Assembly: GCA_009909005.1 (NCBI GenBank)
Contig: JAAAOG010000152.1
Location: 1 to 64,000, forward strand
Length of the DNA stretch: 64,000 nucleotides
Reading direction: 5' to 3'
Origin: Alphaproteobacteria bacterium
GTDB lineage: Bacteria; Pseudomonadota; Alphaproteobacteria; DSM-16000; Inquilinaceae
The notes under the pieces were generated by a model. The model searched no databases and was not told where the DNA came from. It worked only from the letters and a program-made list of their open reading frames with translations. A program made the position numbers and the translations under genes. Positions 1-64,000 of this stretch are shown here, one piece after another (position 1 is the stretch's first letter; every line of letters starts with the position of its first letter).

Positions 1-125
1 GGCGGCGGCGGCGCCGCCTCCGGCTGTGCGGCGGCAGCCGGCTGGCGCCGCCGCCCGGCGCTGGGACGAACGACTGTCCGCTCGGCGTCGTCTTCCGGTT
101 CGGCGAACGGATCGTCCTGGCTCAT
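1..125 (-). CDS. tssL: TssL (DotU/IcmH-like) type VI secretion inner-membrane protein, N-terminal fragment
   Basis: Only the first ~41 codons are inside the window; the gene continues past the left edge. The start ATG is at 123-125 on the minus strand, 7 bases after the tssK stop. The readable N-terminus begins MSQDDPFAEPEDDAERTVVR and continues with a Pro/Ala/Arg-rich stretch. This acidic DPF...RTV.RP opening is typical of TssL, which with TssM and TssJ forms the membrane complex that anchors the T6SS. The tssJ-tssK-tssL order is also the common order. The call rests on the N-terminal motif and the context; the transmembrane and any OmpA-like domains are not visible. Confidence 0.85.
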   Translation of the reverse strand, partial: MSQDDPFAEPEDDAERTVVRPSAGRRRQPAAAAQPEAAPPP

Positions 126-132
126 CACGCAT

Positions 133-1467
133 TCACCCCTTGATGGCCCACAGCTCGAGCTGGAGGTTGGGATAATCGCCGGCCACATGGATGGCCAGGC
201 CGCCCGAGGACTGCAATTCGCGCCAGAAGGGGCTTGCCCGCTCAAGCTCGAAATAGATGACCCCGGGATGGTAGGCGATCTGGCGCGGCGCGACCGGCAG
301 CGCGCGCAGGCGAATGCCCGGCACGGCGCTGTTCACCAGCTCGCGGATCTTTTCGACGGGACCGATCGTGACCTCGGTCGGGAACAGCCGGCGCAGCTGC
401 TCGGCCTGCTTTTCCGCCTTGACCGACAGTACGAAGCTGGCGGATGCGAGCAGGCTGCGATCGGCGATCTTGGCCACCCGGATGCCGTATTTGCGCTCCT
501 CCAACGGAATGGGGATCGCGGTCTGCTCGAGCACGGCACTCAGGAAGTGCCGCAACTCCCGCATCACCGGCTGAAAGGTGCGCTGCAGGTCGTCATGCTT
601 GTAGGCTGGGAAGGCCGGCGGCCGCTTGCGCTCGGCAACGAAGGTGGCCATTTCCCCCGCCATGGCGACGGCAAAGCCGTAAAACGCCTCGGGATGCACC
701 TTGTCGGCATGCAGGATATGGCTGAGCACCGGCTCGTATCGGTTGACGGCCTGAAGCAGCAGGAAATCGGCAATCTCGGCGACGCCCTTGGTGCCGGATT
801 CGGCGACCCGCGCCCCCAGCGCCTCGCCGCGATGGTGGATCAGGCCCTGCAACTCGGCGATGAAACCCGAGAGCACGGGTGAGGCGGCCGAATCGAGGGT
901 CGGCGGAATGAAACCCTCGTCGAGGACGACATTCTTGTCGGCCCGCACCTCGATCACCCGGGCCAGCCCGAGGCAAGAATAGCCCGCCAGTTCTTCCGTC
1001 TCCAGACCGAACCGCAACCGCATGCGGCCGATCTGCAGCGGCGCCACGGTTTCCGACCCGGCATTTGCGTCGTGCGCCTCATACTCCTCGATGGCGAAAC
1101 GCGCCGTGGTCTCCTCCTTGCCGGCCATGTCGAATTCGATGCCGCCCGGCTGCTGCACCGGGGCCGTCAGATAGACGACGCAATTGCGGGTCTGCTCGGG
1201 CAGCGTCAACGGCGGCGGATGGTCGGCAAGCTCAGGAATGGCGAAGGGCGTGCCGTCCTCCAGAATGCCGCGGCAATGGCTGACCGCGAACTTCCCGGTC
1301 GACAGCATTTCACGATTGATCTGCAGTTCGGTGATTCCCCAGCCATAGGGGCGCAGGGGACCGGCAGCCCCCCGCACCAGCCGTTCCATATACCGGTCGA
1401 ACTGCTGGAAATGCTGGGTCCGGAGGAACATCCCCTCCGACCAGACGACCTTGTTATCCGTCGCCAT
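133..1467 (-). CDS. tssK: TssK, type VI secretion baseplate subunit
   Basis: A 444-residue protein, normal length for TssK (ImpJ/VasE). TssK trimers connect the TssEFG baseplate to the TssJLM membrane complex in the cytoplasm. The N-terminus (VVWSEGMFLRTQHFQQFDRY) carries the hallmark W-x-EGMFL-x-PQHFQ pattern of the family. It lies 69 bases downstream of tssJ and directly before tssL, so all three are probably one transcript. The start ATG is preceded by an AGGCGA ribosome-binding sequence. Confidence 0.96.
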   Translation of the reverse strand: MATDNKVVWSEGMFLRTQHFQQFDRYMERLVRGAAGPLRPYGWGITELQINREMLSTGKFAVSHCRGILEDGTPFAIPELADHPPPLTLPEQTRNCVVYLTAPVQQPGGIEFDMAGKEETTARFAIEEYEAHDANAGSETVAPLQIGRMRLRFGLETEELAGYSCLGLARVIEVRADKNVVLDEGFIPPTLDSAASPVLSGFIAELQGLIHHRGEALGARVAESGTKGVAEIADFLLLQAVNRYEPVLSHILHADKVHPEAFYGFAVAMAGEMATFVAERKRPPAFPAYKHDDLQRTFQPVMRELRHFLSAVLEQTAIPIPLEERKYGIRVAKIADRSLLASASFVLSVKAEKQAEQLRRLFPTEVTIGPVEKIRELVNSAVPGIRLRALPVAPRQIAYHPGVIYFELERASPFWRELQSSGGLAIHVAGDYPNLQLELWAIKG

Positions 1468-1536
1468 CGATTCGCCTATGCCCGTTCCTCGCGCAGTCTA
1501 CCGGACGGGAGACGCCGTCCCGCCGGCCCTGTGCCA

Positions 1537-2076
1537 TCAGCTCGCACCGTCACCGCCGCGCCGGGACACCGAGACGTCGAGACGCCCGATCCGCACCACC
1601 ACCGTGCTGGTCTGATGGGCCGGAACGACAAACCCCTCCCGCCAGCGGGCCTGATCAATATCACGGAAATTTGCGAGAATGCCGATATATCGGGTGTCCG
1701 GCGACAGCTCCCGCGCCAGGGTCTCGCGGCCGCCCGGGGCGACGACGATGTCGGACGAGTCACGCAGGTCGGAGCCCAGCGTCGCTTCCGGCTGTTCGAA
1801 GAGCTGGAAGAAATCGCCTTCCTGGAAGCTGCTCGGGCCGGTCAGTTCGTAGACCCTGACCACGGTCGGCGACGGACGCCCGGCCTGGTCGGGATTGGCA
1901 TCGGGGCTCGCTTCCACCACCATCTGCACGCGGGTCGGTGGCGGCGGCGGCGGCGTCACGCAGGCCATCAGCGCCGGCACGACCAGCGCCAGCAAAAGCA
2001 GTGCGGGCAGAAAAGCGGTCGATTTCCGTTGCCCGGGGACACGCCGCGGCATCCGGGTCTCACATACGCTCATCAT
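1537..2076 (-). CDS. tssJ: TssJ, type VI secretion outer-membrane lipoprotein
   Basis: A 179-residue protein. I chose the start at 2074-2076 because AAGGAGC sits just upstream, although the frame stays open further. After a basic N-terminus a hydrophobic stretch ends in a lipobox (ALMAC, Cys about residue 37), followed by a Pro-run and a beta-rich domain (VVRVYELTGPSSF, GDFFQLFE, YIGILANFRDID). These match TssJ/VasD, which is acylated in the outer membrane and holds the periplasmic end of TssM. It sits between tagH and tssK. A second Met follows immediately, so the exact start may shift by one codon. Confidence 0.93.
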   Translation of the reverse strand: MMSVCETRMPRRVPGQRKSTAFLPALLLLALVVPALMACVTPPPPPPTRVQMVVEASPDANPDQAGRPSPTVVRVYELTGPSSFQEGDFFQLFEQPEATLGSDLRDSSDIVVAPGGRETLARELSPDTRYIGILANFRDIDQARWREGFVVPAHQTSTVVVRIGRLDVSVSRRGGDGAS

Positions 2077-2207
2077 TCCTGAGGCTCCTTCTTCTGCCTT
2101 TTTCAGCCTTCTGTTTCCGCAGACCGTTTCCGTACACCGCCGCTGCCGCCCGCCGCAGAAGGGTCGGCAATCATCCGACCCCCAGTCTAGCCGAACCGCG
2201 CCGGATT

Positions 2208-4211
2208 TCATCGTCCCTTCTGCACCGGCCGGTCGCGCGTCGTCGCCTGGCTCAGCTGCTTCTCATAGGCCTTGGTGAATTCCTTGCCGAACAGCCCATG
2301 GAAATCGTCCTCGGCCTCCCGGGCGATCTCATCATACAGCTCGCGGAACAGCTCCCAATACTTGGCTTTGCGGGCGCTGGGCAGGATGCTGTCCCAGACC
2401 GACTGCTGTTCCAGCCGGCGCTGCAAGGCGTCGGGATTGAACCGGTGCAGCAGAGCGGTCAGGGCCACCTGCATGCCGGTCATCACCGCCAGCTGGTGCG
2501 CCTTCAGGTCATTGAAGGCCTCCCGCGTTGCCCGTTCCGGCGGCAGGTAGCCATGGCGCGGCTGGACCAGAAGCGCCTGCATGGCATCGTCCACATCGAC
2601 GGCAAATTTGAAGGGGTTGTTTTCCGTCGGGCGGATCATCGTGCGTTCGGAAACCCGGAACTCGTCACGGATCGAGGCGCGGACCTTCAGCACGTCGATC
2701 AGCCCCTGCACCATCTCCCGCATCATGCCGCCGGCCCGATAGAGCAGTTTCTCGGCCGCCTCGTCGGAAAGGCCGCTGTCCTCCAGCCCGCAGGCCGCCA
2801 TGAAAGTCCGGACCGGATCGCCGGACCGTCCTTCGCCCCCCGCCTCCGGCGCTGCCGCTCGCTCGCTCCGGGGTCTGCTGCGCTCCGCGCCGCCCTGGGG
2901 CGAGGAGGGCGAGGGAGTGGGCGGAATGGTGGAGGGATGAAAGGGCTCGCCACCGCCCGCTGCGGTCTCCGGTGGTCCGGACCGGGCACGGCGTGGCGGC
3001 GATGGCCGCACCGGACCCCGGTCCCCCTCGCGGCCCTCGCCGGCCGGTGGCGGCGGCGGGGGCGGCGGACCGGCGGGTGCGCCCGGGGCGGGGCGGCGGG
3101 CAGCGCGCGGATGTGAGGCCGTCGGCTCCGCCGGCGGCGGCAGTTCGTCCTCCTCCCCCGTCTCCCCGCCTTCACCGAATTCGTCCCAATCCTCCGGAAT
3201 GACCGAGCGCCGGCCGGGTGCCGGCTCGCCGGGCGAGGTCTCGAACGGCGAGCGGGCTTCCCGGCGCCGCGGTTCGGGCGGTGCCGGCTCGGCGAACGGC
3301 TCCGGCGGCTCCGGCTTTTCGAAAGGCGGGGGCGCCGGCCCCTCGTCGGCGAATGGCGGCTCTTCCGGCGGCGGCGGGGCCGGCCGGCCGGACGGACGCT
3401 GCGCACCCGGCAGGGAAAAGGCCTGGTGGTGCTCCGGCACATGGTCGGCGACGGAGTGTCCTTCCCAATCCTCATCGCCGCCCTCGGGCCCGAACAGATC
3501 GGCATCGTCCGGAATGATCGCGCGCCGCCCCCCGCGCTTCGGCTCGCCGAACGGGTCATCGGGATGCGCCGAACCGGCCGACCTCGACCGCTCCTCCTCG
3601 AAGCCGAACTCATCCTGCCCGGCGCCCTCCGCGCCGATGCCGAAGCGGTCGAACTGTTCGTCGCTGTCCTTGTCCACCCCGTCGAAATCGGCGGCGAAGG
3701 GATCGTAGCCGGCGGCACGGCTGCCCGGGCCCACCGAGGGGCGCTTGCGGAAGGGGTCCTCCCCCGCATCGGCCGGCGCCGGCTCGTCGAAGGATGCCGG
3801 CTCGTCATAGGGCTCAGGCAGATCGAGCCCGGCGCCCGGCCCCATGGTCGGCTCCTGAGCGAAGGGCTCGTCCAGGCCGAAATCGCCGGCCTCTTCAAAC
3901 CGGACATCGATCTCATAAGGTCCCAGCCGCAACAGATCGCCGTCCTGCAGGATCGCCGAATTGTCCCGGCCGAGCGGTTCCCCGCTGTTGTTGAGGAACA
4001 CGCCGTTCGAGCTGGTATCCGTGAGCGAAAACTGGCCGTCGACGAACTCGACTACACAATGGTTCTTGGAGAGATGCCGCTGCGGATCGGGCAGCACCCA
4101 GTCGTTTTCCTTGCCGCGACCAATGGTCAGGCCACCGTCTTCGATGACTTTGCTGGTTTCGGTGAGGCTGACTTGCGGGTCCAGGCTATAGGCCGTCAGA
4201 ATCAGTTTCAT
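2208..4211 (-). CDS. tagH: TagH, FHA-domain T6SS protein with a very long Pro/Glu/Ala-rich linker
   Basis: A 667-residue protein starting at the ATG preceded by AGGGGAAC. Residues 1 to ~105 form an FHA domain (phosphothreonine reader) with GRGKENDWVLPD and DTSSNGVFLN motifs. Residues ~106 to 463 are low-complexity, rich in Pro, Glu, Asp, Gly and Ala with repeated DPF/EPF motifs. Residues ~464 to 667 match the TagH C-terminal domain (helical; YLPPERATREAF and KYWELFRELYDEI). TagH/Fha acts in threonine-phosphorylation control of T6SS assembly in some bacteria; no PpkA/PppA kinase or phosphatase is seen in this window. The linker is longer than I would expect for the family. The gene runs with tssJ downstream. 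Confidence 0.93.
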   Translation of the reverse strand: MKLILTAYSLDPQVSLTETSKVIEDGGLTIGRGKENDWVLPDPQRHLSKNHCVVEFVDGQFSLTDTSSNGVFLNNSGEPLGRDNSAILQDGDLLRLGPYEIDVRFEEAGDFGLDEPFAQEPTMGPGAGLDLPEPYDEPASFDEPAPADAGEDPFRKRPSVGPGSRAAGYDPFAADFDGVDKDSDEQFDRFGIGAEGAGQDEFGFEEERSRSAGSAHPDDPFGEPKRGGRRAIIPDDADLFGPEGGDEDWEGHSVADHVPEHHQAFSLPGAQRPSGRPAPPPPEEPPFADEGPAPPPFEKPEPPEPFAEPAPPEPRRREARSPFETSPGEPAPGRRSVIPEDWDEFGEGGETGEEDELPPPAEPTASHPRAARRPAPGAPAGPPPPPPPPAGEGREGDRGPVRPSPPRRARSGPPETAAGGGEPFHPSTIPPTPSPSSPQGGAERSRPRSERAAAPEAGGEGRSGDPVRTFMAACGLEDSGLSDEAAEKLLYRAGGMMREMVQGLIDVLKVRASIRDEFRVSERTMIRPTENNPFKFAVDVDDAMQALLVQPRHGYLPPERATREAFNDLKAHQLAVMTGMQVALTALLHRFNPDALQRRLEQQSVWDSILPSARKAKYWELFRELYDEIAREAEDDFHGLFGKEFTKAYEKQLSQATTRDRPVQKGR

Positions 4212-4372
4212 CGCCGTTCCCCTGCCGGGTCCGTCTTTACTTCCGCATCCCGGACATCCGGTCGATTGCTTGATTCTGGTTTTACAGGATGCGTCACCGG
4301 TCGTCCATGGCGACTGTCGGGAGGGCCGGCGCCGTTTTGTTGCGGGGATGCCCACCGATCTGCGCGCTTATC

Positions 4373-4389
4373 AGCCCCGCCCCGGGGCT
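4373..4389. terminator. Small GC hairpin between DUF6931 gene and tagH
   Basis: AGCCCC (4373-4378) and GGGGCT (4384-4389) pair around a five-base loop. It sits in the 291-base gap between the DUF6931 gene and tagH. It has no T-run on the minus strand, so it is at best a weak attenuator of read-through from vgrG. Otherwise I see nothing coding in this gap. Confidence 0.25.
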
Positions 4390-4502
4390 TTAACGACCAT
4401 AGAGATATGTGGGGCGCCGCCCCGCCCGTCTCGAGCACTGCCATTGCAGGCCGCGGCAAAGCGGAGCACGCGGCGGCCCGGCAGCCCCTTTGCCCGGGCC
4501 CG

Positions 4503-5090
4503 TCACCCTTTCGGCCGACCGGTGCCGCCATTGGCGATGTCGATCCCCTGCCCGATCATGCCTTCGAACCGGGCGGCCTGCCCGGCCGGATCGCCCTGGA
4601 ACGCCGCCATCATCACGGCGCTGAACACCGCCGCGGGCGTCATATTATCCCCCGGCGGCACCGCATCCGCGCCCGCCGGCGCCAGGCTGCCGCCGCTCCA
4701 GCCGGCCGCCGCCGCGGCCAGGGCCGAGGGCGAACCCGCGAGATTGGCGGCCTCCGCCTTGGCCAGAGCCTCGCGCCGCTTCTCGTCGCTCGGCTTGAAG
4801 ACCCAGGCCTCGGCCGCCTCCAACGCAGCCAGTTCCTTCGGCTTCGGCGTCTCGGGGAGGTTGTCGCGCGCACACAGGCAGGCCCACCAGGCGGCTTCGC
4901 GTTTCGGCAGGCCGTGGGCCAGCAGCTTGAGGGCGTCGGGATAGAGCTTTTTCTCGAGCAGCGAAGCCAGGAACGCCGCCGGCGTGGCCGTTTCGGTCAA
5001 GAGCGGTTCGGCCTCTTCGGACAGCTTGAACGGGGCGCAGAGTTGCGCGGCGGTCTCCGCCTTCACCTTGGTCAGGGGACCGGTTTCCAT
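4503..5090 (-). CDS. DUF6931-type protein encoded directly behind vgrG
   Basis: A 195-residue, mostly helical, Ala/Leu-rich soluble protein with no signal peptide or membrane segment. It resembles the DUF6931 family often seen in alphaproteobacterial T6SS loci. Features are a helical repeat-like N-terminal half (FLASLLEKKLYPDALKLLAH, AAWWACLCAR) and a Gly/Ala-rich C-terminus. Its start is 31 bases after the vgrG stop, so it is cotranscribed with the spike gene. That position is used by cargo adaptors and chaperones or effectors; the helical-repeat appearance fits an adaptor better than a toxin. No catalytic motif is evident and the role is unknown. Confidence 0.7.
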   Translation of the reverse strand: METGPLTKVKAETAAQLCAPFKLSEEAEPLLTETATPAAFLASLLEKKLYPDALKLLAHGLPKREAAWWACLCARDNLPETPKPKELAALEAAEAWVFKPSDEKRREALAKAEAANLAGSPSALAAAAAGWSGGSLAPAGADAVPPGDNMTPAAVFSAVMMAAFQGDPAGQAARFEGMIGQGIDIANGGTGRPKG

Positions 5091-5121
5091 GTCGATTCGA
5101 CTCCGTGGACTGCAGCCGGGC

Positions 5122-7026
5122 TCAGTTGATTTTCACCATCATGCCCTGGATCGTCATGACGGCCCCGGCCTGAATATCCATCGTTGCCTGACTGTTGATG
5201 GTGATCATGCCGCCGCGGATCTCGATTCCGCTTTGTGTCAGCGTGATCGTATTGGTGCCGACCTTGAGTTCGATCTGCACGCCGGCCTCGATGGAAATAT
5301 TTCGGGCGGCATAAGTCGACTGGTTGCCGGCCGACACGTCGAGGCTGTCATTGCCCTGGCTGACCGTGATCGACCGGTTGCCCTGACTGACGGTGACGGT
5401 CTCATCGCCTTCCTCCACCGTCTCCGTGCGATTGTTGTGGATGGTGTTGGTCTGGTCGTTGCCGACATACTCGGTGTCATTGTTTTCGACGTGCCGGTCG
5501 AAGTCCTTCTCGGCGTGGAAATAGATCTGTTCCTGGCCGGTCTTGTCCTCGAATCGCAGTTCGTTGAAATTGTCGGCGCCGCCACCCTGGGAGCTGCGGG
5601 TGAGAATGCCGCTCTGCGTCTGGTTGGCCGGCAGGGTATAGGGCTCGCGATTGACGTCGTTATAGACGCTGCCGGTGATCAGCGGCCGATCCGGATCGCC
5701 TTCCAGGAAGCTGACCACGACCTCGTGGCCGATGCGCGGCACGAACACCGCGCCCCAATTCTGCCCGGCCCAGGGCTGCGCGACCCGCACCCAGCACGAA
5801 CTGTTCTCGTTCTTCTGGCCGTAGCGGTCCCAGTGGAACTGCACCTTCACCCGGCAGTATTGGTCGGAGTGGATTTCGCTGCCGCTGGGCCCGACGACGA
5901 CCGCCGTTTGCGGCCCGTGCACCATGGCCTTGGGCGTCACTCGCGGCGGCCGGTAATCGATGGTCGCCGGCGCACAAATAAAGCTGTTGCTGTAGCGCGG
6001 CGGCTCCGCCGCGGCCTCGCCAGCGACATGGGTATAGTCGCTGCCGGAATGGCGGATCCATGTGATGACGTATTGCTTGCCCTGCTCCGTGTCGAGATTG
6101 GACAGGCCGAAAATCGCCCCCGGCGTAAAGGTCCGGCAGCGGCTGGACCCCTGGACGATCTCGTGCTCCGATTCCTCCGCCTCCATATGCACCTTGGTGA
6201 ACTCGTTGCCGGGTGCCGTCTGCTTGTACCGCCCCGGATAGTCGTAGAATTCATAGGCCGAATTGCCGCTCAAACTGACCAGGCTGGTCGCGCGTGTGGT
6301 CAGGTCGGTGCGCGATTGTTCGTAATTGTAATCACGCTGTGCATATTTGCCGGTCGTGTAGTCGAACCCGCGGGACCAGGCGAATATATCGTCCCAATCG
6401 GTGTCCCCGTAGAGAAATTCGACATTCTGCTCGACGGCCTCGTCATAACCGACTTTGTTGTCGCCGAGGACCAGCTGGTGCCGCCCCTGCTCATGCCGGT
6501 GAAAATAAAATATTCCCTCCTCTTCCATCAGGCGGGACACGAAGTTGAAATCCGTCTCCCGGTACTGGACACAGTATTCCCGCTGAGGGTGCTCCCCGCG
6601 CACACCGTTCAGAACATACTCCGTCAAACCGCGATCCTGGAAGACTTCCTCAATGATGTCGAGGAAGCGCTGTTCCTGGAAAATCCGGCAGTCGGAATTG
6701 CGGGTCAGGAACCACAGCGCCGGCACGATTTCCGCCGTGTAGACCCGCAGCCGCTGCTGCATCCAGCCGGCAGCGGAGAAATGCTTGCAGATACCGTTCC
6801 AATACCGCCGCGTTCCGTCGCCGCGCAGGCAGCTGAAGGTGATCGATTTGCCGAGGATTTCGTTCGGGTCGAGATCCTCCTCCTCCGAGAGCATTTCCAG
6901 GCGGTAGGTAAAGAGGCGGGACAGGGCCTCCTCGCCCTCGAAGGCCGTCAGCTTCAGGACATCGGGACCGAAGGGCGTTTCGATGGTGAGAAAACGCTCC
7001 TGCTGTTGAATAAAGACCCCCGTCAT
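5122..7026 (-). CDS. vgrG: VgrG/TssI spike protein of the type VI system
   Basis: A 634-residue protein of ordinary VgrG length. The N-terminal gp27-like part (TPFGPDVLKLTAFEGEEALSR) is followed by the gp44-like region (REDTDFNFVSRLMEEEGIFY with a matching downstream segment), the OB-fold (VGPSGSEIHSDQYCRVKVQFHWDR, WVRVAQPWAGQNWG, GHEVVVSFLEGDPDRPL) and the gp5-like beta-helix. The repeat-rich C-terminus ends ITINSQATMDIQAGAVM, with no added effector domain. VgrG trimers cap the Hcp tube and carry effectors. The start is preceded by AGGAGGAGGG. The downstream neighbour is the DUF6931 gene. Confidence 0.97.
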   Translation of the reverse strand: MTGVFIQQQERFLTIETPFGPDVLKLTAFEGEEALSRLFTYRLEMLSEEEDLDPNEILGKSITFSCLRGDGTRRYWNGICKHFSAAGWMQQRLRVYTAEIVPALWFLTRNSDCRIFQEQRFLDIIEEVFQDRGLTEYVLNGVRGEHPQREYCVQYRETDFNFVSRLMEEEGIFYFHRHEQGRHQLVLGDNKVGYDEAVEQNVEFLYGDTDWDDIFAWSRGFDYTTGKYAQRDYNYEQSRTDLTTRATSLVSLSGNSAYEFYDYPGRYKQTAPGNEFTKVHMEAEESEHEIVQGSSRCRTFTPGAIFGLSNLDTEQGKQYVITWIRHSGSDYTHVAGEAAAEPPRYSNSFICAPATIDYRPPRVTPKAMVHGPQTAVVVGPSGSEIHSDQYCRVKVQFHWDRYGQKNENSSCWVRVAQPWAGQNWGAVFVPRIGHEVVVSFLEGDPDRPLITGSVYNDVNREPYTLPANQTQSGILTRSSQGGGADNFNELRFEDKTGQEQIYFHAEKDFDRHVENNDTEYVGNDQTNTIHNNRTETVEEGDETVTVSQGNRSITVSQGNDSLDVSAGNQSTYAARNISIEAGVQIELKVGTNTITLTQSGIEIRGGMITINSQATMDIQAGAVMTIQGMMVKIN

Positions 7027-7228
7027 ATCCCTCCTCCTGACAGTCGCACCGGGCGGGGTGGCGCTCTACCGCCGACACCATTGCCTGAAACCGGCAGGCG
7101 ACCCGTCCGGAATTGCGACCGGCAAAACGCGCCAACACCGATGGTCTCAGCATAGTCCGACGGGCAAGGGTTCCGCAAACCGGAGAGGCCGTGCTCGTCC
7201 CCGACCCACACCGCGGCGTTGAAGCGAA

Positions 7229-7252
7229 GAAGCGGGGCCGGAGCCCCGCTTC
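7229..7252 (-). terminator. Hairpin terminator behind the first hcp copy
   Basis: A perfect 10-bp stem (GAAGCGGGGC at 7229-7238 with its complement at 7243-7252) and a 4-base loop, 30 bases beyond the hcp stop. The downstream side is T-rich only weakly (TTCGCTTC). The same stem occurs behind the second hcp copy at 8165-8188. Confidence 0.6.
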
Positions 7253-7281
7253 CGCACGCCCGAAAGCGCGTCAAATCCGGC

Positions 7282-7758
7282 TCAGCCCGTCTTCGTCGCG
7301 GCCAGATCGTATTCCGCCGGCAGCTGGTTGGTCACCTTGTGGGCCTCATTGTAGGTCTTGTAGTTCATGCGGATCTTGGTGAAGTTGAGGCTCACCGACT
7401 CCGTCGGCCGATCACCGCCGCTCGACACCGAATAGCCGCTGACCAGGGCATTGGTCAGTTCGTATTCCATGTAGATGTCGCCGGGATTGCCCGTGGTGAC
7501 GAGGTGGATCTTCACCAACTTGCCGGCATGGCCGCCGCAGGCTTCCTGGAACAGCGGTGCCGATGACGAGTCCATGATCTTGGTCAGGGTGACTTCGCTG
7601 ACCGACGGCTCCGAAGCCTCGCGGTTCTGGGCCGAACCGGTTGGCGTCATGATGGCGCGCCCGACGCCCCACTGCATCGAATCAATATCCAGCCACTTCT
7701 TGTGCTCTTGGTGCGTGGCGTCGCCGGGAATGCCTTCGATATGAACGTAGATAGCCAT
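7282..7758 (-). CDS. hcp: Hcp/TssD tube protein, copy 1
   Basis: A 158-residue Hcp. The start follows a GGAGGAC ribosome-binding sequence. Hcp hexamers stack into the inner tube that is expelled by the T6SS sheath. Recognisable segments are AIYVHIEGIPG, KWLDIDSMQWGVGR, SEVTLTKIMDSSSAPLFQEA and KIRMNYKTYNEAHK near the C-terminus. It is 152/158 identical to copy 2 upstream by my count, differing at residues 14, 18, 77, 113, 116 and 119. Each copy has its own leader and hairpin terminator, so they can be transcribed separately. Confidence 0.98.
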   Translation of the reverse strand: MAIYVHIEGIPGDATHQEHKKWLDIDSMQWGVGRAIMTPTGSAQNREASEPSVSEVTLTKIMDSSSAPLFQEACGGHAGKLVKIHLVTTGNPGDIYMEYELTNALVSGYSVSSGGDRPTESVSLNFTKIRMNYKTYNEAHKVTNQLPAEYDLAATKTG

Positions 7759-8219
7759 TTTCGTCCTCCATGAAACTCTCAAAGGTCCCGCCCCCGACAT
7801 TTGCCGGGGCCCGGCGACCCGGTGCAACCCCGCAGCGGCCAATCGGATTGCGCTTGGCAGCTACCTCCATCCCCTTCGAAGCCGTTTCTGCGCGGCCCCT
7901 TTCGGTCTGCCTTCAAGCTCGCCGACATCAGAATATTTAGGAACCAACTATGACGAAAATTCGGCCACTTCCGGGAGCACTGACGCTGATCCTCCGTCAA
8001 TTTCGCGGCGGCTGAAAGAGTTGCCGCCGTGCCTTTAAAATGGGGATGCAAGTCCGGCCACGATTACGGCTTGTCACACTGATCCGATGTCGTGCCGGAT
8101 CGGCGATCCAAGACCATGCGGCCAAGTCCCCGCACTTTCGAAGCAAGCCGCTCCCCGAAGCAAAGAAGCGGGGCAAGAGCCCCGCTTCCGAAATCGTCTG
8201 CATAAAATCCGTTCGAGGA
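7759..8219 (-). promoter_or_regulatory. Leader/promoter region of hcp copy 1
   Basis: This 461-base gap has no credible gene. From 8219 downward it holds the terminator hairpin of hcp copy 2 (8165-8188), then the promoter and leader of hcp copy 1. A block at 7894-7966 and a short element at 7826-7841 are clearly related in sequence to 8818-8891 and 8760-8775 upstream of hcp copy 2. The ACGA-AAATTCGGCC and AAGC(T/C)CGCCGAC pieces are best kept. I could not fit a clean -35/-10 or -24/-12 motif that is conserved in both. Confidence 0.5.
8165..8188 (-). terminator. Hairpin terminator behind the second hcp copy
   Basis: The same 10-bp stem as at 7229-7252 (GAAGCGGGGC with its complement) with an AAGA loop, 31 bases beyond the stop of hcp copy 2. 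On the minus strand it is followed by TTTGCTTCGG. Confidence 0.6.
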
Positions 8220-8696
8220 TCACCCGGTCTTGGTAGCCGCCAGGTCATACTCCGCCGGCAGCTGGTTGGTCACCTTGTGGGCTTCGTTGTAGGTCTTGTA
8301 GTTCATCCGGATCTTGGTGAAGTTCAGGCTCACCGACTCGCTCGGCCGTTCGCCACCGGTCGACACCGAATAGCCGCTGACAAGCGCATTGGTGAGTTCG
8401 TATTCCATGTAGATGTCGCCGGGGTTGCCGGTGGTGACGAGGTGGATCTTCACCAGTTTGCCGGCGGAACCGCCACAGGCTTCCTGGAAGAGCGGCGCCG
8501 ACGACGAGTCCATGATCTTCGTCAGGGTCACTTCGCTGACCGAAGGCTCCGAGGCCTCGCGGTTCTGGGCCGAACCGGTCGGCGTCATGATGGCGCGCCC
8601 GACACCCCACTGCATGGAGTCGATATCGAGCCACTTCTTGTGGTCCTGGTGGGTGGAGTCGCCGGGAATACCTTCGATATGAACGTAAATGGCCAT
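8220..8696 (-). CDS. hcp: Hcp/TssD tube protein, copy 2
   Basis: A 158-residue Hcp, nearly identical to copy 1 (six substitutions, several conservative: Ala/Ser, Glu/Asp, Ser/Thr, Asp/Glu, Thr/Ser; the exception is His/Ser at 77). It lies between tssH and hcp copy 1 on the same strand. The start is preceded by GGAGAAAAGACG. The DNA around both genes is also related, which points to tandem duplication of a whole promoter-gene-terminator unit, not of the coding region alone. Confidence 0.98.
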   Translation of the reverse strand: MAIYVHIEGIPGDSTHQDHKKWLDIDSMQWGVGRAIMTPTGSAQNREASEPSVSEVTLTKIMDSSSAPLFQEACGGSAGKLVKIHLVTTGNPGDIYMEYELTNALVSGYSVSTGGERPSESVSLNFTKIRMNYKTYNEAHKVTNQLPAEYDLAATKTG

Positions 8697-8937
8697 CGTC
8701 TTTTCTCCGTCATCGTCCGGAAGCCCCTGCCGCCGGCCATACCGGCAACACGGACGTGAAACCCCGCAGCCGCCAGGCCCATGGCCCGACCGCTGCCCTC
8801 TCGGGGCCGTTGACCCGGCCCCTGCTTCGGCCTGCCCTCAAGCCCGCCGACAGGAATGGAGATAGGGGGCAAATACGACCAAAATTCGGCCGCCCCCTGC
8901 ACCAGTCATGCTCAAATGCGGGCAATTCAAAGGCACG
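8697..8937 (-). promoter_or_regulatory. Leader/promoter region of hcp copy 2
   Basis: A 241-base non-coding stretch between the tssH stop and hcp copy 2. The parts at 8818-8891 and 8760-8775 match the leader of hcp copy 1. This suggests a dedicated promoter, so that the abundant tube protein can be made at a higher level than the tssH transcript allows. Confidence 0.45.
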
Positions 8938-11700
8938 TCACGAAACACCATAAGTGAGGTTGCCGCCCTCGTCCACGGAAACCTCCGCATGCCCAATCGG
9001 CTCGCTCGCCGCCATCCGCGAGAGGAAGCGACCGGCCAGCTCCGGCAGCAGCGTCTTGCTGAGAATGTGCTCGATATTGCGCGCCCCGGTTTCCGATTCG
9101 GTGCAGCGCGCGACAATCGTCTCCACAAGATCGTCGGAATAGGAGAAGTCCGCCCCATAGTTCTCGCGAACCCGCCGGGCGATTCGGTTGAGCTGCAGCT
9201 TGCAGATCAGGCGCATCACCTCCTCGCTCAACGGGAAATACGGGACAATGGTCAGCCGGCCCAGAAAGGCCGGCTTGAAGGTCTGCAGCAGGTCGGGCCG
9301 CAGCGCCTCCAGCAGGCCGGTTTCGTCCGGCATGGTCTCCGGGTCGGCGCAGAGATTGGCGATGGTATCGGTCCCGGCATTCGAGGTCATGATGATGACC
9401 GTATTCTTGAAGTCGATATCCCGGCCTTCGCCGTCCCGCAGCATGCCCTTGTCGAAGACCTGATAGAAGATGTCCTGCACGCCGGGGTGCGCCTTTTCCA
9501 TCTCATCGAGCAGCACGACGCTGTAGGGACGCCGACGCACCGCCTCGGTCAGCACGCCGCCTTCGCCATAGCCCACATACCCCGGCGGCGAGCCCACCAA
9601 GAGGGAGACCTTATGCTCCTCCTTGAATTCCGACATGTTGATGGTTGTCACGTTCTGCTCGCCGCCATACAGGATCTCGGCAAGCGTCAGCGCGGTCTCG
9701 GTCTTGCCGACGCCGCTGGTGCCGACCATCAGGAAAACGCCGATCGGTTTGCGCGGATCGGTCAGCTTGGCGCGTGAGGTGCGCATGGCCTGGGCGATCA
9801 CCTCCAGCGCATGCGACTGCCCGATAATCCGTTCCTCCATGCGCTCCTTGAGGCCGAGGATCGCCTGGATCTCGTCGGCCACCATCCGCCCGACGGGGAT
9901 GCCTGTCCAGGCCGCGACCACGGCCGCGACGGCCTGGCCGTCGACCATCGGCGAGAGGAGCGGCTCCTCACCCTGCAGCGCGCGCAGCTGCCGGTTCAGA
10001 CCGTCAAGCTCCGCCTGCCAGGCCTGCATCTCCGATTCCGACGGCGCCCGTTCCTCCGATCCGGCGGGCGGCGCCGCTTCGGCGGCCGCGGCGTCGCCGG
10101 CCGCTTCCTTTGGCGGCTCTACCTCGCCCGGCCCGGCACCCTGTTCGGGTGCGATGCCATGGGCCTTTTCGATCTTCGTGCGCAGTTCGCGGATCGAGCC
10201 GATCAGCTCCTTCTCCTGGTGCCAGCGGTCCTTAAGCGCCTGCAGCTCATCCTCGGTCTTCGCCTTCAGCTCGGACAGCTCTCCGATCTTGGCGGCATGC
10301 TGGGCACCCGTGGCCTGTTCGCGCTGGAGAATGCGGATTTCGACGTCGAGCTGTTCCACCCGGCGCTGCCGGTCTTCGATCTCGGCCGGGGTTGCCGACT
10401 GGCTCATGGCGACGCGGGCGCAGGCGGTGTCGAGCAGGCTGACCGATTTGTCGGGCAGCTGCCGGCCGCTGATATAGCGGTGCGACAGCCGCACGGCGTC
10501 GACCACCGCTTCGTCGAGGATGCGGACCTTGTGGTGCGTCTCCAGCGTCTCGACCAGGCCGCGCATCATCTCGACCGCAACCGACTCGCCGGGCTCCTCG
10601 ACCTTGACGACCTGGAAGCGCCGGGCCAGCGCGGCGTCCTTCTCGAAGTACTTCTTGTATTCAGCCCAGGTGGTGGCGGCGATGGTGCGCAGCTCGCCGC
10701 GCGCCAGGGCCGGCTTCAAAAGATTGGCCGCATCGCCCTGGCCGGCCTGGCCGCCGGCGCCGATCAGCGTGTGCGCCTCGTCGATGAACAGGATGATCGG
10801 CTTGGGCGAGCCCTTGACCTCCTCGATCACCGCCTTCAGCCGGTTCTCGAACTCGCCCTTGACGCCGGCACCGGCTTGCAAGAGGCCGAGATCGAGGGTC
10901 CGGATGGTGACGTTGCGCAGCATCGGCGGCACGTCGCCCTTGTGGACCCGGAGCGCAAAGCCCTCGACCACCGCCGTCTTGCCGACGCCCGCCTCGCCGG
11001 TCAGGATCGGGTTGTTCTGGCGCCGTCGGGTGAGAATGTCGACGATCTGGCGGATTTCGAAGTCGCGGCCCAACACCGGATCGATCTTGCCGGCCGCCGC
11101 CCGGGCGGTCAGATCGATGGTGAACTGGTCGAGCGACGGCGTCTTGCCCTTGCCGATCGGCGATTCGCCGGCCGGCGCGCCCTCGGGCCCGGCCGCTTCT
11201 TCCTCCTCTTCCGGATGTTCGGCCTCGCGGGTCTTCGCGGCGATGCGGTTGAGATCGCGCTTCAGGTCCTCGACGGGGATCTTCGAGAACTGCCCGGATG
11301 CCCGGGCGGCCAGCAGCGACAGCATTTCCCCATCGAGCAGCGCCACAAGCACATGGCCGGACCGGACCGCCGAGGCGCCATATTGCAGCGAGGCCAGGCC
11401 CCACGCCTCCCGCGCCAGCTGGATCAAGTTCTGCGACAGCCCCGGGGCCCGCGAATTGCCGGTCTTCAGCTTGTCCAGGACCCGCGTGAGATCCGAGACG
11501 ACACGCGCCTGGTCGACGCCGTAATGGTGGAAAATGACCGGAATGTCGGTATTGGGATTGTCGATCAGCTTCAGCAGCCAATGTTCGATCTCGACATTGT
11601 AATGCGACCGGGACTGGGTCAGACCCGCCGCCGCTTCCAGCGACCGCCGGCAGATATCGTTAAGCTTGCCGACCAGCGACTTCAGGTCTTCGGCTGCCAT
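8938..11700 (-). CDS. tssH: TssH (ClpV), AAA+ ATPase recycling the T6SS sheath
   Basis: A 920-residue Clp-type double AAA+ ATPase. Two ATGs lie close together; the second (11698-11700) is spaced correctly from GGGAGG, so I use it. The order is an N-domain (residues ~10-150), AAA1 with Walker A GEAGVGKT and Walker B ILFIDEAH, a coiled-coil middle domain (QRRVEQLDVEIRILQREQAT region), a charged Ala/Glu/Pro-rich stretch, then AAA2 with GTSGVGKT and VVLLDEMEKAHP. AEYKKYFEKDAAL and the LLQAGAGVKGEFE pore-loop region are characteristic of ClpV rather than ClpB. It unfolds contracted TssBC sheath for reuse. A small GGTTCC/GGAACC hairpin lies in its leader at 11722-11741. Confidence 0.97.
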   Translation of the reverse strand: MAAEDLKSLVGKLNDICRRSLEAAAGLTQSRSHYNVEIEHWLLKLIDNPNTDIPVIFHHYGVDQARVVSDLTRVLDKLKTGNSRAPGLSQNLIQLAREAWGLASLQYGASAVRSGHVLVALLDGEMLSLLAARASGQFSKIPVEDLKRDLNRIAAKTREAEHPEEEEEAAGPEGAPAGESPIGKGKTPSLDQFTIDLTARAAAGKIDPVLGRDFEIRQIVDILTRRRQNNPILTGEAGVGKTAVVEGFALRVHKGDVPPMLRNVTIRTLDLGLLQAGAGVKGEFENRLKAVIEEVKGSPKPIILFIDEAHTLIGAGGQAGQGDAANLLKPALARGELRTIAATTWAEYKKYFEKDAALARRFQVVKVEEPGESVAVEMMRGLVETLETHHKVRILDEAVVDAVRLSHRYISGRQLPDKSVSLLDTACARVAMSQSATPAEIEDRQRRVEQLDVEIRILQREQATGAQHAAKIGELSELKAKTEDELQALKDRWHQEKELIGSIRELRTKIEKAHGIAPEQGAGPGEVEPPKEAAGDAAAAEAAPPAGSEERAPSESEMQAWQAELDGLNRQLRALQGEEPLLSPMVDGQAVAAVVAAWTGIPVGRMVADEIQAILGLKERMEERIIGQSHALEVIAQAMRTSRAKLTDPRKPIGVFLMVGTSGVGKTETALTLAEILYGGEQNVTTINMSEFKEEHKVSLLVGSPPGYVGYGEGGVLTEAVRRRPYSVVLLDEMEKAHPGVQDIFYQVFDKGMLRDGEGRDIDFKNTVIIMTSNAGTDTIANLCADPETMPDETGLLEALRPDLLQTFKPAFLGRLTIVPYFPLSEEVMRLICKLQLNRIARRVRENYGADFSYSDDLVETIVARCTESETGARNIEHILSKTLLPELAGRFLSRMAASEPIGHAEVSVDEGGNLTYGVS

Positions 11701-11830
11701 GGTCATCCTCCCTTCGACGGCGGTTCCTGAGGCAAGGAACCAAACAGGCGCATGGCGGCAGACTAAGACAATCGCCGGCGCAAATCAGCATTTTCTTTCG
11801 AGGACCAGGACAGGGGCATAGGCCCGGTTT

Positions 11831-11880
11831 TACTCCCGGAGGGCGATGATCGCCGGACCCGGTTCGCCGTTTCGGGAGTA
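11831..11880 (-). terminator. Structured inverted repeat behind the LysE-type gene
   Basis: TACTCCCG (11831-11838) pairs with CGGGAGTA (11873-11880), and a smaller GGCGA/TCGCC hairpin lies inside. It begins 24 bases beyond the exporter stop and precedes the tssH promoter region (11707-11830), so it may end the cco-lysE transcript. There is no T-run, so it could equally be a structured leader element. Confidence 0.35.
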
Positions 11881-11903
11881 TCTGCGCGCATCGAGACCGC
11901 GAA

Positions 11904-12545
11904 TCAGCCGCCGCGCCGCAGCGCTGCCGTCGCCAGGCCGGCACCGATCAGCAGGCTGCCGCCGATCCGGTTGATCGTCCTCAGGACGGACGGCCGGCGG
12001 ACCCAGGGCCGCAGCGATCCCGCCGCCAGGGCGAACAGCGCGGCATTGACCGCAGCCAGCGTGACGAAACTGGTGCCCAGCACCAGCATTTGCGGCAGCA
12101 GCGGCGCGGCCGGCGTCAAGAACTGCGGCACGAAGGCGACGAAGAAGGCGATGCTCTTGGGATTGAGCGCGGTGACCATGAAAGCGTGGCCGAAGAGCGC
12201 CCGTCCGCGCTCCGGCCACGCCTTGGCCGGCGCCGCCACGGCCTTCGCCGCCACCGGCGGGATCGGGGCCCGCCACAGGCGAATGCCGAGCCAGATCAGG
12301 TACGCCGCCCCCGCCAGCTTGACGACGGTGAAAAGCGTCGCCGAGGCTGCCAGCAACGCCCCCAGCCCCAGCAAAGAGCCCGCCATCGCCACGGCGTCGC
12401 CGAGCGCCACACCCGGCACCGTCGCGAGCGCCGACCGCCGACCCTGCGACACGGCATAGCTGACCACCAGGATGACCGTCGGCCCCGGCACGATCAGGAC
12501 AATCGCGCTGGCCACCACGAATGCAAGCCAGAGGTCAAGACCCAC
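11904..12545 (-). CDS. LysE/RhtB-family exporter, packed behind ccoP
   Basis: A 213-residue membrane protein with about six hydrophobic segments. The N-terminus has the LysE/RhtB signature (LIVPGPTVILVVSYAVSQGRR with GVALGD), and later ALNPKSIAFFVAFVPQF is the second family signature. Members export amino acids or related small molecules across the inner membrane; the substrate here is unknown. It starts with GTG (12543-12545) only five bases after the ccoP stop, so it is probably translated from the cbb3 oxidase transcript. No oxidase-maturation function is known for this family. Confidence 0.9.
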   Translation of the reverse strand: MGLDLWLAFVVASAIVLIVPGPTVILVVSYAVSQGRRSALATVPGVALGDAVAMAGSLLGLGALLAASATLFTVVKLAGAAYLIWLGIRLWRAPIPPVAAKAVAAPAKAWPERGRALFGHAFMVTALNPKSIAFFVAFVPQFLTPAAPLLPQMLVLGTSFVTLAAVNAALFALAAGSLRPWVRRPSVLRTINRIGGSLLIGAGLATAALRRGG

Positions 12546-12550
12546 GGGTG

Positions 12551-13426
12551 TTACTCGCCGCCTCCCAGGGAGTGGACATAGACCGTCAGCATCTTGATGG
12601 TCGTGTCCTCAAGACGGTCGATCCAGGCCGGCATGACGCCGTGCTGCGGCTGGTTGATCTGGGCGATGATCTCGGCCCGCTCGCCGCCATAGAGCCAGAT
12701 GCGGTCGGTCAGGTTCGGCGCGCCGAACTCCTGCAGGCCGGTGCTGTTCTCGCCATGGCAGGCGACGCATTGCTGGGCGAAAATTTCCGCTCCGCGCCCG
12801 GCCCGCTCGGCATTGTGCTCCTGTCCGGACAGCGACAGCACATAGTCGGCGACGTCGCCGATCTCGTCGCGCGACAGCAGGGCAAATTCGCCCCCGAAGG
12901 TCGGCATGATCGAGGTGCGGCTGTCCGGATTGTCATGCCGGATGCCATAGAGAAGCGTATAGTGGATGGCATCGAGCGTGCCGCCCCAGATCCACGCATC
13001 GTCGGCCAGCACCGGAAAGCCGCCCTGCACGCCGGCCCCGCCCTGGCCGTGACAGGGCGCACAATTATCGGCGAACGCCGCTTCGCCGCCGGCAAAGGCG
13101 AAACGGAACATGTCCGGGTCATCGATGATCGCAGCCGGGCTCATCTGCTCCAGCCGGTCATAATACTGCCCCTGCGCGGCGCGCGCTTCCGCCACCTGGC
13201 GGTCGAGAATGTCGCGCTGGCTGTACCCGATCACACCCTCGAAATAGCCGCCGATGCCGGGTACCGAGGGGTAGAGCAGGCTGTAGACCACCGCGAAAAC
13301 GATGGTCACGTAGAACACGTACACCCACCATTTCGGCAGCGGCGTGTTCAGCTCCTTGATGCCGTCCCATTCGTGCCCGGTGGTTTCGGTTCCGGTGATC
13401 GAATCCTTCTCGACCTTGGTCGGCAT
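12551..13426 (-). CDS. ccoP: CcoP, dihaem c subunit of cbb3 cytochrome oxidase
   Basis: A 291-residue membrane-anchored dihaem cytochrome c. The N-terminus has the CcoP pattern (EWDGIKELNTPLPKWWVY) leading into one membrane helix (~residues 32-52). Two periplasmic c-haem sites follow: C122-APC-H126 and C220-VAC-H224, with distal Met residues in IMPTFGG and VMPAW. CcoP passes electrons from cytochrome c to CcoO/CcoN. Last subunit gene of ccoNOQP, 12 bases after ccoQ. Confidence 0.97.
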   Translation of the reverse strand: MPTKVEKDSITGTETTGHEWDGIKELNTPLPKWWVYVFYVTIVFAVVYSLLYPSVPGIGGYFEGVIGYSQRDILDRQVAEARAAQGQYYDRLEQMSPAAIIDDPDMFRFAFAGGEAAFADNCAPCHGQGGAGVQGGFPVLADDAWIWGGTLDAIHYTLLYGIRHDNPDSRTSIMPTFGGEFALLSRDEIGDVADYVLSLSGQEHNAERAGRGAEIFAQQCVACHGENSTGLQEFGAPNLTDRIWLYGGERAEIIAQINQPQHGVMPAWIDRLEDTTIKMLTVYVHSLGGGE

Positions 13427-13438
13427 GCTCAGCTCCCG

Positions 13439-13660
13439 TCACTCGCCATTGCCGCCATCGCCGTCATCCCCGTCATCGGCCTGCCGGTACGACCGCGCCC
13501 GCGTCCGCGGCTGGTCGTCTTCCAGCGGGATATAGCCATGGCGTTCCAGTTCCTGTTTCTTCCTGGGCCGGAAGACCCAGACAACGATGCCGACGAACAG
13601 CACCAGCAGCCAGACGACCCAGAATCGCTGGGCCAGGGCGACGATGTCGGCCAGTTCCAT
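13439..13660 (-). CDS. ccoQ: CcoQ, small subunit of cbb3 oxidase
   Basis: A 73-residue protein with one membrane helix (WVVWLLVLFVGIVVWVFRP) followed by a short charged cytoplasmic tail ending in Asp/Gly-rich residues. CcoQ stabilises the cbb3 complex. Size, the FRPRKKQE motif after the helix and its position between ccoO and ccoP support the call. Confidence 0.92.
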   Translation of the reverse strand: MELADIVALAQRFWVVWLLVLFVGIVVWVFRPRKKQELERHGYIPLEDDQPRTRARSYRQADDGDDGDGGNGE

Positions 13661-13681
13661 GACGCGTCCACACCCCTGCCG

Positions 13682-14404
13682 TTACTGCCGCAGGTCCTCG
13701 GTCGAGTACTGGGAGAAGTCGACCATCTGGCCGAGGATTTGCAGATAGGCGACCAGCGCGTCCATTTCCGTCAGGCGCTCGGGGTCGCCGTCGAAATCGC
13801 CGGTCGCCGCATTCGGATAGCGCTCCAGCAGCCCCGAGAAATCGGCGTCGGGATCGGCCTGGGCCCGCATGTCGGCGGCCGCATTGGCGACCATATCTTC
13901 GGTATAGGGCACGCCGACGGCGATATTGGCGCGCAGATTGTCGGCGATCGCGTTCGGCTCGAGGGTGCGGTCGACCAGGAAGCCATAGGGCGGCATCACC
14001 GATTCCGGGACGATGGCACGCGGGTCGATCAGGTGCGCGACATGCCACTCGTTGGAGTACTTGCCGCCAACCCGCGCCAGGTCCGGTCCGGTGCGTTTCG
14101 AGCCCCATTGGAAGGGGTGGTCATACATGCTCTCCGCCGCGATGGAGTAATGGCCGTAGCGTTCGATCTCGTCGCGGAAGGGCCGGACCATCTGGCTGTG
14201 GCAGACATAGCAGCCTTCCCGGATGTACACGTCGCGGCCGGCCAGCTCCAGTGGCGAGTACGGGCGTACGCCCTCCACCTCCTCGATGGTCGTGTCGATG
14301 GTGTAAAGCGGCACGATCTCGACGATCCCGCCGATGCCGACGGTGACCAGGATGAGAATGAGCAGGATGAAGCCGTTGCGCTCGATGCGGGCATGCCAGT
14401 CCAT
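13682..14404 (-). CDS. ccoO: CcoO, monohaem c subunit of cbb3 oxidase
   Basis: A 240-residue protein with an N-terminal membrane anchor (residues ~11-31) and one c-haem site, C65-YVC-H69, in the typical [17 protein letters not shown] context. MPPYGFLVD supplies the likely distal methionine. It takes electrons from CcoP to the catalytic subunit. It lies 18 bases after ccoN and 21 bases before ccoQ. Confidence 0.97.
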
Positions 14405-14422
14405 GGATGCGTGCTCCCTCGC

Positions 14423-15952
14423 TCACTCGGCCGGCCGGGCGGCGGCCGGGCTCAGCACCGGCCGCACCTCGGGTTCTTCGGCGATGTCGCCGCGCGCCGT
14501 ACGCCAGAGATTGTACGCCATGATCAGGGACCCGACGAGGAACAGGATGCCGCCCAGCGCCCGGATGACATAGAAGGGGTGCATCGCCTCGACCGTCTCG
14601 ATGAAGGAATAGGTGAGGAAGCCCAGCTCGTCATAGGAGCGCCACATCAGCCCCTGCATGATGCCGGAGATCCACATGGCGGTGATGTACAGGACGATGC
14701 CGATGGTGGCCGTCCAGAAATGCCATTCCACCAGCCGGCGGGAGTACAGCTCCTTGGCCTTCCAGAGCACCGGCACCAGGAAGTAGATCGCCCCGAATGA
14801 GATGAAGGCGACCCAGCCCAGCGCGCCGGAATGGACATGGCCGATGGTCCAGTCGGTATAGTGGCTGAGGGCGTTGACCGGGCGCACCGACATCAGCGGC
14901 CCCTCGAAGGTGCTCATGCCGTAGAAGGCGACGGCGACCACCAGGAAGCGCAGCACCGGGTCGGTGCGCAGCTTATCCCAGGCCCCGGACAGCGTCATGA
15001 TGCCGTTGATCATGCCGCCCCAGGACGGCATCCACAGCATCACCGAAAAGACCATGCCGAGGGTCTGCGACCATTCCGGCAGCGCCGTATAGTGCAGGTG
15101 ATGGGGGCCGGCCCAGATATACAGGAAGATCAGCGACCAGAAGTGGACGATCGACAGGCGGTAGGAATAGACGGGGCGGTTGGCCCGCTTCGGGATGAAG
15201 TAATACATGATCCCGAGAAAGCCGGCGGTCAGGAAGAAGCCGACCGCATTGTGCCCGTACCACCATTGCGTCAGGGCATCCTGGACGCCGGCGAAGAGCG
15301 AATAGCTCTTGGTCCCGAACAATGACACCGGCACTGCGAGGTTATTGCCGATGTGCAGCATCGCAATCGTGACGATATAGGCCAGGAAGAACCAGTTGGC
15401 GACGTAGATGTGCGGCTCCCGCCGCTTCGCCAGGGTGCCGAGGAAGACCACCAGATAGGTGACCCAGACCACCGTCAGCCAGAGATCGGCGTACCATTCC
15501 GGCTCGGCATATTCGCGGCTCTGGGTGATGCCCATGATGTAGCCGCTGGCCGCCAGGACGATGAACAGCTGATAGCCCCAGAACAGGAAATTCGCGACGT
15601 CCGGGCCACCGAACAGCGAGGCCCGGCAGGTCCGCTGCACGCAGTAGAGCGAGGTCGCGAACAGCGCGTTGCCGCCGAAGGCGAAGATCGCCGCCGACGT
15701 ATGGACCGGCCGCAACCGGCCGAAGGTCGTCCATTCGAGCCCGAGATTGAGGACCGGGAAGGCCAGCTGCAGGGCGATGAAGACACCGGCCAGGAACGCC
15801 ACAATGCCCCAGAACATGGAGGCAATCGTGAACAGCCGGATCACCTCTTCATTGTACTCGACGGCCTCGGACGGCGGCGCCGCCTGCGCCTCGCCCGCGC
15901 CGGCCGCTGTTCCGCCGCCGGTCCCGGCCATTGCCGTATCGGTAATCGTCAT
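14423..15952 (-). CDS. ccoN: CcoN, catalytic subunit of cbb3 cytochrome c oxidase
   Basis: A 509-residue haem-copper oxidase subunit with about twelve membrane helices. The frame is open further upstream, but the ATG at 15950-15952 has GGAAGGGG in front and gives the usual length. [13 protein letters not shown] carries a low-spin haem ligand, [13 protein letters not shown] and [15 protein letters not shown] carry Cu-B histidines, and [11 protein letters not shown] carries further haem-ligand histidines. The enzyme reduces oxygen with very high affinity at the inner membrane, which suits a diazotroph. An FNR/FixK box lies about 160 bases upstream. Confidence 0.98.
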
Positions 15953-16103
15953 CCCCTTCCCCGTCGACTCGACCCCGCCCGGGCATGGCCCGCTTTGCCG
16001 CCCCGGCCGCCGACCAGCGGATGCCCCGCTGCGGCGCGCAAAGGAGAGTTGTTTGCGGACACCCGAAGACCCTGTCAAAGTCGGGAGCCCCGGCGACTCC
16101 CGC

Positions 16104-16119
16104 ATTGACACAAGTCAAT
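16104..16119. promoter_or_regulatory. FNR/FixK-type box upstream of ccoN
   Basis: ATTGACACAAGTCAAT is a perfect inverted repeat (arms ATTGAC/GTCAAT, 4-base centre). It fits the FNR/FixK anaerobox TTGA(T/C)-N4-(A/G)TCAA. FNR-family activators commonly drive ccoNOQP under low oxygen. Activation from -41.5 would place the ccoN start point near 16070, with a leader of about 118 bases. The divergent DUF2189 gene begins 253 bases away on the other side and could share the site. Confidence 0.85.
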
Positions 16120-16371
16120 GCTACGAGGGGGGCTATCAGTCAACGCTTTCCACACATGAATTAGGGTTGTCGCGACGACCGGTCGCGTACAGCCGGGCGT
16201 ACGCGTCGCGCCCGGCGGGCGCGTACGTTGGCCGATCCCGACGAAAAGCTTTAGCCGCGCGACGTTGAGTCTTATGATAAACGCACCGCGGCATGAAGGC
16301 GCGGACGCGGCAACCGATCGTCTCGCGGTTTACAAGATGACGACGGGCGCCTTGTTCGAGGGAGGAACGTC

Positions 16372-17184
16372 ATGGCAGAGGCCATCGCTTTCGGGTCGGT
16401 CCCCGGCCCCCGCATCAACACGGTCGACCTGGACCGGCCCTGGGCGTGGCTGAGCGCCGGCTGGCGGGACCTGCGCCGCAGCCCCGGCATCGGCCTCAGC
16501 TATGGTGCGATTTATGCGCTGATCGGCTTTGCGCTGACCACCGTGCTGTGGCTGTCGCATGTGCTTTATCTCAGCCTGCCGATCGCGGCCATGTTCACGT
16601 TTGTCGGGCCGATCGCCGCCGTGGGTCTCTATCAGGTGAGCCGCAACCTGGCGGCCGGCGAGCCGGTGAGCTTCGCCGACTCGCTCACCGCCTGGAAGGC
16701 CAATCCCGGCCAGATCGCCCTGATGGGCGTCGCGATGCTTCTGTTCGCACTCGCCTGGATGCGCATCGCCTTCCTGCTCTTCATGCTGTTCTTCGGCAAC
16801 GCACCCATGGCGCCGGAGGCTCTGGTCATGGTCGACCGCATCCTGGAGCCGCAGAACCTCGACTTCCTGATCATCGGGACAGCGATCGGCGCCGTCCTCT
16901 GCGCGGTGGCCTTCGCCATTTCCGTCGTGTCGATCCCCATCCTGCTCGACCATCCGGAGGCGAACGTGATCACCGCGATCCTGACCAGCCTGCAAGTGGT
17001 CAAGGCGAATTTCTGGGTGATGGCGCTTTGGGCCTGGCTGATCGCCGTCTTCGTCGTGGTCGGTCTGGCAACGCTTTATGTCGGCCTGATCATCACCCTG
17101 CCGCTGATCGGGCACGCCAGCTGGCACGCCTACAAGGACCTTGTCGGCTGGCCGGGCGAGGCCCCGGGCAATTTCGAAATCTGA
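16372..17184 (+). CDS. DUF2189 integral membrane protein
   Basis: A 270-residue protein with about six membrane segments, divergent from ccoN. The N-terminus has the DUF2189 pattern (INTVDLDRPWAWLSAGWRDL with RSPGIGLSYGAIYALIG). Family members are common in alphaproteobacteria and have no assigned biochemical role. The start has GGGAGGAACGTC in front. Sharing the intergenic region with the FNR/FixK box suggests, but does not show, low-oxygen control. I infer no specific function. Confidence 0.88.
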   Translation: MAEAIAFGSVPGPRINTVDLDRPWAWLSAGWRDLRRSPGIGLSYGAIYALIGFALTTVLWLSHVLYLSLPIAAMFTFVGPIAAVGLYQVSRNLAAGEPVSFADSLTAWKANPGQIALMGVAMLLFALAWMRIAFLLFMLFFGNAPMAPEALVMVDRILEPQNLDFLIIGTAIGAVLCAVAFAISVVSIPILLDHPEANVITAILTSLQVVKANFWVMALWAWLIAVFVVVGLATLYVGLIITLPLIGHASWHAYKDLVGWPGEAPGNFEI

Positions 17185-17327
17185 GGGCTGGAAGACGACA
17201 CTGCACACCTGCCGGAACGTCGCAGCCACTTGATGGGCCGCGGCGCTTTCGGCTAAAGGTTTTGCGTGACCGGGAACGGCTGTCGCATTTTGCGGGTCGA
17301 CGGCGCGGCTGATCAGGAGAGACGGGG

Positions 17328-17522
17328 ATGGGCAATATCGGAAACTGGGTCATGGGCGGCGTGATCGGCTTTCTTGGCCTGCTCGGCCTGTTCATGGCCA
17401 GCCGCGCCGAAGATGACATGTTCTATTTTGCCGGCATTCTGCTGTTCGTCTTTGCGATCTTTTTCGTTTTCCGCCTGATCGGCAAGTACACCGCCCAGAA
17501 GACAGTCACAACCGACCACTGA
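17328..17522 (+). CDS. Small two-helix membrane protein, unknown
   Basis: A 64-residue protein starting after ACGGGG, with two hydrophobic segments (VMGGVIGFLGLLGLFMA and FAGILLFVFAIFFVFRLIG) joined by a short acidic loop (SRAEDD). It resembles short conserved hypotheticals of alphaproteobacteria. It is convergent with the cobalamin adenosyltransferase gene. The function is unknown. Confidence 0.7.
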   Translation: MGNIGNWVMGGVIGFLGLLGLFMASRAEDDMFYFAGILLFVFAIFFVFRLIGKYTAQKTVTTDH

Positions 17523-17564
17523 CGACTACCACTGACTACCGACCACGCGGCGGCAGCCACCCGG

Positions 17565-18149
17565 TCAGCGGTTGCCGCCGGGCACCCAGAGGACGTCGCC
17601 ATCGCCGCGGGCATTCAGCCAGCGGGCCAGCACGAAGAAATGGTCGGACAGCCGGTTGACGAACCGCACGGCGATCGGGTTCACCGGCTCGACCTCGGCC
17701 AGAGCGGTCACGTCCCTTTCGGCCCGGCGCACCACCGTTCGGGCCAGATGAAGGTAGGTCGCGGCGGCCGACCCGCCGGGCAGCACGAAGCTCTTCAGCG
17801 GCGCGAGATCGGCATTCAGCCGATCGCACTCCTCCTCCAGCCGGGTGACCTGCGCCTCGATAATACGCAAAGGCGGGAATTCCGGGTTTTCCTTCTCCGG
17901 CGTGCAGAGATCCGCACCGAGATCGAACATGTCGTTCTGGATGCGCATCAGCATCTGGTCGATATCGGCCAGGTCGCCCCTCGCCTCCGGTCCCAGGTGC
18001 AGCCGGACCAGCCCGAGAATCGCATTGGCTTCGTCGACGGTGCCATAAGCGGTGACCCGGAGATCGTGTTTCGCAACCCGGGTGCCGTCGCCGAGCGAGG
18101 TCTTTCCCTTGTCACCGCCGCGCGTATAGATGCGGGTGAGTTGAACCAT
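17565..18149 (-). CDS. Cob(I)yrinic acid a,c-diamide adenosyltransferase, PduO type
   Basis: A 194-residue PduO/MMAB-type ATP:corrinoid adenosyltransferase that attaches the adenosyl group to cobalt in coenzyme B12 metabolism. The N-terminal ATP motif YTRGGDKGKTSLGDG-RV and the C-terminal NRLSDHFFVLARWLN are diagnostic. TAYGTVDEANAILGL is also conserved. It lies 58 bases downstream of a HIG1-like small gene on the same strand, an arrangement often seen in alphaproteobacteria. Length is normal. Confidence 0.95.
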   Translation of the reverse strand: MVQLTRIYTRGGDKGKTSLGDGTRVAKHDLRVTAYGTVDEANAILGLVRLHLGPEARGDLADIDQMLMRIQNDMFDLGADLCTPEKENPEFPPLRIIEAQVTRLEEECDRLNADLAPLKSFVLPGGSAAATYLHLARTVVRRAERDVTALAEVEPVNPIAVRFVNRLSDHFFVLARWLNARGDGDVLWVPGGNR

Positions 18150-18207
18150 CGGAAAAAACCTCCTTCGTCCGGATCACGCCGACGGACAAGCCGGGATTGC
18201 AAGGTGA

Positions 18208-18402
18208 TCAGGCCATGGAGAGCATCGCTGCAGCAAAGAATGCCAGGGCAAGACCTTGGAAGATCACCCGGTACTGCATGAACTTGTTGCTTTTCCGGCC
18301 TTCCGTGTCCTTGCCGCCCGCCATGGCCACCAAGCCTCCAAACAGTGACACCAATACGGCGAGCATGGCAAGACCCATCAATACGAAGAAGACGATACCC
18401 AT
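18208..18402 (-). CDS. HIG1-like twin-helix small membrane protein
   Basis: A 64-residue protein with two hydrophobic helices separated by a polar loop (GGKDTEGRKSNKFMQYRVIFQG). The SNK-M-YRV-FQG loop matches bacterial twin-transmembrane/HIG1-domain proteins, whose eukaryotic relatives bind respiratory complexes. It sits upstream of the adenosyltransferase gene and probably shares its transcript. A GGGGGTC ribosome-binding sequence precedes the ATG. A TGACA-T-TGTCA palindrome lies upstream at 18425-18435. Confidence 0.75.
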   Translation of the reverse strand: MGIVFFVLMGLAMLAVLVSLFGGLVAMAGGKDTEGRKSNKFMQYRVIFQGLALAFFAAAMLSMA

Positions 18403-18532
18403 GTGGTGACCCCCAAATTTTCTGTGACATTGTCAATCATGGTCGCCGGCCCGAACGTTTCGAGCCGGTGCGACATACGGTCATAGTCGGTCGGGAAAGC
18501 CGGCTCGGACCGTCGTCCTTGCGTGCCCCGGC

Positions 18533-19552
18533 TCAGGCGCCGCCGCCACCGCGCGTCAGCTGCAGGAAAATATCTTCCAGGTCCGTCTGCTCGGTCGTCA
18601 GGTCGGCGATCCGGCAGCCCTGCGCCTGCAGCCCGTTCAGGATATCGCCGACCCGCGTTTCGCTCGGCCGGTACCGGACGACCAGACGATTGGGTTCAGG
18701 CAATTCGACGCAGCAGCCGGGCAGGCTGTCGGGCGGCTCGGCCAAGGCCTCCATCAGGATGACGATCAGCGATTTGCTGTCGACCCGGGCCAGCAGATTG
18801 GCTGTGGTGTCGCAGGCGACCACCCGCCCGTGATTGATAATGGCGATGCGATCGCAGAGTTCCTCTGCTTCCTCCAGATAATGGGTGGTCAGGAGCACGG
18901 TCGTGCCCGCGGCATTCAGTGCCCGGACCTGCGCCCAGAGCTGCTGGCGCAGTTCGACATCGACGCCCGCCGTCGGCTCGTCGAGCACCAGGACCGGCGG
19001 CGCATGTACCATCGCCTTGGCGACCATCAGCCGGCGGCGCATGCCGCCCGACAGGGTGCGGGCATAGGCGTTGGCCTTGTCGGTCAGCCCGACCAGCGCC
19101 AGGAGGTCTTCGGTGATCCGCTCGCGCCGCGGCACGCCATAGAGCCCCGCCTGCAGGTCGAGCAGTTCGCGCGGCGTGAAGAACGGGTCGATGTTCAGCT
19201 CCTGCGGCACCACCCCGATCGCGGCGCGGGCCTGGCGCGGCGTGGCATCGATGTCGAAGCCCCAGATCTGCGCGCTGCCGCCTGACTTGATCACCAGGCC
19301 GGCGAGGATGTTGATCAGGGTCGACTTGCCGGCGCCATTGGGCCCGAGCAGGCCGAAAAGAGAGCCGCGCGGGATGTCGAGATAGAGGTCCTTGAGCGCG
19401 TGCTTGGGGGGCGCCTTGCCCTCCCCCTTGTACGTCTTCTCCAGGGCGCGCACCGACACGGCCGCGGCCGGCAGGGAACCCGGCGCCGGCGCCGGACCGG
19501 TCTGTCCGCTTGGTCCGCTCTGTCCGCTGCGTTCGGCCGTGGCGAGGCTCAT
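18533..19552 (-). CDS. ABC-2 type ATP-binding protein without an adjacent permease
   Basis: A 339-residue cytoplasmic ATPase. The start at 19550-19552 follows GGGAGG. Motifs are Walker A LLGPNGAGKST, signature LSGGMRRRL, Walker B VLVLDEPTAGVD and the H-loop LTTHYLEEAEEL. It has the C-terminal extension of DrrA/NodI-like exporters (about residues 255-339) and a Gly/Pro/Ala-rich N-terminal tail before the first strand. Such ATPases energise drug, polysaccharide or lipid export through an ABC-2 permease. No permease gene flanks it here: the neighbours are tyrC and a HIG1-like gene. The substrate is unknown. Confidence 0.93.
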   Translation of the reverse strand: MSLATAERSGQSGPSGQTGPAPAPGSLPAAAVSVRALEKTYKGEGKAPPKHALKDLYLDIPRGSLFGLLGPNGAGKSTLINILAGLVIKSGGSAQIWGFDIDATPRQARAAIGVVPQELNIDPFFTPRELLDLQAGLYGVPRRERITEDLLALVGLTDKANAYARTLSGGMRRRLMVAKAMVHAPPVLVLDEPTAGVDVELRQQLWAQVRALNAAGTTVLLTTHYLEEAEELCDRIAIINHGRVVACDTTANLLARVDSKSLIVILMEALAEPPDSLPGCCVELPEPNRLVVRYRPSETRVGDILNGLQAQGCRIADLTTEQTDLEDIFLQLTRGGGGA

Positions 19553-19598
19553 CGGTCCTCCCGCCACGGCGGCCTGCCGCTGTCCGGAGCCGCACGCC

Positions 19599-20498
19599 TC
19601 ATGCCTGCCGGGCCTCGATGACGCGGCGGCGGATGTCGCGCGTGCGGGCGAACAGCTGCGCCAGGGTGTCGCCGTCGCCGCGCCGGATCGCCTTCTGCAG
19701 CGCCGTCAGGTCCTCGGAAAAACGCTGCATGATCTCCAGCGCCGCCTCCTTGTTGGACAGGAAGATGTCGCGCCACATCACCGGGTCGGAGGCGGCGATG
19801 CGGGTGAAGTCGCGAAAGCCGGAGGCCGAGAACTTGATCACCTCCTGCTTGATGTCCTCCCCCAGATCGTCGGCCGTCCCGACAATGGTGTACGCGATAA
19901 GGTGGGGCAGGTGCGACGTGATCGCCAGCACCCGGTCGTGATGATCGACGGACATTTCCTCGATCAGCGACCCCATGCCCCGCCACAGCGCCGCCAGCCG
20001 GTCGATTGCCGCACGGTCGGTGCCGGCGGGCGGCGTCAGGATGCACCAGCGCCCCTCGAACAGCTCGGCAAAGCCCGCTTCCGGGCCGGAATGCTCGGTG
20101 CCGGCCACCGGATGGGCGGGCACGAAATGGACGCCCCCGGGGACCAGCGGTGCCAGGTCGCGCACGACGCAGCCCTTCACCGAGCCGACATCGGTGAGCA
20201 CGGCCCCCGGCGCCAAAGCCGGTGCGATGGCGGTCGTCAGCGGCACATAAGCGCCGAGCGGCGCACAGAGCATCACGCAGTCGGCATCGATGACGGCTGC
20301 GGCCGGGTCGGCCTCCGCCCGGTCCACCAGCCCCAGTGCCAGTGCCGTCGCCCGCGTCCGCTCGGAGCGGGCATGGCCGACGATCTCGCCAACCAGGCCC
20401 CGGGCCCGCGCGGCGCGCGCCACGGAGGAGCCAATGAGTCCGATGCCGAGCAGGCACAGCCGCCGGAAGACCGGTTGGCCTTCGCCCCCTTCACTCAT
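19599..20498 (-). CDS. tyrC: Prephenate/arogenate dehydrogenase
   Basis: A 299-residue NAD(P)-dependent dehydrogenase that oxidatively decarboxylates prephenate or arogenate in tyrosine synthesis. The N-terminal Rossmann motif is LLGIGLIGSSVARA, followed by LTDVGSVKG and HFVPAHPVAGTEHSG, which are TyrA-family active-site motifs. The ATG overlaps the hisC stop (ATGA, 20495-20498), so translation is coupled. No chorismate mutase domain is fused; that activity is in the first gene of this operon. Confidence 0.95.
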   Translation of the reverse strand: MSEGGEGQPVFRRLCLLGIGLIGSSVARAARARGLVGEIVGHARSERTRATALALGLVDRAEADPAAAVIDADCVMLCAPLGAYVPLTTAIAPALAPGAVLTDVGSVKGCVVRDLAPLVPGGVHFVPAHPVAGTEHSGPEAGFAELFEGRWCILTPPAGTDRAAIDRLAALWRGMGSLIEEMSVDHHDRVLAITSHLPHLIAYTIVGTADDLGEDIKQEVIKFSASGFRDFTRIAASDPVMWRDIFLSNKEAALEIMQRFSEDLTALQKAIRRGDGDTLAQLFARTRDIRRRVIEARQA

Positions 20499-21610
20499 GC
20501 CGCCTCTCCCAGGAACGCGCCAACGGCATCGACCACGGCCGGCATATCCTCCGCCGTGCCGATGCTCATGCGCAGACAGTGCGGCAGGCCGTACGCCCCC
20601 ATCTGCCGGACCAGAATGCCGCGCTGCTTCAGCCAGAGGCGGGCCACTTCGGCCAGCTTTTCGGGCCGGCCACCGCGGCTGTCGGCCACGCCGGAAAAAT
20701 CGATCAGCAGGAAATTGGCGATCGAGGGATGGACGGTCAGCCCGAGGTCCCGCAAACGGCCGGCCGTCCAATCCCGCCAGCCCACGGCGTGAACACGGGC
20801 CGCCTCGGTAAAGGCCGTATCGGCAATCGCCGCGGCGCCCGCCGCCTGGGCCGGGGTGCTGACGTTGAACGGCCCGCGTACCCGGTTGAGCACATCGGCG
20901 ACGGGCGGCGGACAATAGGCCCAGCCGAGGCGCAGCGCACTCAACCCGTAGATCTTGGAGAACGTCCGGGTCATGACGACGTTCGTGGCGTCATGGACCA
21001 GCTCCATGCCGGAGCTGTACGCGTTGTCCGACACGTACTCGGCGTACGCCGCATCGACGACCAGAAGGACATGCTCCGGCAGATCGCCCCGGAGCCGGGC
21101 CAATGCCGCGGCGCTGACGAAGCTGCCGGTCGGATTGTTGGGATTGGCCAGAAAAACCAGCCGCGTCCGCGCGCTGACATGCTCGAGCAGGACGTCGACA
21201 TCGGCGCAGAGGTCCGTCTCGGGCGCCGCGACGGGCCGCGCGCCGGCCGCCTTTGCCGAAATCGCGTACATCAGGAAACCGTGGGCGCTGTGCAGGACCT
21301 CGTCGCCCGGCCCGGCATAGGCGTTGATGAGCAGCGCGATCAATTCGTCCGAGCCGGCACCGCAGACGATCCGCGCCGGGTCGAGATCATGGCGGGCAGC
21401 GATGGCGGCCCGCAGGGCGACGGCCCCGCCGTCGGGATAGCGGTGCAGCGCGCCGGCGAGGTCGGAATAGGCCGCAACCGCCTGCGGGCTCGGTCCCAGG
21501 GGGCTTTCGTTCGAGGCGAGGCGGATGACCCGCTCGGCATCGGCCCGGCTCTCTCCACCGATGTAGGGCGCAATCTCCAGGACGCCCGGCCGCGGTGTCG
21601 GAAGTGCCAT
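20495..21610 (-). CDS. hisC: Histidinol-phosphate / aromatic aminotransferase (HisC family)
   Basis: A 371-residue PLP enzyme of the HisC family. [13 protein letters not shown] opens the fold, [10 protein letters not shown] binds the cofactor region, and K219 in [16 protein letters not shown] is the likely PLP lysine. Because it lies between chorismate mutase and prephenate dehydrogenase genes, it may act mainly on prephenate or aromatic keto acids; HisC2-type enzymes of alphaproteobacteria are often found in this position. The substrate cannot be read from sequence alone. It starts one base beyond the upstream gene's stop codon. Confidence 0.92.
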
Positions 21611-21611
21611 C

Positions 21612-22490
21612 TCAGCCCTTGTCCTTCTGCAGATCGGACGCCGGCAGCGGCATGCCGAAACCGCCGATCGGCAGGACCGTCTTGCCGACGCCGCCCAGCC
21701 GGTCCGAGAGCCGCGCCAGGCGCAGATCGTCATCGCCGATGAAGTCGACCACCTCGACCAGGTGCACCATGCCCGCGGCATCCTGCCCGACACCCGGACC
21801 GCAGCTCCAGAAGGCCACGGGGTGGAAGCCGGCCCGCTCGACCAGGTCCTTCAACCGGCTGCGGCTGACCGCTTCCGCCAGCTCGATACCGATCAGGCTG
21901 TGGTCGTCCCCCGTCGGTTCGAGGGGCAGCTGGCCGACGGCCAGGGCGCGCCGGGACTCGGTCCGCTGCGCCTGCATAACGGGGAGGCGGGAAATCACCC
22001 GAGGCCGCTTGCCATTGCCGGCCACCAGCGCCCGCCACCAGGGATCCACTTCCCGATCGTCCGGCCAGGGCACGACGGCGACCGTCGCCTTGCCGTCGAG
22101 GACCAGGCGGACGGCCTGGATCGGCGCCGCCACCGCGGTGATCGGGGTCAGGCTGCCGTAATGGTCCCGCGCCATATCCCACAAGTCCCGCGTTTCCGCG
22201 GTGACGGAAACGGCGACGGCAAAGGGGCTCTGCAGGCGATTGAAGCAGCCGAAAAGCTCGCGCCAGAGCCTGACGACCACGGACAGCGGGAACGAGCCGT
22301 CATGGCGGTCGGCCAGGCGCTTCAGGATCTGCGATTCCCGGGACGGCCGCATGGACGAGCCGCCCGCCCCCTTGGCCTGAGCGATCTCCTTGACGAGCGC
22401 GGCGCGGCGCATCAGCAGATCGTGGATCGTGTCGTCGATCCGGTCGACCTCCCGGCGCAGGGACTCGAGTCTGGTGGGTTCCGCTTCCAT
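21612..22490 (-). CDS. Chorismate mutase with a divergent C-terminal domain
   Basis: A 292-residue protein. Residues ~1-85 form an AroQ-type chorismate mutase ([23 protein letters not shown], with RESQILKRL). The rest has a few segments like a small-molecule binding domain ([40 protein letters not shown]), but I cannot see the TRF motif of prephenate dehydratase. It may be a degenerate prephenate dehydratase/regulatory part, so phenylalanine synthesis would need another gene. The ATG at 22488-22490 agrees with a promoter at 22522-22550. It heads the operon with hisC and tyrC. Confidence 0.82.
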
Positions 22491-22521
22491 ATACAGCGAG
22501 CATCTAACCGTTTGTGCACCG

Positions 22522-22550
22522 GGTCTAGTCCGCATGACCGGCGAATGCAA
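22522..22550 (-). promoter_or_regulatory. Sigma70-type promoter for the chorismate mutase-hisC-tyrC operon
   Basis: Read on the minus strand: TTGCAT, 17-base spacer, TAGACC. The predicted start point is near 22515, about 25 bases before the ATG at 22490. This supports that start over the upstream in-frame ATGs, which lie inside or before the promoter. Confidence 0.55.
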
Positions 22551-22575
22551 AAAGAATCCCGCCGGCCCAAGACCA

Positions 22576-22604
22576 TTGACATGGGCCGCCAGCGGTCCCT
22601 AGCT
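22576..22604 (+). promoter_or_regulatory. Sigma70-type promoter for metXW
   Basis: TTGACA (22576-22581), 17-base spacer, CTAGCT (22599-22604). The start point would be near 22611, leaving a leader of about 24 bases. That is too short for a SAM riboswitch, and I see none. Confidence 0.6.
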
Positions 22605-22634
22605 ACTGCGCTCTCCAATCCTTTGGCAAGGCGA

Positions 22635-23873
22635 ATGGACGCAATGACGGCGACGGAGAGCCGGCCGCCCCTCACCGGCGACGGCACGACATCGTCACCC
22701 CTCGATCACAGCCAGCGCCTGGTGGTGCCGGTCGCGGAGCCGATGCCGCTCGACTGCGGGACTCCGCTTGCCCCGATCGTCATCGCTTACCGCACCTATG
22801 GCAAGCTCAATGCCGACCGGTCGAACGCCATTCTGATCTGCCATGCGCTGACCGGGGATCAGTTCGTTGCCGATCGCCACCCGGTGACCGGCAAGCCGGG
22901 CTGGTGGGGCCATATGATCGGGCCGGGCCGGCCCATCGATACCGACCGCTATTTCGTCATCTGCCCGAATGCCCTGGGCGGCTGCATGGGCACCACCGGC
23001 CCCAATTCCATCGATCCGGCGACCGGCGCGCCCTATGCCCTCGATTTCCCGGTGATCACGATCGGCGATATGGTCCGGGCGCAAAAGTTGCTGGTCGATG
23101 CGCTGGGGATCGATCAGCTGTTCTGCGTCATCGGCGGCTCGATGGGCGGGATGCAGGTTCTGCAATGGGCCGCCGACTATCCCGATTCGGTTTTCGGCGC
23201 AATTCCCATTGCTACCTCGTGGCGGCACACGGCCCAGAACATCGCTTTCCACGAGGTCGGCCGGCAGGCCATCATGAGCGATCCCGACTGGCACGAGGGC
23301 AATTACGACCGATTCGGCGTGCGGCCGACCCGTGGTCTGGCCATCGCGCGGATGGCGGCGCATGTGACCTATCTGTCGGAAACCGCCCTGCACCGGAAAT
23401 TCGGCCGCAGCCTGCAGGACCGCAAGATGCTGAGCTTCGGTTTCGGCGCCGATTTTCAGGTGGAAAGCTATCTCCGCCACCAGGGAATCACCTTCGTCGA
23501 CCGGTTCGATGCAAATTCCTATCTCTACATGACCCGGGCGATGGACTATTTCGACCTGGCATTGGGTCATGGCGGCCGGCTCACGCCGGTATTTCTGGGA
23601 ACGCCCACCCGGTTCTGCATCGTTTCCTTTACCAGCGACTGGCTGTTCCCAACAAGCGAGAGCCGCCAGATTGTCCATGCGCTCAATGCCGTCGCGGCCA
23701 ATGTCAGCTTTGTCGAAATCGAGAGCGACAAAGGCCATGATGCCTTTCTGCTCGACGAGCCGGAGTTTCTGCGGGTCCTGCACGGGTTTCTCGACGGCCT
23801 GGCCGAGCATCGTGGCCTCGGCCCGGCAGACACCGGCCCGGATCCCGATTCCCGGGCCGCAGGTCAACCATGA
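22635..23873 (+). CDS. metX: Homoserine O-acetyltransferase (or succinyltransferase), MetX
   Basis: A 412-residue alpha/beta-hydrolase acyltransferase that activates homoserine for methionine synthesis. It has the nucleophile motif [36 protein letters not shown] near the N-terminus, the Asp-containing [12 protein letters not shown] and the catalytic His in [14 protein letters not shown] start at the ATG 22635-22637 after AAGGCG; a second ATG at 22644 is possible. MetX family members can use acetyl- or succinyl-CoA and the sequence alone does not settle which. It overlaps metW by four bases. Confidence 0.95.
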
Positions 23874-24526
23874 CGCAGGGCGGCGTTTCCGATGTCGTGG
23901 ATGCGGTGAGCGAAAACGGCTCGCCGCTGCGCCGCGATCTGGCCCTGATCGCCGAGATGATCCCGCCGGGCAGCCGGGTTCTGGACATCGGCTGCGCCGA
24001 GGGCGATCTGCTGCACCATCTCTGGCATGACAAGCATATTGACGGCCGCGGCATCGAACTCTCGCAGGCCGGCGTCCATGCCTGCGTCAGCCGCGGCTTG
24101 TCGGTCATTCAGGGCGATGCGGACACCGACCTTATCGATTACCCCGACCTGTCCTTCGATTATGCCGTGCTGAGCCAGACACTCCAGGCAACCCGCAGCC
24201 CGAGGGACGTGCTGGACAATCTCGTCCGCATCGGCCGCCATGCCATCGTCAGCGTTCCCAATTTCGGCTATTGGCGGGTCCGTTTGGCTCTTCTCTTCCG
24301 CGGACGCATGCCGGTCACGCCGAACCTGCCCTTCTCCTGGTTCGACACGCCCAACATCCATCTCTGCACGATTTCCGACCTGACCGCCCTCTGCGCCGAC
24401 ATGGAAATCATCATCGAGCGCAGCCTCATCATGTTTCCCAGGGGGGTCGCAAAGCCTATGGCCCCGCAATGGCTGGCCAACCTCCTTGGCGAGGGTGCAA
24501 TTTTTCTGCTGAAAAAGGCGCGATAG
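23870..24526 (+). CDS. metW: MetW, methionine biosynthesis partner of MetX
   Basis: A 218-residue SAM-methyltransferase-fold protein. [15 protein letters not shown] is the SAM-binding loop, and [15 protein letters not shown] and [20 protein letters not shown] are signature MetW segments. MetW binds and stimulates MetX in bacteria that carry the pair. The ATG overlaps the metX stop (ATGA, 23870-23873), indicating coupled translation. The fold looks intact; whether it has methyltransferase activity is unclear. Confidence 0.95.
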
Positions 24527-24605
24527 ACGGCGACCGAACACACTGCGGCGGTCGAAACTGGAATATCCGTGCGCAATTTCACAAGCCCGCCGACTGCCCA
24601 TAAAG

Positions 24606-24620
24606 GCTAATTGAATTAGC
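24606..24620. promoter_or_regulatory. Perfect AT-rich palindrome, likely operator of the efflux gene
   Basis: GCTAATT-G-AATTAGC is a perfect 7+1+7 inverted repeat in otherwise GC-rich DNA. It overlaps a possible -35 (TTGAAT, 24611-24616) followed at 16 bases by TAAACT (24633-24638), about 130 bases before the MFS start. It looks like a repressor or LysR-type site. No regulator gene is adjacent. Confidence 0.55.
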
Positions 24621-24756
24621 GGTCTTGGCGGGTAAACTCCCCACATCCGGTGCAGACGGCACGGGCGGAAACGGGGGACCGGCAACCGCTGGGTCTTCGC
24701 GCCCCTTCCCCGTCCGGCCATCGGCGCCGCGCGTCAACCCAGGGCCGGGAGCCACG

Positions 24757-25977
24757 ATGCACGTCGTGCGAGGAAAACCGCCGCTCGTCCTTCTGGTCGC
24801 ACTCGCCGCTCTCGGACCGCTGGCGTTCAATATCTTCATTCCCTCCATGCCCGGCCTCGTCGCGGCCTTCGCCGTCGAGTACGGCACGGTCCAACTGACC
24901 CTCAGCCTCTATCTGGTCGGCTTCGGGCTGTCTCAGCTGGTGATGGGACCGGTCTCGGACCAATTGGGCCGGCGCCCGGTCGTACTGGCGGGCCTCGCTC
25001 TCTTCCTGACGGGAACAGTCACGGCGCTGCTGGCCGCCAGTATCGAGCAGCTGATCTTCGGCCGGATCCTGCAGGCGGCAGGCAGTTGCGCCGGTGTGGT
25101 CCTGGTCCGGGCCATCGTCCGGGACATCTATGACCGTGACCACGCCGCCAGCATGATCGCCTATATCGTCATGGCGATGGTCATGGCGCCGATGTTCGCC
25201 CCGCTGCTCGGCGGACTTCTTGAATCGCGCTTCGACTGGCGGGCCGGATTCGGTCTGGTGCTCAGCGTCGGCCTTGCCGTCGCTGCCTGGAGCTGGCTGG
25301 CCTTGCCCGAAACCAGCCGATACCGAGGGGGCGGCACCACACCGGGAGCCGTCATCGCCGGCTATGCACGCCTGCTGCGCTCGCCCCTGTTTCGCGGCTA
25401 TATGCTGCAAACGGCGTTCGGCTCGGGGTGCTTTTTCGCCTTTATGGCGGGAGCGCCGCTGCTCACCATCGAGGCCCTGGGCGCCGACCCGGCGGTCTAC
25501 GGCCTGGCGATGCTGCTGCCCGGCTGCGCTTATATGTTGGCCAATTTCGTTGCCGGCCGGCTGTCATCCCGGCGCGGCGTGCAGGCGATGCTGGAAATCG
25601 GCTGCCTGATCACCCTGGCGGGTGGTCTGCTCCTCTTTGCGGCGGCCGTTATCCTGCCGCTGAGCCTGATTTCGCTCTTCGGGCCGATGGCTGTCTTCGC
25701 CTTCGGCAACGGAATCAACCTTCCGAACAGTACGGCGGGCGCGGTCAGCGTCGATCCGACGCGGGCCGGGGCCGCCAGCGCGTTGTCCGGTTTCTGCCAG
25801 ATGTCCTTCGGTGCCCTGGTCGCATTGCTGGTCGGCGCCACCACGACGGTCTCGGCCGTGCCGATGGCGGCCGTGGTCGCCGTATGCGCCGTCAGCCAAT
25901 ATCTCGCCCTGATCGCCGTGAAGCGGGCGGCGACGGCCGGCGTTTCCGAAAGCCGGACCGCGACGGCCGCGGAATAG
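24757..25977 (+). CDS. Bcr/CflA-type MFS drug efflux transporter
   Basis: A 406-residue major facilitator with about 12 membrane segments. The N-terminus (LGPLAFNIFIPSMPGL), GPVSDQLGRRPVVLAG (MFS motif A) and RILQAAGSCAGVVLVRAIVRDIYDR are characteristic of the Bcr/CflA drug:proton antiporters. The start follows CGGGAGCCACG. A promoter with an overlapping palindrome lies upstream, so the gene is probably repressed until induced. The substrate cannot be inferred. Confidence 0.92.
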   Translation: MHVVRGKPPLVLLVALAALGPLAFNIFIPSMPGLVAAFAVEYGTVQLTLSLYLVGFGLSQLVMGPVSDQLGRRPVVLAGLALFLTGTVTALLAASIEQLIFGRILQAAGSCAGVVLVRAIVRDIYDRDHAASMIAYIVMAMVMAPMFAPLLGGLLESRFDWRAGFGLVLSVGLAVAAWSWLALPETSRYRGGGTTPGAVIAGYARLLRSPLFRGYMLQTAFGSGCFFAFMAGAPLLTIEALGADPAVYGLAMLLPGCAYMLANFVAGRLSSRRGVQAMLEIGCLITLAGGLLLFAAAVILPLSLISLFGPMAVFAFGNGINLPNSTAGAVSVDPTRAGAASALSGFCQMSFGALVALLVGATTTVSAVPMAAVVAVCAVSQYLALIAVKRAATAGVSESRTATAAE

Positions 25978-25982
25978 CGCTC

Positions 25983-26390
25983 CTAGTCGGACCCGCGCAT
26001 GCCCTGCAGCAGAGCCTGGCGGCGGAGCCGTGCCGGCGGCACGTAATCCGCTTTCGGATCGACGATATGGGCGTGCTTTTCCATCACCGCATGAAGCGCC
26101 GCCGAGGCGCCCGGCTCGCGGTGCACTCCGTACAGGGCGCGGCTGTATTCGCGATAGGTCAAGGTCAGAACATAGGGCGGGTGCTGGCCGCATTCGTCGG
26201 CGACGACCGCACAGACCTCATGCGGGATCGCTGCGAATGCTGTTTCGAGATCATGATCGGCCACCTGAAAATCATCGAGGTCCGGCGAGGTGAACACATG
26301 CACGTCGCCGACCATGTGGTGCGCAATCCGCACCCGGCTCGGCGGCGCCCCATTGCCCCGGCCATATTCGGTTTGACTATCGATCGTCAT
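25983..26390 (-). CDS. Hypothetical protein, 135 residues
   Basis: I do not recognise this family. It starts after AAGGAGT at 26388-26390 and ends five bases from the MFS stop on the opposite strand. It is soluble and acidic in the middle (FTSPDLDDFQVADHDLETAFAAIPHEVCAVV), with a conserved-looking YVLTLTYREYSRALYG segment and several His residues (MEKHAHIVDPKADYVPPARLRRQ). The good ribosome-binding site and the GC-rich third positions suggest a real gene. The function is unknown. Confidence 0.65.
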   Translation of the reverse strand: MTIDSQTEYGRGNGAPPSRVRIAHHMVGDVHVFTSPDLDDFQVADHDLETAFAAIPHEVCAVVADECGQHPPYVLTLTYREYSRALYGVHREPGASAALHAVMEKHAHIVDPKADYVPPARLRRQALLQGMRGSD

Positions 26391-26810
26391 AGGGACACTC
26401 CTTCTGCGCCCGGCCGATTCGGCAGGCCGGTGCGGGGTGAAAGGCGTCACGCCGCTTCGGAGCATTTCCTCAATCCTCTTTTCTGGTGCCGGTCACCCGG
26501 ACGCCGGAGCATCGACCGGCTTCCCGGCTTTGTGCTGCAGCGCAGTATTCACATGATCACACTACGCGGATCCTACCAGGGCCGATATTTACAAATGTAT
26601 TGAAATGCCATGACGAGACGGCATGGCACCCATACGTGCCGTGCTCTCCGGGCGGGGGCGCGGTCCTGCCGCGCTCCAGGCCCGCGGGCGTTCCCCGTAT
26701 CGGCTTGGCGGTCCTTGGTGAAACCGCTCCGTCGCGCCCTATGTTGACAGTCCAAGAGCCGCCGGCGCCCACGCCATTTCGTCACTCCCCGGAGCACCGA
26801 GCCGTCTGCC
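26391..26810. promoter_or_regulatory. Divergent intergenic region between the hypothetical gene and pmbA
   Basis: 420 bases without a credible gene. It contains an AT-rich patch (26560-26605) and a 23-base inverted repeat, TGCCATG (26606-26612) and CATGGCA (26622-26628), separated by nine bases. It resembles a dimeric repressor site or an RNA hairpin. No clear -35/-10 pair could be assigned to pmbA. Confidence 0.4.
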
Positions 26811-28151
26811 ATGGCTGAAACCGATCCCCGCAATCTCCTGTCCGAACTGATCGCCCGGACCACCGCGGCCGGGGCCGATGCGGCCGACGCCATGCTTGTC
26901 GAGAGCACCAGCCTCTCGCTCAGCCAGCGCCTGCGCCAGCCCGAACGGCTGGAGCGATCCGAATCGACCGATCTTGGCCTGCGGGTCTTCATCGGCCATC
27001 GCATGGCGATCGCCTCGACCGCCGACCTGCGGCCATCCGGCCTCGACGAGCTGGTCGAGCGCGCGCTGGCGATGGCTCGGGCCGTGCCGGAGGATCCCTA
27101 TTGCGGTCTGGCGCCGCCGGAGATGCTGGCGACGGACTGGCCGGACCTCGACCTTTTCGACCCCGGCGAACCCTCTGCCGACACGCTGGTCGCGCGGGCC
27201 CGCAAGGCGGAAGGTGCGGCACTGGATATGCCGGGAATCACCAATTCCGACGGCGCCGAGGCCGGCTGGAGCCGTATGCAGGTGACGCTGGCCGCGACCA
27301 ACGGCTTTGTCGGCCGCTATGGCCGCACCGCCAACCAGCTCTCGGTCGCGGTCATCGCCGGCGAGTCGGGGCAGATGGAAGTGGACTACGACTTCACCGC
27401 CGCCGTCCACGAAGCGGACCTGGAGGACGCCGAAATTGTCGGCCGCCGGGCGGGAGAGCGCGCGGTCCGGCGCCTGGGCGGCCGCAAGATCGCCACGGCC
27501 CGCATGCCGGTCGTCTTCGACCCGCGCCTGTCGAACAGCCTGCTGCGCCATCTGGCCGGCGCCATTTCCGGTCCCGCGATCGCCCGCGGCACCAGCTTCC
27601 TCAAGACCAAGCTCGAGTCGGCTATCTTCGCCCCGGCCGTGACCATTATCGACGAGCCGCGCCTGCCGCGCGGCCTGCGCTCCCGTCCGTTCGATGGCGA
27701 GGGCGTCGCCAGCCACCGCCAGCCGGTAGTCGCAGAGGGGACGCTGACGCGCTGGCTGCTCGACCTCCGTTCCGCCCGGCAGCTGGGACTCGCCTCGACG
27801 GGCCATGCGACTCGCGGGCCCGGCTCGCCGCCCAGCCCGGCCCCGTCCAATCTCTTCATGGAGCCGGGGCCGCAGTCGCCGCAGGAGCTGATCGCCGACA
27901 TCGACACCGGCTTTTACGTGACCGCGCTGATGGGCATGGGGGTCAATCAGGTCACCGGCGACTACAGCCGCGGCGCCTCCGGCTTTCGCATCGAGAACGG
28001 GGAGATCGGCCCGCCGGTCAATGAGGTTACAATCGCCGGCAATCTGCTGGACATGTTCCGTACATTGGTTGCCGCCAACGACCTGGTTTTCAAGACAGGC
28101 ATCGATGCCCCCACCGTCCGCATCGACGGCATGACTGTCGCGGGAACGTGA
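26811..28151 (+). CDS. pmbA: PmbA/TldE, inactive partner subunit of the TldD/TldE metalloprotease
   Basis: A 446-residue protein of normal PmbA length. LGLRVFIGHRMAIASTADLR and the C-terminal RGASGFRIENGEIGPPVNEVTIAGNLLDMF are family signatures. TldE binds TldD, which carries the zinc site; the heterodimer trims unfolded peptides and processes some ribosomally made peptides. I do not see the HExxxH metal motif, as expected for TldE. tldD is not in the window. The gene is convergent with the lipid kinase, with stops five bases apart. Confidence 0.95.
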   Translation: MAETDPRNLLSELIARTTAAGADAADAMLVESTSLSLSQRLRQPERLERSESTDLGLRVFIGHRMAIASTADLRPSGLDELVERALAMARAVPEDPYCGLAPPEMLATDWPDLDLFDPGEPSADTLVARARKAEGAALDMPGITNSDGAEAGWSRMQVTLAATNGFVGRYGRTANQLSVAVIAGESGQMEVDYDFTAAVHEADLEDAEIVGRRAGERAVRRLGGRKIATARMPVVFDPRLSNSLLRHLAGAISGPAIARGTSFLKTKLESAIFAPAVTIIDEPRLPRGLRSRPFDGEGVASHRQPVVAEGTLTRWLLDLRSARQLGLASTGHATRGPGSPPSPAPSNLFMEPGPQSPQELIADIDTGFYVTALMGMGVNQVTGDYSRGASGFRIENGEIGPPVNEVTIAGNLLDMFRTLVAANDLVFKTGIDAPTVRIDGMTVAGT

Positions 28152-28156
28152 CGGGC

Positions 28157-29134
28157 TCACACCGCCTGTGCCGGCACCATCACCTCGACCGTGCGGTCCG
28201 ACACGCGGATGGACGCCGGCACACGGCCGACATGGTCGCCGTCGGCCTGAATCGGCTCGCCCGCCGGCCCTTCGATCCCGACCTCCGTGACCGGGAGGAC
28301 GCGGACATCGGAAAGGCGATGCAAACAACCGAAGACGGCGGCCAGGCAGACCCGGGTCAGGGCCCAGCGGCCGCCGCGGAGAAACAGGCAGACATGCAGG
28401 CCCCGCCGGGTGACCCGGGCCTCGGGCGCCAGCACGAAGCGGCCCGCGTAATAATAGCCATTGGCCACCACGACGGTGGCCGCGGAAAGCCTTTCGCCGT
28501 CGACCGTGACGCTGAGCGTCGGCGCCGGAACGAAGAGCACCTCCCGCACCAGTTCCAGGGCATAGGCGAGGCGTCCCAGCCGCTTCTTCAGGCGACTCGA
28601 CAGCTTGGCGACAATGCGACCGTCCAGGCCGATTCCGGCCATGACCAGGAAGGCGTTGCCGTTCAGCTCGCCGAGATGGACAGCGCGGCGTCGGGCAGAC
28701 AACAGCGCCTTGGCAGCCGGAAGCGGCCTTTCGGGAATACCCAGTTCCCCGGCCAGCACATTCGCCGTCCCGAAGGGCAGGATGCCAAGCGGGACGGCGC
28801 CGCGCTGCCTCTCCAACAGGCCGTTCACCGCTTCGTTGATGGTGCCGTCGCCCCCGGCGACAATCACCGCGTCGACGCCGTCCGGCGCATCGCGGGCAGC
28901 CCGCCGGGCATCGCCACGCGCCCTCGTCGTGACGATGTCCACGCCTATATTATGGGCGTGAAGCAGGCGGACGGCCTCCGGCAGGCGGCTGCGCCCGCTG
29001 CCGGCGATCGGGTTTTCGATCAGCAGCCAGCGCCGGGCCTGAACAGGGGCTGAATCCGCCGCACCGGACCGGTGTTCCGATGGGGAATCGCCGGTATCGA
29101 CGGTCCGGGTCGAGGGCGGTCCGTTCATATCCAT
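28157..29134 (-). CDS. Diacylglycerol/lipid kinase family protein
   Basis: A 325-residue protein of the DAGK catalytic family (DgkB/YegS/LCB5 type). IENPIAGSGRS is the first motif and VIVAGGDGTINEAVNGL the conserved nucleotide motif. LGILPFGTANVLAGELGIP and NGYYYAGRFVLAPEARVTRRGLHV continue the fold. Such enzymes phosphorylate diacylglycerol or long-chain bases. The start at 29132-29134 is chosen because it keeps clear of the divergent gene; two Met codons are close together. It lies next to an LpxH-like phosphoesterase and a glycosyltransferase, suggesting a membrane-lipid role. Confidence 0.88.
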   Translation of the reverse strand: MDMNGPPSTRTVDTGDSPSEHRSGAADSAPVQARRWLLIENPIAGSGRSRLPEAVRLLHAHNIGVDIVTTRARGDARRAARDAPDGVDAVIVAGGDGTINEAVNGLLERQRGAVPLGILPFGTANVLAGELGIPERPLPAAKALLSARRRAVHLGELNGNAFLVMAGIGLDGRIVAKLSSRLKKRLGRLAYALELVREVLFVPAPTLSVTVDGERLSAATVVVANGYYYAGRFVLAPEARVTRRGLHVCLFLRGGRWALTRVCLAAVFGCLHRLSDVRVLPVTEVGIEGPAGEPIQADGDHVGRVPASIRVSDRTVEVMVPAQAV

Positions 29135-29288
29135 CCGGGCTCGGGGCGGGGCGCCGTCAGGGGTTGCGGATTTTACAGTTCGGAGAAATTTCTGCGGCGC
29201 TTCGCGCCGGCTGAGGCCACGCATTGTCAGAGCGTCGCGCAGTCTGTATACGACGACACGAGAGCTGATTCCAGCCGCGGTGAGGCTT

Positions 29289-30086
29289 ATGGCGGCGAAC
29301 GAGCGCGTCGACAAATTCCGGTCCATCTGGATCTCCGACGTCCATCTCGGCACGCGCGCCTGCCGCGCCGATTTGTTGCTGGATTTCCTGCGACAAACAG
29401 AGAGCGAGACGCTGTATCTCGTTGGCGATATCGTCGACGGGTGGCGCCTCAAGCGAACCTGGTACTGGCCGCAGGCTCACAATGACGTCATTCAAAAGCT
29501 GCTCCGCAAAGCGCGGAAGGGCACCAAGGTCTATTTTCTGCCCGGCAACCACGACGAGTTCGCCCGGCAGTTCATTGGCCAGGAATTCGGCGGCATCTCC
29601 GTCGTTCACGACGTGATTCACGAAACGCATGATGGCCGGCGCTTTCTGGTCATCCATGGCGACGAGTTCGACGTCGTGGTCCGGCGGGCGAAATGGCTGG
29701 CCCATATCGGCGACAAGGCCTATGTGCTATTGCTGGCTACCAATACGTTCGTCAATGCCATGAGGCGACGGCTCGGCTTCTCCTACTGGTCCCTGTCGGC
29801 CTATCTGAAGCACAAGACCAAGCAGGCGGTCGAATATGTCGGCCGATTCGAGCGGGCCTTGAGCGACGAAGCCCGGCGGCGGCAAGTGGACGGCGTCATC
29901 TGCGGCCATGTCCACACGGCTGAAATGAAGGACATGCTTGGCATCCTTTACATCAATGACGGCGATTGGGTGGAAAGCTGCACGGCCCTGGTGGAACACA
30001 CCACCGGTGATCTGGAGTTGATAAACTGGATAGAGTACACACGGCAATTGACCGTGACCCCGGCCCCGGCCCGCGCTGTCGCGTGA
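29289..30086 (+). CDS. LpxH-like metallophosphoesterase (UDP-2,3-diacylglucosamine diphosphatase family)
   Basis: A 265-residue calcineurin-like phosphoesterase. Metal-binding motifs are SDVHLG, YLVGDIVDGW, LPGNHDE, VIHGDEFD and CGHVHTAEM. The family includes LpxH of lipid A synthesis, but this branch (COG2908) is often paired with a glycosyltransferase and may act on another phospho-lipid or nucleotide-lipid. A GTG nine bases upstream (29280) is an alternative start. It overlaps the downstream glycosyltransferase by four bases (GTGA), so the two are coupled. It has no signal peptide. Confidence 0.88.
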   Translation: MAANERVDKFRSIWISDVHLGTRACRADLLLDFLRQTESETLYLVGDIVDGWRLKRTWYWPQAHNDVIQKLLRKARKGTKVYFLPGNHDEFARQFIGQEFGGISVVHDVIHETHDGRRFLVIHGDEFDVVVRRAKWLAHIGDKAYVLLLATNTFVNAMRRRLGFSYWSLSAYLKHKTKQAVEYVGRFERALSDEARRRQVDGVICGHVHTAEMKDMLGILYINDGDWVESCTALVEHTTGDLELINWIEYTRQLTVTPAPARAVA

Positions 30087-31189
30087 CCCCGGCCCTGTCA
30101 GACCCGCAGCCTGCAGCCGCCGGGGTTGACGCATCGGCCCTGCCACATGCGGATCGTCCGTCCGGTTGCCCGGCAACCCAGTCCCTGCGGGTGCTGATCG
30201 TCAGCGATGCCTGGTATCCTCAGACCAATGGCGTGGTCCGCAGCCTGGAAACGGTAAAGCTGCACTGTGAGACGATCGGCCATGAGGTCAGCGTCATCGG
30301 CCCGGACCGCTTCCGGACGCTGCCCTGCCCGACCTATCCCGACATCCGCCTCGCCCTGTTTGCCGGACGGCGTCTGGCGGCAAGCGTCGATGCCTTCCGG
30401 CCGCAGGCGGTTCACATCGCGACCGAGGGTCCGCTGGGCTGGTCGGCCCGGGACTATTGCCTGCGGCGGGGTTATCCCTTCACCACCTCCTTTCACACCA
30501 TGTTCCCGGAATATCTGCACGTGCGCTTCCGGGTGCCGCGGGCCTGGACCTATGACCTGCTCCGGCGCTTCCACGGCAAGGCAACCAAGACGCTGGTGGC
30601 AACGCCGACGCTGGACCGGTTGCTGCGTGCGCGCGGATTCGACAATCTGGTCAACTGGTCGCGGGGTGTCGACACGACGCTGTTCCGGCCGCGCGACAAG
30701 TCGTTCCTCCCGGACCCCCGCCCGATTCAGCTCTTCGTCGGCCGGGTCGCCGTCGAAAAGAATCTCGAGGCCTTTCTGAAGCTCGACACGCCGGGGACGA
30801 AATATGTCGTCGGCGACGGGCCGCAGCTCGCCGACCTGAAGCGCCGCTATCCACAAGTGCGCTTTGCCGGTCCGAAATATGGCGAAGAGCTGGCCCGGTA
30901 TTTCGCGGCATCCGACGTTTTCGTCTTTCCATCGCGGACGGATACGTTCGGTCTGGTGCTGCTGGAGGCCCTGGCCTGCGGCGTCCCGGTGGCTGCCTTC
31001 CCGGTTCAGGGGCCGCTCGACATTGTCGGGAGCTCGGATGCCGGCTGCCTCGACGAGGATCTGGGCCGCGCCATCCGCGAGGCCCTCGCCATTCCGGCCG
31101 AGACCTGCCGCGCCCACGCCATGAAGTTCTCCTGGCACGAGACGAGCGAGCAATTCGCCCAGCACCTGCAAGTCTTCGAGCCGGATTGA
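30083..31189 (+). CDS. Family-1-like (GT4) glycosyltransferase, lipid type
   Basis: A 368-residue GT-B glycosyltransferase starting with GTG that overlaps the stop of the upstream gene. DAWYPQTNGVVRSLETVK is the N-terminal acceptor motif, HIATEGPLGWSARDYC and TTSFHTMFPEYLH follow, and the nucleotide-sugar site is in FVGRVAVEKNLEAFLKL and FPSRTDTFGLVLLEALACG. Close relatives include the mannosyl- and glucosyl-diacylglycerol transferases of alphaproteobacteria. The donor and acceptor are not known. The LpxH-like gene upstream and lipid kinase nearby favour a glycolipid. Confidence 0.9.
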   Translation: MTPALSDPQPAAAGVDASALPHADRPSGCPATQSLRVLIVSDAWYPQTNGVVRSLETVKLHCETIGHEVSVIGPDRFRTLPCPTYPDIRLALFAGRRLAASVDAFRPQAVHIATEGPLGWSARDYCLRRGYPFTTSFHTMFPEYLHVRFRVPRAWTYDLLRRFHGKATKTLVATPTLDRLLRARGFDNLVNWSRGVDTTLFRPRDKSFLPDPRPIQLFVGRVAVEKNLEAFLKLDTPGTKYVVGDGPQLADLKRRYPQVRFAGPKYGEELARYFAASDVFVFPSRTDTFGLVLLEALACGVPVAAFPVQGPLDIVGSSDAGCLDEDLGRAIREALAIPAETCRAHAMKFSWHETSEQFAQHLQVFEPD

Positions 31190-31297
31190 CGGCGGAACCC
31201 CTATAATCGGCCGAACGGGCGCGGCATCGCCCGTCCGTCACGCCCAAGCGCGCAAACCGCCGGTCGCCGTCCGGCCGGCAAAGGGCCATGGACTCGC

Positions 31298-32632
31298 ATG
31301 TTCCTGAGTCTTTACCGCGGTATGACCGGACTGGCCGGTCCCCTTGTTCCCTGGCTGCTGGACCGGCGCCAGGCCCACGGCAAGGAGGACCCCGCCCGCC
31401 GCCCGGAACGACTCGGGACGCCGGCCCGTCCCCGGCCGGCGGGGCGCCTGGTCTGGGTGCACGGCGCCAGCATCGGCGAGGCCCTGTCGATGATGACGCT
31501 GATTCGGCGCCTGTTGGATGCCTCTCCGGACCTTCACGTCCTGTTGACGACCGGCACCGTGACGTCGGCCAGGATGGTCGGCGGGCGGCTGCCGGACCGC
31601 GCCTTCCACCAGTTCCTGCCGGTCGACCGATTAGACTGCGTCCGGCGGTTCCTGGACGGCTGGCGGCCGGATCTGGTGCTCTGGGTCGAATCGGATCTGT
31701 GGCCGAACATGTTGACCGAGATCCGTCGCCGGCAGATTCCGGCCGCGCTGCTCAACGCGCGGCTTTCCGAGCGCGCCTTCCGGCGCTGGCGGCTCTTCCC
31801 CGGCGCGATCCGCCGCCTCCTGTCGACCTTCCGGCTGATCCTGCCCTGGGGCCCGGAACAGGCCGCGCGCTTTCAGGCGCTCGGCGCCGGACCTCTTGGA
31901 CCGGTGGGCAATTTCAAATTCTCCGCCGAGCCGCCCCTGGCCGACCCGAAATCCCTCGCAGCGCTCGACCGGGCCATCGCCGGGCGGCCCACCTGGCTGG
32001 CCGCCAGCACCCATGCGGGCGAGGAGGAGGCGGTCCTGGCCGGCCATGCGGCTCTGGCCACAGACTATCCCGATCTCCTGACCGTGATCGCGCCCCGCCA
32101 TCCGGTCCGGGCCGAGGCGATCGGGGCACTCATCGACCAAGCGGGCCTGCGCTGGGTGCGGCGGTCGACCGGCGCCCTGCCGGAGCCGGGAACCCAGGTC
32201 TATCTGGCCGACACGCTGGGGGAGCTCGGGATCCTGCTGCGGCTGGCACCGGTCGCCCTGATCGGCGGCTCGCTGATCCCGCATGGCGGGCACAATCCGA
32301 TCGAGGCGGCGCAGCTCGAGGCGGCCATCCTCTACGGCCCGCATATGAGCAATTTCCGCGACATCGCGCGGCAGCTGGAAGCGGCCGGCGCCGCATGGCC
32401 GGTCGCCGATCCGGCGGGCCTCGCCCGGGCGCTCGGGCAGCTGTTCGCCGATCCCGATGCCCGCGACCGCCTTGTCGGTGCCGCCCGGACGGTCGTGGCC
32501 GAGAACGGGGCGATCGTCGACCGGGCCCTGGAGGCGCTGGCGCCGCTGCTGTTTCCGGCTGCGGCGGACGGTCGGCCGGCCGGTCCCGGCGTCCGGCCCG
32601 GCCCGGGGCCGGGCGAGGGCGGCGCGCCATGA
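31298..32632 (+). CDS. waaA: 3-deoxy-D-manno-octulosonic acid (Kdo) transferase
   Basis: A 444-residue WaaA/KdtA. VWVHGASIGEALSMMTLI is the N-terminal motif, TTGTVTSA the next, VLWVESDLWPNML is diagnostic, and GGSLIPHGGHNPIEAAQ lies in the donor-binding half. It adds Kdo to lipid IVA on the cytoplasmic face of the inner membrane. There is a Pro/Gly-rich tail. Its stop overlaps the lpxK start (ATGA), so both lipid A genes are coupled. The number of Kdo residues added cannot be told. Confidence 0.95.
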   Translation: MFLSLYRGMTGLAGPLVPWLLDRRQAHGKEDPARRPERLGTPARPRPAGRLVWVHGASIGEALSMMTLIRRLLDASPDLHVLLTTGTVTSARMVGGRLPDRAFHQFLPVDRLDCVRRFLDGWRPDLVLWVESDLWPNMLTEIRRRQIPAALLNARLSERAFRRWRLFPGAIRRLLSTFRLILPWGPEQAARFQALGAGPLGPVGNFKFSAEPPLADPKSLAALDRAIAGRPTWLAASTHAGEEEAVLAGHAALATDYPDLLTVIAPRHPVRAEAIGALIDQAGLRWVRRSTGALPEPGTQVYLADTLGELGILLRLAPVALIGGSLIPHGGHNPIEAAQLEAAILYGPHMSNFRDIARQLEAAGAAWPVADPAGLARALGQLFADPDARDRLVGAARTVVAENGAIVDRALEALAPLLFPAAADGRPAGPGVRPGPGPGEGGAP

Positions 32633-33663
32633 AGGCGCCGGGCTTCTGGTACCGCGAGCCCGGGCTGCAGGCCGCGCTGCTGACGCCGGCCGGTGCCCTC
32701 TATGCGGCAGCCGGCCGCTGGCGGCAACGGTTCACCACGCCCTATCGGGCGGCCGTCCCGGTCATCTGCGTCGGCAATCTCACCGCCGGCGGCGCGGGCA
32801 AGACCCCTACAGCCATCGCCTTGGCCGAGCGGCTTGCGGCGCGCGGACGAGCGCCCGCCTTTTTGACCCGCGGCTATGGCGGCCGGCTGGCCGGCCCGCT
32901 GCTGGTCGACCTGGCGCGGCATGAGTCCCGGGATGTCGGCGACGAGGCCATGCTGCTTGCGGCGCACTACCCGACCTGCGTCGCCCGCGACCGCCCGGCC
33001 GGTGCGCGGGCCGCCATCGCCGCCGGGGCCGATACGCTGATCATGGACGACGGCTTTCAGAACCCCAGTCTCCGCAAGGACTTGTCGCTGCTTGTCGTCG
33101 ATGGGGCCAGCGCCTTCGGCAATGACCGGGTCATCCCTGCCGGTCCGCTGCGTGAGCGCATCGCCGATGGCATGGCCCGGGCCGATGCCGTCGTGCTGAT
33201 GGGGACGGACCTCACAGGCGTCCGACCGCGCCTTGCGGCCCTGGCCGCGCAACGCCATGACCCGCCCATCCTCGAGGCGAGGCTGGAACCGCAGGACACG
33301 GCGGCACGCTTTCGCAACGCCTCGGTCGTCGCCTTCGCCGGCATCGCCCGGCCACAGAAATTCTTCACGACGCTGGAAAGCCTGGGCGCCCGGCTGGTGG
33401 CTCGCTACGCCTTCGGCGACCATCACCGCTATGATGCGGACGAATTGATGCAGATGGCGGAATTGGCCGATGCGGCCGATGCCGTCCTGGTGACTACCGC
33501 CAAGGACTATGCCCGCCTGCCGGAGGAAGCCCGCCCGATGGTGCAGGTCCTCGCCGTGCGCGCCGTCTGGACCGACCCGGCCGGCCTCGACCGGCTGCTG
33601 GACCGCCTGCCCGCCCCCCTGCGCGCGGCCGGCCCTGCCGCGCCGGCCGCCGCAAGCGGGTGA
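32629..33663 (+). CDS. lpxK: Tetraacyldisaccharide 4'-kinase
   Basis: A 344-residue lipid A kinase. Its ATG at 32629 lies inside a longer frame that is only a shadow of waaA. The ATP site is CVGNLTAGGAGKTPTAIAL; FLTRGYGG, DVGDEAMLLA, ADTLIMDDGFQN and PAGPLRE are LpxK motifs, and FGDHHRYD the C-terminal one. It phosphorylates the disaccharide precursor at the 4' position. It directly follows waaA and converges with the CHAP gene. Confidence 0.95.
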   Translation: MKAPGFWYREPGLQAALLTPAGALYAAAGRWRQRFTTPYRAAVPVICVGNLTAGGAGKTPTAIALAERLAARGRAPAFLTRGYGGRLAGPLLVDLARHESRDVGDEAMLLAAHYPTCVARDRPAGARAAIAAGADTLIMDDGFQNPSLRKDLSLLVVDGASAFGNDRVIPAGPLRERIADGMARADAVVLMGTDLTGVRPRLAALAAQRHDPPILEARLEPQDTAARFRNASVVAFAGIARPQKFFTTLESLGARLVARYAFGDHHRYDADELMQMAELADAADAVLVTTAKDYARLPEEARPMVQVLAVRAVWTDPAGLDRLLDRLPAPLRAAGPAAPAAASG

Positions 33664-33674
33664 GGGCGTCGGGT

Positions 33675-34358
33675 TTATCCGTCGCCGGGGCCGGCAGACC
33701 CGACCGAGAAGCCGATCCGGACGCCGTCAGCGTCATGACCGAATGATTCGGCCTCGTCCCAGCTCGGGCGCTGCGACAGTTCCACGCTGCGATCGTCGGA
33801 GGCCGACACCAGCCGGATGTCCGGGCGGCGGGGCGGCAGCGGAATGCTTTCCAGCACCGTCCAATGCGGCCCCTGGGCTGCCTGGGAGGGGATACCGACC
33901 TCCGTGCCATAAGGCAGCGGATAGATGAAGCCATAGGTGGCGAACTCCGTCGAGCCCATGACATTGGCCCGGCCGCTCCAGACCCGCACCTCGCTCCAGT
34001 CATTGCTCGCCGAGGTGTCGATCACCGGCACGTCCCGCCAGAGCGTTGCCCCGCCGAAGCTGTGGGTGACCAGAATCGTCCGCTCGTCGACGATGCCTGT
34101 CACTGTGGAGACATGGCCGAGGCGCATGCCGCCATGGCCCCGCCGGAACACCAGGACGGCACCTTCCATTGGCAGCTGGCCGCGCTCATAGCGCCCGGCC
34201 GCCTCCTGCCACCAGGACCAGGCATTGCCGCGGATTTCGAAGTCCGTCAGGCTGCGCGCATAACGCACGCAATATTGCGCCGACGCGTCCCCGATTCCGA
34301 CGAGGACCGTCAGCGCGAAAACGACGCCCAGAACCGTCGCCCGGCCAAGCCGTTTCAT
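33675..34358 (-). CDS. Secreted CHAP-domain amidase/peptidase
   Basis: A 227-residue protein with a signal peptide (hydrophobic residues ~8-22, cleavage likely after DASA at ~27). The CHAP domain follows at once: catalytic Cys30 in QYCVRYARSLTDFEIRGNAW, then His82 in RLGHVSTVTGIV. CHAP proteins cut peptidoglycan peptides in the periplasm. The C-terminal ~80 residues are Pro/Ser-rich and unassigned. The start is the ATG after AGGGGGC. No immunity-like gene is adjacent, so a housekeeping wall role is more likely than a toxin. Confidence 0.87.
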   Translation of the reverse strand: MKRLGRATVLGVVFALTVLVGIGDASAQYCVRYARSLTDFEIRGNAWSWWQEAAGRYERGQLPMEGAVLVFRRGHGGMRLGHVSTVTGIVDERTILVTHSFGGATLWRDVPVIDTSASNDWSEVRVWSGRANVMGSTEFATYGFIYPLPYGTEVGIPSQAAQGPHWTVLESIPLPPRRPDIRLVSASDDRSVELSQRPSWDEAESFGHDADGVRIGFSVGSAGPGDG

Positions 34359-34750
34359 CGTGCCCCCTGTGACCATTGTATCCTTCTCTCACTGTCCAGG
34401 CTCCCCCCGCCTGTCGACCCGGTGACGCCGGGCCGCTTTTGTATCGAACGACATCCTTTGACCTTGGAACCGCCTGATTCTTGTCCAAAGGGATTAGTTG
34501 AAAATGGTGAGTCTGGCCAGCCCCGATCGCCAACGGAGCCTTTTTTGACCTGCTTCAATGACGGATCCGGCTGCAGGCGAGCCGCCGACGCCCCATCCCG
34601 CCTCGCCCCGTCGGACGAGTCCGGGGCACGTCCGGGCCGGCGGAGTGGCCGGCACGGACGAATCGCAGAGCCTCACAGCCTTTTGCCAAGTGTGGTTTCT
34701 TGAAATCGGCCGGCGGTCGCATAGACTTCTTAGCGATCCGCGGAGGGCTC
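34359..34750. promoter_or_regulatory. Divergent intergenic region with a promoter for the membrane protein gene
   Basis: 392 bases without a convincing gene. On the plus strand TTGAAA (34700-34705), a 16-base spacer and TAGACT (34722-34727) form a promoter that would start transcription 15-20 bases before the ATG at 34751. On the minus strand TACAAT (34380-34375) could be the -10 of the CHAP gene, but I see no matching -35. Confidence 0.5.
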
Positions 34751-35215
34751 ATGAAACTCTATGAAATTTTCTTTCGTCCCGATCTTGAGGAATCTGCGCA
34801 GGAGCAGGACGAGATCGCCGAAGCCGCCAATCTGCTCCAGACCGGCGAGTTCCAGGTCCTGCAACTGGCCTATTATGAATGGTTCGGGCGGGAACTGGCC
34901 GAATCGGAAACGGACAAGCTGTTCTCCGAGTACATGATCGGGAAACAGGTCCCGTTCTGGGCCCGCGACTATGCCCGGCGCATCCTGGCGCTGGAACAAG
35001 GTGGCCGGCTGGACGCCGACAATCCCCTATATCATCGCTATGATCGGGAGTATATTACGTCGGTTCCGGACGGGGTGCGGCGCTTCTGGCTGGCGACCTT
35101 CTGGTGCACGTTCATCGTCTTCGGCGGCATCGCCCTTGCCACCCTGGTGGCGCGGGAGCCGATGTCGATGCTGCCGCCCTATTTCGAACGGACGGAACTG
35201 CCGGACCGGCAATAG
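34751..35215 (+). CDS. Hypothetical protein with a C-terminal membrane helix
   Basis: A 154-residue protein. It starts after GGAGGGCTC. Residues ~1-110 are soluble and charged (EESAQEQDEIAEAANLLQTG, WFGRELAESETDKLFSEYMI), and a single hydrophobic helix lies near the C-terminus (FWLATFWCTFIVFGGIALATLVA). It is probably a cytoplasmic domain tethered to the inner membrane. I do not recognise the family. A small membrane protein gene follows at 94 bases on the same strand. Confidence 0.7.
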   Translation: MKLYEIFFRPDLEESAQEQDEIAEAANLLQTGEFQVLQLAYYEWFGRELAESETDKLFSEYMIGKQVPFWARDYARRILALEQGGRLDADNPLYHRYDREYITSVPDGVRRFWLATFWCTFIVFGGIALATLVAREPMSMLPPYFERTELPDRQ

Positions 35216-35308
35216 GAAAGGCGCTGGCGAAGCGCGCTTGCGTCGCAATCAAAGGAATGCCGCACCTATCGCGTGCGTGCCGGGCCGACCGAGGAGGGTC
35301 AAGACGAT

Positions 35309-35512
35309 ATGTTCGAATTTGCCGGCGCATGGGAAACGCCGATCAACATTCTCTTCTTGATCGTCACCGGTGCCATTGCCTGGCACGGTATCCGGTATCG
35401 CGACGCAGAGGGCAGGACCGATTTCGTCCGGCTGCTCTTCGGCTGCATCGCCGCCGTCTACTTCCTGATGGTGTTGCTGCAGGACGTTCTCGGGGTTGTG
35501 CGCTTCGCCTGA
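35309..35512 (+). CDS. Small two-helix membrane protein, unknown
   Basis: A 67-residue protein with two predicted membrane helices (INILFLIVTGAIAWHGI and LLFGCIAAVYFLMVLLQDVLG) and a charged loop (RYRDAEGRTD). A GAGGAGGG sequence lies 7-8 bases further upstream than ideal. It follows the 34751 gene on the same strand. The function is unknown. Confidence 0.55.
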   Translation: MFEFAGAWETPINILFLIVTGAIAWHGIRYRDAEGRTDFVRLLFGCIAAVYFLMVLLQDVLGVVRFA

Positions 35513-35554
35513 GCAGGCGAAGCTCGCGCGGCCCAAAGGCCAGTCCCGTTCGGC

Positions 35555-36202
35555 TCAGGGCCGGTACATGCGCTGCTCGGCGTCCTGCTCCGGAATGCGC
35601 AGCCTGCGCTCTTCCTCCGGAAGCTCCAATTGCGTGGCAATATACACGGCGCGGTCACGGACCGTCGCGGGATGCGGCTGATGGATTATCCGGTCGACAA
35701 GAGCGGGGCCGGACACGGTCTCATCGTCGATCGTAATTGCCTGCATATAGTGTTCCAGCGCTTGCTCATAGCGGCCCATACGATCGAAAACAATGCCGAG
35801 ATTGGCGTGCGCCGCCGCCAGGGCCCCCCGGCCCGTCAGGTCGTCGTCTTCGAGTGTCTCGTTCAGGAAGGCGATCAGATCCCGCAGCTGGGCGATCGCC
35901 TCCTCATAGCGCTCGGTCTGGATGAAGACGAGAGCCCGGCCCATCAGCGCACCGCGATGATTGGGGTGCGCCTCCAGCGCCCGGTCGAAGGCCTCCAGCG
36001 CCGACTGGTATTCGCGCGCCGCCATCGTCTCATTGCCCTGATTGGCCTGAGAATAGGCGGTGGTCAGGTGTATATCGCCCTGCCGGGTTTCGTAATCGCC
36101 CGGCGGCGGCGAGAAATAGTGGAAACCCAGGGCGACCACCGGCACTGCCAGGCTCATGACGATGCAGATGATGATAAAGCGTCGAAGGACTCGCGGGTTC
36201 AT
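35555..36202 (-). CDS. Membrane-anchored tetratricopeptide-repeat protein
   Basis: A 215-residue protein with an N-terminal membrane segment (residues ~8-28) and at least three TPR-like units: QSALEAFDRALEAHPNHRGALMGRA, VFIQTERYEEAIAQLRDLI and AAAHANLGIVFDRMGRYEQALEHYMQAI. TPRs mediate protein contacts. The ATG overlaps the stop of the upstream small membrane gene (ATGA at 36199-36202), so they are coupled and may act together. The partner is unknown. Confidence 0.8.
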   Translation of the reverse strand: MNPRVLRRFIIICIVMSLAVPVVALGFHYFSPPPGDYETRQGDIHLTTAYSQANQGNETMAAREYQSALEAFDRALEAHPNHRGALMGRALVFIQTERYEEAIAQLRDLIAFLNETLEDDDLTGRGALAAAHANLGIVFDRMGRYEQALEHYMQAITIDDETVSGPALVDRIIHQPHPATVRDRAVYIATQLELPEEERRLRIPEQDAEQRMYRP

Positions 36203-36447
36203 GGCGACCTGTGGAAGAGCCAGTAGGTGTAGAGAAACGCCATCACGAAACAGAGCAACCCTGCGGTCACCGCAGCACGGTGCTTTAGGCGGGTGCGGAC
36301 CTCGTCGGGGACCTCCGCCTGTTTCGACTTCCGGGACCAGCGGTTCACGCTCATCATCCAGATAAGGCGCCAGACCGGGTAGAACAAAGCCGCAGTGAGC
36401 AGCACGGCCCAAGCCACCCAAGTCCCCTGAGAAAAGATCGCCTCCAT
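36199..36447 (-). CDS. Small membrane protein upstream of the TPR gene
   Basis: An 82-residue protein with two hydrophobic segments (VAWAVLLTAALFYPVWRLIW and AAVTAGLLCFVMAFLYTYWLF) and a basic loop (RWSRKSKQAEVPDEVRTRLKHR). It is coupled to the TPR gene by a four-base overlap. It lies behind the symporter gene, separated by a strong terminator. Small membrane proteins often sit beside SSS transporters (DUF4212/DUF485 types), but I cannot place this one in a family. Confidence 0.65.
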   Translation of the reverse strand: MEAIFSQGTWVAWAVLLTAALFYPVWRLIWMMSVNRWSRKSKQAEVPDEVRTRLKHRAAVTAGLLCFVMAFLYTYWLFHRSP

Positions 36448-36522
36448 CGGGCGCGCACTCCCTCTCCGGCGATTCGCAGCACGAAGGGTTGACCTGAACT
36501 GACGGCGTCATGCGATCAAGAG

Positions 36523-36557
36523 AAAAAAAGGGGAAGGGCGCAGGACAGCCCTTCCCC
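36523..36557 (-). terminator. Strong rho-independent terminator of the symporter gene
   Basis: GGGGAAGGGC (36530-36539) and GCCCTTCCCC (36548-36557) form a perfect 10-bp stem with an 8-base loop. On the minus strand the stem is followed by seven Ts (36529-36523), the classic intrinsic terminator. It ends 36 bases beyond the symporter stop. Confidence 0.92.
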
Positions 36558-36592
36558 CGAGAACGGTTCGTCACTCTGGCATCGCTGCCAGC

Positions 36593-38770
36593 CTATTTGC
36601 CGCCTGCCGTCCGCGGCGGCGTCACGACGTCGCCGATATCTTCCGTCAGCGCTTCGATTTCGCGATGCGGTATGGTCGACATCTCCATCTTGTAGGCCAG
36701 CAGCCACATCATTACGACACCCAGGACCCAGAACAGGATCTGCCAGGCCCAGATCGACGGCATGCCGAACACCCAGGTATCGGGCTGGTCGGGAATGCCG
36801 AAGATGGTGTTGCCGATGACCGCACCGGGGCCGATGCCGAAGATCAGCCAGCCGATGGTGACGCCCCAGGCGATCGGCTTCAGCTTCTTCTTGTCCTCGC
36901 TGAGGCCGGCATGCGAGCGGAGGAAGTTGTGGAACTTCATCCGATGCTCGGTTGAATCACTCGTCTGGGTCATGGCCGAGACGATGATGCACACGCCTGC
37001 ATTGAACAGCATGCCCCAGCCGGCCGAGTGGATGGTCAGCGGCCAGCGGCCCCACGGCAGCACCCCGCCGGTGATCTGCTGGCCGATGGTCTCGGTCAGA
37101 ATCACTGCGATAAGACCGGCCGCCAGGCCCAGGGTGGCGCCCTGGCGGGTGATCCACGGGATCCAGCAGATGCCGGCCAGCGCCACCCACATCTGGAAGC
37201 CGAACGCGACGGCCAGACCGCCGAGCAGCACCAGAGCGTCGGTGGAGAAGGTCGCCACCAGCAGCGCCGCGATGACGATGAAGGCGACGCCGATTCGGCC
37301 CCAGAGTTTCTGGACGGTGTGATCGGCCGTCGGGTTCAGGTAACGCTTGTAAAGGTCGCGGGTCAGCATGGAGCCGGCGGTGGACATATAGGCGGCACCG
37401 GTCGACTGCATGGCGGCAAGGCCGCAGACCGCGAGAATGCCGACCAGCCACGGCGCGGCGTCGGCCAGCAGGTTGAAGTAGTACGGGACCAGGCTGTCCG
37501 GTTTGACCGCGATGTTTTCCGGGATGATCAGCCGGTAGAGCTCCGTGCCTTCAAGGGCCGCTGCATCCCCGTTCTCCAGGAAGCTGGCCACGGCCGCCTG
37601 ACCGGCTTCGCGCCGGGCTTCGAGCGTGTCGCCCTCGCCCAGGGCAATGATCTGCCGGACCTCCAGGTCGTTGCGCAGATGGCCCTCGGCCATCGCCGTA
37701 TCGACATCCGCCGGCAGCGTGTACTCGACGGCGACATCTCGCCGTTGCAATTCCTCCCACATATCCGGAGTCGCATTGACCTGCGGATTGCCGCCGAGCA
37801 TGTGCGCGCCCATGCCCTGGAAGGCCGTGAAGAAGAACAGGATCAGGCCGATCGCGAAGGAGGAGGCCCAGACCTGCTGCGGCGCGAAGGGGCGCGGATC
37901 GGTGTTGCCGAAGGCCCACATGGTAAAGGCCGGGGCGGATTGGATGCCCATCAGCGCGAACATGTAGGTCAGCACCATGATGCCGGTCCACAGACCGCCG
38001 ACCGGTGTTTCCTTCCCGAGACCGGCGGTAAACTGAATCACGCCCGGTATCGCGTAGTAGGAGACATACTCGCCGCCGGCCCAGCGATCGGCCCCCGGAT
38101 TCTGGGCATGCAGCCCCATCATGCTGGTCAGGCCGTCGAAGCCGCCCACGGCACTGATGGCGATGATGCCGGTGATGATGATGCCGAGCGCCAGCAGAAT
38201 GCACTGCATGGTGTCGACATAGGCCACGGCGCGGAGGCCACCCGAGGCGACATAGATCAGCACCACCAGCGACAGGATCCACATGCCGACGTTCACCGGG
38301 ATCAGGCCGTCGGTCAGGACGCTGAACAGGAAGCCCGAAGCGCCGAGCTGCACGCCGAGATAGGGGATGGAGAACAGCAGGGCCACGATGACGGTGAGGA
38401 TGCGGATGGCATCGCCCTGGTAGTAGTCGGACAGCATTTCGCCGGGGGTCACATAGCCGAAGCGCTTGCCCAGCATCCACTGCCGCTTGAGGAACATCAC
38501 GCCCGTGAAGGGGATGGTGATGACGTAGAACGACGCGTAGGCGTACTGAAACCCGTCGCGATAGACCAGTCCCGGATGGCCCATAAAGGTCCAGCCCGAG
38601 AATGACGTTGCAGTGGCCGCCAGGATGAACACCCACATCGACAGCCGACGGCCGGCGATGAAGTAGTCGCTGGCGGTTTTCGTCATCTTCATCCCTTTGA
38701 AGCCCATACTGATACAGTATGTCCAGTACAGGATGACGAAGACGAAGAGCCAAATGACTTTCGCTTCCAA
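36593..38770 (-). CDS. Sodium:solute symporter (SSS family) with a ~105-residue inserted domain
   Basis: A 725-residue transporter with about 13-14 membrane helices. TASDYFIAGRRLSMWVFILAA, ATSFSGWTFMGHPG and GAAYMSTAGSMLTRDLYKRYL are SSS motifs. Residues ~325-430 form a soluble, charged insertion between helices (LQRRDVAVEYTLPADVDTAM, DTLEARREAGQAAVASF) that ordinary acetate or proline symporters lack. The substrate is unknown; an organic acid is plausible. A promoter lies far upstream (39006-39033), giving a long leader. The divergent gene is a CBS-DUF294 protein, a pairing also seen for ActP-like transporters. Confidence 0.9.
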   Translation of the reverse strand: MEAKVIWLFVFVILYWTYCISMGFKGMKMTKTASDYFIAGRRLSMWVFILAATATSFSGWTFMGHPGLVYRDGFQYAYASFYVITIPFTGVMFLKRQWMLGKRFGYVTPGEMLSDYYQGDAIRILTVIVALLFSIPYLGVQLGASGFLFSVLTDGLIPVNVGMWILSLVVLIYVASGGLRAVAYVDTMQCILLALGIIITGIIAISAVGGFDGLTSMMGLHAQNPGADRWAGGEYVSYYAIPGVIQFTAGLGKETPVGGLWTGIMVLTYMFALMGIQSAPAFTMWAFGNTDPRPFAPQQVWASSFAIGLILFFFTAFQGMGAHMLGGNPQVNATPDMWEELQRRDVAVEYTLPADVDTAMAEGHLRNDLEVRQIIALGEGDTLEARREAGQAAVASFLENGDAAALEGTELYRLIIPENIAVKPDSLVPYYFNLLADAAPWLVGILAVCGLAAMQSTGAAYMSTAGSMLTRDLYKRYLNPTADHTVQKLWGRIGVAFIVIAALLVATFSTDALVLLGGLAVAFGFQMWVALAGICWIPWITRQGATLGLAAGLIAVILTETIGQQITGGVLPWGRWPLTIHSAGWGMLFNAGVCIIVSAMTQTSDSTEHRMKFHNFLRSHAGLSEDKKKLKPIAWGVTIGWLIFGIGPGAVIGNTIFGIPDQPDTWVFGMPSIWAWQILFWVLGVVMMWLLAYKMEMSTIPHREIEALTEDIGDVVTPPRTAGGK

Positions 38771-39375
38771 GACGCACTCCTCCTCTAGCCTGGGCCTTTT
38801 TTACGGCTGACGTCCGGCAGCCATGCCGGTCCGCAACCGGGCCCGTGTCGTATCTTCAGTTAAACGAGGCCTACTCCAACGGGCGAACGCTTGTTCTTAT
38901 TTGCTCGCCCTGCCAGTCCCTTCTCCGGGGACATCGTTGTGCAGGAACGGTCCCGATCCGGAACCGGCGGCCTCGCCCGCAGACGAAATCCCCTCCCAGG
39001 ATCGGACTATACCATAAGGATGCGTACGGGCAAGCACATGACCGCCCTGGGTCGAAGGGCTTTTGCCGCGTCCGGCGTGTCGCCAATCGTGCTGTCGCCG
39101 TGCCGCCCACCGCATCCGGCACACCCCGCCGCTTCCGGGCCCTCCGGCCGCCTGTCGACGGCGTGGCCGGCCTCGCCAGCCTTAGCCTTTTATTTACGGG
39201 GCCTTATCTGTATCCTTCTATTGCGGCTGCGAAGGTTTCCCCTGTCGACCCTGCCGGGCCTCGTCCCCTCGCCGGTCGCGCCGTATGCCGCGCACGAGAC
39301 TCCCTGCTCGCGTGACACCGTGCCGCATTGGTGGGGACGGTTGCACGAGACCGCAGAGGGATGGAGACCCGCCCG
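38771..39375. promoter_or_regulatory. 605-base divergent control region between the symporter and CBS-DUF294 genes
   Basis: No convincing gene despite several open frames. It holds a minus-strand promoter for the symporter at 39006-39033 (entered separately), a leader of roughly 230 bases, and an AT-richer patch at 39180-39230 (TTATTTACGGGG and CTTATCTGTATCC) that may serve the divergent gene. I see no riboswitch that I recognise. Confidence 0.5.
39006..39033 (-). promoter_or_regulatory. Promoter of the symporter gene
   Basis: Read on the minus strand: TTGCCC, 16-base spacer, TATAGT. The start point would be near 38999, leaving about 229 bases of untranslated leader before the symporter ATG, long enough for RNA-level control. 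Confidence 0.55.
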
Positions 39376-40836
39376 ATGGGCATCCAAACGCAGATTTACC
39401 GGCTTCTGGCCGGCAATGTGATGCGCGACAAGCCCGTCGTCCTCTCCCCGGGCACCCCCTGCCAGGTCCTTGTCCGGGCGATGGCGGAGCAGGGCGCCTC
39501 CTGCGCCTTTGTGGTCGACGGGTCCGGGAGCGTCCTCGGCATCCTGACCGAACGCGACGTCACCCAGCGCATCACCTTCCGCGCCGATCCGGACACGCCG
39601 GTGGACCGCATGATGACCTCGCCGGTGCGTACGATCGGCGAGGGCGAGTACCTGTACCGGGCCATTGCCATGATGCGCCGGCAGGGCGTGCGCCACATGC
39701 CGGTGGTGGACCGGGCCGGTCATATTGCCGGTGTCCTCGACCTCCACGATGCCGTCGCCGTGGCGACGGAGCGGCTGATGCGGCAGATCGACCGGCTGAC
39801 GGTCGAGGGCACGATCGAAGGGCTGCGCGCCGTCAAGACCGCCCAGGTCCAGCTGGCCCAGGAGCTGTTCGACGAATCGGTGGCCGCACCGGAGATCCAG
39901 CAGCTGCTGACCGATATCAACCGCGACATCTATCGCCGAGTCGTCCGCGGCACGCTGGCGGCGATGGAGGCCGACGGCTGGGGCCCGCCGCCGGTCGACT
40001 TCGACCTGCTGGTCATGGGCTCGGGCGGGCGCGGCGAGAACTTCCTGCTGCCGGACCAGGATAACGGCCTGATTCTGGCCGACTATCCAGACAGCGAGCA
40101 CACGGCCATCGACGGCTTCTTTATCGAGTTCTCCGAGCGGATGACCCGCGACATGGACGCCGTCGGCTTCCCCTTCTGCAAGGGCGGCGTGATGGCCACC
40201 AATCCGCTCTGGCGCAAGACGCTCAGCCAGTGGATCGACCAGACAGCCTCTTGGGGTCGCAAGCGCAATTTCATGGTGGCGCGCCTGGTCGGCATCTTTT
40301 TCGATTTCTGCGCGGCGTACGGCAGCACCGAGATGACCCTGGAGCTGCGGCAGCACGTCACCGTCACCATGGGCCGCTCGCCCGGTTTCCTGCGCGAGCT
40401 TTACAAGGACGAGGCGGATCATGGCACGGCGCTCGGCTGGTTCAGCCGCCTGGTGGTCGAGCGCAGCGACAGCGACAAGCGCGGCCAGATCAATCTCAAG
40501 ATTCACGGCCACCTGCCGCTCGTGGAAATGACCCGCCTCCTGGCACTGCGGGAAGGCATTTCCGATACCCGGACCCTGGCACGGATCGAAGAATTGACGG
40601 CGAAAGGCGTTTTAAGTCGTGATCAACGGGATTATCTTGTCAGCAGTTTCTCCCACCTGACCAAGCTGCGCTTGCGCCAGCAGATCCAGGACTACATGGC
40701 CGGCCAGCCCGTCTCCAACCATGTCCGCCCCGACGACCTGACGCGCTACGAACGCGAACTGCTTGTCGAGTCGTTCCGGTCGATCGAGGATCTTCGCAAC
40801 AAGGTCCGGGCGGAATTCACCGCAGACCTGTTCTGA
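39376..40836 (+). CDS. CBS-pair plus DUF294 nucleotidyltransferase-like regulator
   Basis: A 486-residue soluble protein. I use the ATG at 39376 (GGAG nine bases upstream); another ATG is at 39361. Two CBS domains come first (residues ~15-135; VRAMAEQGASCAFVVDGSG, ILTERDVTQRI, RQGVRHMPVVDRAG). Then comes a DUF294 nucleotidyltransferase-like domain with VMGSGGRGENFLLPDQDNGLI, and the DUF294 C-terminal substrate-binding part. CBS pairs sense adenine nucleotides; GlnD-like NTase domains modify proteins or nucleotides. The motif has G-S-x-GRGE and D-x-D, so it may be active. The target is unknown, possibly the divergent symporter. Confidence 0.9.
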   Translation: MGIQTQIYRLLAGNVMRDKPVVLSPGTPCQVLVRAMAEQGASCAFVVDGSGSVLGILTERDVTQRITFRADPDTPVDRMMTSPVRTIGEGEYLYRAIAMMRRQGVRHMPVVDRAGHIAGVLDLHDAVAVATERLMRQIDRLTVEGTIEGLRAVKTAQVQLAQELFDESVAAPEIQQLLTDINRDIYRRVVRGTLAAMEADGWGPPPVDFDLLVMGSGGRGENFLLPDQDNGLILADYPDSEHTAIDGFFIEFSERMTRDMDAVGFPFCKGGVMATNPLWRKTLSQWIDQTASWGRKRNFMVARLVGIFFDFCAAYGSTEMTLELRQHVTVTMGRSPGFLRELYKDEADHGTALGWFSRLVVERSDSDKRGQINLKIHGHLPLVEMTRLLALREGISDTRTLARIEELTAKGVLSRDQRDYLVSSFSHLTKLRLRQQIQDYMAGQPVSNHVRPDDLTRYERELLVESFRSIEDLRNKVRAEFTADLF

Positions 40837-40923
40837 CAGTCGCCGCCTGCAGAGACGTACGGTCAGGCGTACGGCTGCGGCAAGGACGGCAACGCAGAAG
40901 ACGAACGGAGGACGCGTACAGCC

Positions 40924-41181
40924 ATGACCCGCGAAACCCGGACCGCCGCGGCGGCACAGCTTGGGCGTCTGCCCGACCCCGCCGCCCTTTTCCGTCTGGC
41001 CGTACGCCTGATGCCGGCATTCGCCCTGTTCGCCCTCGTCCTGGCCGACGATCCGCTGCTGCAATGGCTGTCGCTGCTCGGCTTCCTGCCTCTTGGTCTC
41101 GCCCTTGTGCCGGGAGCGCCGGCCTGCGGTGCCTGCCGGGCCGGCTCGCCGGGGCGTTCCGTCCTCCCGCCGGCGCATTGA
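40924..41181 (+). CDS. Small membrane protein between DUF294 and exonuclease genes
   Basis: An 85-residue protein with two hydrophobic segments (LMPAFALFALVLA, LLQWLSLLGFLPLGLALV) and a Cys-containing C-terminus (PACGACRAG). GGAGGA lies somewhat far upstream. It falls between two genes of the same direction, 87 and 63 bases away, so it is likely in the same operon. I recognise no family; a weak DUF2892 resemblance in the last helix is not enough to name it. Confidence 0.45.
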   Translation: MTRETRTAAAAQLGRLPDPAALFRLAVRLMPAFALFALVLADDPLLQWLSLLGFLPLGLALVPGAPACGACRAGSPGRSVLPPAH

Positions 41182-41244
41182 GCCGGTTCCCGGCGCTCAC
41201 CCCGTTCCCGACGCCGACCGCCGTCCCCCTTAAAGCCCGGCGCG

Positions 41245-42621
41245 ATGAGAAAACCCAAGCGCAGCACCATCAACGGCGCGGTCTGGCTGATCGGCGCTTC
41301 CCTGCTCGGGCTGCTCGCCATACCGCTGCTGATGGCGGTCCGGATCCTGACCCTGGACTTCTCCGCGATCGGCCTCGGCACGGTGCTGGTGCTGGTGCTG
41401 GTTGCTGCCGGCGGCGTCGGTCTGGCGATCCTGTCGCAGGAGATCAACGGCCATCTCGACGATCTGGAGCGGCTGCGGGGCGATGTCGTGATGATCGGAG
41501 GCACCACGACCGAGCTGCCCCGGCGGTGGTCGGAAGACGCCCGTCCCGACGATGAGCTGAAGCGGCTCGCCGGCACGATCAGCGACATGCTGGGCCGCGA
41601 GCGCGCCCAGCGCTCCCGTCCGGATGCCCGGCTGGAGGCCGTTGTCGGGGCCGTGGCCGACGGGCTGGTGGTGGTCACCGACAGCGGCCTGATCAGCCTG
41701 ATCAACCACGCCGCCAGTGTCCTGCTGGGCAATGTCCGGGCCGGAGTGGGGACCAGCGTCTATGCCGCCCTGGAACGCGAGGACGTGATCGCCGCCATGG
41801 CCCGCGCGCGCGCCGCCCGCCGGCCGGCCTCGGCGATGATCCGCACGGTTGACGGCGACTATCTCGCCACCCGCGTCGCCGATCTCGGCGAGCATGGCGG
41901 CACCGCCCTGTCGTTTCACGCCACGGTGCTGGAGACCAGCACCGGCGTCTCGCACGATCTCGGGCTGCTCGACCGGCTGCCTGCCAAGCGGCCGGTCGAC
42001 GAGGACACGCCGCTCATCGACCTGCCCGTGGTGGTGCTGGACACCGAGACCACCGGCCTCAACGTCCGCAGCGACCGCATGGTGTCGGTCGGGGCGGTGC
42101 GGGTACACGGCTCGCGGGTCTTCCACAACGCCAATATGGACCGGCTGGTCAATCCCGGCCTGCTGATTCCGGCGCGCTCCACGGCCATTCACGGCATCAC
42201 CAACCAGATGGTGGCCGGGGCCCCACCCTTCGGCGAGATCGCCGGGGAGGTCGAGGATTTCGTCCGCGACACCGTCGTGGTGGGCCACAATATCCGCTTC
42301 GATCTCGCCATGCTGAAGCGCGAGACCGAGCGCGCCGGCCTGCCCTGGTCGCCGCCGCGCAGCCTCGACACCAGCCTGCTGGTCATCGCGCTGGAGCCCA
42401 ATACCGAGAACCTGAACCTCGAATCGGTGGCCGAGCGCTTCGGCGTCGAGATCCAGGGCCGCCACACCGCGCTGGGCGACTGCCTGGTGACGGCGGAAAT
42501 CTACGTGCGCATGGTGCCGCGCCTGCACGACCACGGCATCAGCACCCTCGGCCAGGCCATCCGCTTCCAGACCAAGGCCAAGGAAATCATCGGCCTGCAA
42601 GAGGAGTCGGGCTGGTCGTAG
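41245..42621 (+). CDS. Membrane-anchored PAS domain-DEDDh exonuclease fusion
   Basis: A 458-residue protein. Two membrane helices (residues ~10-31 and ~42-63) are followed by a linker, a PAS-like domain (~130-230; VVGAVADGLVVVTDSGLISLINHAASVLLG) and a DnaQ-type 3'-5' exonuclease domain (~255-440). Exonuclease motifs are VVLDTETTGL, VVGHNIRFDLAML and GRHTALGDCLVT, so the catalytic Asp/Glu/Asp/His/Asp set appears intact. Related proteins lie beside actP-like symporters and CBS-DUF294 genes elsewhere. The substrate may be nucleic acid or a small nucleotide. The PAS input and membrane tether suggest signalling rather than repair. Confidence 0.88.
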   Translation: MRKPKRSTINGAVWLIGASLLGLLAIPLLMAVRILTLDFSAIGLGTVLVLVLVAAGGVGLAILSQEINGHLDDLERLRGDVVMIGGTTTELPRRWSEDARPDDELKRLAGTISDMLGRERAQRSRPDARLEAVVGAVADGLVVVTDSGLISLINHAASVLLGNVRAGVGTSVYAALEREDVIAAMARARAARRPASAMIRTVDGDYLATRVADLGEHGGTALSFHATVLETSTGVSHDLGLLDRLPAKRPVDEDTPLIDLPVVVLDTETTGLNVRSDRMVSVGAVRVHGSRVFHNANMDRLVNPGLLIPARSTAIHGITNQMVAGAPPFGEIAGEVEDFVRDTVVVGHNIRFDLAMLKRETERAGLPWSPPRSLDTSLLVIALEPNTENLNLESVAERFGVEIQGRHTALGDCLVTAEIYVRMVPRLHDHGISTLGQAIRFQTKAKEIIGLQEESGWS

Positions 42622-42630
42622 GCAGCGGCC

Positions 42631-43614
42631 TCAATCCCCGGCCATCCGGATCACCAGCTTGCCCGTCGCCTTGCGGGCCTTGAGGTCGGCGAAGGCTTGC
42701 GGCACGGCCTCCAGCGGATAGGTGGCGGAGATCAGCGGGCGCAGCCGGCCGGCCTCGTACCAGGCGAAGAGGTCGCGGAAGGCCTCGACAAGGCGTGTCG
42801 GGTCGCGATGGCGATAGGATCCCCAGTTCAGCCCGATGACCGAGATGTTCTTGACCAGAAGGATATTGGCCGGAATCTGCGGGACATCGCCGCCGGCAAA
42901 GCCGATGACCAGGATCCGCCCCGACCAGTTGATCGAGCGCAGCGAGGCCTCGAACGCCGTTCCGCCCACCGCGTCATAGACGACATCGGCCCCCACTTCG
43001 TTCGTCAACGCCTTGACGCGGGTGCGGATGTCCTCCGTCCTGTAGTCGATCAGATGATCGGCGCCGTGCGCGGCGGCGATCTTCAGCTTCTCCGGCCCGC
43101 CGGCGGTCGCGATCACGGTGGCCCCCATGGCCTTGCCGATCTCAACGGCCGTAAGGCCGACGCCGCCGGCCGCGCCGTGCACCACCAGCACCTCGCCCGG
43201 CGCCAGGCCGGCCCGAAGCCCGAGCGCCAGGTGCGAGGTGCCATAGGCCACGGGGAATGCGGCGGCAGTCGGAAAATCCATGCCGTCGGGCAGCACGAAG
43301 ACGTCGGTCTCGGCCGCCACCGCCTCCTCGGCGAAGCCGCCATAGTCGAGCGTCGCCAGTACCCGGTCCCCCGGCCTGCAGCGGTGGACATCGGCGGCGC
43401 ATTCGACGACCGTGCCGGCCACCTCCATGCCGGGGCTGAACGGGTAGGCCGGCTTGGTCTGGTAGGTGCCGGCGATGATCAGCGTGTCGGCAAAGTTCAC
43501 GCCCGCCGCGGCGACGCGGATGCGCACCCGCCCGGCCGCCAGATCCGGGGCCGGCACTTCGTCAAGGCTCAGTTCCCCGGGGCCGCAGGGCGCATGACAA
43601 AGAACGGCGCGCAT
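42631..43614 (-). CDS. Zinc-independent NADPH:quinone oxidoreductase (MDR family)
   Basis: A 327-residue medium-chain reductase. AAGVNFADTLIIAGTYQTKP and FSPGMEVAGTVV are N-terminal quinone-reductase motifs; the cofactor site is VHGAAGGVGLTAVEIGKAMGA. The zinc-binding cysteines of alcohol dehydrogenases are missing, as expected for the QOR group. It probably reduces quinones or enones with NADPH in the cytoplasm. It converges with the exonuclease gene, with stops nine bases apart. Confidence 0.93.
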   Translation of the reverse strand: MRAVLCHAPCGPGELSLDEVPAPDLAAGRVRIRVAAAGVNFADTLIIAGTYQTKPAYPFSPGMEVAGTVVECAADVHRCRPGDRVLATLDYGGFAEEAVAAETDVFVLPDGMDFPTAAAFPVAYGTSHLALGLRAGLAPGEVLVVHGAAGGVGLTAVEIGKAMGATVIATAGGPEKLKIAAAHGADHLIDYRTEDIRTRVKALTNEVGADVVYDAVGGTAFEASLRSINWSGRILVIGFAGGDVPQIPANILLVKNISVIGLNWGSYRHRDPTRLVEAFRDLFAWYEAGRLRPLISATYPLEAVPQAFADLKARKATGKLVIRMAGD

Positions 43615-43864
43615 GGGGGAACTCCTCTTGCAGAAGACCGGTCAGGATGGAAAGCCGTACGATGCGGGATGCCGGCCTCGATTGCCATCCGAATCGCCGG
43701 GACCTAAATTCGCTGAGCCGGGTGGCGGCGGTCTTGTTCCGGCGCCGGTCGGGCGCGGACAGCCCCGCCCGGGTTCGAGGCGAGCCGACGGACGGACGCC
43801 GTCGATGCCGCGCCCTTTTCGCCATTTTCCGGCGGCATGACTGCCAGGCAAGCGCGACGGGACG

Positions 43865-45091
43865 ATGATGGGCTTTTCTCTTCTCACCATGATCGCCGGG
43901 ATCGGGCGCCGCGGCGCGCCGGCCCTGCTGCTCGGCCTGGTGCTGGGCGCCTGCTCCGGCGCGCCGGGCGGCGGGACCGGCAATGGCGACGGCGCGGTGC
44001 CGCCGCCGGTCACGCCGAGTTTCCGGGCCGCCCTGCCCAACAGCTTTGCCGATGTGGTCGATCTGGTGACGCCGGCGGTCGTCAATATCGCCGCGACCGG
44101 CGCGGTCGAGCGCACCCTGGCCGATCTCGGACCCTCGCCCTTCCCGCCCGGCTCGCCGCTCGACGAGTTCTTCGAACGGTTCCGCGAACAATATGCCGAA
44201 GAGCCGGATGAGCCGCTCGAGCGCACCTCGCAGGGCTCGGGCTTTCTGATCGACCCGAACGGAGTGATCGTCACCAATTTTCACGTCATCGCCGGGGCCC
44301 GCAATATCGTCGTCACCCTGCATGACGGGACCGAGCGGCCGGCCCGGGTGGTCGGCACCGACCCGCGCACCGATCTGGCTCTGCTGCGGGTGACGACGCC
44401 CGGCCGAACCCTGCCCTATCTGGAGTTCGGCAACAGCGACGACGTCCGGGTCGGCGACTGGGTGATCGCCATCGGCAACCCCTTCGGCCTGGGCGGCACG
44501 GTCACCGCCGGCATCGTCTCGGCCCGCGGCCGCGACATCGCCGCCGGTCCCTATGACGACTATCTGCAGATCGATGCGGCGATCAACCGCGGCAGCTCGG
44601 GCGGCCCGACCTTCGACGCCAGCGGCCGCGTCATCGGCATCAACAGCGCCATCTTCTCGCCAAGCGGCGGCAATATCGGCATCGGCTTCGCCATTCCCTC
44701 GAACCTGGCCGAACCGGTCGTCGCCGAGCTGCGCCAGCGCGGTTTCGTCGAGCGCGGCTGGCTGGGGGTGCGCATCCAGGAAATCTCGCCGGCCCTGGCC
44801 GAACGCCGCGGCCTGCCCGACAGCAAGGGCGCCCTGGTGGTCGAGGTCGAGCCGGGGTCGCCGGCGGCGCGCGCCGGCCTGCGTCCCGGGGACGTGGTGC
44901 GCCGCTTCGACGGCCGGCCGGTGGAGACCATCCGCCAGCTCACGCGCATGGTCGGCGACACCATGATCGGCCGGGAGGTCATTCTGGAGGTGTGGCGCGA
45001 CGGGCGGCGTCTGTCGCTCGACGTGAGCATCGGGGCCGTGCCGCCGCCCGACCAGCAGGCCCGCGGCACGCCGCGCCGCCCCGCCGGCTAG
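43865..45091 (+). CDS. HtrA/DegP-like serine protease, probable lipoprotein
   Basis: A 408-residue protein. The N-terminus carries a hydrophobic stretch ending LVLGAC with Cys30, a possible lipobox, so the protein may be anchored by lipid rather than free in the periplasm. The trypsin-like domain has the complete triad: His140 in TNFHVIAGA, Asp170 in TDLALLRV and Ser245 in NRGSSGGPTFD. One PDZ domain follows (GWLGVRIQEISPALAERRGL, GSPAARAGLRPGDVV). It has a single PDZ where DegP has two, so it is closer to DegS/HhoB in plan. It is followed by the DUF1624 gene at 32 bases. Confidence 0.93.
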   Translation: MMGFSLLTMIAGIGRRGAPALLLGLVLGACSGAPGGGTGNGDGAVPPPVTPSFRAALPNSFADVVDLVTPAVVNIAATGAVERTLADLGPSPFPPGSPLDEFFERFREQYAEEPDEPLERTSQGSGFLIDPNGVIVTNFHVIAGARNIVVTLHDGTERPARVVGTDPRTDLALLRVTTPGRTLPYLEFGNSDDVRVGDWVIAIGNPFGLGGTVTAGIVSARGRDIAAGPYDDYLQIDAAINRGSSGGPTFDASGRVIGINSAIFSPSGGNIGIGFAIPSNLAEPVVAELRQRGFVERGWLGVRIQEISPALAERRGLPDSKGALVVEVEPGSPAARAGLRPGDVVRRFDGRPVETIRQLTRMVGDTMIGREVILEVWRDGRRLSLDVSIGAVPPPDQQARGTPRRPAG

Positions 45092-45123
45092 GCGGACCGA
45101 CGGCAAGGACAAGGCCGCTGTCG

Positions 45124-46149
45124 ATGACCGCCGATACCGCCGCGCCGGACACGGCCGTCCGAACCGCCGGCGGGCGGCTGGCCCTGGTCGACCTCGCCCG
45201 CGGCATCGCCGTGGTCCTGATGGTGGCCTATCATTTCTGCTGGGACCTGACGTTTTTCCGGCTGGTCGACTGGCCGCTGCTGACCAATCCGGCCTGGCTG
45301 GCCTTCCGCAATCTCATCGCCGGGCTGTTCCTCGGCCTGGTCGGAATCTCGCTGGTCCTGGCGAGCCGCCGCGGCCTGCGCCTGCGGCCCTTCGTCCGGC
45401 GCCTGGCGGTGATCGCCGCCGCTGCGGCCGCCATCTCGGCCGCGACCTGGCTGGCCATTCCCGACGATTTCATCTTCTTCGGGGTGCTGCACCATATCGC
45501 CCTGGCCAGCGTGCTCGGGCTCGCCTTTCTCCGGCTGCCGGTGCCGCTCGTCCTGGCCGCCGCCGGCGCCTGCCTGGTCGCCCCGGCCGCCCTCGCCGCC
45601 CCGCCGTTCGACGAGCCCGGCCTGCGCTGGCTGGGGCTGATGACCTTCGCCCCGCGAACCAACGACTATGTCCCGCTCTTCCCCTGGTTCGCCGCGGTGC
45701 TGGCCGGCATCGCGCTGGCGCGCTTGGCCCTGGCCGGCGACGGCCGCGTGCGCGACCGGCTGAGCCGGTGGAACGTGCCACGGCCGGCCGCCCCGCTGCT
45801 CTGGCTCGGCCGCCGCAGCCTGGCCGTGTATCTCCTGCACCAGCCGCTGCTGATCGGCCTGCTGGCGGCTTTCCTGGCACTCGCCAACCCGGCGGCACTG
45901 CAGCAAAGCGGCCTGGTCCCGGCTCCCGCCTCCGGCTTCGTCGCGGAATGCACCGCGGCGTGCACGGCCCGCGCCGACGCAGCGGCCTGCCGCGCCTATT
46001 GCACCTGCATGCAAGGCCGGCTGGCCGAAGCCGGACTTCCGGCGGATGCCGTCATGGCGCCGGCCTCGCCGCCGGAGCGGGCCGCGCTGCGCGACAGCGT
46101 CGAGGCCTGCGCCGCAGAATCCGGAGCGGCGGTGCGGGCCCGCGATTAA
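45124..46149 (+). CDS. DUF1624 heparan-alpha-glucosaminide N-acetyltransferase-like membrane protein with Cys-rich tail
   Basis: A 341-residue membrane protein with about seven to eight helices. LVDLARGIAVVLMVAYHFCWDLTFF and RNLIAGLFLGLVGISL are DUF1624 motifs, and FGVLHHIALASVLGL and WLGRRSLAVYLLHQPLL follow. Related proteins transfer acetyl groups across membranes to sugars. The C-terminal ~65 residues add a domain with Cys spaced C-x3-C then C-x3-C-x-C plus a later Cys, exported side likely, probably disulfide-bonded or metal-binding. I start at the ATG 45124; the frame is open further. It follows the HtrA gene and precedes ftsB. Confidence 0.87.
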   Translation: MTADTAAPDTAVRTAGGRLALVDLARGIAVVLMVAYHFCWDLTFFRLVDWPLLTNPAWLAFRNLIAGLFLGLVGISLVLASRRGLRLRPFVRRLAVIAAAAAAISAATWLAIPDDFIFFGVLHHIALASVLGLAFLRLPVPLVLAAAGACLVAPAALAAPPFDEPGLRWLGLMTFAPRTNDYVPLFPWFAAVLAGIALARLALAGDGRVRDRLSRWNVPRPAAPLLWLGRRSLAVYLLHQPLLIGLLAAFLALANPAALQQSGLVPAPASGFVAECTAACTARADAAACRAYCTCMQGRLAEAGLPADAVMAPASPPERAALRDSVEACAAESGAAVRARD

Positions 46150-46188
46150 TCATTGACTGTCCGGAACGGCCGTGATTCTCTCCGGCTT

Positions 46189-46557
46189 ATGATCCCGACG
46201 CAAATCATAAAAAAGAAGATTGGCCCCGCATTGGTGCCAACGGTCGGGCTGTGTCTGGTTGCCTATTTCTGCTTTCACGCCCTGCAGGGCCATCGCAGCA
46301 TCTTTGCTCGGGAGCGACTGGAGGCCGAACTGGCCCAAGCCCACGAGACCTTGGACACGCTGCAGGCCGAACGCCGACATCTGGAACACCGTACAGATTT
46401 GCTGATGCCGGACGGACTCGACCTCGACCTGTTGGAAGAGCGGGCCCGGTCGGTCCTGAATTACGCCCATCCGGACGATGTGATCCTCTTCGCCAATCCG
46501 GCCTCGCCGTCGCGCGACCCGCAAGGCCCCGACCCGGCGCCGCGGCCGGCCCCGTAG
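46189..46557 (+). CDS. ftsB: FtsB/DivIC-type septum formation initiator
   Basis: A 122-residue protein with one N-terminal membrane helix (residues ~12-30) followed by a coiled coil (ERLEAELAQAHETLDTLQAERRHLEHRTDLL, roughly 40-70). LEERARSVLNYAHPDDVI is the conserved C-terminal motif. FtsB joins FtsL and FtsQ in activating septal wall synthesis. Its position before the pdh genes is common in alphaproteobacteria. The Pro-rich tail is not conserved. Confidence 0.92.
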   Translation: MIPTQIIKKKIGPALVPTVGLCLVAYFCFHALQGHRSIFARERLEAELAQAHETLDTLQAERRHLEHRTDLLMPDGLDLDLLEERARSVLNYAHPDDVILFANPASPSRDPQGPDPAPRPAP

Positions 46558-46638
46558 ATCCGACTTCCGGATAGGCCGGCGCCGCTACGGGCGGTAGCGG
46601 GAAAAGCAGATGAATCAATATGTTGCGGCGCACTCTGC

Positions 46639-46667
46639 TTGCGCCTTGCCGGCTGCGGTGTTAGCTC
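46639..46667 (+). promoter_or_regulatory. Possible promoter of the pdh operon
   Basis: TTGCGC (46639-46644), 17-base spacer, TAGCTC (46662-46667) in the 210-base gap between ftsB and pdhA. It would leave a leader of about 94 bases. The match is moderate. Confidence 0.4.
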
Positions 46668-46767
46668 TACCCTTGTGGCAAGCAGGGGCGCGACCGGCAT
46701 CGGCGACGCCCCCCGGCGCGCAGGCCCACCAGGCGGCGCCGGCAAGCATGACCGTGGAGGATCGTCC

Positions 46768-47796
46768 TTGGAAAACCAAAACGGAGCCGCGTCGGAAGCG
46801 GTGGCCGAAGGCAGCGCCCCGACCGTCCCCCTGCCCGACAAAGACAAGCTGCTGTACCTCTACCGCGAGATGCTGGTCATCCGCCGCTTCGAGGAAAAGG
46901 CCGGCCAGCTTTACGGCATGGGTCTGATCGGCGGGTTCTGCCATCTCTATATCGGCCAGGAGGCCGTGGTGGTCGGCATGACCGACGTCGCCGAGCCGGC
47001 CGACACCGTCATCACCGCCTATCGCGACCATGGCCACATGCTGGCCTGCGGCATGGAAGCCCGGGGCGTCATGGCCGAGTTGACCGGCCGGCGGGGCGGC
47101 TATTCCAGGGGCAAGGGCGGCTCGATGCACATGTTCAGCCGCGAAAAGAACTTCTTCGGCGGGCACGGCATCGTCGGCTCGCAGGTTTCGATCGGCACCG
47201 GCCTCGGCTTCGCCCACAAATACAAGGAGGACGGCGGCGTCTGCCACACTTACATGGGAGACGGCGCGGTCAATCAGGGCCAGGTCTATGAAAGCTTCAA
47301 CATGGCCGCCCTGTGGAAGCTGCCGGTCGTCTACGTCATCGAGAACAACCGATACGGCATGGGCACCTCGGTCGCGCGCGCCTCGGCGACCACCGATCTC
47401 GCCCTGCGCGGCCAGGCCTATGGCATTCCCGGCGAGGCGGTGAACGGCATGCATGTCGAGGAAGTGCGGGAGGCCGGCGCCCGCGCCCTCGCCCATGCCC
47501 GCAGCGGCAATGGCCCCTTCATCCTGGAAATGCTGACCTACCGCTATCGCGGCCACTCCATGTCCGATCCGGCGAAGTACCGGACCAAGGAGGAAGTGTC
47601 AAAGGTCCGCGAGACCCAGGACCCGATCGAGCATGTGCGCAAGGTGATGCTGGAGGGCGGCTTGGCCAGCGAGGACGAACTCAAGGCCATCGACAAAGAC
47701 GTGCGCGGCATCGTCAACGACTCGGCCGAATTCGCCCAGGAAAGCCCCGAGCCCGATCCCGCGGAACTCTGGACCGACGTGCTGGTCGACGCCTGA
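46768..47796 (+). CDS. pdhA: Pyruvate dehydrogenase E1 component, alpha subunit
   Basis: A 342-residue subunit of the E1 enzyme that decarboxylates pyruvate with thiamine diphosphate. There is no suitable ATG: the best start is TTG at 46768-46770, eight bases after GGAGG. The TPP motif is GDGAVNQGQVYESFNMAALWKLPVVYVIENNRYGMGT, and YRGHSMSDPAKYR carries the regulatory-loop serine region. FEEKAGQLYGMGLIGGFCHLYIGQEA is typical of the alpha family. It is followed by the beta and E2 genes. Confidence 0.97.
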   Translation: MENQNGAASEAVAEGSAPTVPLPDKDKLLYLYREMLVIRRFEEKAGQLYGMGLIGGFCHLYIGQEAVVVGMTDVAEPADTVITAYRDHGHMLACGMEARGVMAELTGRRGGYSRGKGGSMHMFSREKNFFGGHGIVGSQVSIGTGLGFAHKYKEDGGVCHTYMGDGAVNQGQVYESFNMAALWKLPVVYVIENNRYGMGTSVARASATTDLALRGQAYGIPGEAVNGMHVEEVREAGARALAHARSGNGPFILEMLTYRYRGHSMSDPAKYRTKEEVSKVRETQDPIEHVRKVMLEGGLASEDELKAIDKDVRGIVNDSAEFAQESPEPDPAELWTDVLVDA

Positions 47797-47898
47797 GGTC
47801 TTCGTCCCGCTTCCCATCCGATTGCCGAACCCTGTCCTTATGAAGGCCGGCCCCCGCGCCTTGGGCGTCATCGCCGCCGCTGCCGGAGATGAAAAGCA

Positions 47899-49299
47899 AT
47901 GACAATCCAGATTCTGATGCCGGCCCTGTCGCCGACCATGACCCACGGCACGCTTGCGAAATGGCTGAAGGCGGAAGGCGAGAGCATTGCGCCGGGCGAC
48001 GCCATCGCCGAGGTCGAAACGGACAAGGCGACCATGGAGGTCGAGGCGGTCGACGAAGGCACGCTCGGCAAGATCCTGGTCGCCGGCGGCACCGAAGGCG
48101 TGCCGGTCAATACGCCGATCGCCGTATTGCTGGAAGAGGGCGAGGACGCCTCGGCCATCGACACCGGGGCACAGGCGGCGCCCCCCGACGAATCGCCGAC
48201 CATGCCGGGCGAGGAAGTGCCCGTCGACACGCCGGCCGCGGCCAGGGAACCGGCGCCGGCCTGCCCGGCCCCCGAGGCGCCGCCGCCCTCCGACGAGGAC
48301 CGGTTCTTCGCCGAGACCCAGCGGCTGACGGTGCGCGAGGCCCTGCGCGATGCCATGGCCGAGGAGATGCGCCGCGACCCGACCGTCTTCGTCATGGGCG
48401 AGGAGGTCGCCGAGTATCAGGGCGCCTACAAGGTGACCCAGGGGCTGCTGGCGGAGTTCGGGCCCAAGCGGGTGATCGATACGCCGATTACCGAGCATGG
48501 CTTTGCCGGGCTCGGCGTCGGCGCAGCGTTCGGCGGGCTGCGGCCGGTCGTCGAGTTCATGACCATGAACTTCGCCATGCAGGCGATCGACCATCTCATC
48601 AACTCGGCGGCCAAGACCCTTTACATGTCCGGCGGCCAGATGGGCTGCCCGATCGTCTATCGCGGGCCGAACGGTGCCGCCGCCCGGGTGGCCGCCCAGC
48701 ACAGTCAGGAATATGCCAGCTGGTACGCCCACTGCCCGGGCCTGAAGGTGGTCTCGCCCTGGTCGGCGGCGGATTTCAAGGGCCTGCTGAAGGCCGCCAT
48801 CCGCGACCCCAACCCGGTGATGTTCCTGGAGAACGAGATTCTCTACGGCCAGAGCTTCGACGTGCCGACCGACCCGGATTTCGTCGTGCCGATCGGCCGC
48901 GCCAAGATCGTCCGCCCGGGCACCGATGTCACCATCGTGTCGCACTCGCTGACGACCGGCAAGACGATGATGGCGGCCGAGACCCTGGCCGAGGCCGGCA
49001 TCGAGGCGGAGGTGATCGACCTGCGCACCATCCGGCCAATGGACACGGCGACCATTGTCGCCTCGGTCAAAAAGACCAACCGGCTGGTCACCGCCGAGGA
49101 GGGCTGGCCCTTTGCCGGCATCGGCTCGGAAATTGCGGCGCAGATGATGGAGCACGCCTTCGACTATCTCGACGCGCCGGTGGCCCGGGTCTGCGCCGCC
49201 GACGTACCGATGCCCTATGCCGCCAATCTCGAGCAGCTGGCTCTGCCGCAGCCCGGCGCCATTGTCGAAGCCGCCAAGGCGGTCTGCTACCGCGCGTGA
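47899..49299 (+). CDS. pdhB: Pyruvate dehydrogenase E1 beta subunit with an N-terminal lipoyl domain
   Basis: A 466-residue protein. Residues ~1-80 form a lipoyl domain ([19 protein letters not shown], lipoyl Lys in [11 protein letters not shown]), then a Pro/Ala linker, then the transketolase-like beta domain ([52 protein letters not shown]). This lipoyl-bearing E1 beta is known from alphaproteobacteria. The start follows GGAGATGAAAAGCA. Its lipoyl domain closely resembles that of the E2 gene downstream. Confidence 0.97.
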
Positions 49300-49371
49300 G
49301 GCGCGCGCCGGCCCCGACGGTCCGGCTTCGGGGCCCAATGACACAGCAAGGATTCGCCAAAGGAACCCGCC

Positions 49372-50757
49372 ATGCCGATCGAGATCCTGATGCCGGCGCT
49401 GTCGCCGACCATGACCGAGGGCACGCTCGCCAAATGGTTGAAGCAGGAGGGCGATTCGGTCGAGCCCGGCGATGCCATTGCCGAAATCGAGACCGACAAG
49501 GCGACCATGGAGGTCGAAGCGGTCGAGGAGGGCACGCTCGGCAAGATCCTGGTGCCGGCCGGCAGCGAGGGTGTGGCGGTGAACACGGCGATCGCCCTGC
49601 TGCTCGGCGAAGGCGAGGACGCTTCGGCGGTTGAGGGCTACACGCCGAAGGGCGGCGCAGCGCCCGAGGCGGCCGCCGAGACGGAGGCCGCGCCAGGGCC
49701 GGAAGCCCGGGCCCCGGCGAGCGAAGCGGAGGTCGAGGCCGCCGCCGCGACCCCGACTCCGGCCGCCGGGCCAGCGACCGAAAGGCCGTCGGGCCGGGTC
49801 TTCGCCAGCCCCCTCGCCCGCCGCATGGCCAAGGATGCGGGGCTCGACCTCGCCGTGATCAAGGGCAGCGGTCCGCACGGCCGAATCGTCAAGCGCGACA
49901 TCGAAGCTGCGATCGCCGCCGGTCCGCCGAAAAAGGCGCCCGCCGCCGAAAAGCCGAAACCGGAAGCCGCTCCGAAGCCGGAGGCTGCGCCGAAGCCTGC
50001 GGCCGAAGCGCCGCGCCCCGCCCCGATGGCCGCCGGCCCCTCCGCCAAGGAGCTGGCCGACGCCTTCGGCATGCCCTATCGCGAGGAAAAGCCGAGCGGC
50101 ATGCGCAAGACCATTGCGCGGCGGCTGCTCGAGTCGAAGCAGACCATCCCCCACTGGTACCTGACCGTCGACTGCGAGCTCGACGCGCTGCTGAAACTGC
50201 GCGCCGACCTGAACGCCCGCGCCCCGGAAGGGACCAAGATCTCGGTCAACGACCTGATCATCAAGGCCGCGGCGATTGCACTCAGGCGGGTGCCGCAAGT
50301 GAACACCGCCTGGACCGACGAGGCGGTGCTCTATTTCGAACGGGTCGACGTCTCGGTCGCCGTGGCCACCGAGATGGGACTGATCACGCCGATCATCAAA
50401 GAGGCCGACAAGAAGGGCCTGGCGACGATCTCGGCCGAGATGCGCGATCTCGGCAAGCGGGCCAAGGACAACAGGCTGAAGCCCGAGGAATTCCAGGGCG
50501 GGACCTTCACCATCTCGAATCTCGGCATGTTCGGCGCCCGGGAATTCGCCGCCATCATCAACCCGCCGCAGGCCGCCATCCTGGCGCTGGGCAAGGGCGA
50601 GCAGCGGCCGGTGGTCAAGGATGGCGCGCTGGCCGTCGCCACCATGATGAGCGCCACCCTGTCGGCCGACCACCGCATCGTCGACGGGGCGGTAAGCGCC
50701 ACCTATATGAGCACGTTCAAGCAGATCGTCGAAGACCCGCTGACCATGCTGTTGTAA
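49372..50757 (+). CDS. pdhC: Dihydrolipoyl acetyltransferase E2 of pyruvate dehydrogenase
   Basis: A 461-residue E2. One lipoyl domain (residues ~1-80, [11 protein letters not shown]), a long Ala/Pro/Glu linker, an E3-binding domain ([36 protein letters not shown], about 140-180), a second Ala/Pro/Lys linker, and the catalytic domain ending with [20 protein letters not shown], which contains the active-site His and Asp. It forms the core of the complex. A weak hairpin (CAAAAA/TTTTTG, 50765-50787) follows the stop. Confidence 0.97.
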
Positions 50758-50946
50758 GCCGCTCAAAAAAGACCAACTCCTTTTTGTGAAGGATCGGTAT
50801 CGCGGTCGTCGTGGCACGCCAAGTTCCGCTCAAGCGATCGAGCGCCGCATTGCCTCCTCATCTCGTTCGGGGCCCGCGATCCCGCTTCCGCTGCGCTTGC
50901 TGATTTCAGCCAGGATCGGCGGCTCGCAGGTCAAGGGGACAAGGTC

Positions 50947-51177
50947 ATGAGGGCGCATTATGACGGCCGGGCCGATGTCATGTATGTCCGGCTCGATGAG
51001 AAGGCGGAAATTCTCGACTCCGAAGAGGTCATCCCGGGCGTGATCGTTGACTTCGATGAAGATAGCCGGATCGTCGGGGTCGAGTTCATAGACGCATCCA
51101 TGCACCTGACCCCCGGGACACTGGACCGGATCAAACGCGTCGCGCAACCATTCAGGCAGACACAGCCGGTGACCTGA
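50947..51177 (+). CDS. DUF2283 small protein between pdhC and lpd
   Basis: A 76-residue acidic protein with the DUF2283 pattern: YDGRADVMYVRLDEKAEILDSEEVIPGVIVDFDEDSRIVGVEFIDAS. The family is widespread, often paired with a DUF4258 protein in small mobile modules, and its function is not established. No DUF4258 gene is seen next to it. It sits inside the pyruvate dehydrogenase gene group, so it is either an insertion or has been taken into the operon. AAGGGGACAAGGTC precedes the ATG. Confidence 0.88.
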   Translation: MRAHYDGRADVMYVRLDEKAEILDSEEVIPGVIVDFDEDSRIVGVEFIDASMHLTPGTLDRIKRVAQPFRQTQPVT

Positions 51178-51247
51178 TCCGGGGCGCACTGAATCCAGGG
51201 AGCGCTTGAAGCGCCGGAAGCGACCCTGTCCGAAGGGAGGATGTAAT

Positions 51248-52654
51248 TTGGCCGAAACGAACTATGACCTGATCGTCGTCGGCGGCGGGCCCGGCGGCTA
51301 TGTCGCCGCCATCCGTGCCGCCCAGCTCGGCATAAAGACGGCCGTGGTCGAGCGCGAGCATCTCGGCGGCATCTGCCTGAACTGGGGCTGCATTCCGACC
51401 AAGGCGCTGCTGCGCTGCTCGGAGATCAGCCACCTCCTCCACCATCTCGGCGATTACGGCTTCTCCGCCAAGGACATCTCCTTCGACATCGGCAAGGTGG
51501 TCAAGCGCTCGCGCCAGGTGGCCGGGCAGCTCACCGGCGGCGTCAAGCACCTTCTGCGCAAGAACAAGGTGACCGTGATCGACGGCCATGCCCGCCTGCA
51601 GGGCGGCGGCAAGCTCTCCGTCACCAAGGCCGGCAACGGCGCCGGCGAGACCTATGCGGCCAAGAACATCATCCTGGCCAGCGGTGCGCGGGCGCGGACC
51701 CTGCCCGGCATGGAGCCGGACGGCAAGCTGATCTGGACCTACAAGGAAGCGATGATCCCCGAGGCCGTGCCGAAATCGCTGCTGGTCGTCGGCTCCGGTG
51801 CCATCGGCATCGAATTCGCCAGCTTCTACCTGAACATGGGATCCGAGGTCACGGTCGTTGAAATCCTCGACCGCATCCTGCCGGTCGAAGACGCGGAGAT
51901 CTCCGACTTCGCCCGCAAGGCCTTCGAAAAGCAGGGCATGGTCCTGCATACCGGCGCCAAGGTCACGGGGCTGGAGCGCGGCAGCGACAGCGTGACGGCA
52001 ACCCTCGATCTCGGCGGCGGCAAGACCGAGAAAAAGACCTTCGACCGGGTCGTCCTGGCCGTCGGCATCATCGGCAATACCGAGGATCTCGGCCTGGAGG
52101 GCACCAAGGTCAAAGTCGAGCGCGGCCACATCGTCGTCAACGAATGGCTGGAGACCGGCGAGCCCGGGGTCTATGCCATCGGCGATGTGGTCGGGGCGCC
52201 CTGGCTGGCCCACAAGGCGAGCCATGAGGGCGTGGTCTGTGTCGAGCGGATCGCCGGCAATAAGGGCGTGCACCCGATCGACACGGCCAACATTCCGGGA
52301 TGCACCTATTGCACCCCGCAGGTGGCCAGCGTCGGCCTGACCGAGGCCAAGGCGCGCGAACTCGGCCACGAGGTCAAGGTCGGGCGCTTTCCTTATATCG
52401 GCAATGGCAAGGCCATCGCACTCGGCGAGCCTGAGGGCCTCGTGAAAACCGTGTTCGATGCGAAGACGGGGGAGTTGCTGGGCGCCCACATGATCGGCGC
52501 CGAGGTCACCGAGCTGATCCAGGGCTATGTCGTCGCCAAGACGCTGGAGACGACCGAATCCGAACTCATGGAGACCATCTTCCCGCACCCGACCCTGTCG
52601 GAAATGATGCACGAGAGCGTGCTGGCCGCCTATGGCCGCGCCATCCACTACTGA
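51248..52654 (+). CDS. lpd: Dihydrolipoyl dehydrogenase E3
   Basis: A 468-residue flavoprotein. The start is TTG (51248-51250), placed by GGGAGG eight bases upstream; an ATG in the same stretch is followed at once by a stop codon. FAD motif VVGGGPGGYVAAIRAAQLG, redox disulfide in GGICLNWGCIPTK, NAD motif VVGSGAIGIEFASFY, and the C-terminal HPTLSEMMHE with the active His-Glu pair. It reoxidises lipoamide for PDH and probably other complexes. It converges with the DsbA-like gene. Confidence 0.97.
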   Translation: MAETNYDLIVVGGGPGGYVAAIRAAQLGIKTAVVEREHLGGICLNWGCIPTKALLRCSEISHLLHHLGDYGFSAKDISFDIGKVVKRSRQVAGQLTGGVKHLLRKNKVTVIDGHARLQGGGKLSVTKAGNGAGETYAAKNIILASGARARTLPGMEPDGKLIWTYKEAMIPEAVPKSLLVVGSGAIGIEFASFYLNMGSEVTVVEILDRILPVEDAEISDFARKAFEKQGMVLHTGAKVTGLERGSDSVTATLDLGGGKTEKKTFDRVVLAVGIIGNTEDLGLEGTKVKVERGHIVVNEWLETGEPGVYAIGDVVGAPWLAHKASHEGVVCVERIAGNKGVHPIDTANIPGCTYCTPQVASVGLTEAKARELGHEVKVGRFPYIGNGKAIALGEPEGLVKTVFDAKTGELLGAHMIGAEVTELIQGYVVAKTLETTESELMETIFPHPTLSEMMHESVLAAYGRAIHY

Positions 52655-52660
52655 CGGCCG

Positions 52661-53296
52661 TCACTGTATTGCCGCCTGACCGTCGAGCCAGGCGGTCACC
52701 ACCGGCTCCAGCTGGCTCCAGGGCTGATAGCCGATGGTGATCGCCGCGGCCTTGCTGCCCTCCTGGGCCAGCAGCGTCGGATAGGCGGTCGCCCCCAGCT
52801 TGCGCGCCGTGTTGAAGTCCCACTCCGTCGCCTCGAGGGTCTCCGGATCGTCGAACGCCTCTTCGAAGAGCTCCGGGGCGAAACCGAATTCGTGCGCCAC
52901 CGCCACCAGCACATCGGTGCGGGTCAGGTCGCGATTCTCGGCATAAAAGGCGCGGTGCAGCCGGCGCAGGAACGGCAGGGCGGCGGGCGGGTTGATGCGG
53001 CGCGCCGTCACCAGGGCCCGGCAGGCCTTTTCGGTGTCGTAGACGAAGCCCGGCCGGTCGAAAAAGGCGAAGTCGAAGGGCTGGCCCGAGGCCTCCCGCA
53101 CCCGCTCCCAATGGTGCCGGACCTGTGCCTTGCGCTCTTCGTCCATCGGCTCGGTGACGCCGAGATAGAGCCCGCCCATCAGCACCTGGATCGGCGCCCG
53201 GTCGCCGACCTGCGCCGCCAACGCCTCCATCACCGGCGAAAACCCCCAACACCAGGAGCACATCGGATCGGCGAAGTACAAGAATTGCTTGGTCAT
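52661..53296 (-). CDS. DsbA-family (FrnE-like) thioredoxin-fold protein
   Basis: A 211-residue protein starting MTKQFLYFADPMCSWCWGFSP, with the redox motif C13-SW-C16 in a thioredoxin fold with a helical insertion. There is no signal peptide, so it is cytoplasmic, like FrnE-type DsbA relatives that act as thiol oxidoreductases or isomerases. The cis-proline region is in ATAYPTLLAQEG. The start was chosen to fit the fold; the frame is open 11 codons further. It is downstream of vapC on the same strand. Confidence 0.87.
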   Translation of the reverse strand: MTKQFLYFADPMCSWCWGFSPVMEALAAQVGDRAPIQVLMGGLYLGVTEPMDEERKAQVRHHWERVREASGQPFDFAFFDRPGFVYDTEKACRALVTARRINPPAALPFLRRLHRAFYAENRDLTRTDVLVAVAHEFGFAPELFEEAFDDPETLEATEWDFNTARKLGATAYPTLLAQEGSKAAAITIGYQPWSQLEPVVTAWLDGQAAIQ

Positions 53297-53403
53297 CGTA
53301 CCGCTCCACGGTGCTGCGGGATCGGGCAAACATGAAACCCAAGCGAAATGCTTCGAATGTCGGCGTTCCCCTCGATCACGCTAAGAGCCTTTTGCCGTTG
53401 GAA

Positions 53404-53811
53404 TCAATCGAATGGGTTCAGACAAAGGACATCAAGGCCCTCCACATCCCGGACATTGCGGGTTACGAATATCAGGCCATGAACGCGCGCTGTGGCTGCC
53501 AGCAATGTGTCAACCAATGGCCGCGAGGGGCCGACTCGATATAGCGCCCATTGCTCTGCGACAGGCAAATCTATGGAAAGAATACGGTCGCCGAATAACA
53601 TTCTGACATGCCTGAGCCAAGCATCGATCGCCGCCGCCTTAGCCGGCTGTCGCGAACGAACGCCCTCGGCCCCCTTCCGAATTTCACCGACTACGAGAAC
53701 GCTGGTAAAGAGATCATAGTCACGAACTCCCGAGTACCACTTCGATACTTGTACATTACACCTGTCTCCTTTTCGAATTTCAGAAACCACATTCGTATCG
53801 ATAAGAAACAT
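53404..53811 (-). CDS. vapC: VapC-type PIN-domain toxin
   Basis: A 135-residue PIN-domain ribonuclease. MFLIDTNVVSEIRKGD carries the first acidic residue, TSVLVVGEIRKGAE the second, and PLVDTLLAATARVHGLIFVTRNVRDVEG the final acidic residues of the metal site. PIN toxins cut RNA, typically tRNA. It lies 18 bases after its antitoxin. The GC content drops markedly around here compared with the flanks, suggesting horizontal acquisition. Confidence 0.92.
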   Translation of the reverse strand: MFLIDTNVVSEIRKGDRCNVQVSKWYSGVRDYDLFTSVLVVGEIRKGAEGVRSRQPAKAAAIDAWLRHVRMLFGDRILSIDLPVAEQWALYRVGPSRPLVDTLLAATARVHGLIFVTRNVRDVEGLDVLCLNPFD

Positions 53812-53829
53812 GGCGAGTTGATCACATCG

Positions 53830-54048
53830 CTAATCCGCGGAACGCTCCAGATCGATATCATCGAGCGGTGCGGCTGCCAGGAGTTGCTTGAAACTCGGGC
53901 CGCCTTCGGTCAATCGTCGATATTCATCGACCGAAAGGACAACGACGGCGTCCTCGCCTTGCCGCGTGACGATTTGCGGTCCGGCCGATAAGGCCTTTTC
54001 GAGCAGCTTCGGAAACTCGGATGGAGAGGTCTCGATCTGCCATCGCAT
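53830..54048 (-). CDS. Phd/YefM-type antitoxin
   Basis: A 72-residue antitoxin. It starts at the ATG 54046-54048 after AAGGAA, giving MRWQIETSPSEFPKLLEKAL and GPQIVTRQGEDAVVVLSVDEYRRL, the Phd/YefM fold. The C-terminal part (FKQLLAAAPLDDIDLERS) is the toxin-binding tail. It would bind and neutralise VapC and repress its own promoter. A GCTAT-N5-ATAGC repeat at 54071-54085 overlaps the promoter. Confidence 0.9.
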   Translation of the reverse strand: MRWQIETSPSEFPKLLEKALSAGPQIVTRQGEDAVVVLSVDEYRRLTEGGPSFKQLLAAAPLDDIDLERSAD

Positions 54049-54377
54049 CGACGGGATTCCTTCTCTATAGGCTATGCAGAATAGCAGCGGCTGCAAACCC
54101 TGTCATCAGGGGCGCCGGCGGTCTGTCTTCCGGCTCCCACGCTCCGGCCCGGCGCTTTGGCGGTTGCCCCTCCCGTATCAGGTGCTATTGTGCACAGCAT
54201 CATGGCGTCGGCTTGGCCGGCCGCCGGTCTCGTTTTATCCTGCACGTTCCGCGTCCCCGCTTCTCCGGGGCCGTCTTTTACGGCATCGTGCCTGTTCCGG
54301 GCAGTCGCTCTTGAGAACCAGTCTACCAATGCATCACGCCAGCCCCTCCCAGCCAGCACAGAACGGATGGATCGCCC
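54049..54377. promoter_or_regulatory. Divergent region between the antitoxin and sucC
   Basis: 329 bases without a gene. Read on the minus strand, TTGCAG, 16-base spacer and TAGCCT (54096 to 54069) form the antitoxin promoter, with the repeat GCTAT-GCAGA-ATAGC (54071-54085) across it as a likely operator. On the plus strand TTGCCC (54164-54169), 16-base spacer and TATTGT (54186-54191) form the sucCD promoter, leaving a leader of about 180 bases. I see no recognised riboswitch in that leader. Confidence 0.55.
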
Positions 54378-56464
<2,087 letters not shown>

Positions 56465-56480
56465 AACGCGTTCTTAGGAC

Positions 56481-56510
56481 TGGGGTGGGCCAGTCGCCCA
56501 CCCCATTGTT
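56481..56510 (+). terminator. Rho-independent terminator of sucCD
   Basis: TGGGGTGGGC (56481-56490) and GCCCACCCCA (56496-56505) form a perfect 10-bp stem with a 5-base loop, followed by TTGTT. The ParD/ParE pair starts just behind it, so sucCD and the TA pair are separate transcripts. Confidence 0.85.
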
Positions 56511-56535
56511 CTGAATGTCGCCATGGGAGCAGGAC

Positions 56536-56796
56536 GTGATCGTTTCACTGCCACCCGACCTCGAAAAGCTGGTTGAAGAAAAGGTGGAAAGCGGGGGCTA
56601 CCAAACTCCGGATGAGGTCATTGCGGAAGGCCTGCGTTTGCTTGAACAGCGGGATCAGGCGGCTCAAAAAAAGCTGGAAGCCCTTCGCGATGCCATCCGC
56701 ATCGGCCGCGAAAGCGGCCCTGCCGAAGCATTTGACATAGAAGCCGTGAAAGCCGAAGCGCGTCGCGCTTTCGAGGACAAACGGCGCGGCCAATAG
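56536..56796 (+). CDS. parD: ParD-type antitoxin
   Basis: An 86-residue protein. I use GTG at 56536-56538, six bases after GGGAGCAG, rather than the ATG at 56515 that lies near the terminator and lacks such a site. MIVSLPPDLEKLVEEKVESGGYQTPDEVIAEGLRLLEQRD is a ribbon-helix-helix ParD N-terminus; the tail (ALRDAIRIGRESGPAEAFDIEAV) binds the toxin. It is followed by the toxin gene after three bases. Confidence 0.92.
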   Translation: MIVSLPPDLEKLVEEKVESGGYQTPDEVIAEGLRLLEQRDQAAQKKLEALRDAIRIGRESGPAEAFDIEAVKAEARRAFEDKRRGQ

Positions 56797-56799
56797 GCC

Positions 56800-57087
56800 A
56801 TGGCGTCCTTCACGCGCCGTCCTCAGGCAAAGCGAGACCTGATCGATATCTGGAACTACGTCGCTGACTATAACCTTGACGCTGCCGACCGGGTGCTGGA
56901 TAAAATTGATAATACCTGTAGTATTCTTGCAAGATATCCCTTCATAGGCCGTGCCCGCCAGGAGATTGACTCTTCCGTTTTCAGCTTCCCGGTTGGAAAG
57001 TATCTCATATTTTATGAACCATGTGACAATGGGATTGACATCATTCGAATCCTTCATGGCTCTCGCGATATCGAATCGCAGTTTTAG
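56800..57087 (+). CDS. parE: ParE/RelE-type toxin
   Basis: A 95-residue toxin with the ParE pattern RRPQAKRDLIDIWNYVADYNLDAADRVLDKIDNTCSILARYPFIGRARQEI and YLIFYEP...IDIIRILHGSRDIESQF. ParE poisons DNA gyrase; RelE-type relatives cut mRNA, and the sequence fits ParE better. Codon use and the lower GC (AATTGATAATACCTGTAG at ~56904) differ from neighbours, hinting at transfer. Confidence 0.92.
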   Translation: MASFTRRPQAKRDLIDIWNYVADYNLDAADRVLDKIDNTCSILARYPFIGRARQEIDSSVFSFPVGKYLIFYEPCDNGIDIIRILHGSRDIESQF

Positions 57088-57104
57088 CCAAGTTCGCCGG
57101 CCGA

Positions 57105-57800
57105 TCACGCACCGCGGCGGTCGGGGACTGCGGCAAAGGCGCTGAGGCCCAGCCAGGCGCCGAAACTGCGGCAAAGGACGGACGGGCCCGCCAGTTCAAT
57201 GTCCTCGGCTGCCAGGGCCGCCTCCAGCGACCGTTCGCCCATCCACACCGCCGTCATCGCCCTGATGGTCGCGGAGACGAAAAGATCGACCTCGAAACCG
57301 GGATCGGTCGCGCATAAATCCACGCTCCCCTCCGCCCTTTCGCTCACCAGCCACCATTGGCGGCGGACCGCCGGGACGTCGGTGAATTCGAAGGCGATGA
57401 CGGTCCGGCCGGGCGGGAAATTCTCCGGCCTGGCCTGACGGTGGATGTCCCAGAGCAGCAAGGCCGGATCGAGCTCGTCCTCGGTCAGGCGGCTGCGGGC
57501 CCAGCGCGCCCCCCATTCGCCCATCGCCATGACGATCGGTTCCAGCTCGCGCCCGGCGTCGGTCAGGAGATAGTCGGCGCCGCGGCCGGACGGCAGGGGC
57601 CGGCGCTCGATGACCCCCTGCTCTTCCAGGCTCTTGAGCCGGCGCGCCAGCAAGGCCGTCGACATCAGCGGCACGCCGCGACGCAGATCGTTGAAGCGTG
57701 TGCTGCCGCAGATCAGCTCCCGCAGGATCAACGGCGTCCAGCGTTCCGTGAGGATCTCCGAGGCCTTGGCGATGGGACAGAATTGTCCATAGCCCTTCAT
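57105..57800 (-). CDS. HxlR-family winged-helix regulator with a C-terminal extension
   Basis: A 231-residue protein. Residues ~1-100 are an HxlR winged helix: FCPIAKASEILTERWTPLILRELICGSTRFNDLRRGVPLMSTALLARRLKSLEEQGVIERR. Cys8 in the CPIAKA motif is the position used for redox or quinone sensing in YodB/HypR relatives. The remaining ~130 residues (SERAEGSVDLCATDPGFEVDLFV) resemble a ligand or sterol-carrier-like domain that many HxlR proteins lack. It is divergent from a flavin oxidase and likely controls it through palindromes in the shared region. Confidence 0.9.
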   Translation of the reverse strand: MKGYGQFCPIAKASEILTERWTPLILRELICGSTRFNDLRRGVPLMSTALLARRLKSLEEQGVIERRPLPSGRGADYLLTDAGRELEPIVMAMGEWGARWARSRLTEDELDPALLLWDIHRQARPENFPPGRTVIAFEFTDVPAVRRQWWLVSERAEGSVDLCATDPGFEVDLFVSATIRAMTAVWMGERSLEAALAAEDIELAGPSVLCRSFGAWLGLSAFAAVPDRRGA

Positions 57801-57827
57801 GGCGCCTCGCGCTTCCAGAAAAAATTC

Positions 57828-57840
57828 TCGGATAATCCGA
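57828..57840. promoter_or_regulatory. Perfect palindrome between the HxlR regulator and flavin oxidase, likely operator
   Basis: TCGGAT-A-ATCCGA is a perfect 6+1+6 inverted repeat 28 bases upstream of the regulator ATG. A second, wider repeat, AATGTCCG (57845-57852) with CGGACATT (57887-57894), also lies in the 132-base gap. Both could bind the dimeric HxlR protein. The oxidase ATG is at 57933. Confidence 0.65.
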
Positions 57841-57932
57841 CAAAAATGTCCGCTCCGCTTCAGTTCCGATAGTTGATGCACGGAGTCGGACATTGGAGTC
57901 TGGGGCAAGCGACGAACGGATGGGAGACCCTC

Positions 57933-59363
57933 ATGGATACGCCCCTAGCCCGATCGAACACGGTTCCGCCGATCGAACCCGCGGCGGCGGAGGCGTTGGC
58001 GGCGACGCTGCACGCCCCCCTCTACCGACCCGGCGAGGAGGGCTTCGACTCCTGCTGCCATATCTGGAACGGCATGATCGAGCGGCGGCCGGCCCTGGTC
58101 GCGCGCTGCTCGGGCACCGCCGACATCGCTGCCGGCGTGCGCTTCGCCCGCGATCATGAACTGCCGGTGGCCGTGCGCGGCGGCGGGCACAATGTCTGCG
58201 GCCACGCGCTCGGCGATAACGGACTGATGCTCGACCTCTCGGGCCTGCGCGCCGTGTATGTCGAGCCCCGTGCCGGTCGCGCCCGGGTGGAGCCGGGCGC
58301 CACCTGGCGTGACCTCGATCGCGAGACCCAGCTCTTCGGCCGGATCGTGCCGGGCGGCATCGTCTCGGCCACGGGCGTCGCCGGATTTACGCTCGGCGGC
58401 GGCTTCGGCTGGTCGACCCGGGCCCATGGCTATGCCGCCGACCGGCTGGTTTCCGCCGATATCGTCACGGCCGACGGGGAGGTCCGGCACGCCGACGCCG
58501 AGGCGGAGCCGGAGCTCTTCTGGGCCCTGCGCGGCGGCGGCGGCAATTTCGGTGCCGTGACGTCGTTCGAATTCGAGACCCGGCCGCTCGGACCGACGGC
58601 GATGGCCGGCCTGGCGCTCTGGCCGCTGGATCGGGCCGGCGCGGTGCTCGACCTCTTCCGGGAGATCACCGCCGCCGCCTCCGAGCAGTTCTGCGCGATG
58701 CTGGTGCTGCGGCGAGCGCCGCCGCTGCCGGCCGTGCCGAAGGAGATGCACGGCGCGCCGGTGGCCGGCATTGCCGCCTGTCACGTCGGGTCCATCGCGG
58801 ACGGCGACGCGGCAATGACACCGCTCAAGCAGGCCCGGGGCAAGATCACCGACACCATAGCCCCGAAGCCCTTCACCGCCTTCCAGCAGATGTTCGACGC
58901 CGGACAGCCTTTCGGCCGGCGGAACTACTGGAAGTCGGACTATTTCGACGCGGTGCCGCCGGCCATGGACGAGGCGCTCATCGCCTATGCCGCCGACATT
59001 CCCTCGCCGCATTCCGCTTTGCTCTGCATGCATCTCGGCGGGGCGGCAAAGCGTGTCGACAGCGGCGCCACGGCCGTGGGCAATCGCGGCGCGGAATTCG
59101 TCGCCAACATCCAGAGCGCCTGGGAGGATCCGGCCGAGGATGACCGCAACCTCGCCTGGACTCGCGGTTATTGGGAAGCCTTGCGGCCGCATTCGAATGG
59201 CGGCGTCTATGTCAACTTCATGAGCGGCGACGAGGGCGAGGCGCGCCTGCGGGCCGCCTATGGCGACGAGACCTTCCGGCACCTCGCCGCCATCAAGGCC
59301 CGGTATGATCCGGACAACCTCTTCCGCTTCAACCAGAACATCCCGCCGGCTGGGCGAGTTTAG
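57933..59363 (+). CDS. FAD-linked oxidoreductase, berberine-bridge/BBE type
   Basis: A 476-residue flavoprotein. VAVRGGGHNVCGHALG contains the His that usually carries covalently bound FAD. The second flavin-binding cysteine of bicovalent enzymes is replaced by Val in the PGGIVSATGVAGFTLGGGFG loop, so attachment is probably single. The C-terminal BBE motif is DPDNLFRFNQNIPP. The family oxidises sugars, alcohols or alkaloid-like substrates. The start follows GGGAGACCC. The substrate is unknown; control by the divergent HxlR gene suggests a response to reactive compounds. Confidence 0.9.
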   Translation: MDTPLARSNTVPPIEPAAAEALAATLHAPLYRPGEEGFDSCCHIWNGMIERRPALVARCSGTADIAAGVRFARDHELPVAVRGGGHNVCGHALGDNGLMLDLSGLRAVYVEPRAGRARVEPGATWRDLDRETQLFGRIVPGGIVSATGVAGFTLGGGFGWSTRAHGYAADRLVSADIVTADGEVRHADAEAEPELFWALRGGGGNFGAVTSFEFETRPLGPTAMAGLALWPLDRAGAVLDLFREITAAASEQFCAMLVLRRAPPLPAVPKEMHGAPVAGIAACHVGSIADGDAAMTPLKQARGKITDTIAPKPFTAFQQMFDAGQPFGRRNYWKSDYFDAVPPAMDEALIAYAADIPSPHSALLCMHLGGAAKRVDSGATAVGNRGAEFVANIQSAWEDPAEDDRNLAWTRGYWEALRPHSNGGVYVNFMSGDEGEARLRAAYGDETFRHLAAIKARYDPDNLFRFNQNIPPAGRV

Positions 59364-59390
59364 CCGCATGGGATAAGGCGGGGCACCGCG

Positions 59391-59413
59391 GGTCGGAAGT
59401 TGCACTTCCGACC
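59391..59413. terminator. Bidirectional hairpin between the flavin oxidase and fixX
   Basis: GGTCGGAAGT (59391-59400) and ACTTCCGACC (59404-59413) form a perfect 10-bp stem with a 3-base loop between two converging genes. It has no T-run, so it may work with Rho or as an RNA end. Confidence 0.55.
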
Positions 59414-59480
59414 CGACCGTTTCAGCTTACGCACCGCCGGAAGGAGACCGCCGAGGACTGGCACGGTGGGATCGGTGCGG

Positions 59481-59765
59481 TCACCCGAATTTATAGGCGA
59501 TGCCGAAGCCGCCGCGGGGGTAGTTCCAGTTCAGGTCTCCGTCCTTGGCGGTGAGGATGCGGCAGGTGCCGCATTCCAGGCAGCCGTCGAGCGTCGGCTC
59601 GACCTTGCCGTCCTCGGTCAGGCCCCAGCAGCCGGCCGGGCAGCAGCTGATGATCGCCTTCAGCGCCGGCGTCGCCCCTTTGCCCTCCGGCACGCAGACA
59701 TGCGGATGGCCTTCATCGACCAGATAGCGGTTCTGGAAGAGTTTCTCTTCGACTTTCACGCTCAT
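59481..59765 (-). CDS. fixX: FixX, ferredoxin-like protein
   Basis: A 94-residue ferredoxin-like protein with cysteines in [11 protein letters not shown] and [11 protein letters not shown], enough for a 4Fe-4S cluster. FixX receives electrons from FixC. Its start overlaps the fixC stop (ATGA). Last gene of fixABCX. Confidence 0.96.
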
Positions 59766-61063
59766 CGGATGGCCCTCGCGACTTTGATTGCATCGCCGAT
59801 CAGCCCGGTGAACGAGCGGGCCGACAGGAAGCTCTTGAGGATGGACTTTTCCTTGGTCCGCTTGTCGATGCCGTCGACCCGGAACCAGGATTCCATCGCC
59901 TTCGACATCAGCTGCGGATAGGTGGTCACGAACTGCTTGTTGCGGTGCAGGATGCCCGGCAGTTCGCGGTACTTCTTCAGATCCTTGATGACATAGCTGT
60001 CGTTCAGGGTCTGGCGGTAGCGGGCGAGATTGGCCTCGGTCATCGGCTTGCCCTCGCGCTTCAGCGCCGCGACGGTTTCGCCGGCGACCTTGCCGGTGGT
60101 CAGCGCCATGTTCGAGCCCTCGCGGTGCAGCGAGTTGACGAACTGGCCGGTATCGCCGGCGATCATCCAGCCATCGCCGAAGACCTTGGGCATGGCCTTG
60201 TAGCCGCCCTCGGGGATCATGTGGGCGGAGTATTCCTTGACCTCGCTGCCGGCCAGCAGCGGCTTGACTGAGGGGTGCTGCTTGAAGTTTTCGAGAAGAT
60301 CGTAGGGCGTGATGCCGCTGTGAGCGAAATCGGAGACCATGCAGCCCAGGCCGACGGCCAGCGACTCCTTGTTGGTGTAGATGAAGCCGGTGCCGAGCAT
60401 GCCCTGGGTGACGGTGCCGATCGCCTCGATGACGACGCCCTCATCCTCGCCGATATTGAAGCGCTGCTCGATGACGTCCTGGGGCAGGAAGTGCATTTCC
60501 TTGACCCCGAGGGCGAAGTTCTCGGGATTGGGCGTCGGCGCGAAGCCGGCCTTGCTGGCGACCAGGGCATTCACGCCCTCGGCGAGGATGACCACATCGG
60601 CGGTGATCTCGCCGCCCTCGCGATCGGTGCGCACGCCGACCACCCGGCCCTTCTCGTCCTTCATCAGGTCGGTGACGGTGGTCTCGCAGATCAGAAGGGC
60701 GCCGGCCTCCCGCACCTTGCTCGAAAACCATTTGTCGAACTGGGTGCGGATGATGGTGTAGCGGTTCGGCTCCTCCTCGTTGAAGTTCTCCGAGCGGAAA
60801 TGGCTGGCGATGTGCGAGCGATCGTCGAGCATCCACATGCGCTGCTCGATGATGTGCCGCTCCAGCGGTGCTTCCTCCCGGAAATCCGGGATCAGGTCGG
60901 CCACGGCATCGGCGTAGAGAATGGCGCCCTGCACGTTCTTGGCGCCGGGATACTCCCCGCGCTCGAGCTGCAGCACCGACAGCCCGGCCTTGGCCATGGT
61001 GTAGGCGGCGGCACTGCCGGCCGGGCCGGCCCCCACCACGATCGCATCGAAATGTTCGGCCAT
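59762..61063 (-). CDS. fixC: FixC, ETF:quinone oxidoreductase-like flavoprotein
   Basis: A 433-residue FAD protein with the nucleotide motif [30 protein letters not shown] and [18 protein letters not shown] at the C-terminal FAD part. With FixX it carries quinone-linked electron flow and bifurcation in the FixABCX complex, which sends low-potential electrons to ferredoxin/flavodoxin for nitrogenase. It is 25 bases behind fixB. Confidence 0.97.
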
Positions 61064-61088
61064 TGGGGTGCGCTCTCCTTTGCGGGGC

Positions 61089-62180
61089 TCAGCTGGCGAG
61101 CCGGTCGACCGACCGCTGCTGGCGGAAGGCCTGGGTCAAAGCCGGCAACAGGGTGAGCGCGTCGCCGACAATGCCGTGATGGGCAAAGTCGAAGATCGGC
61201 GCATTGGGGTCGCTGTTGATGGCCAGGATGCGGTCGGCGCCTTCGACCCCGACGCGGTGCTGAATGGCGCCGGAGATGCCGCAGGCGATGTAGAGCTTCG
61301 GCCGGATGGTCTTGCCGGTCTGGCCGATCTGCCGGTCGGCGGTGATCCAGCCCTTTTGGACCAGCGGCCGCGAGCCGCCATACTCCGCGCCCAGGGCCTC
61401 GGCCAGTTCCTGCACCAGCCGGTAGTTCTCCGGCCCACCCAGGCCGCGGCCGCCGGCGACGACGATGTCGGCATAGGCCAGCTGTGCCTGGTTCTGGTCG
61501 CGGTCCGGGATGAAGTCGAGGACCTTGGTGATGATCGCCGATTCCATCAGGTCGAGCGGGTGCTCGACGATCCGGCCGGTGCGGCCCGGCTCGGCCTCCG
61601 GCATCGACATCACGCGCGGACGCACGGTCGACATCTGCGGGCGGGCATTCACCGTGTGAATGGTGCAGAGCAGCGTGCCGCCGAAGGTCGGGCGGGTGGA
61701 GGCGAGCGTCTTGCTCTCCAGGTCGATCGCCAGGCCGGTGCAGTCGGCGGTCAGCCCGGTCTTCAGCGTCGTGGCCACACTGCCGGCAAGGTCGCGGCCC
61801 AGCGTCGTCGCGCCGAGCAGCATGATCTCGGGCTTGTAGGCATTGACGACGTCGGTCAGCGCCTTGGTGTAGGGCTCGGTCCGGTAATGGGTCAGGATCG
61901 GGTCCTTCACCAGATAGGCGACATCGGCGCCGTAGGTGAAGGCCTCCTGCGCCGCCGCCTCGACCGAGCCGTCCGCCGGCCCGATCAGCACTGCGCCGAC
62001 CTCGACGTTCAGCGCCTCGGCCAGCTTGCCGGCTTCGCCCATCAGCTCCCAGGAGACCGGGTGGACGCGGCCGCGCTCCAGTTCGATGAAGACCCAGACG
62101 CCCTTATAGGCCTTGAGGTGCTCGGGCAGTTCGGTGGTCTTGCCCTTGGGTGCCCTGCGGGCCGGCTTGGCATCGCTCAT
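61089..62180 (-). CDS. fixB: FixB, ETF alpha-type subunit
   Basis: A 363-residue flavoprotein. The FAD domain has [21 protein letters not shown] and [30 protein letters not shown]. The N-terminal extension ([27 protein letters not shown]) distinguishes FixB from housekeeping ETF alpha. It forms the bifurcating heterodimer with FixA. A 22-base gap separates it from fixA. Confidence 0.97.
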
Positions 62181-62202
62181 GGATGGGGCTCCTTTCTTGG
62201 GA

Positions 62203-63057
62203 TCAGGCGCCGGCCGGCGGGCGGGGGCCGAATTCGGCCGCCAGCGCGGGATCGGCGGCGGCCAGGACTTCGATGGTCGAGGCGGCGATCTCGGCGGGTG
62301 CCTTGTCCCGGCTTTCGATCATCTCGGCCTTTTCCTCACGCGGCTTGGGGGCGAACACCTTCTTCACCACGGTCGGCGACCCTTTCAGGCCGCACTGCGT
62401 CTTGTCCTCGACGCCGCTGGTATCGGCGCCCCAGACCTCGACGTTTGCCCGGGCGGCGCGGAACATGTCGTCCATGGTGGCGAAGCGGATCTCGTTGCTG
62501 CCCTCCAGCATGGTGATCATGCAGGGCAGTTTCGTGCTGAGCACCTGGACGCCGCCTTCGGCGCGGCGCTGCACCGCGATCTCGCGCTTATCCAGGTCGA
62601 GCCGCTCCAGCTTGGCGACATAGGTCAGCTGCTGGATGTCGAGCCGGCGGGCGATGCCCGGGCCGACCTGGGCGGTGTCGCCGTCGATGGTCTGCTTGCC
62701 GCAGAAGACGATGTCGACCGGCTCCTCCGCGGCGACCTTGGCGATGGCGCTGGCCAGCACATAGGAGGTCGCCAGGGTGTCGGACCCGGCAAAGGCGCGG
62801 TCGGTGACCAGGATGGCCCGGTCGGCGCCGAAGCTGAGCGCCTTGCGCAGCGCCTGCTCGGCCATGGGCGGGCCCATGGAGATCACCGTGACCTTGCCGC
62901 CGACCTTGTCCTTGACGCGGAGCGCCTCCTCCACGGCATAGAGGTCATAGGGGTTGATGATGGTCGGCACCCCCTGGCGCATGATCGTGTTGGTCACCGG
63001 GTGGACCCGGATCTGTGCGCTGTCGGGCACCTGCTTGATGCAAACGACGCTGTGCAT
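62203..63057 (-). CDS. fixA: FixA, ETF beta-type subunit
   Basis: A 284-residue protein. [47 protein letters not shown] opens the fold, and [20 protein letters not shown] is a family motif. First gene of fixABCX. A sigma54 promoter with a NifA site precedes it, so the operon should be expressed when nitrogenase is made. Confidence 0.97.
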
Positions 63058-63117
63058 ACCTGCCTCATTCCTTGTCCTGCGGCGGGGCTGCCGTCTTTTC
63101 CGTCTCCCAACCAGTCA

Positions 63118-63133
63118 GCAATCGCCGTACCAA
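63118..63133 (-). promoter_or_regulatory. Sigma54 (-24/-12) promoter of fixABCX
   Basis: Read on the minus strand: TTGGTACGGCGATTGC, matching TGGCACG-N4-TTGC at every strongly conserved position, with GG at -24 and GC at -12 correctly spaced by ten bases. The start point is near 63106, leaving a leader of ~49 bases to the fixA ATG. Confidence 0.88.
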
Positions 63134-63229
63134 CACGGCCCCTGCCCTAAGCATCTGACTTGTCTTTACTTTTTCGAAACCGTGGAAAAATCCCGCTTGG
63201 GGCCGGACCCGACATGGGCGGAACGAGGA

Positions 63230-63245
63230 TGTCGGGAACGCGACA
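63230..63245. promoter_or_regulatory. NifA upstream activator sequence for fixABCX
   Basis: TGTCGGGAACGCGACA has the NifA site layout TGT-N10-ACA, and its five outer bases on each side form an inverted repeat. It is centred about 130 bases upstream of the sigma54 start point, the usual distance for NifA, with an AT-rich stretch between that could let DNA bend. It lies directly behind nifW. Confidence 0.82.
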
Positions 63246-63252
63246 GGCCCGG

Positions 63253-63591
63253 TCAGCCGCCACGCCGCCGGCCGCGGATCGACGTCAGCGGCACGAAGCT
63301 GGTGGTGGCGGGCGCATTCTCCTCGGCAGCAGCCGCCTCTTTGGGCGCCGGACCGGTGCCGTCGCGGCATTCGGCATAGGCGCGGGCGAGCGCCCGGCCA
63401 TAGGCGGCGGCCAGAAGCTCGTCGTCGGCCGTGTCAGCGCCGACGCCCTCTGCCGCCAGCAGTCCGCGCAGCCGTCGCAGCACGCGCAGGCGATGCACGG
63501 CCAGCACCGACGGGTCATAGGGCACGCCGAAGAGATCGAAGAACTCCTCGGCGCTTTCGAGTTTGGCGAGTTGGTCGCGCAGATCGGTCAT
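63253..63591 (-). CDS. nifW: NifW, nitrogenase-stabilising protein
   Basis: A 112-residue protein. LAKLESAEEFFDLFGVPYDPSVLAVHRLRVLRRL is the NifW N-terminus. It protects the MoFe protein from oxygen or helps its assembly. Its ATG overlaps the nifV stop (ATGA, 63588-63591), so it is translationally coupled to nifV. An Ala-rich tail ends in SIRGRRRGG. Confidence 0.95.
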   Translation of the reverse strand: MTDLRDQLAKLESAEEFFDLFGVPYDPSVLAVHRLRVLRRLRGLLAAEGVGADTADDELLAAAYGRALARAYAECRDGTGPAPKEAAAAEENAPATTSFVPLTSIRGRRRGG

Positions 63592-64000
63592 TCGGCAGCG
63601 CTCGCAGCCGTCAGGGCGATGGTCTCGGCGTGGAAGGCGCGCAGATCCTCGGCGGTCGGCGCGGCCTTGGTGCGGGCGGCGTGGCGGCGCACCCGGGCGA
63701 GCAGGATCGCCGCCTCGTCGGGCGACACCGCGAGGCCGAGCTCGCCATAGGCGTGGGTCAGCGCCGCCAGGCCGGAATGCTTGCCGAGCACGATACGGTG
63801 GTCGCGGCCCAGCTCGGCCGGGTCGAGGCCCTGATAGGTCGCCCGGTCGCGCAGCAGGCCGTGGACGTGGATGCCGGACTCGTGCGTGAAGACATTGGCG
63901 CCGACGATACTCTTGTTGACCGGCACCGGCCGGCCGGAGGCCTCGCCGACCAGGGCGGAGACGGCGGCGAGGCGCCGGGCGTCGACCCCCGTCTCGCGGC
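63588..64000 (-). CDS. nifV: NifV, homocitrate synthase, C-terminal fragment
   Basis: The gene enters from the right edge, so only the C-terminal ~136 codons are visible. GVDARRLAAVSALVGEASGR and VPVNKSIVGANVFTHESGIHVHGLL, then LGKHSGLAALTHAYGELGL, are homocitrate/isopropylmalate synthase motifs, and the nifW neighbour identifies it as NifV. It makes homocitrate for the FeMo-cofactor. The frame stays open to base 64000. Confidence 0.94.
   Translation of the reverse strand, partial: RETGVDARRLAAVSALVGEASGRPVPVNKSIVGANVFTHESGIHVHGLLRDRATYQGLDPAELGRDHRIVLGKHSGLAALTHAYGELGLAVSPDEAAILLARVRRHAARTKAAPTAEDLRAFHAETIALTAASAAE

Follow-up and report, generated by a model that had tools for sequence, protein, structure and literature searches.

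The window, which here means the whole 64,000-nucleotide stretch of Inquilinaceae (Alphaproteobacteria) DNA analyzed, carries at 36593-42621 an SSS symporter gene on the reverse strand that is divergent from a forward-strand gene for a CBS-CBS-DUF294-DUF294_C nucleotidyltransferase (NTase), which is followed on the same strand by a gene for a TM-PAS-DEDDh exonuclease. An earlier note on this DNA had proposed these three genes as one possible signaling-transport system, and the arrangement proved real, with the three genes, their coordinates and their strands confirmed. To that description we add a gap of 408 bp between the NTase and exonuclease genes and four conserved neighbors of the symporter at 34751-36447, outside the range covered before. 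The features are listed in order of position.

34751..35215, + strand: u155, 154 aa, a single predicted TM, without a Pfam match, conserved neighbor of the SSS unit
35273..35512, + strand: s67, small membrane protein, ORF of 79 aa with a conserved part of ~67 aa, homologues in 34 loci
35555..36202, - strand: TPR protein (Pfam TPR) with one N-terminal TM, homologues in 43 loci
36199..36447, - strand: s82, 82 aa, two TMs (TM scan), overlaps the TPR gene, with homologues immediately downstream of SSS in 28 loci
36593..38770, - strand: SSS (SLC5) symporter, 725 aa (TTG start as listed), PF00474 at 1.2e-32
38771..39375, no strand: divergent intergenic region, no shared dyad among 24 orthologous regions compared
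39376..40836, + strand: NTase, CBS-CBS-DUF294-DUF294_C, 486 aa (Pfam; AF2 pLDDT 88.9)
40018..40062, + strand: nucleotidyltransferase motif G215-S216...D227-Q-D229, invariant in 94/94 homologues
40384..40818, + strand: DUF294_C helical domain (Pfam, 3.3e-40), of the GlnD/HEPN-like clan according to PMC3710099
40924..41181, + strand: hydrophobic ORF of 85 aa in the NTase-exonuclease gap, no Pfam match, in no conserved cluster
41245..42621, + strand: exonuclease, two-TM hairpin, helix, PAS and DEDDh, 458 aa (Pfam; TM scan; AF2 pLDDT 88.2)
42031..42504, + strand: DEDDh domain with D266, E268, D353, H407 and D412, the five residues conserved in 62/62 complete homologues

Gene content of the locus

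The NTase has two CBS domains (7.8e-22) and a DUF294 domain (2.4e-38) ahead of its DUF294_C domain. D310 is as invariant among its homologues as the active-site motif, and the GhhTxxD motif of CBS1 is kept in 85/94. By Pfam it has no N-terminal cNMP-binding domain, which is present in two paralogues, C154 of the same genome and C130. No sequence match of its NTase/DUF294_C part to solved structures was found, which left fold comparison as the informative route. The best matches to the predicted model were the protein nucleotidyltransferases GlnE (3k7d, E 3.4e-8; 1v4a, TMq 0.53) and DrrA (6yx5), and the model combines the NTase fold with a helical domain as in the GlnE/GlnD type.

The exonuclease matches RNase_T (PF00929)/DEDDh at 7e-32, and its predicted fold resembles PolC, DnaQ, DinG, RNase T and TREX1. 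In the AF2 model of the protein in the window, strands and helices follow one another in a PAS-like order behind a two-helix membrane hairpin. The PAS match by sequence is below the Pfam threshold (0.013, 15.9 < 22.6 bits), and a 701-aa homologue in locus L037 exceeds it (25.2 > 22.6 bits). Membrane anchoring and PAS are variable traits of the exonuclease. In several relatives only tens of bp separate the NTase and exonuclease genes. The 85-aa ORF in the gap was rejected as an accessory gene, having no homologues in Pfam or in neighborhood clusters, and is probably not a conserved gene. Conserved ORFs between the two genes in L043, L044 and L045 were unrelated or spurious, one being a receiver domain. 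A search of the 24 orthologous SSS-NTase intergenic regions for a shared operator or dyad found none, only Shine-Dalgarno-like 7-mers being prominent. This was a general dyad search; the ACTU motif of promoters under CrbR/ErdR control is defined for Gammaproteobacteria.

The symporter passes the Pfam cut-off for its SSF domain (113.7 > 22.8 bits) but falls below every cut-off of the NCBIfam subfamily models, including PutP, VC_2705 and MctP, with no listed match to ActP. It represents a distinct SSS subfamily, with ~80 extra residues near 333-415 compared to ~655-aa relatives, and its relatives in other families share 69-81% identity across both halves. Together with s82, which is possibly its small subunit, the TPR protein, s67 (65% identity with the L054 copy over 65 aa, and missing from the earlier note) and u155 (whose homologues adjoin SSS in 36/95 loci and are present also at SSS loci without the NTase), the symporter forms a five-gene unit. 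Because this unit occurs without the NTase-exonuclease pair, and the pair adjoins other SSS subfamilies too, we rejected the symporter as an obligate third component of one system; judged from these neighborhoods, the transporter is an interchangeable partner of the pair.

Linkage and fusion across genomes

We sampled 40 DUF294 loci across the class and scored their flanks of ~14 kb: 28/40 have an RNase_T gene and, likewise, 28/40 an SSF gene, where 0.66 would be expected in either case (binomial P of about 5e-41, treating the loci as independent and ignoring kinship). The three-gene arrangement is far beyond chance. A further eight loci that had seemed to lack the exonuclease proved to encode it in a single RNase_T-CBS-CBS-DUF294-DUF294_C chain, which in one homologue is ~706 aa long, with both active sites intact; these fusions are spread over seven families and have one to two origins on the tree. 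The pair is linked in 36/40 loci (28 separate and 8 fused), and a linked exonuclease was not seen in four, one of which lies on a truncated contig. Linkage persists over three NTase clades sharing about 24-34% identity. The exonuclease lies on the same strand as the NTase in 24 cases and on the opposite strand in 29. The genome of the window itself has five RNase_T genes in total and four DUF294 genes, and after three of those four comes an RNase_T gene.

Related loci also hold further genes. A ScfR-type short-chain acyl-CoA regulator (PF09856) is the SSS-divergent gene in 11 distinct relatives, and a ~918-aa SSF-HisKA-HATPase histidine kinase adjoins the NTase in relatives. The ettA and mla genes, too, remain nearby. 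At the window locus no remnants of ScfR, kinase, response-regulator or ettA genes were found; ettA matches near 19 kb were generic only (25-32% identity).

A possible writer and eraser of one nucleotide mark

We propose, with a probability of a little under one in two, that in one reversible nucleotidylation, which tunes monocarboxylate uptake, the CBS-DUF294 NTase is the writer and the PAS-DEDDh exonuclease the eraser. The NTase would add a nucleotide monophosphate (NMP) to a protein, for which the SSS symporter, its small partner and an enzyme of acetate/pyruvate entry are candidates. The CBS pair, probably as a reader of adenine nucleotides, would control the NTase. The DEDDh domain would hydrolyze the protein-NMP phosphodiester, releasing 5'-NMP, in a step controlled by PAS or a membrane signal, and the outcome would be a tuned uptake or entry of short-chain monocarboxylates. 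Within this scheme we infer the protein target, the identity of the NMP, which state is active and the control of transport. The one-chain fusions in seven families support the make-and-break relation of the two enzymes put forward in the earlier note, and suggest an uncharacterized on/off switch for carbon uptake. Two observations that the earlier note said would refute its idea, co-occurrence no higher than chance and loss of catalytic residues, were looked for and did not turn up.

The earlier note had left open whether the NTase modifies a protein or makes a nucleotide. The fold neighbors GlnE and DrrA, and the lack of any match to PADLOC models, which would include CD-NTases, make a protein target likelier than a diffusible nucleotide signal. 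With regard to the eraser, we know of no DEDDh enzyme that acts as a protein de-nucleotidylase. A DEDDh enzyme does hydrolyze the 5'-p-nitrophenyl ester of TMP, as reported in a review that cites Hamdan 2002 (PMC7694242), and this substrate is an aryl-NMP ester like Tyr-NMP, which counts in favor of the required chemistry. RNase Z offers a precedent for a nuclease with deAMPylase activity (PMC12663964). It is a more doubtful claim, and one that we make only tentatively, that de-nucleotidylation of protein is the dedicated function of a DnaQ-fold DEDDh exonuclease, paired or fused with a CBS-controlled GlnE-like NTase in a previously unrecognized switch on SSS-type monocarboxylate transport.

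Published mutants of Pseudomonas putida point toward a control of transport by the pair: deletion of the exonuclease gene PP_0353 delays growth on pyruvate, deletion of the NTase gene PP_0354 does not, and deletion of actP-I causes a similar delay (PMC9927547). This pattern is what one would predict if uptake were blocked by a modification that stays in place. The PF09856 regulator, the SSS-domain kinase beside the NTase and a paralogous pair of the same genome (C154) that adjoins a true ActP provide context for a role in monocarboxylate uptake. Against the writer/eraser reading stand the mRNA proposal of the P. putida authors, the 4/40 loci without a linked exonuclease, the varying orientation and the SSS unit without the pair.

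Among the alternatives, one with RNA as the substrate, in which the NTase adds nucleotides to a 3' end (e.g., of tRNA) and the exonuclease trims them, is unlikely, even though there is a resemblance between the DEDDh domain and RNase T, DnaQ and ExoX, and a one-chain fusion would also suit the adding and trimming of one end. The NTase has GlnE and DrrA as fold neighbors, the 50 matches listed include neither a CCA-adding enzyme nor a poly(A) polymerase, no RNA-binding domain was found, and the association with SSS genes would be left unexplained. Slightly less credible is the proposal of the P. putida authors that the exonuclease degrades mRNA (PMC9927547), here of transport or central-carbon genes, with the NTase encoded in the same operon but acting as a separate regulator under CBS control; the differing behavior of the single mutants agrees with it, but the fusions and the linkage in 36/40 loci point to one process.

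We consider improbable the suggestion of the earlier note of a diffusible nucleotide signal, cyclic or linear, that the NTase makes and the exonuclease breaks, to control transport. An NTase and a DEDDh hydrolase are both present, and DEDDh enzymes, of which oligoribonuclease is one, can break short RNAs down as far as 2-mers (PMC6768110), but in addition to the PADLOC result no cGAS/OAS-like or CD-NTase structure was among the 50 fold matches listed and DUF294_C belongs to the protein-substrate type seen in GlnD. An equally poor prospect is a conserved neighborhood with no joint mechanism, in which co-regulated acetate/pyruvate genes are inherited together; ettA and mla staying close and the SSS unit lacking the pair at some loci would fit, but NTase and exonuclease are found together again and again, beside different SSS subfamilies, in different gene orders and as a fusion. 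CBASS or another defense role was rejected, the NTase having no PADLOC match and the DEDDh models matching only the generic exonuclease domain.

Across Proteobacteria this pair is widespread, its annotation goes no further than DUF294 and "exonuclease," and its one published phenotype comes with no mechanism. Fusion into one chain turns the idea of a writer and eraser of one mark into a concrete hypothesis, which, if true, would add a DEDDh class of erasers to protein nucleotidylation, tie acetate/pyruvate uptake to a CBS module that senses adenylates and account for a phenotype in P. putida that is confined to the exonuclease mutant.

Comparison with known systems

The NTase-exonuclease pair is partly known already from P. 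putida PP_0354/PP_0353, which belongs to the MxtR/ErdR (CrbS/R) regulon (PMC9927547), as do P. aeruginosa PA3233/PA3232, beside PA3234 (actP) and PA3235, and PFLU5625. As in the window, these Pseudomonas loci have a CBS-NTase gene and then a DEDDh (RNase_T) gene, linked to an acetate/pyruvate SSS transporter (PMC9927547, PMC5715377, PMC9765439), and the window shares with PP_0354-PP_0353 the DUF294 and DUF294_C domains with a CBS pair and the exonuclease gene downstream on the same strand. Unlike the window, the Pseudomonas NTases have a cNMP-binding domain and lie in or near ActP operons, whereas the window has an NTase that lacks that domain, a TM-PAS-anchored exonuclease and a symporter other than ActP. 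The ~918-aa kinase beside the NTase in relatives resembles SSS-histidine kinases of the CrbS/CbrA/RpuS type but is absent at the window locus, and the response regulators of relatives are short (e.g., 125 aa, receiver only, in L037), unlike the LuxR-type CrbR. Within the genome of the window itself, the paralogue locus on C154 (L041) carries the same three families in tandem, ActP (875 > 750 bits by NCBIfam), cNMP-CBS-DUF294 and a PRK09145 exonuclease (264 > 189 bits), but as a co-directional operon with a soluble exonuclease and an NTase only about 24% identical to that of the window.

GlnE and GlnD, which act by reversible nucleotidylation in nitrogen control, resemble the window pair in joining a GS-DxD NTase fold to a helical partner domain, and resemble the fused homologues in having writer and eraser in one chain. 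The eraser of GlnD is an HD domain and that of GlnE a second NTase, whereas here it would be a DEDDh exonuclease, with sensing by CBS rather than by ACT/PII. RNase Z, an enzyme of the metallo-beta-lactamase fold, is a moonlighting enzyme, in contrast to the dedicated, fused or neighboring eraser that we propose. As the deAMPylase of SelO targets, it is an example of a nuclease that takes AMP off a protein (PMC12663964).

Gene content of the locus

ORF and domain searches of the window, which is contig C12 in the draft genome of an alphaproteobacterium, recovered all three genes named in the earlier note:

36593-38770, minus strand, SSS symporter (PF00474)
39376-40836, plus strand, nucleotidyltransferase (NTase) CBS-CBS-DUF294-DUF294_C, by domain search, divergent from the symporter
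41245-42621, plus strand, TM-PAS-DEDDh exonuclease, by domain search

NTase and exonuclease are separated by 408 bp (40837-41244), a distance that in several relatives is no more than tens of bp. The window gap contains a hydrophobic 85-aa ORF (40924-41181) for which no homologues were found. Downstream of the symporter, outside the range of that note, lie the conserved genes s82, TPR, s67 (opposite strand) and u155. Together, SSS-s82-TPR-s67-u155 form a conserved five-gene membrane unit (34751-38770) that also occurs in genomes without NTase and exonuclease (L170-L178), and the symporter is therefore an associated, interchangeable partner of the pair. From context only, we infer a short-chain monocarboxylate as its substrate. 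The window symporter has ~80 extra residues near 333-415, common to genomes G004 and G012, where relatives of ~655 aa have a short loop.

Conservation of the NTase-exonuclease pair

A public-genome scan found orthologues sharing 48% identity or more at 79 loci, nearly all from alphaproteobacterial and some from gammaproteobacterial MAGs. Clustering of flanking ORFs outlined a larger module, with u155, s67, TPR, s82 and SSS on one side and, on the other, optionally a ScfR regulator, a response regulator and an SSS-histidine kinase with the NTase, then the exonuclease, optionally with a response regulator, and often ettA. Domain searches in relatives identified ScfR as an XRE/M78/PF09856 short-chain fatty acyl-CoA regulator, which is the gene divergent from SSS in 11 distinct loci (distance 47-453 bp), and the ~918-aa protein beside the NTase as an SSF-HisKA-HATPase kinase. 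ScfR, kinase and response regulator are absent from the window locus, where a search for remnants found none. Where an orthologue locus had at least 6 kb of flank on each side (46 loci), an exonuclease was nearby in 33, the window-type SSS in 28, and an exonuclease together with SSS of either type in 23. At several loci (L035:9096-9764, L039:7981-8691, L114) the NTase or exonuclease directly adjoins a member of a 222-236-aa family that matches no Pfam entry. In Rhodospirillales-like genomes (L052, L054, L058, L062, L101, others), ettA and mlaA/mlaC are conserved in the vicinity of the pair.

As an unbiased check, 241 genomes of the class were searched with the window NTase, yielding 40 neighbourhoods across all DUF294 subtypes. 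The proposed co-occurrence of the three families held: a separate exonuclease gene was present in 28/40, an SSS gene in 28/40 and both in 19/40, against 0.66 expected from gene density for each of exonuclease and SSS (P ~5e-41, relatedness ignored). Since 8 of the 12 loci without a separate exonuclease encode one fused to the NTase N-terminus, the pair is linked in 36/40 loci. This linkage extends over three deep NTase clades, one of them the ActP-type clade, which has cNMP domains. These fusions have the order RNase_T-CBS-CBS-DUF294-DUF294_C, measure 705-731 aa and keep both active sites; they come from seven families, with one or two origins on the NTase tree. A phylum sample contained five single-frame fusions, all within this class. 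At the genome level, 15 of the 241 carried the NTase subtype and 17 the window SSS type, with 8 carrying both (uncorrected Fisher P 5e-7).

The window's own genome has four DUF294 genes, three directly followed by an RNase_T gene, and only five RNase_T genes, the fourth adjoining an SSS-kinase on contig C154. The fourth DUF294 paralogue (contig C143, L040:8524-9978) is solitary, with neither exonuclease nor SSS nearby.

Enzyme integrity and architecture

No catalytic residue was lost: the NTase GS...DQD motif and D310 were invariant in 94/94 homologues, and DEDDh residues were intact in 62/62 complete exonucleases. The first CBS motif, GhhTxxD, which in many CBS proteins binds the adenine-nucleotide ribose-phosphate, was kept in 85/94. 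Confident AF2 models (pLDDT 88.9 for NTase, 88.2 for exonuclease) matched, for the NTase, GlnE (3k7d, 1v4a) and DrrA across catalytic and helical domains and, for the exonuclease, PolC, DnaQ, DinG, RNase T and TREX1. The exonuclease model has a two-helix membrane hairpin followed by PAS-expected topology; the PAS sequence score was sub-threshold in the window protein and above threshold in one homologue. Membrane anchoring is common in the window clade and its sister clade, and absent from ActP-type exonucleases and fusions. Some 26 relatives, about 700 aa long, share a TM-PAS-HisKA-like-exonuclease architecture in which another residue takes the place of the phosphoacceptor His (L053, L057, L063, L128, ~20 more), a pseudo-sensor-kinase scaffold carrying an exonuclease output.

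Putative writer-eraser function of the pair

An NTase linked to a 5'-NMP-releasing hydrolase, at times in one chain, fits a system in which the NTase would write a nucleotide mark and the exonuclease would erase it, and the fusion narrows the mechanism of the pair. The make-and-break element of the earlier proposal is partly supported by linked or fused enzymes with intact active sites. Reversible protein nucleotidylation is a likelier reading than its nucleotide-signal version, because the GlnE/DrrA fold and GlnD-type helical domain favour a protein target. Erasure by a DEDDh enzyme would be chemically reasonable, since the DEDDh subunit epsilon cleaves the p-nitrophenyl ester of TMP (PMC7694242), and RNase Z acts as a deAMPylase (PMC12663964). 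At L035:7269-12648 (G004, contig C20), one exonuclease gene is flanked by two DUF294 genes from different clades, which suggests two writers with a common eraser.

In Pseudomonas putida, pyruvate growth is delayed by deletion of PP_0353 (exonuclease) or actP-I, not of PP_0354 (NTase) (PMC9927547). Its authors proposed mRNA decay for PP_0353, and their strain table contains no double mutant. If PP_0354 inactivated a transport component and PP_0353 restored it, a defect would be expected in the eraser mutant only, and the genetics are consistent with this writer/eraser reading.

Relation to known systems

The gene pair is real, conserved and partly known already, and the pair in the window is a new architectural variant of it. 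The classical ActP system is represented in the same genome by the C154 triad of ActP, cNMP-CBS-DUF294 and PRK09145 exonuclease, whose ActP scores 875 bits against a cut-off of 750.
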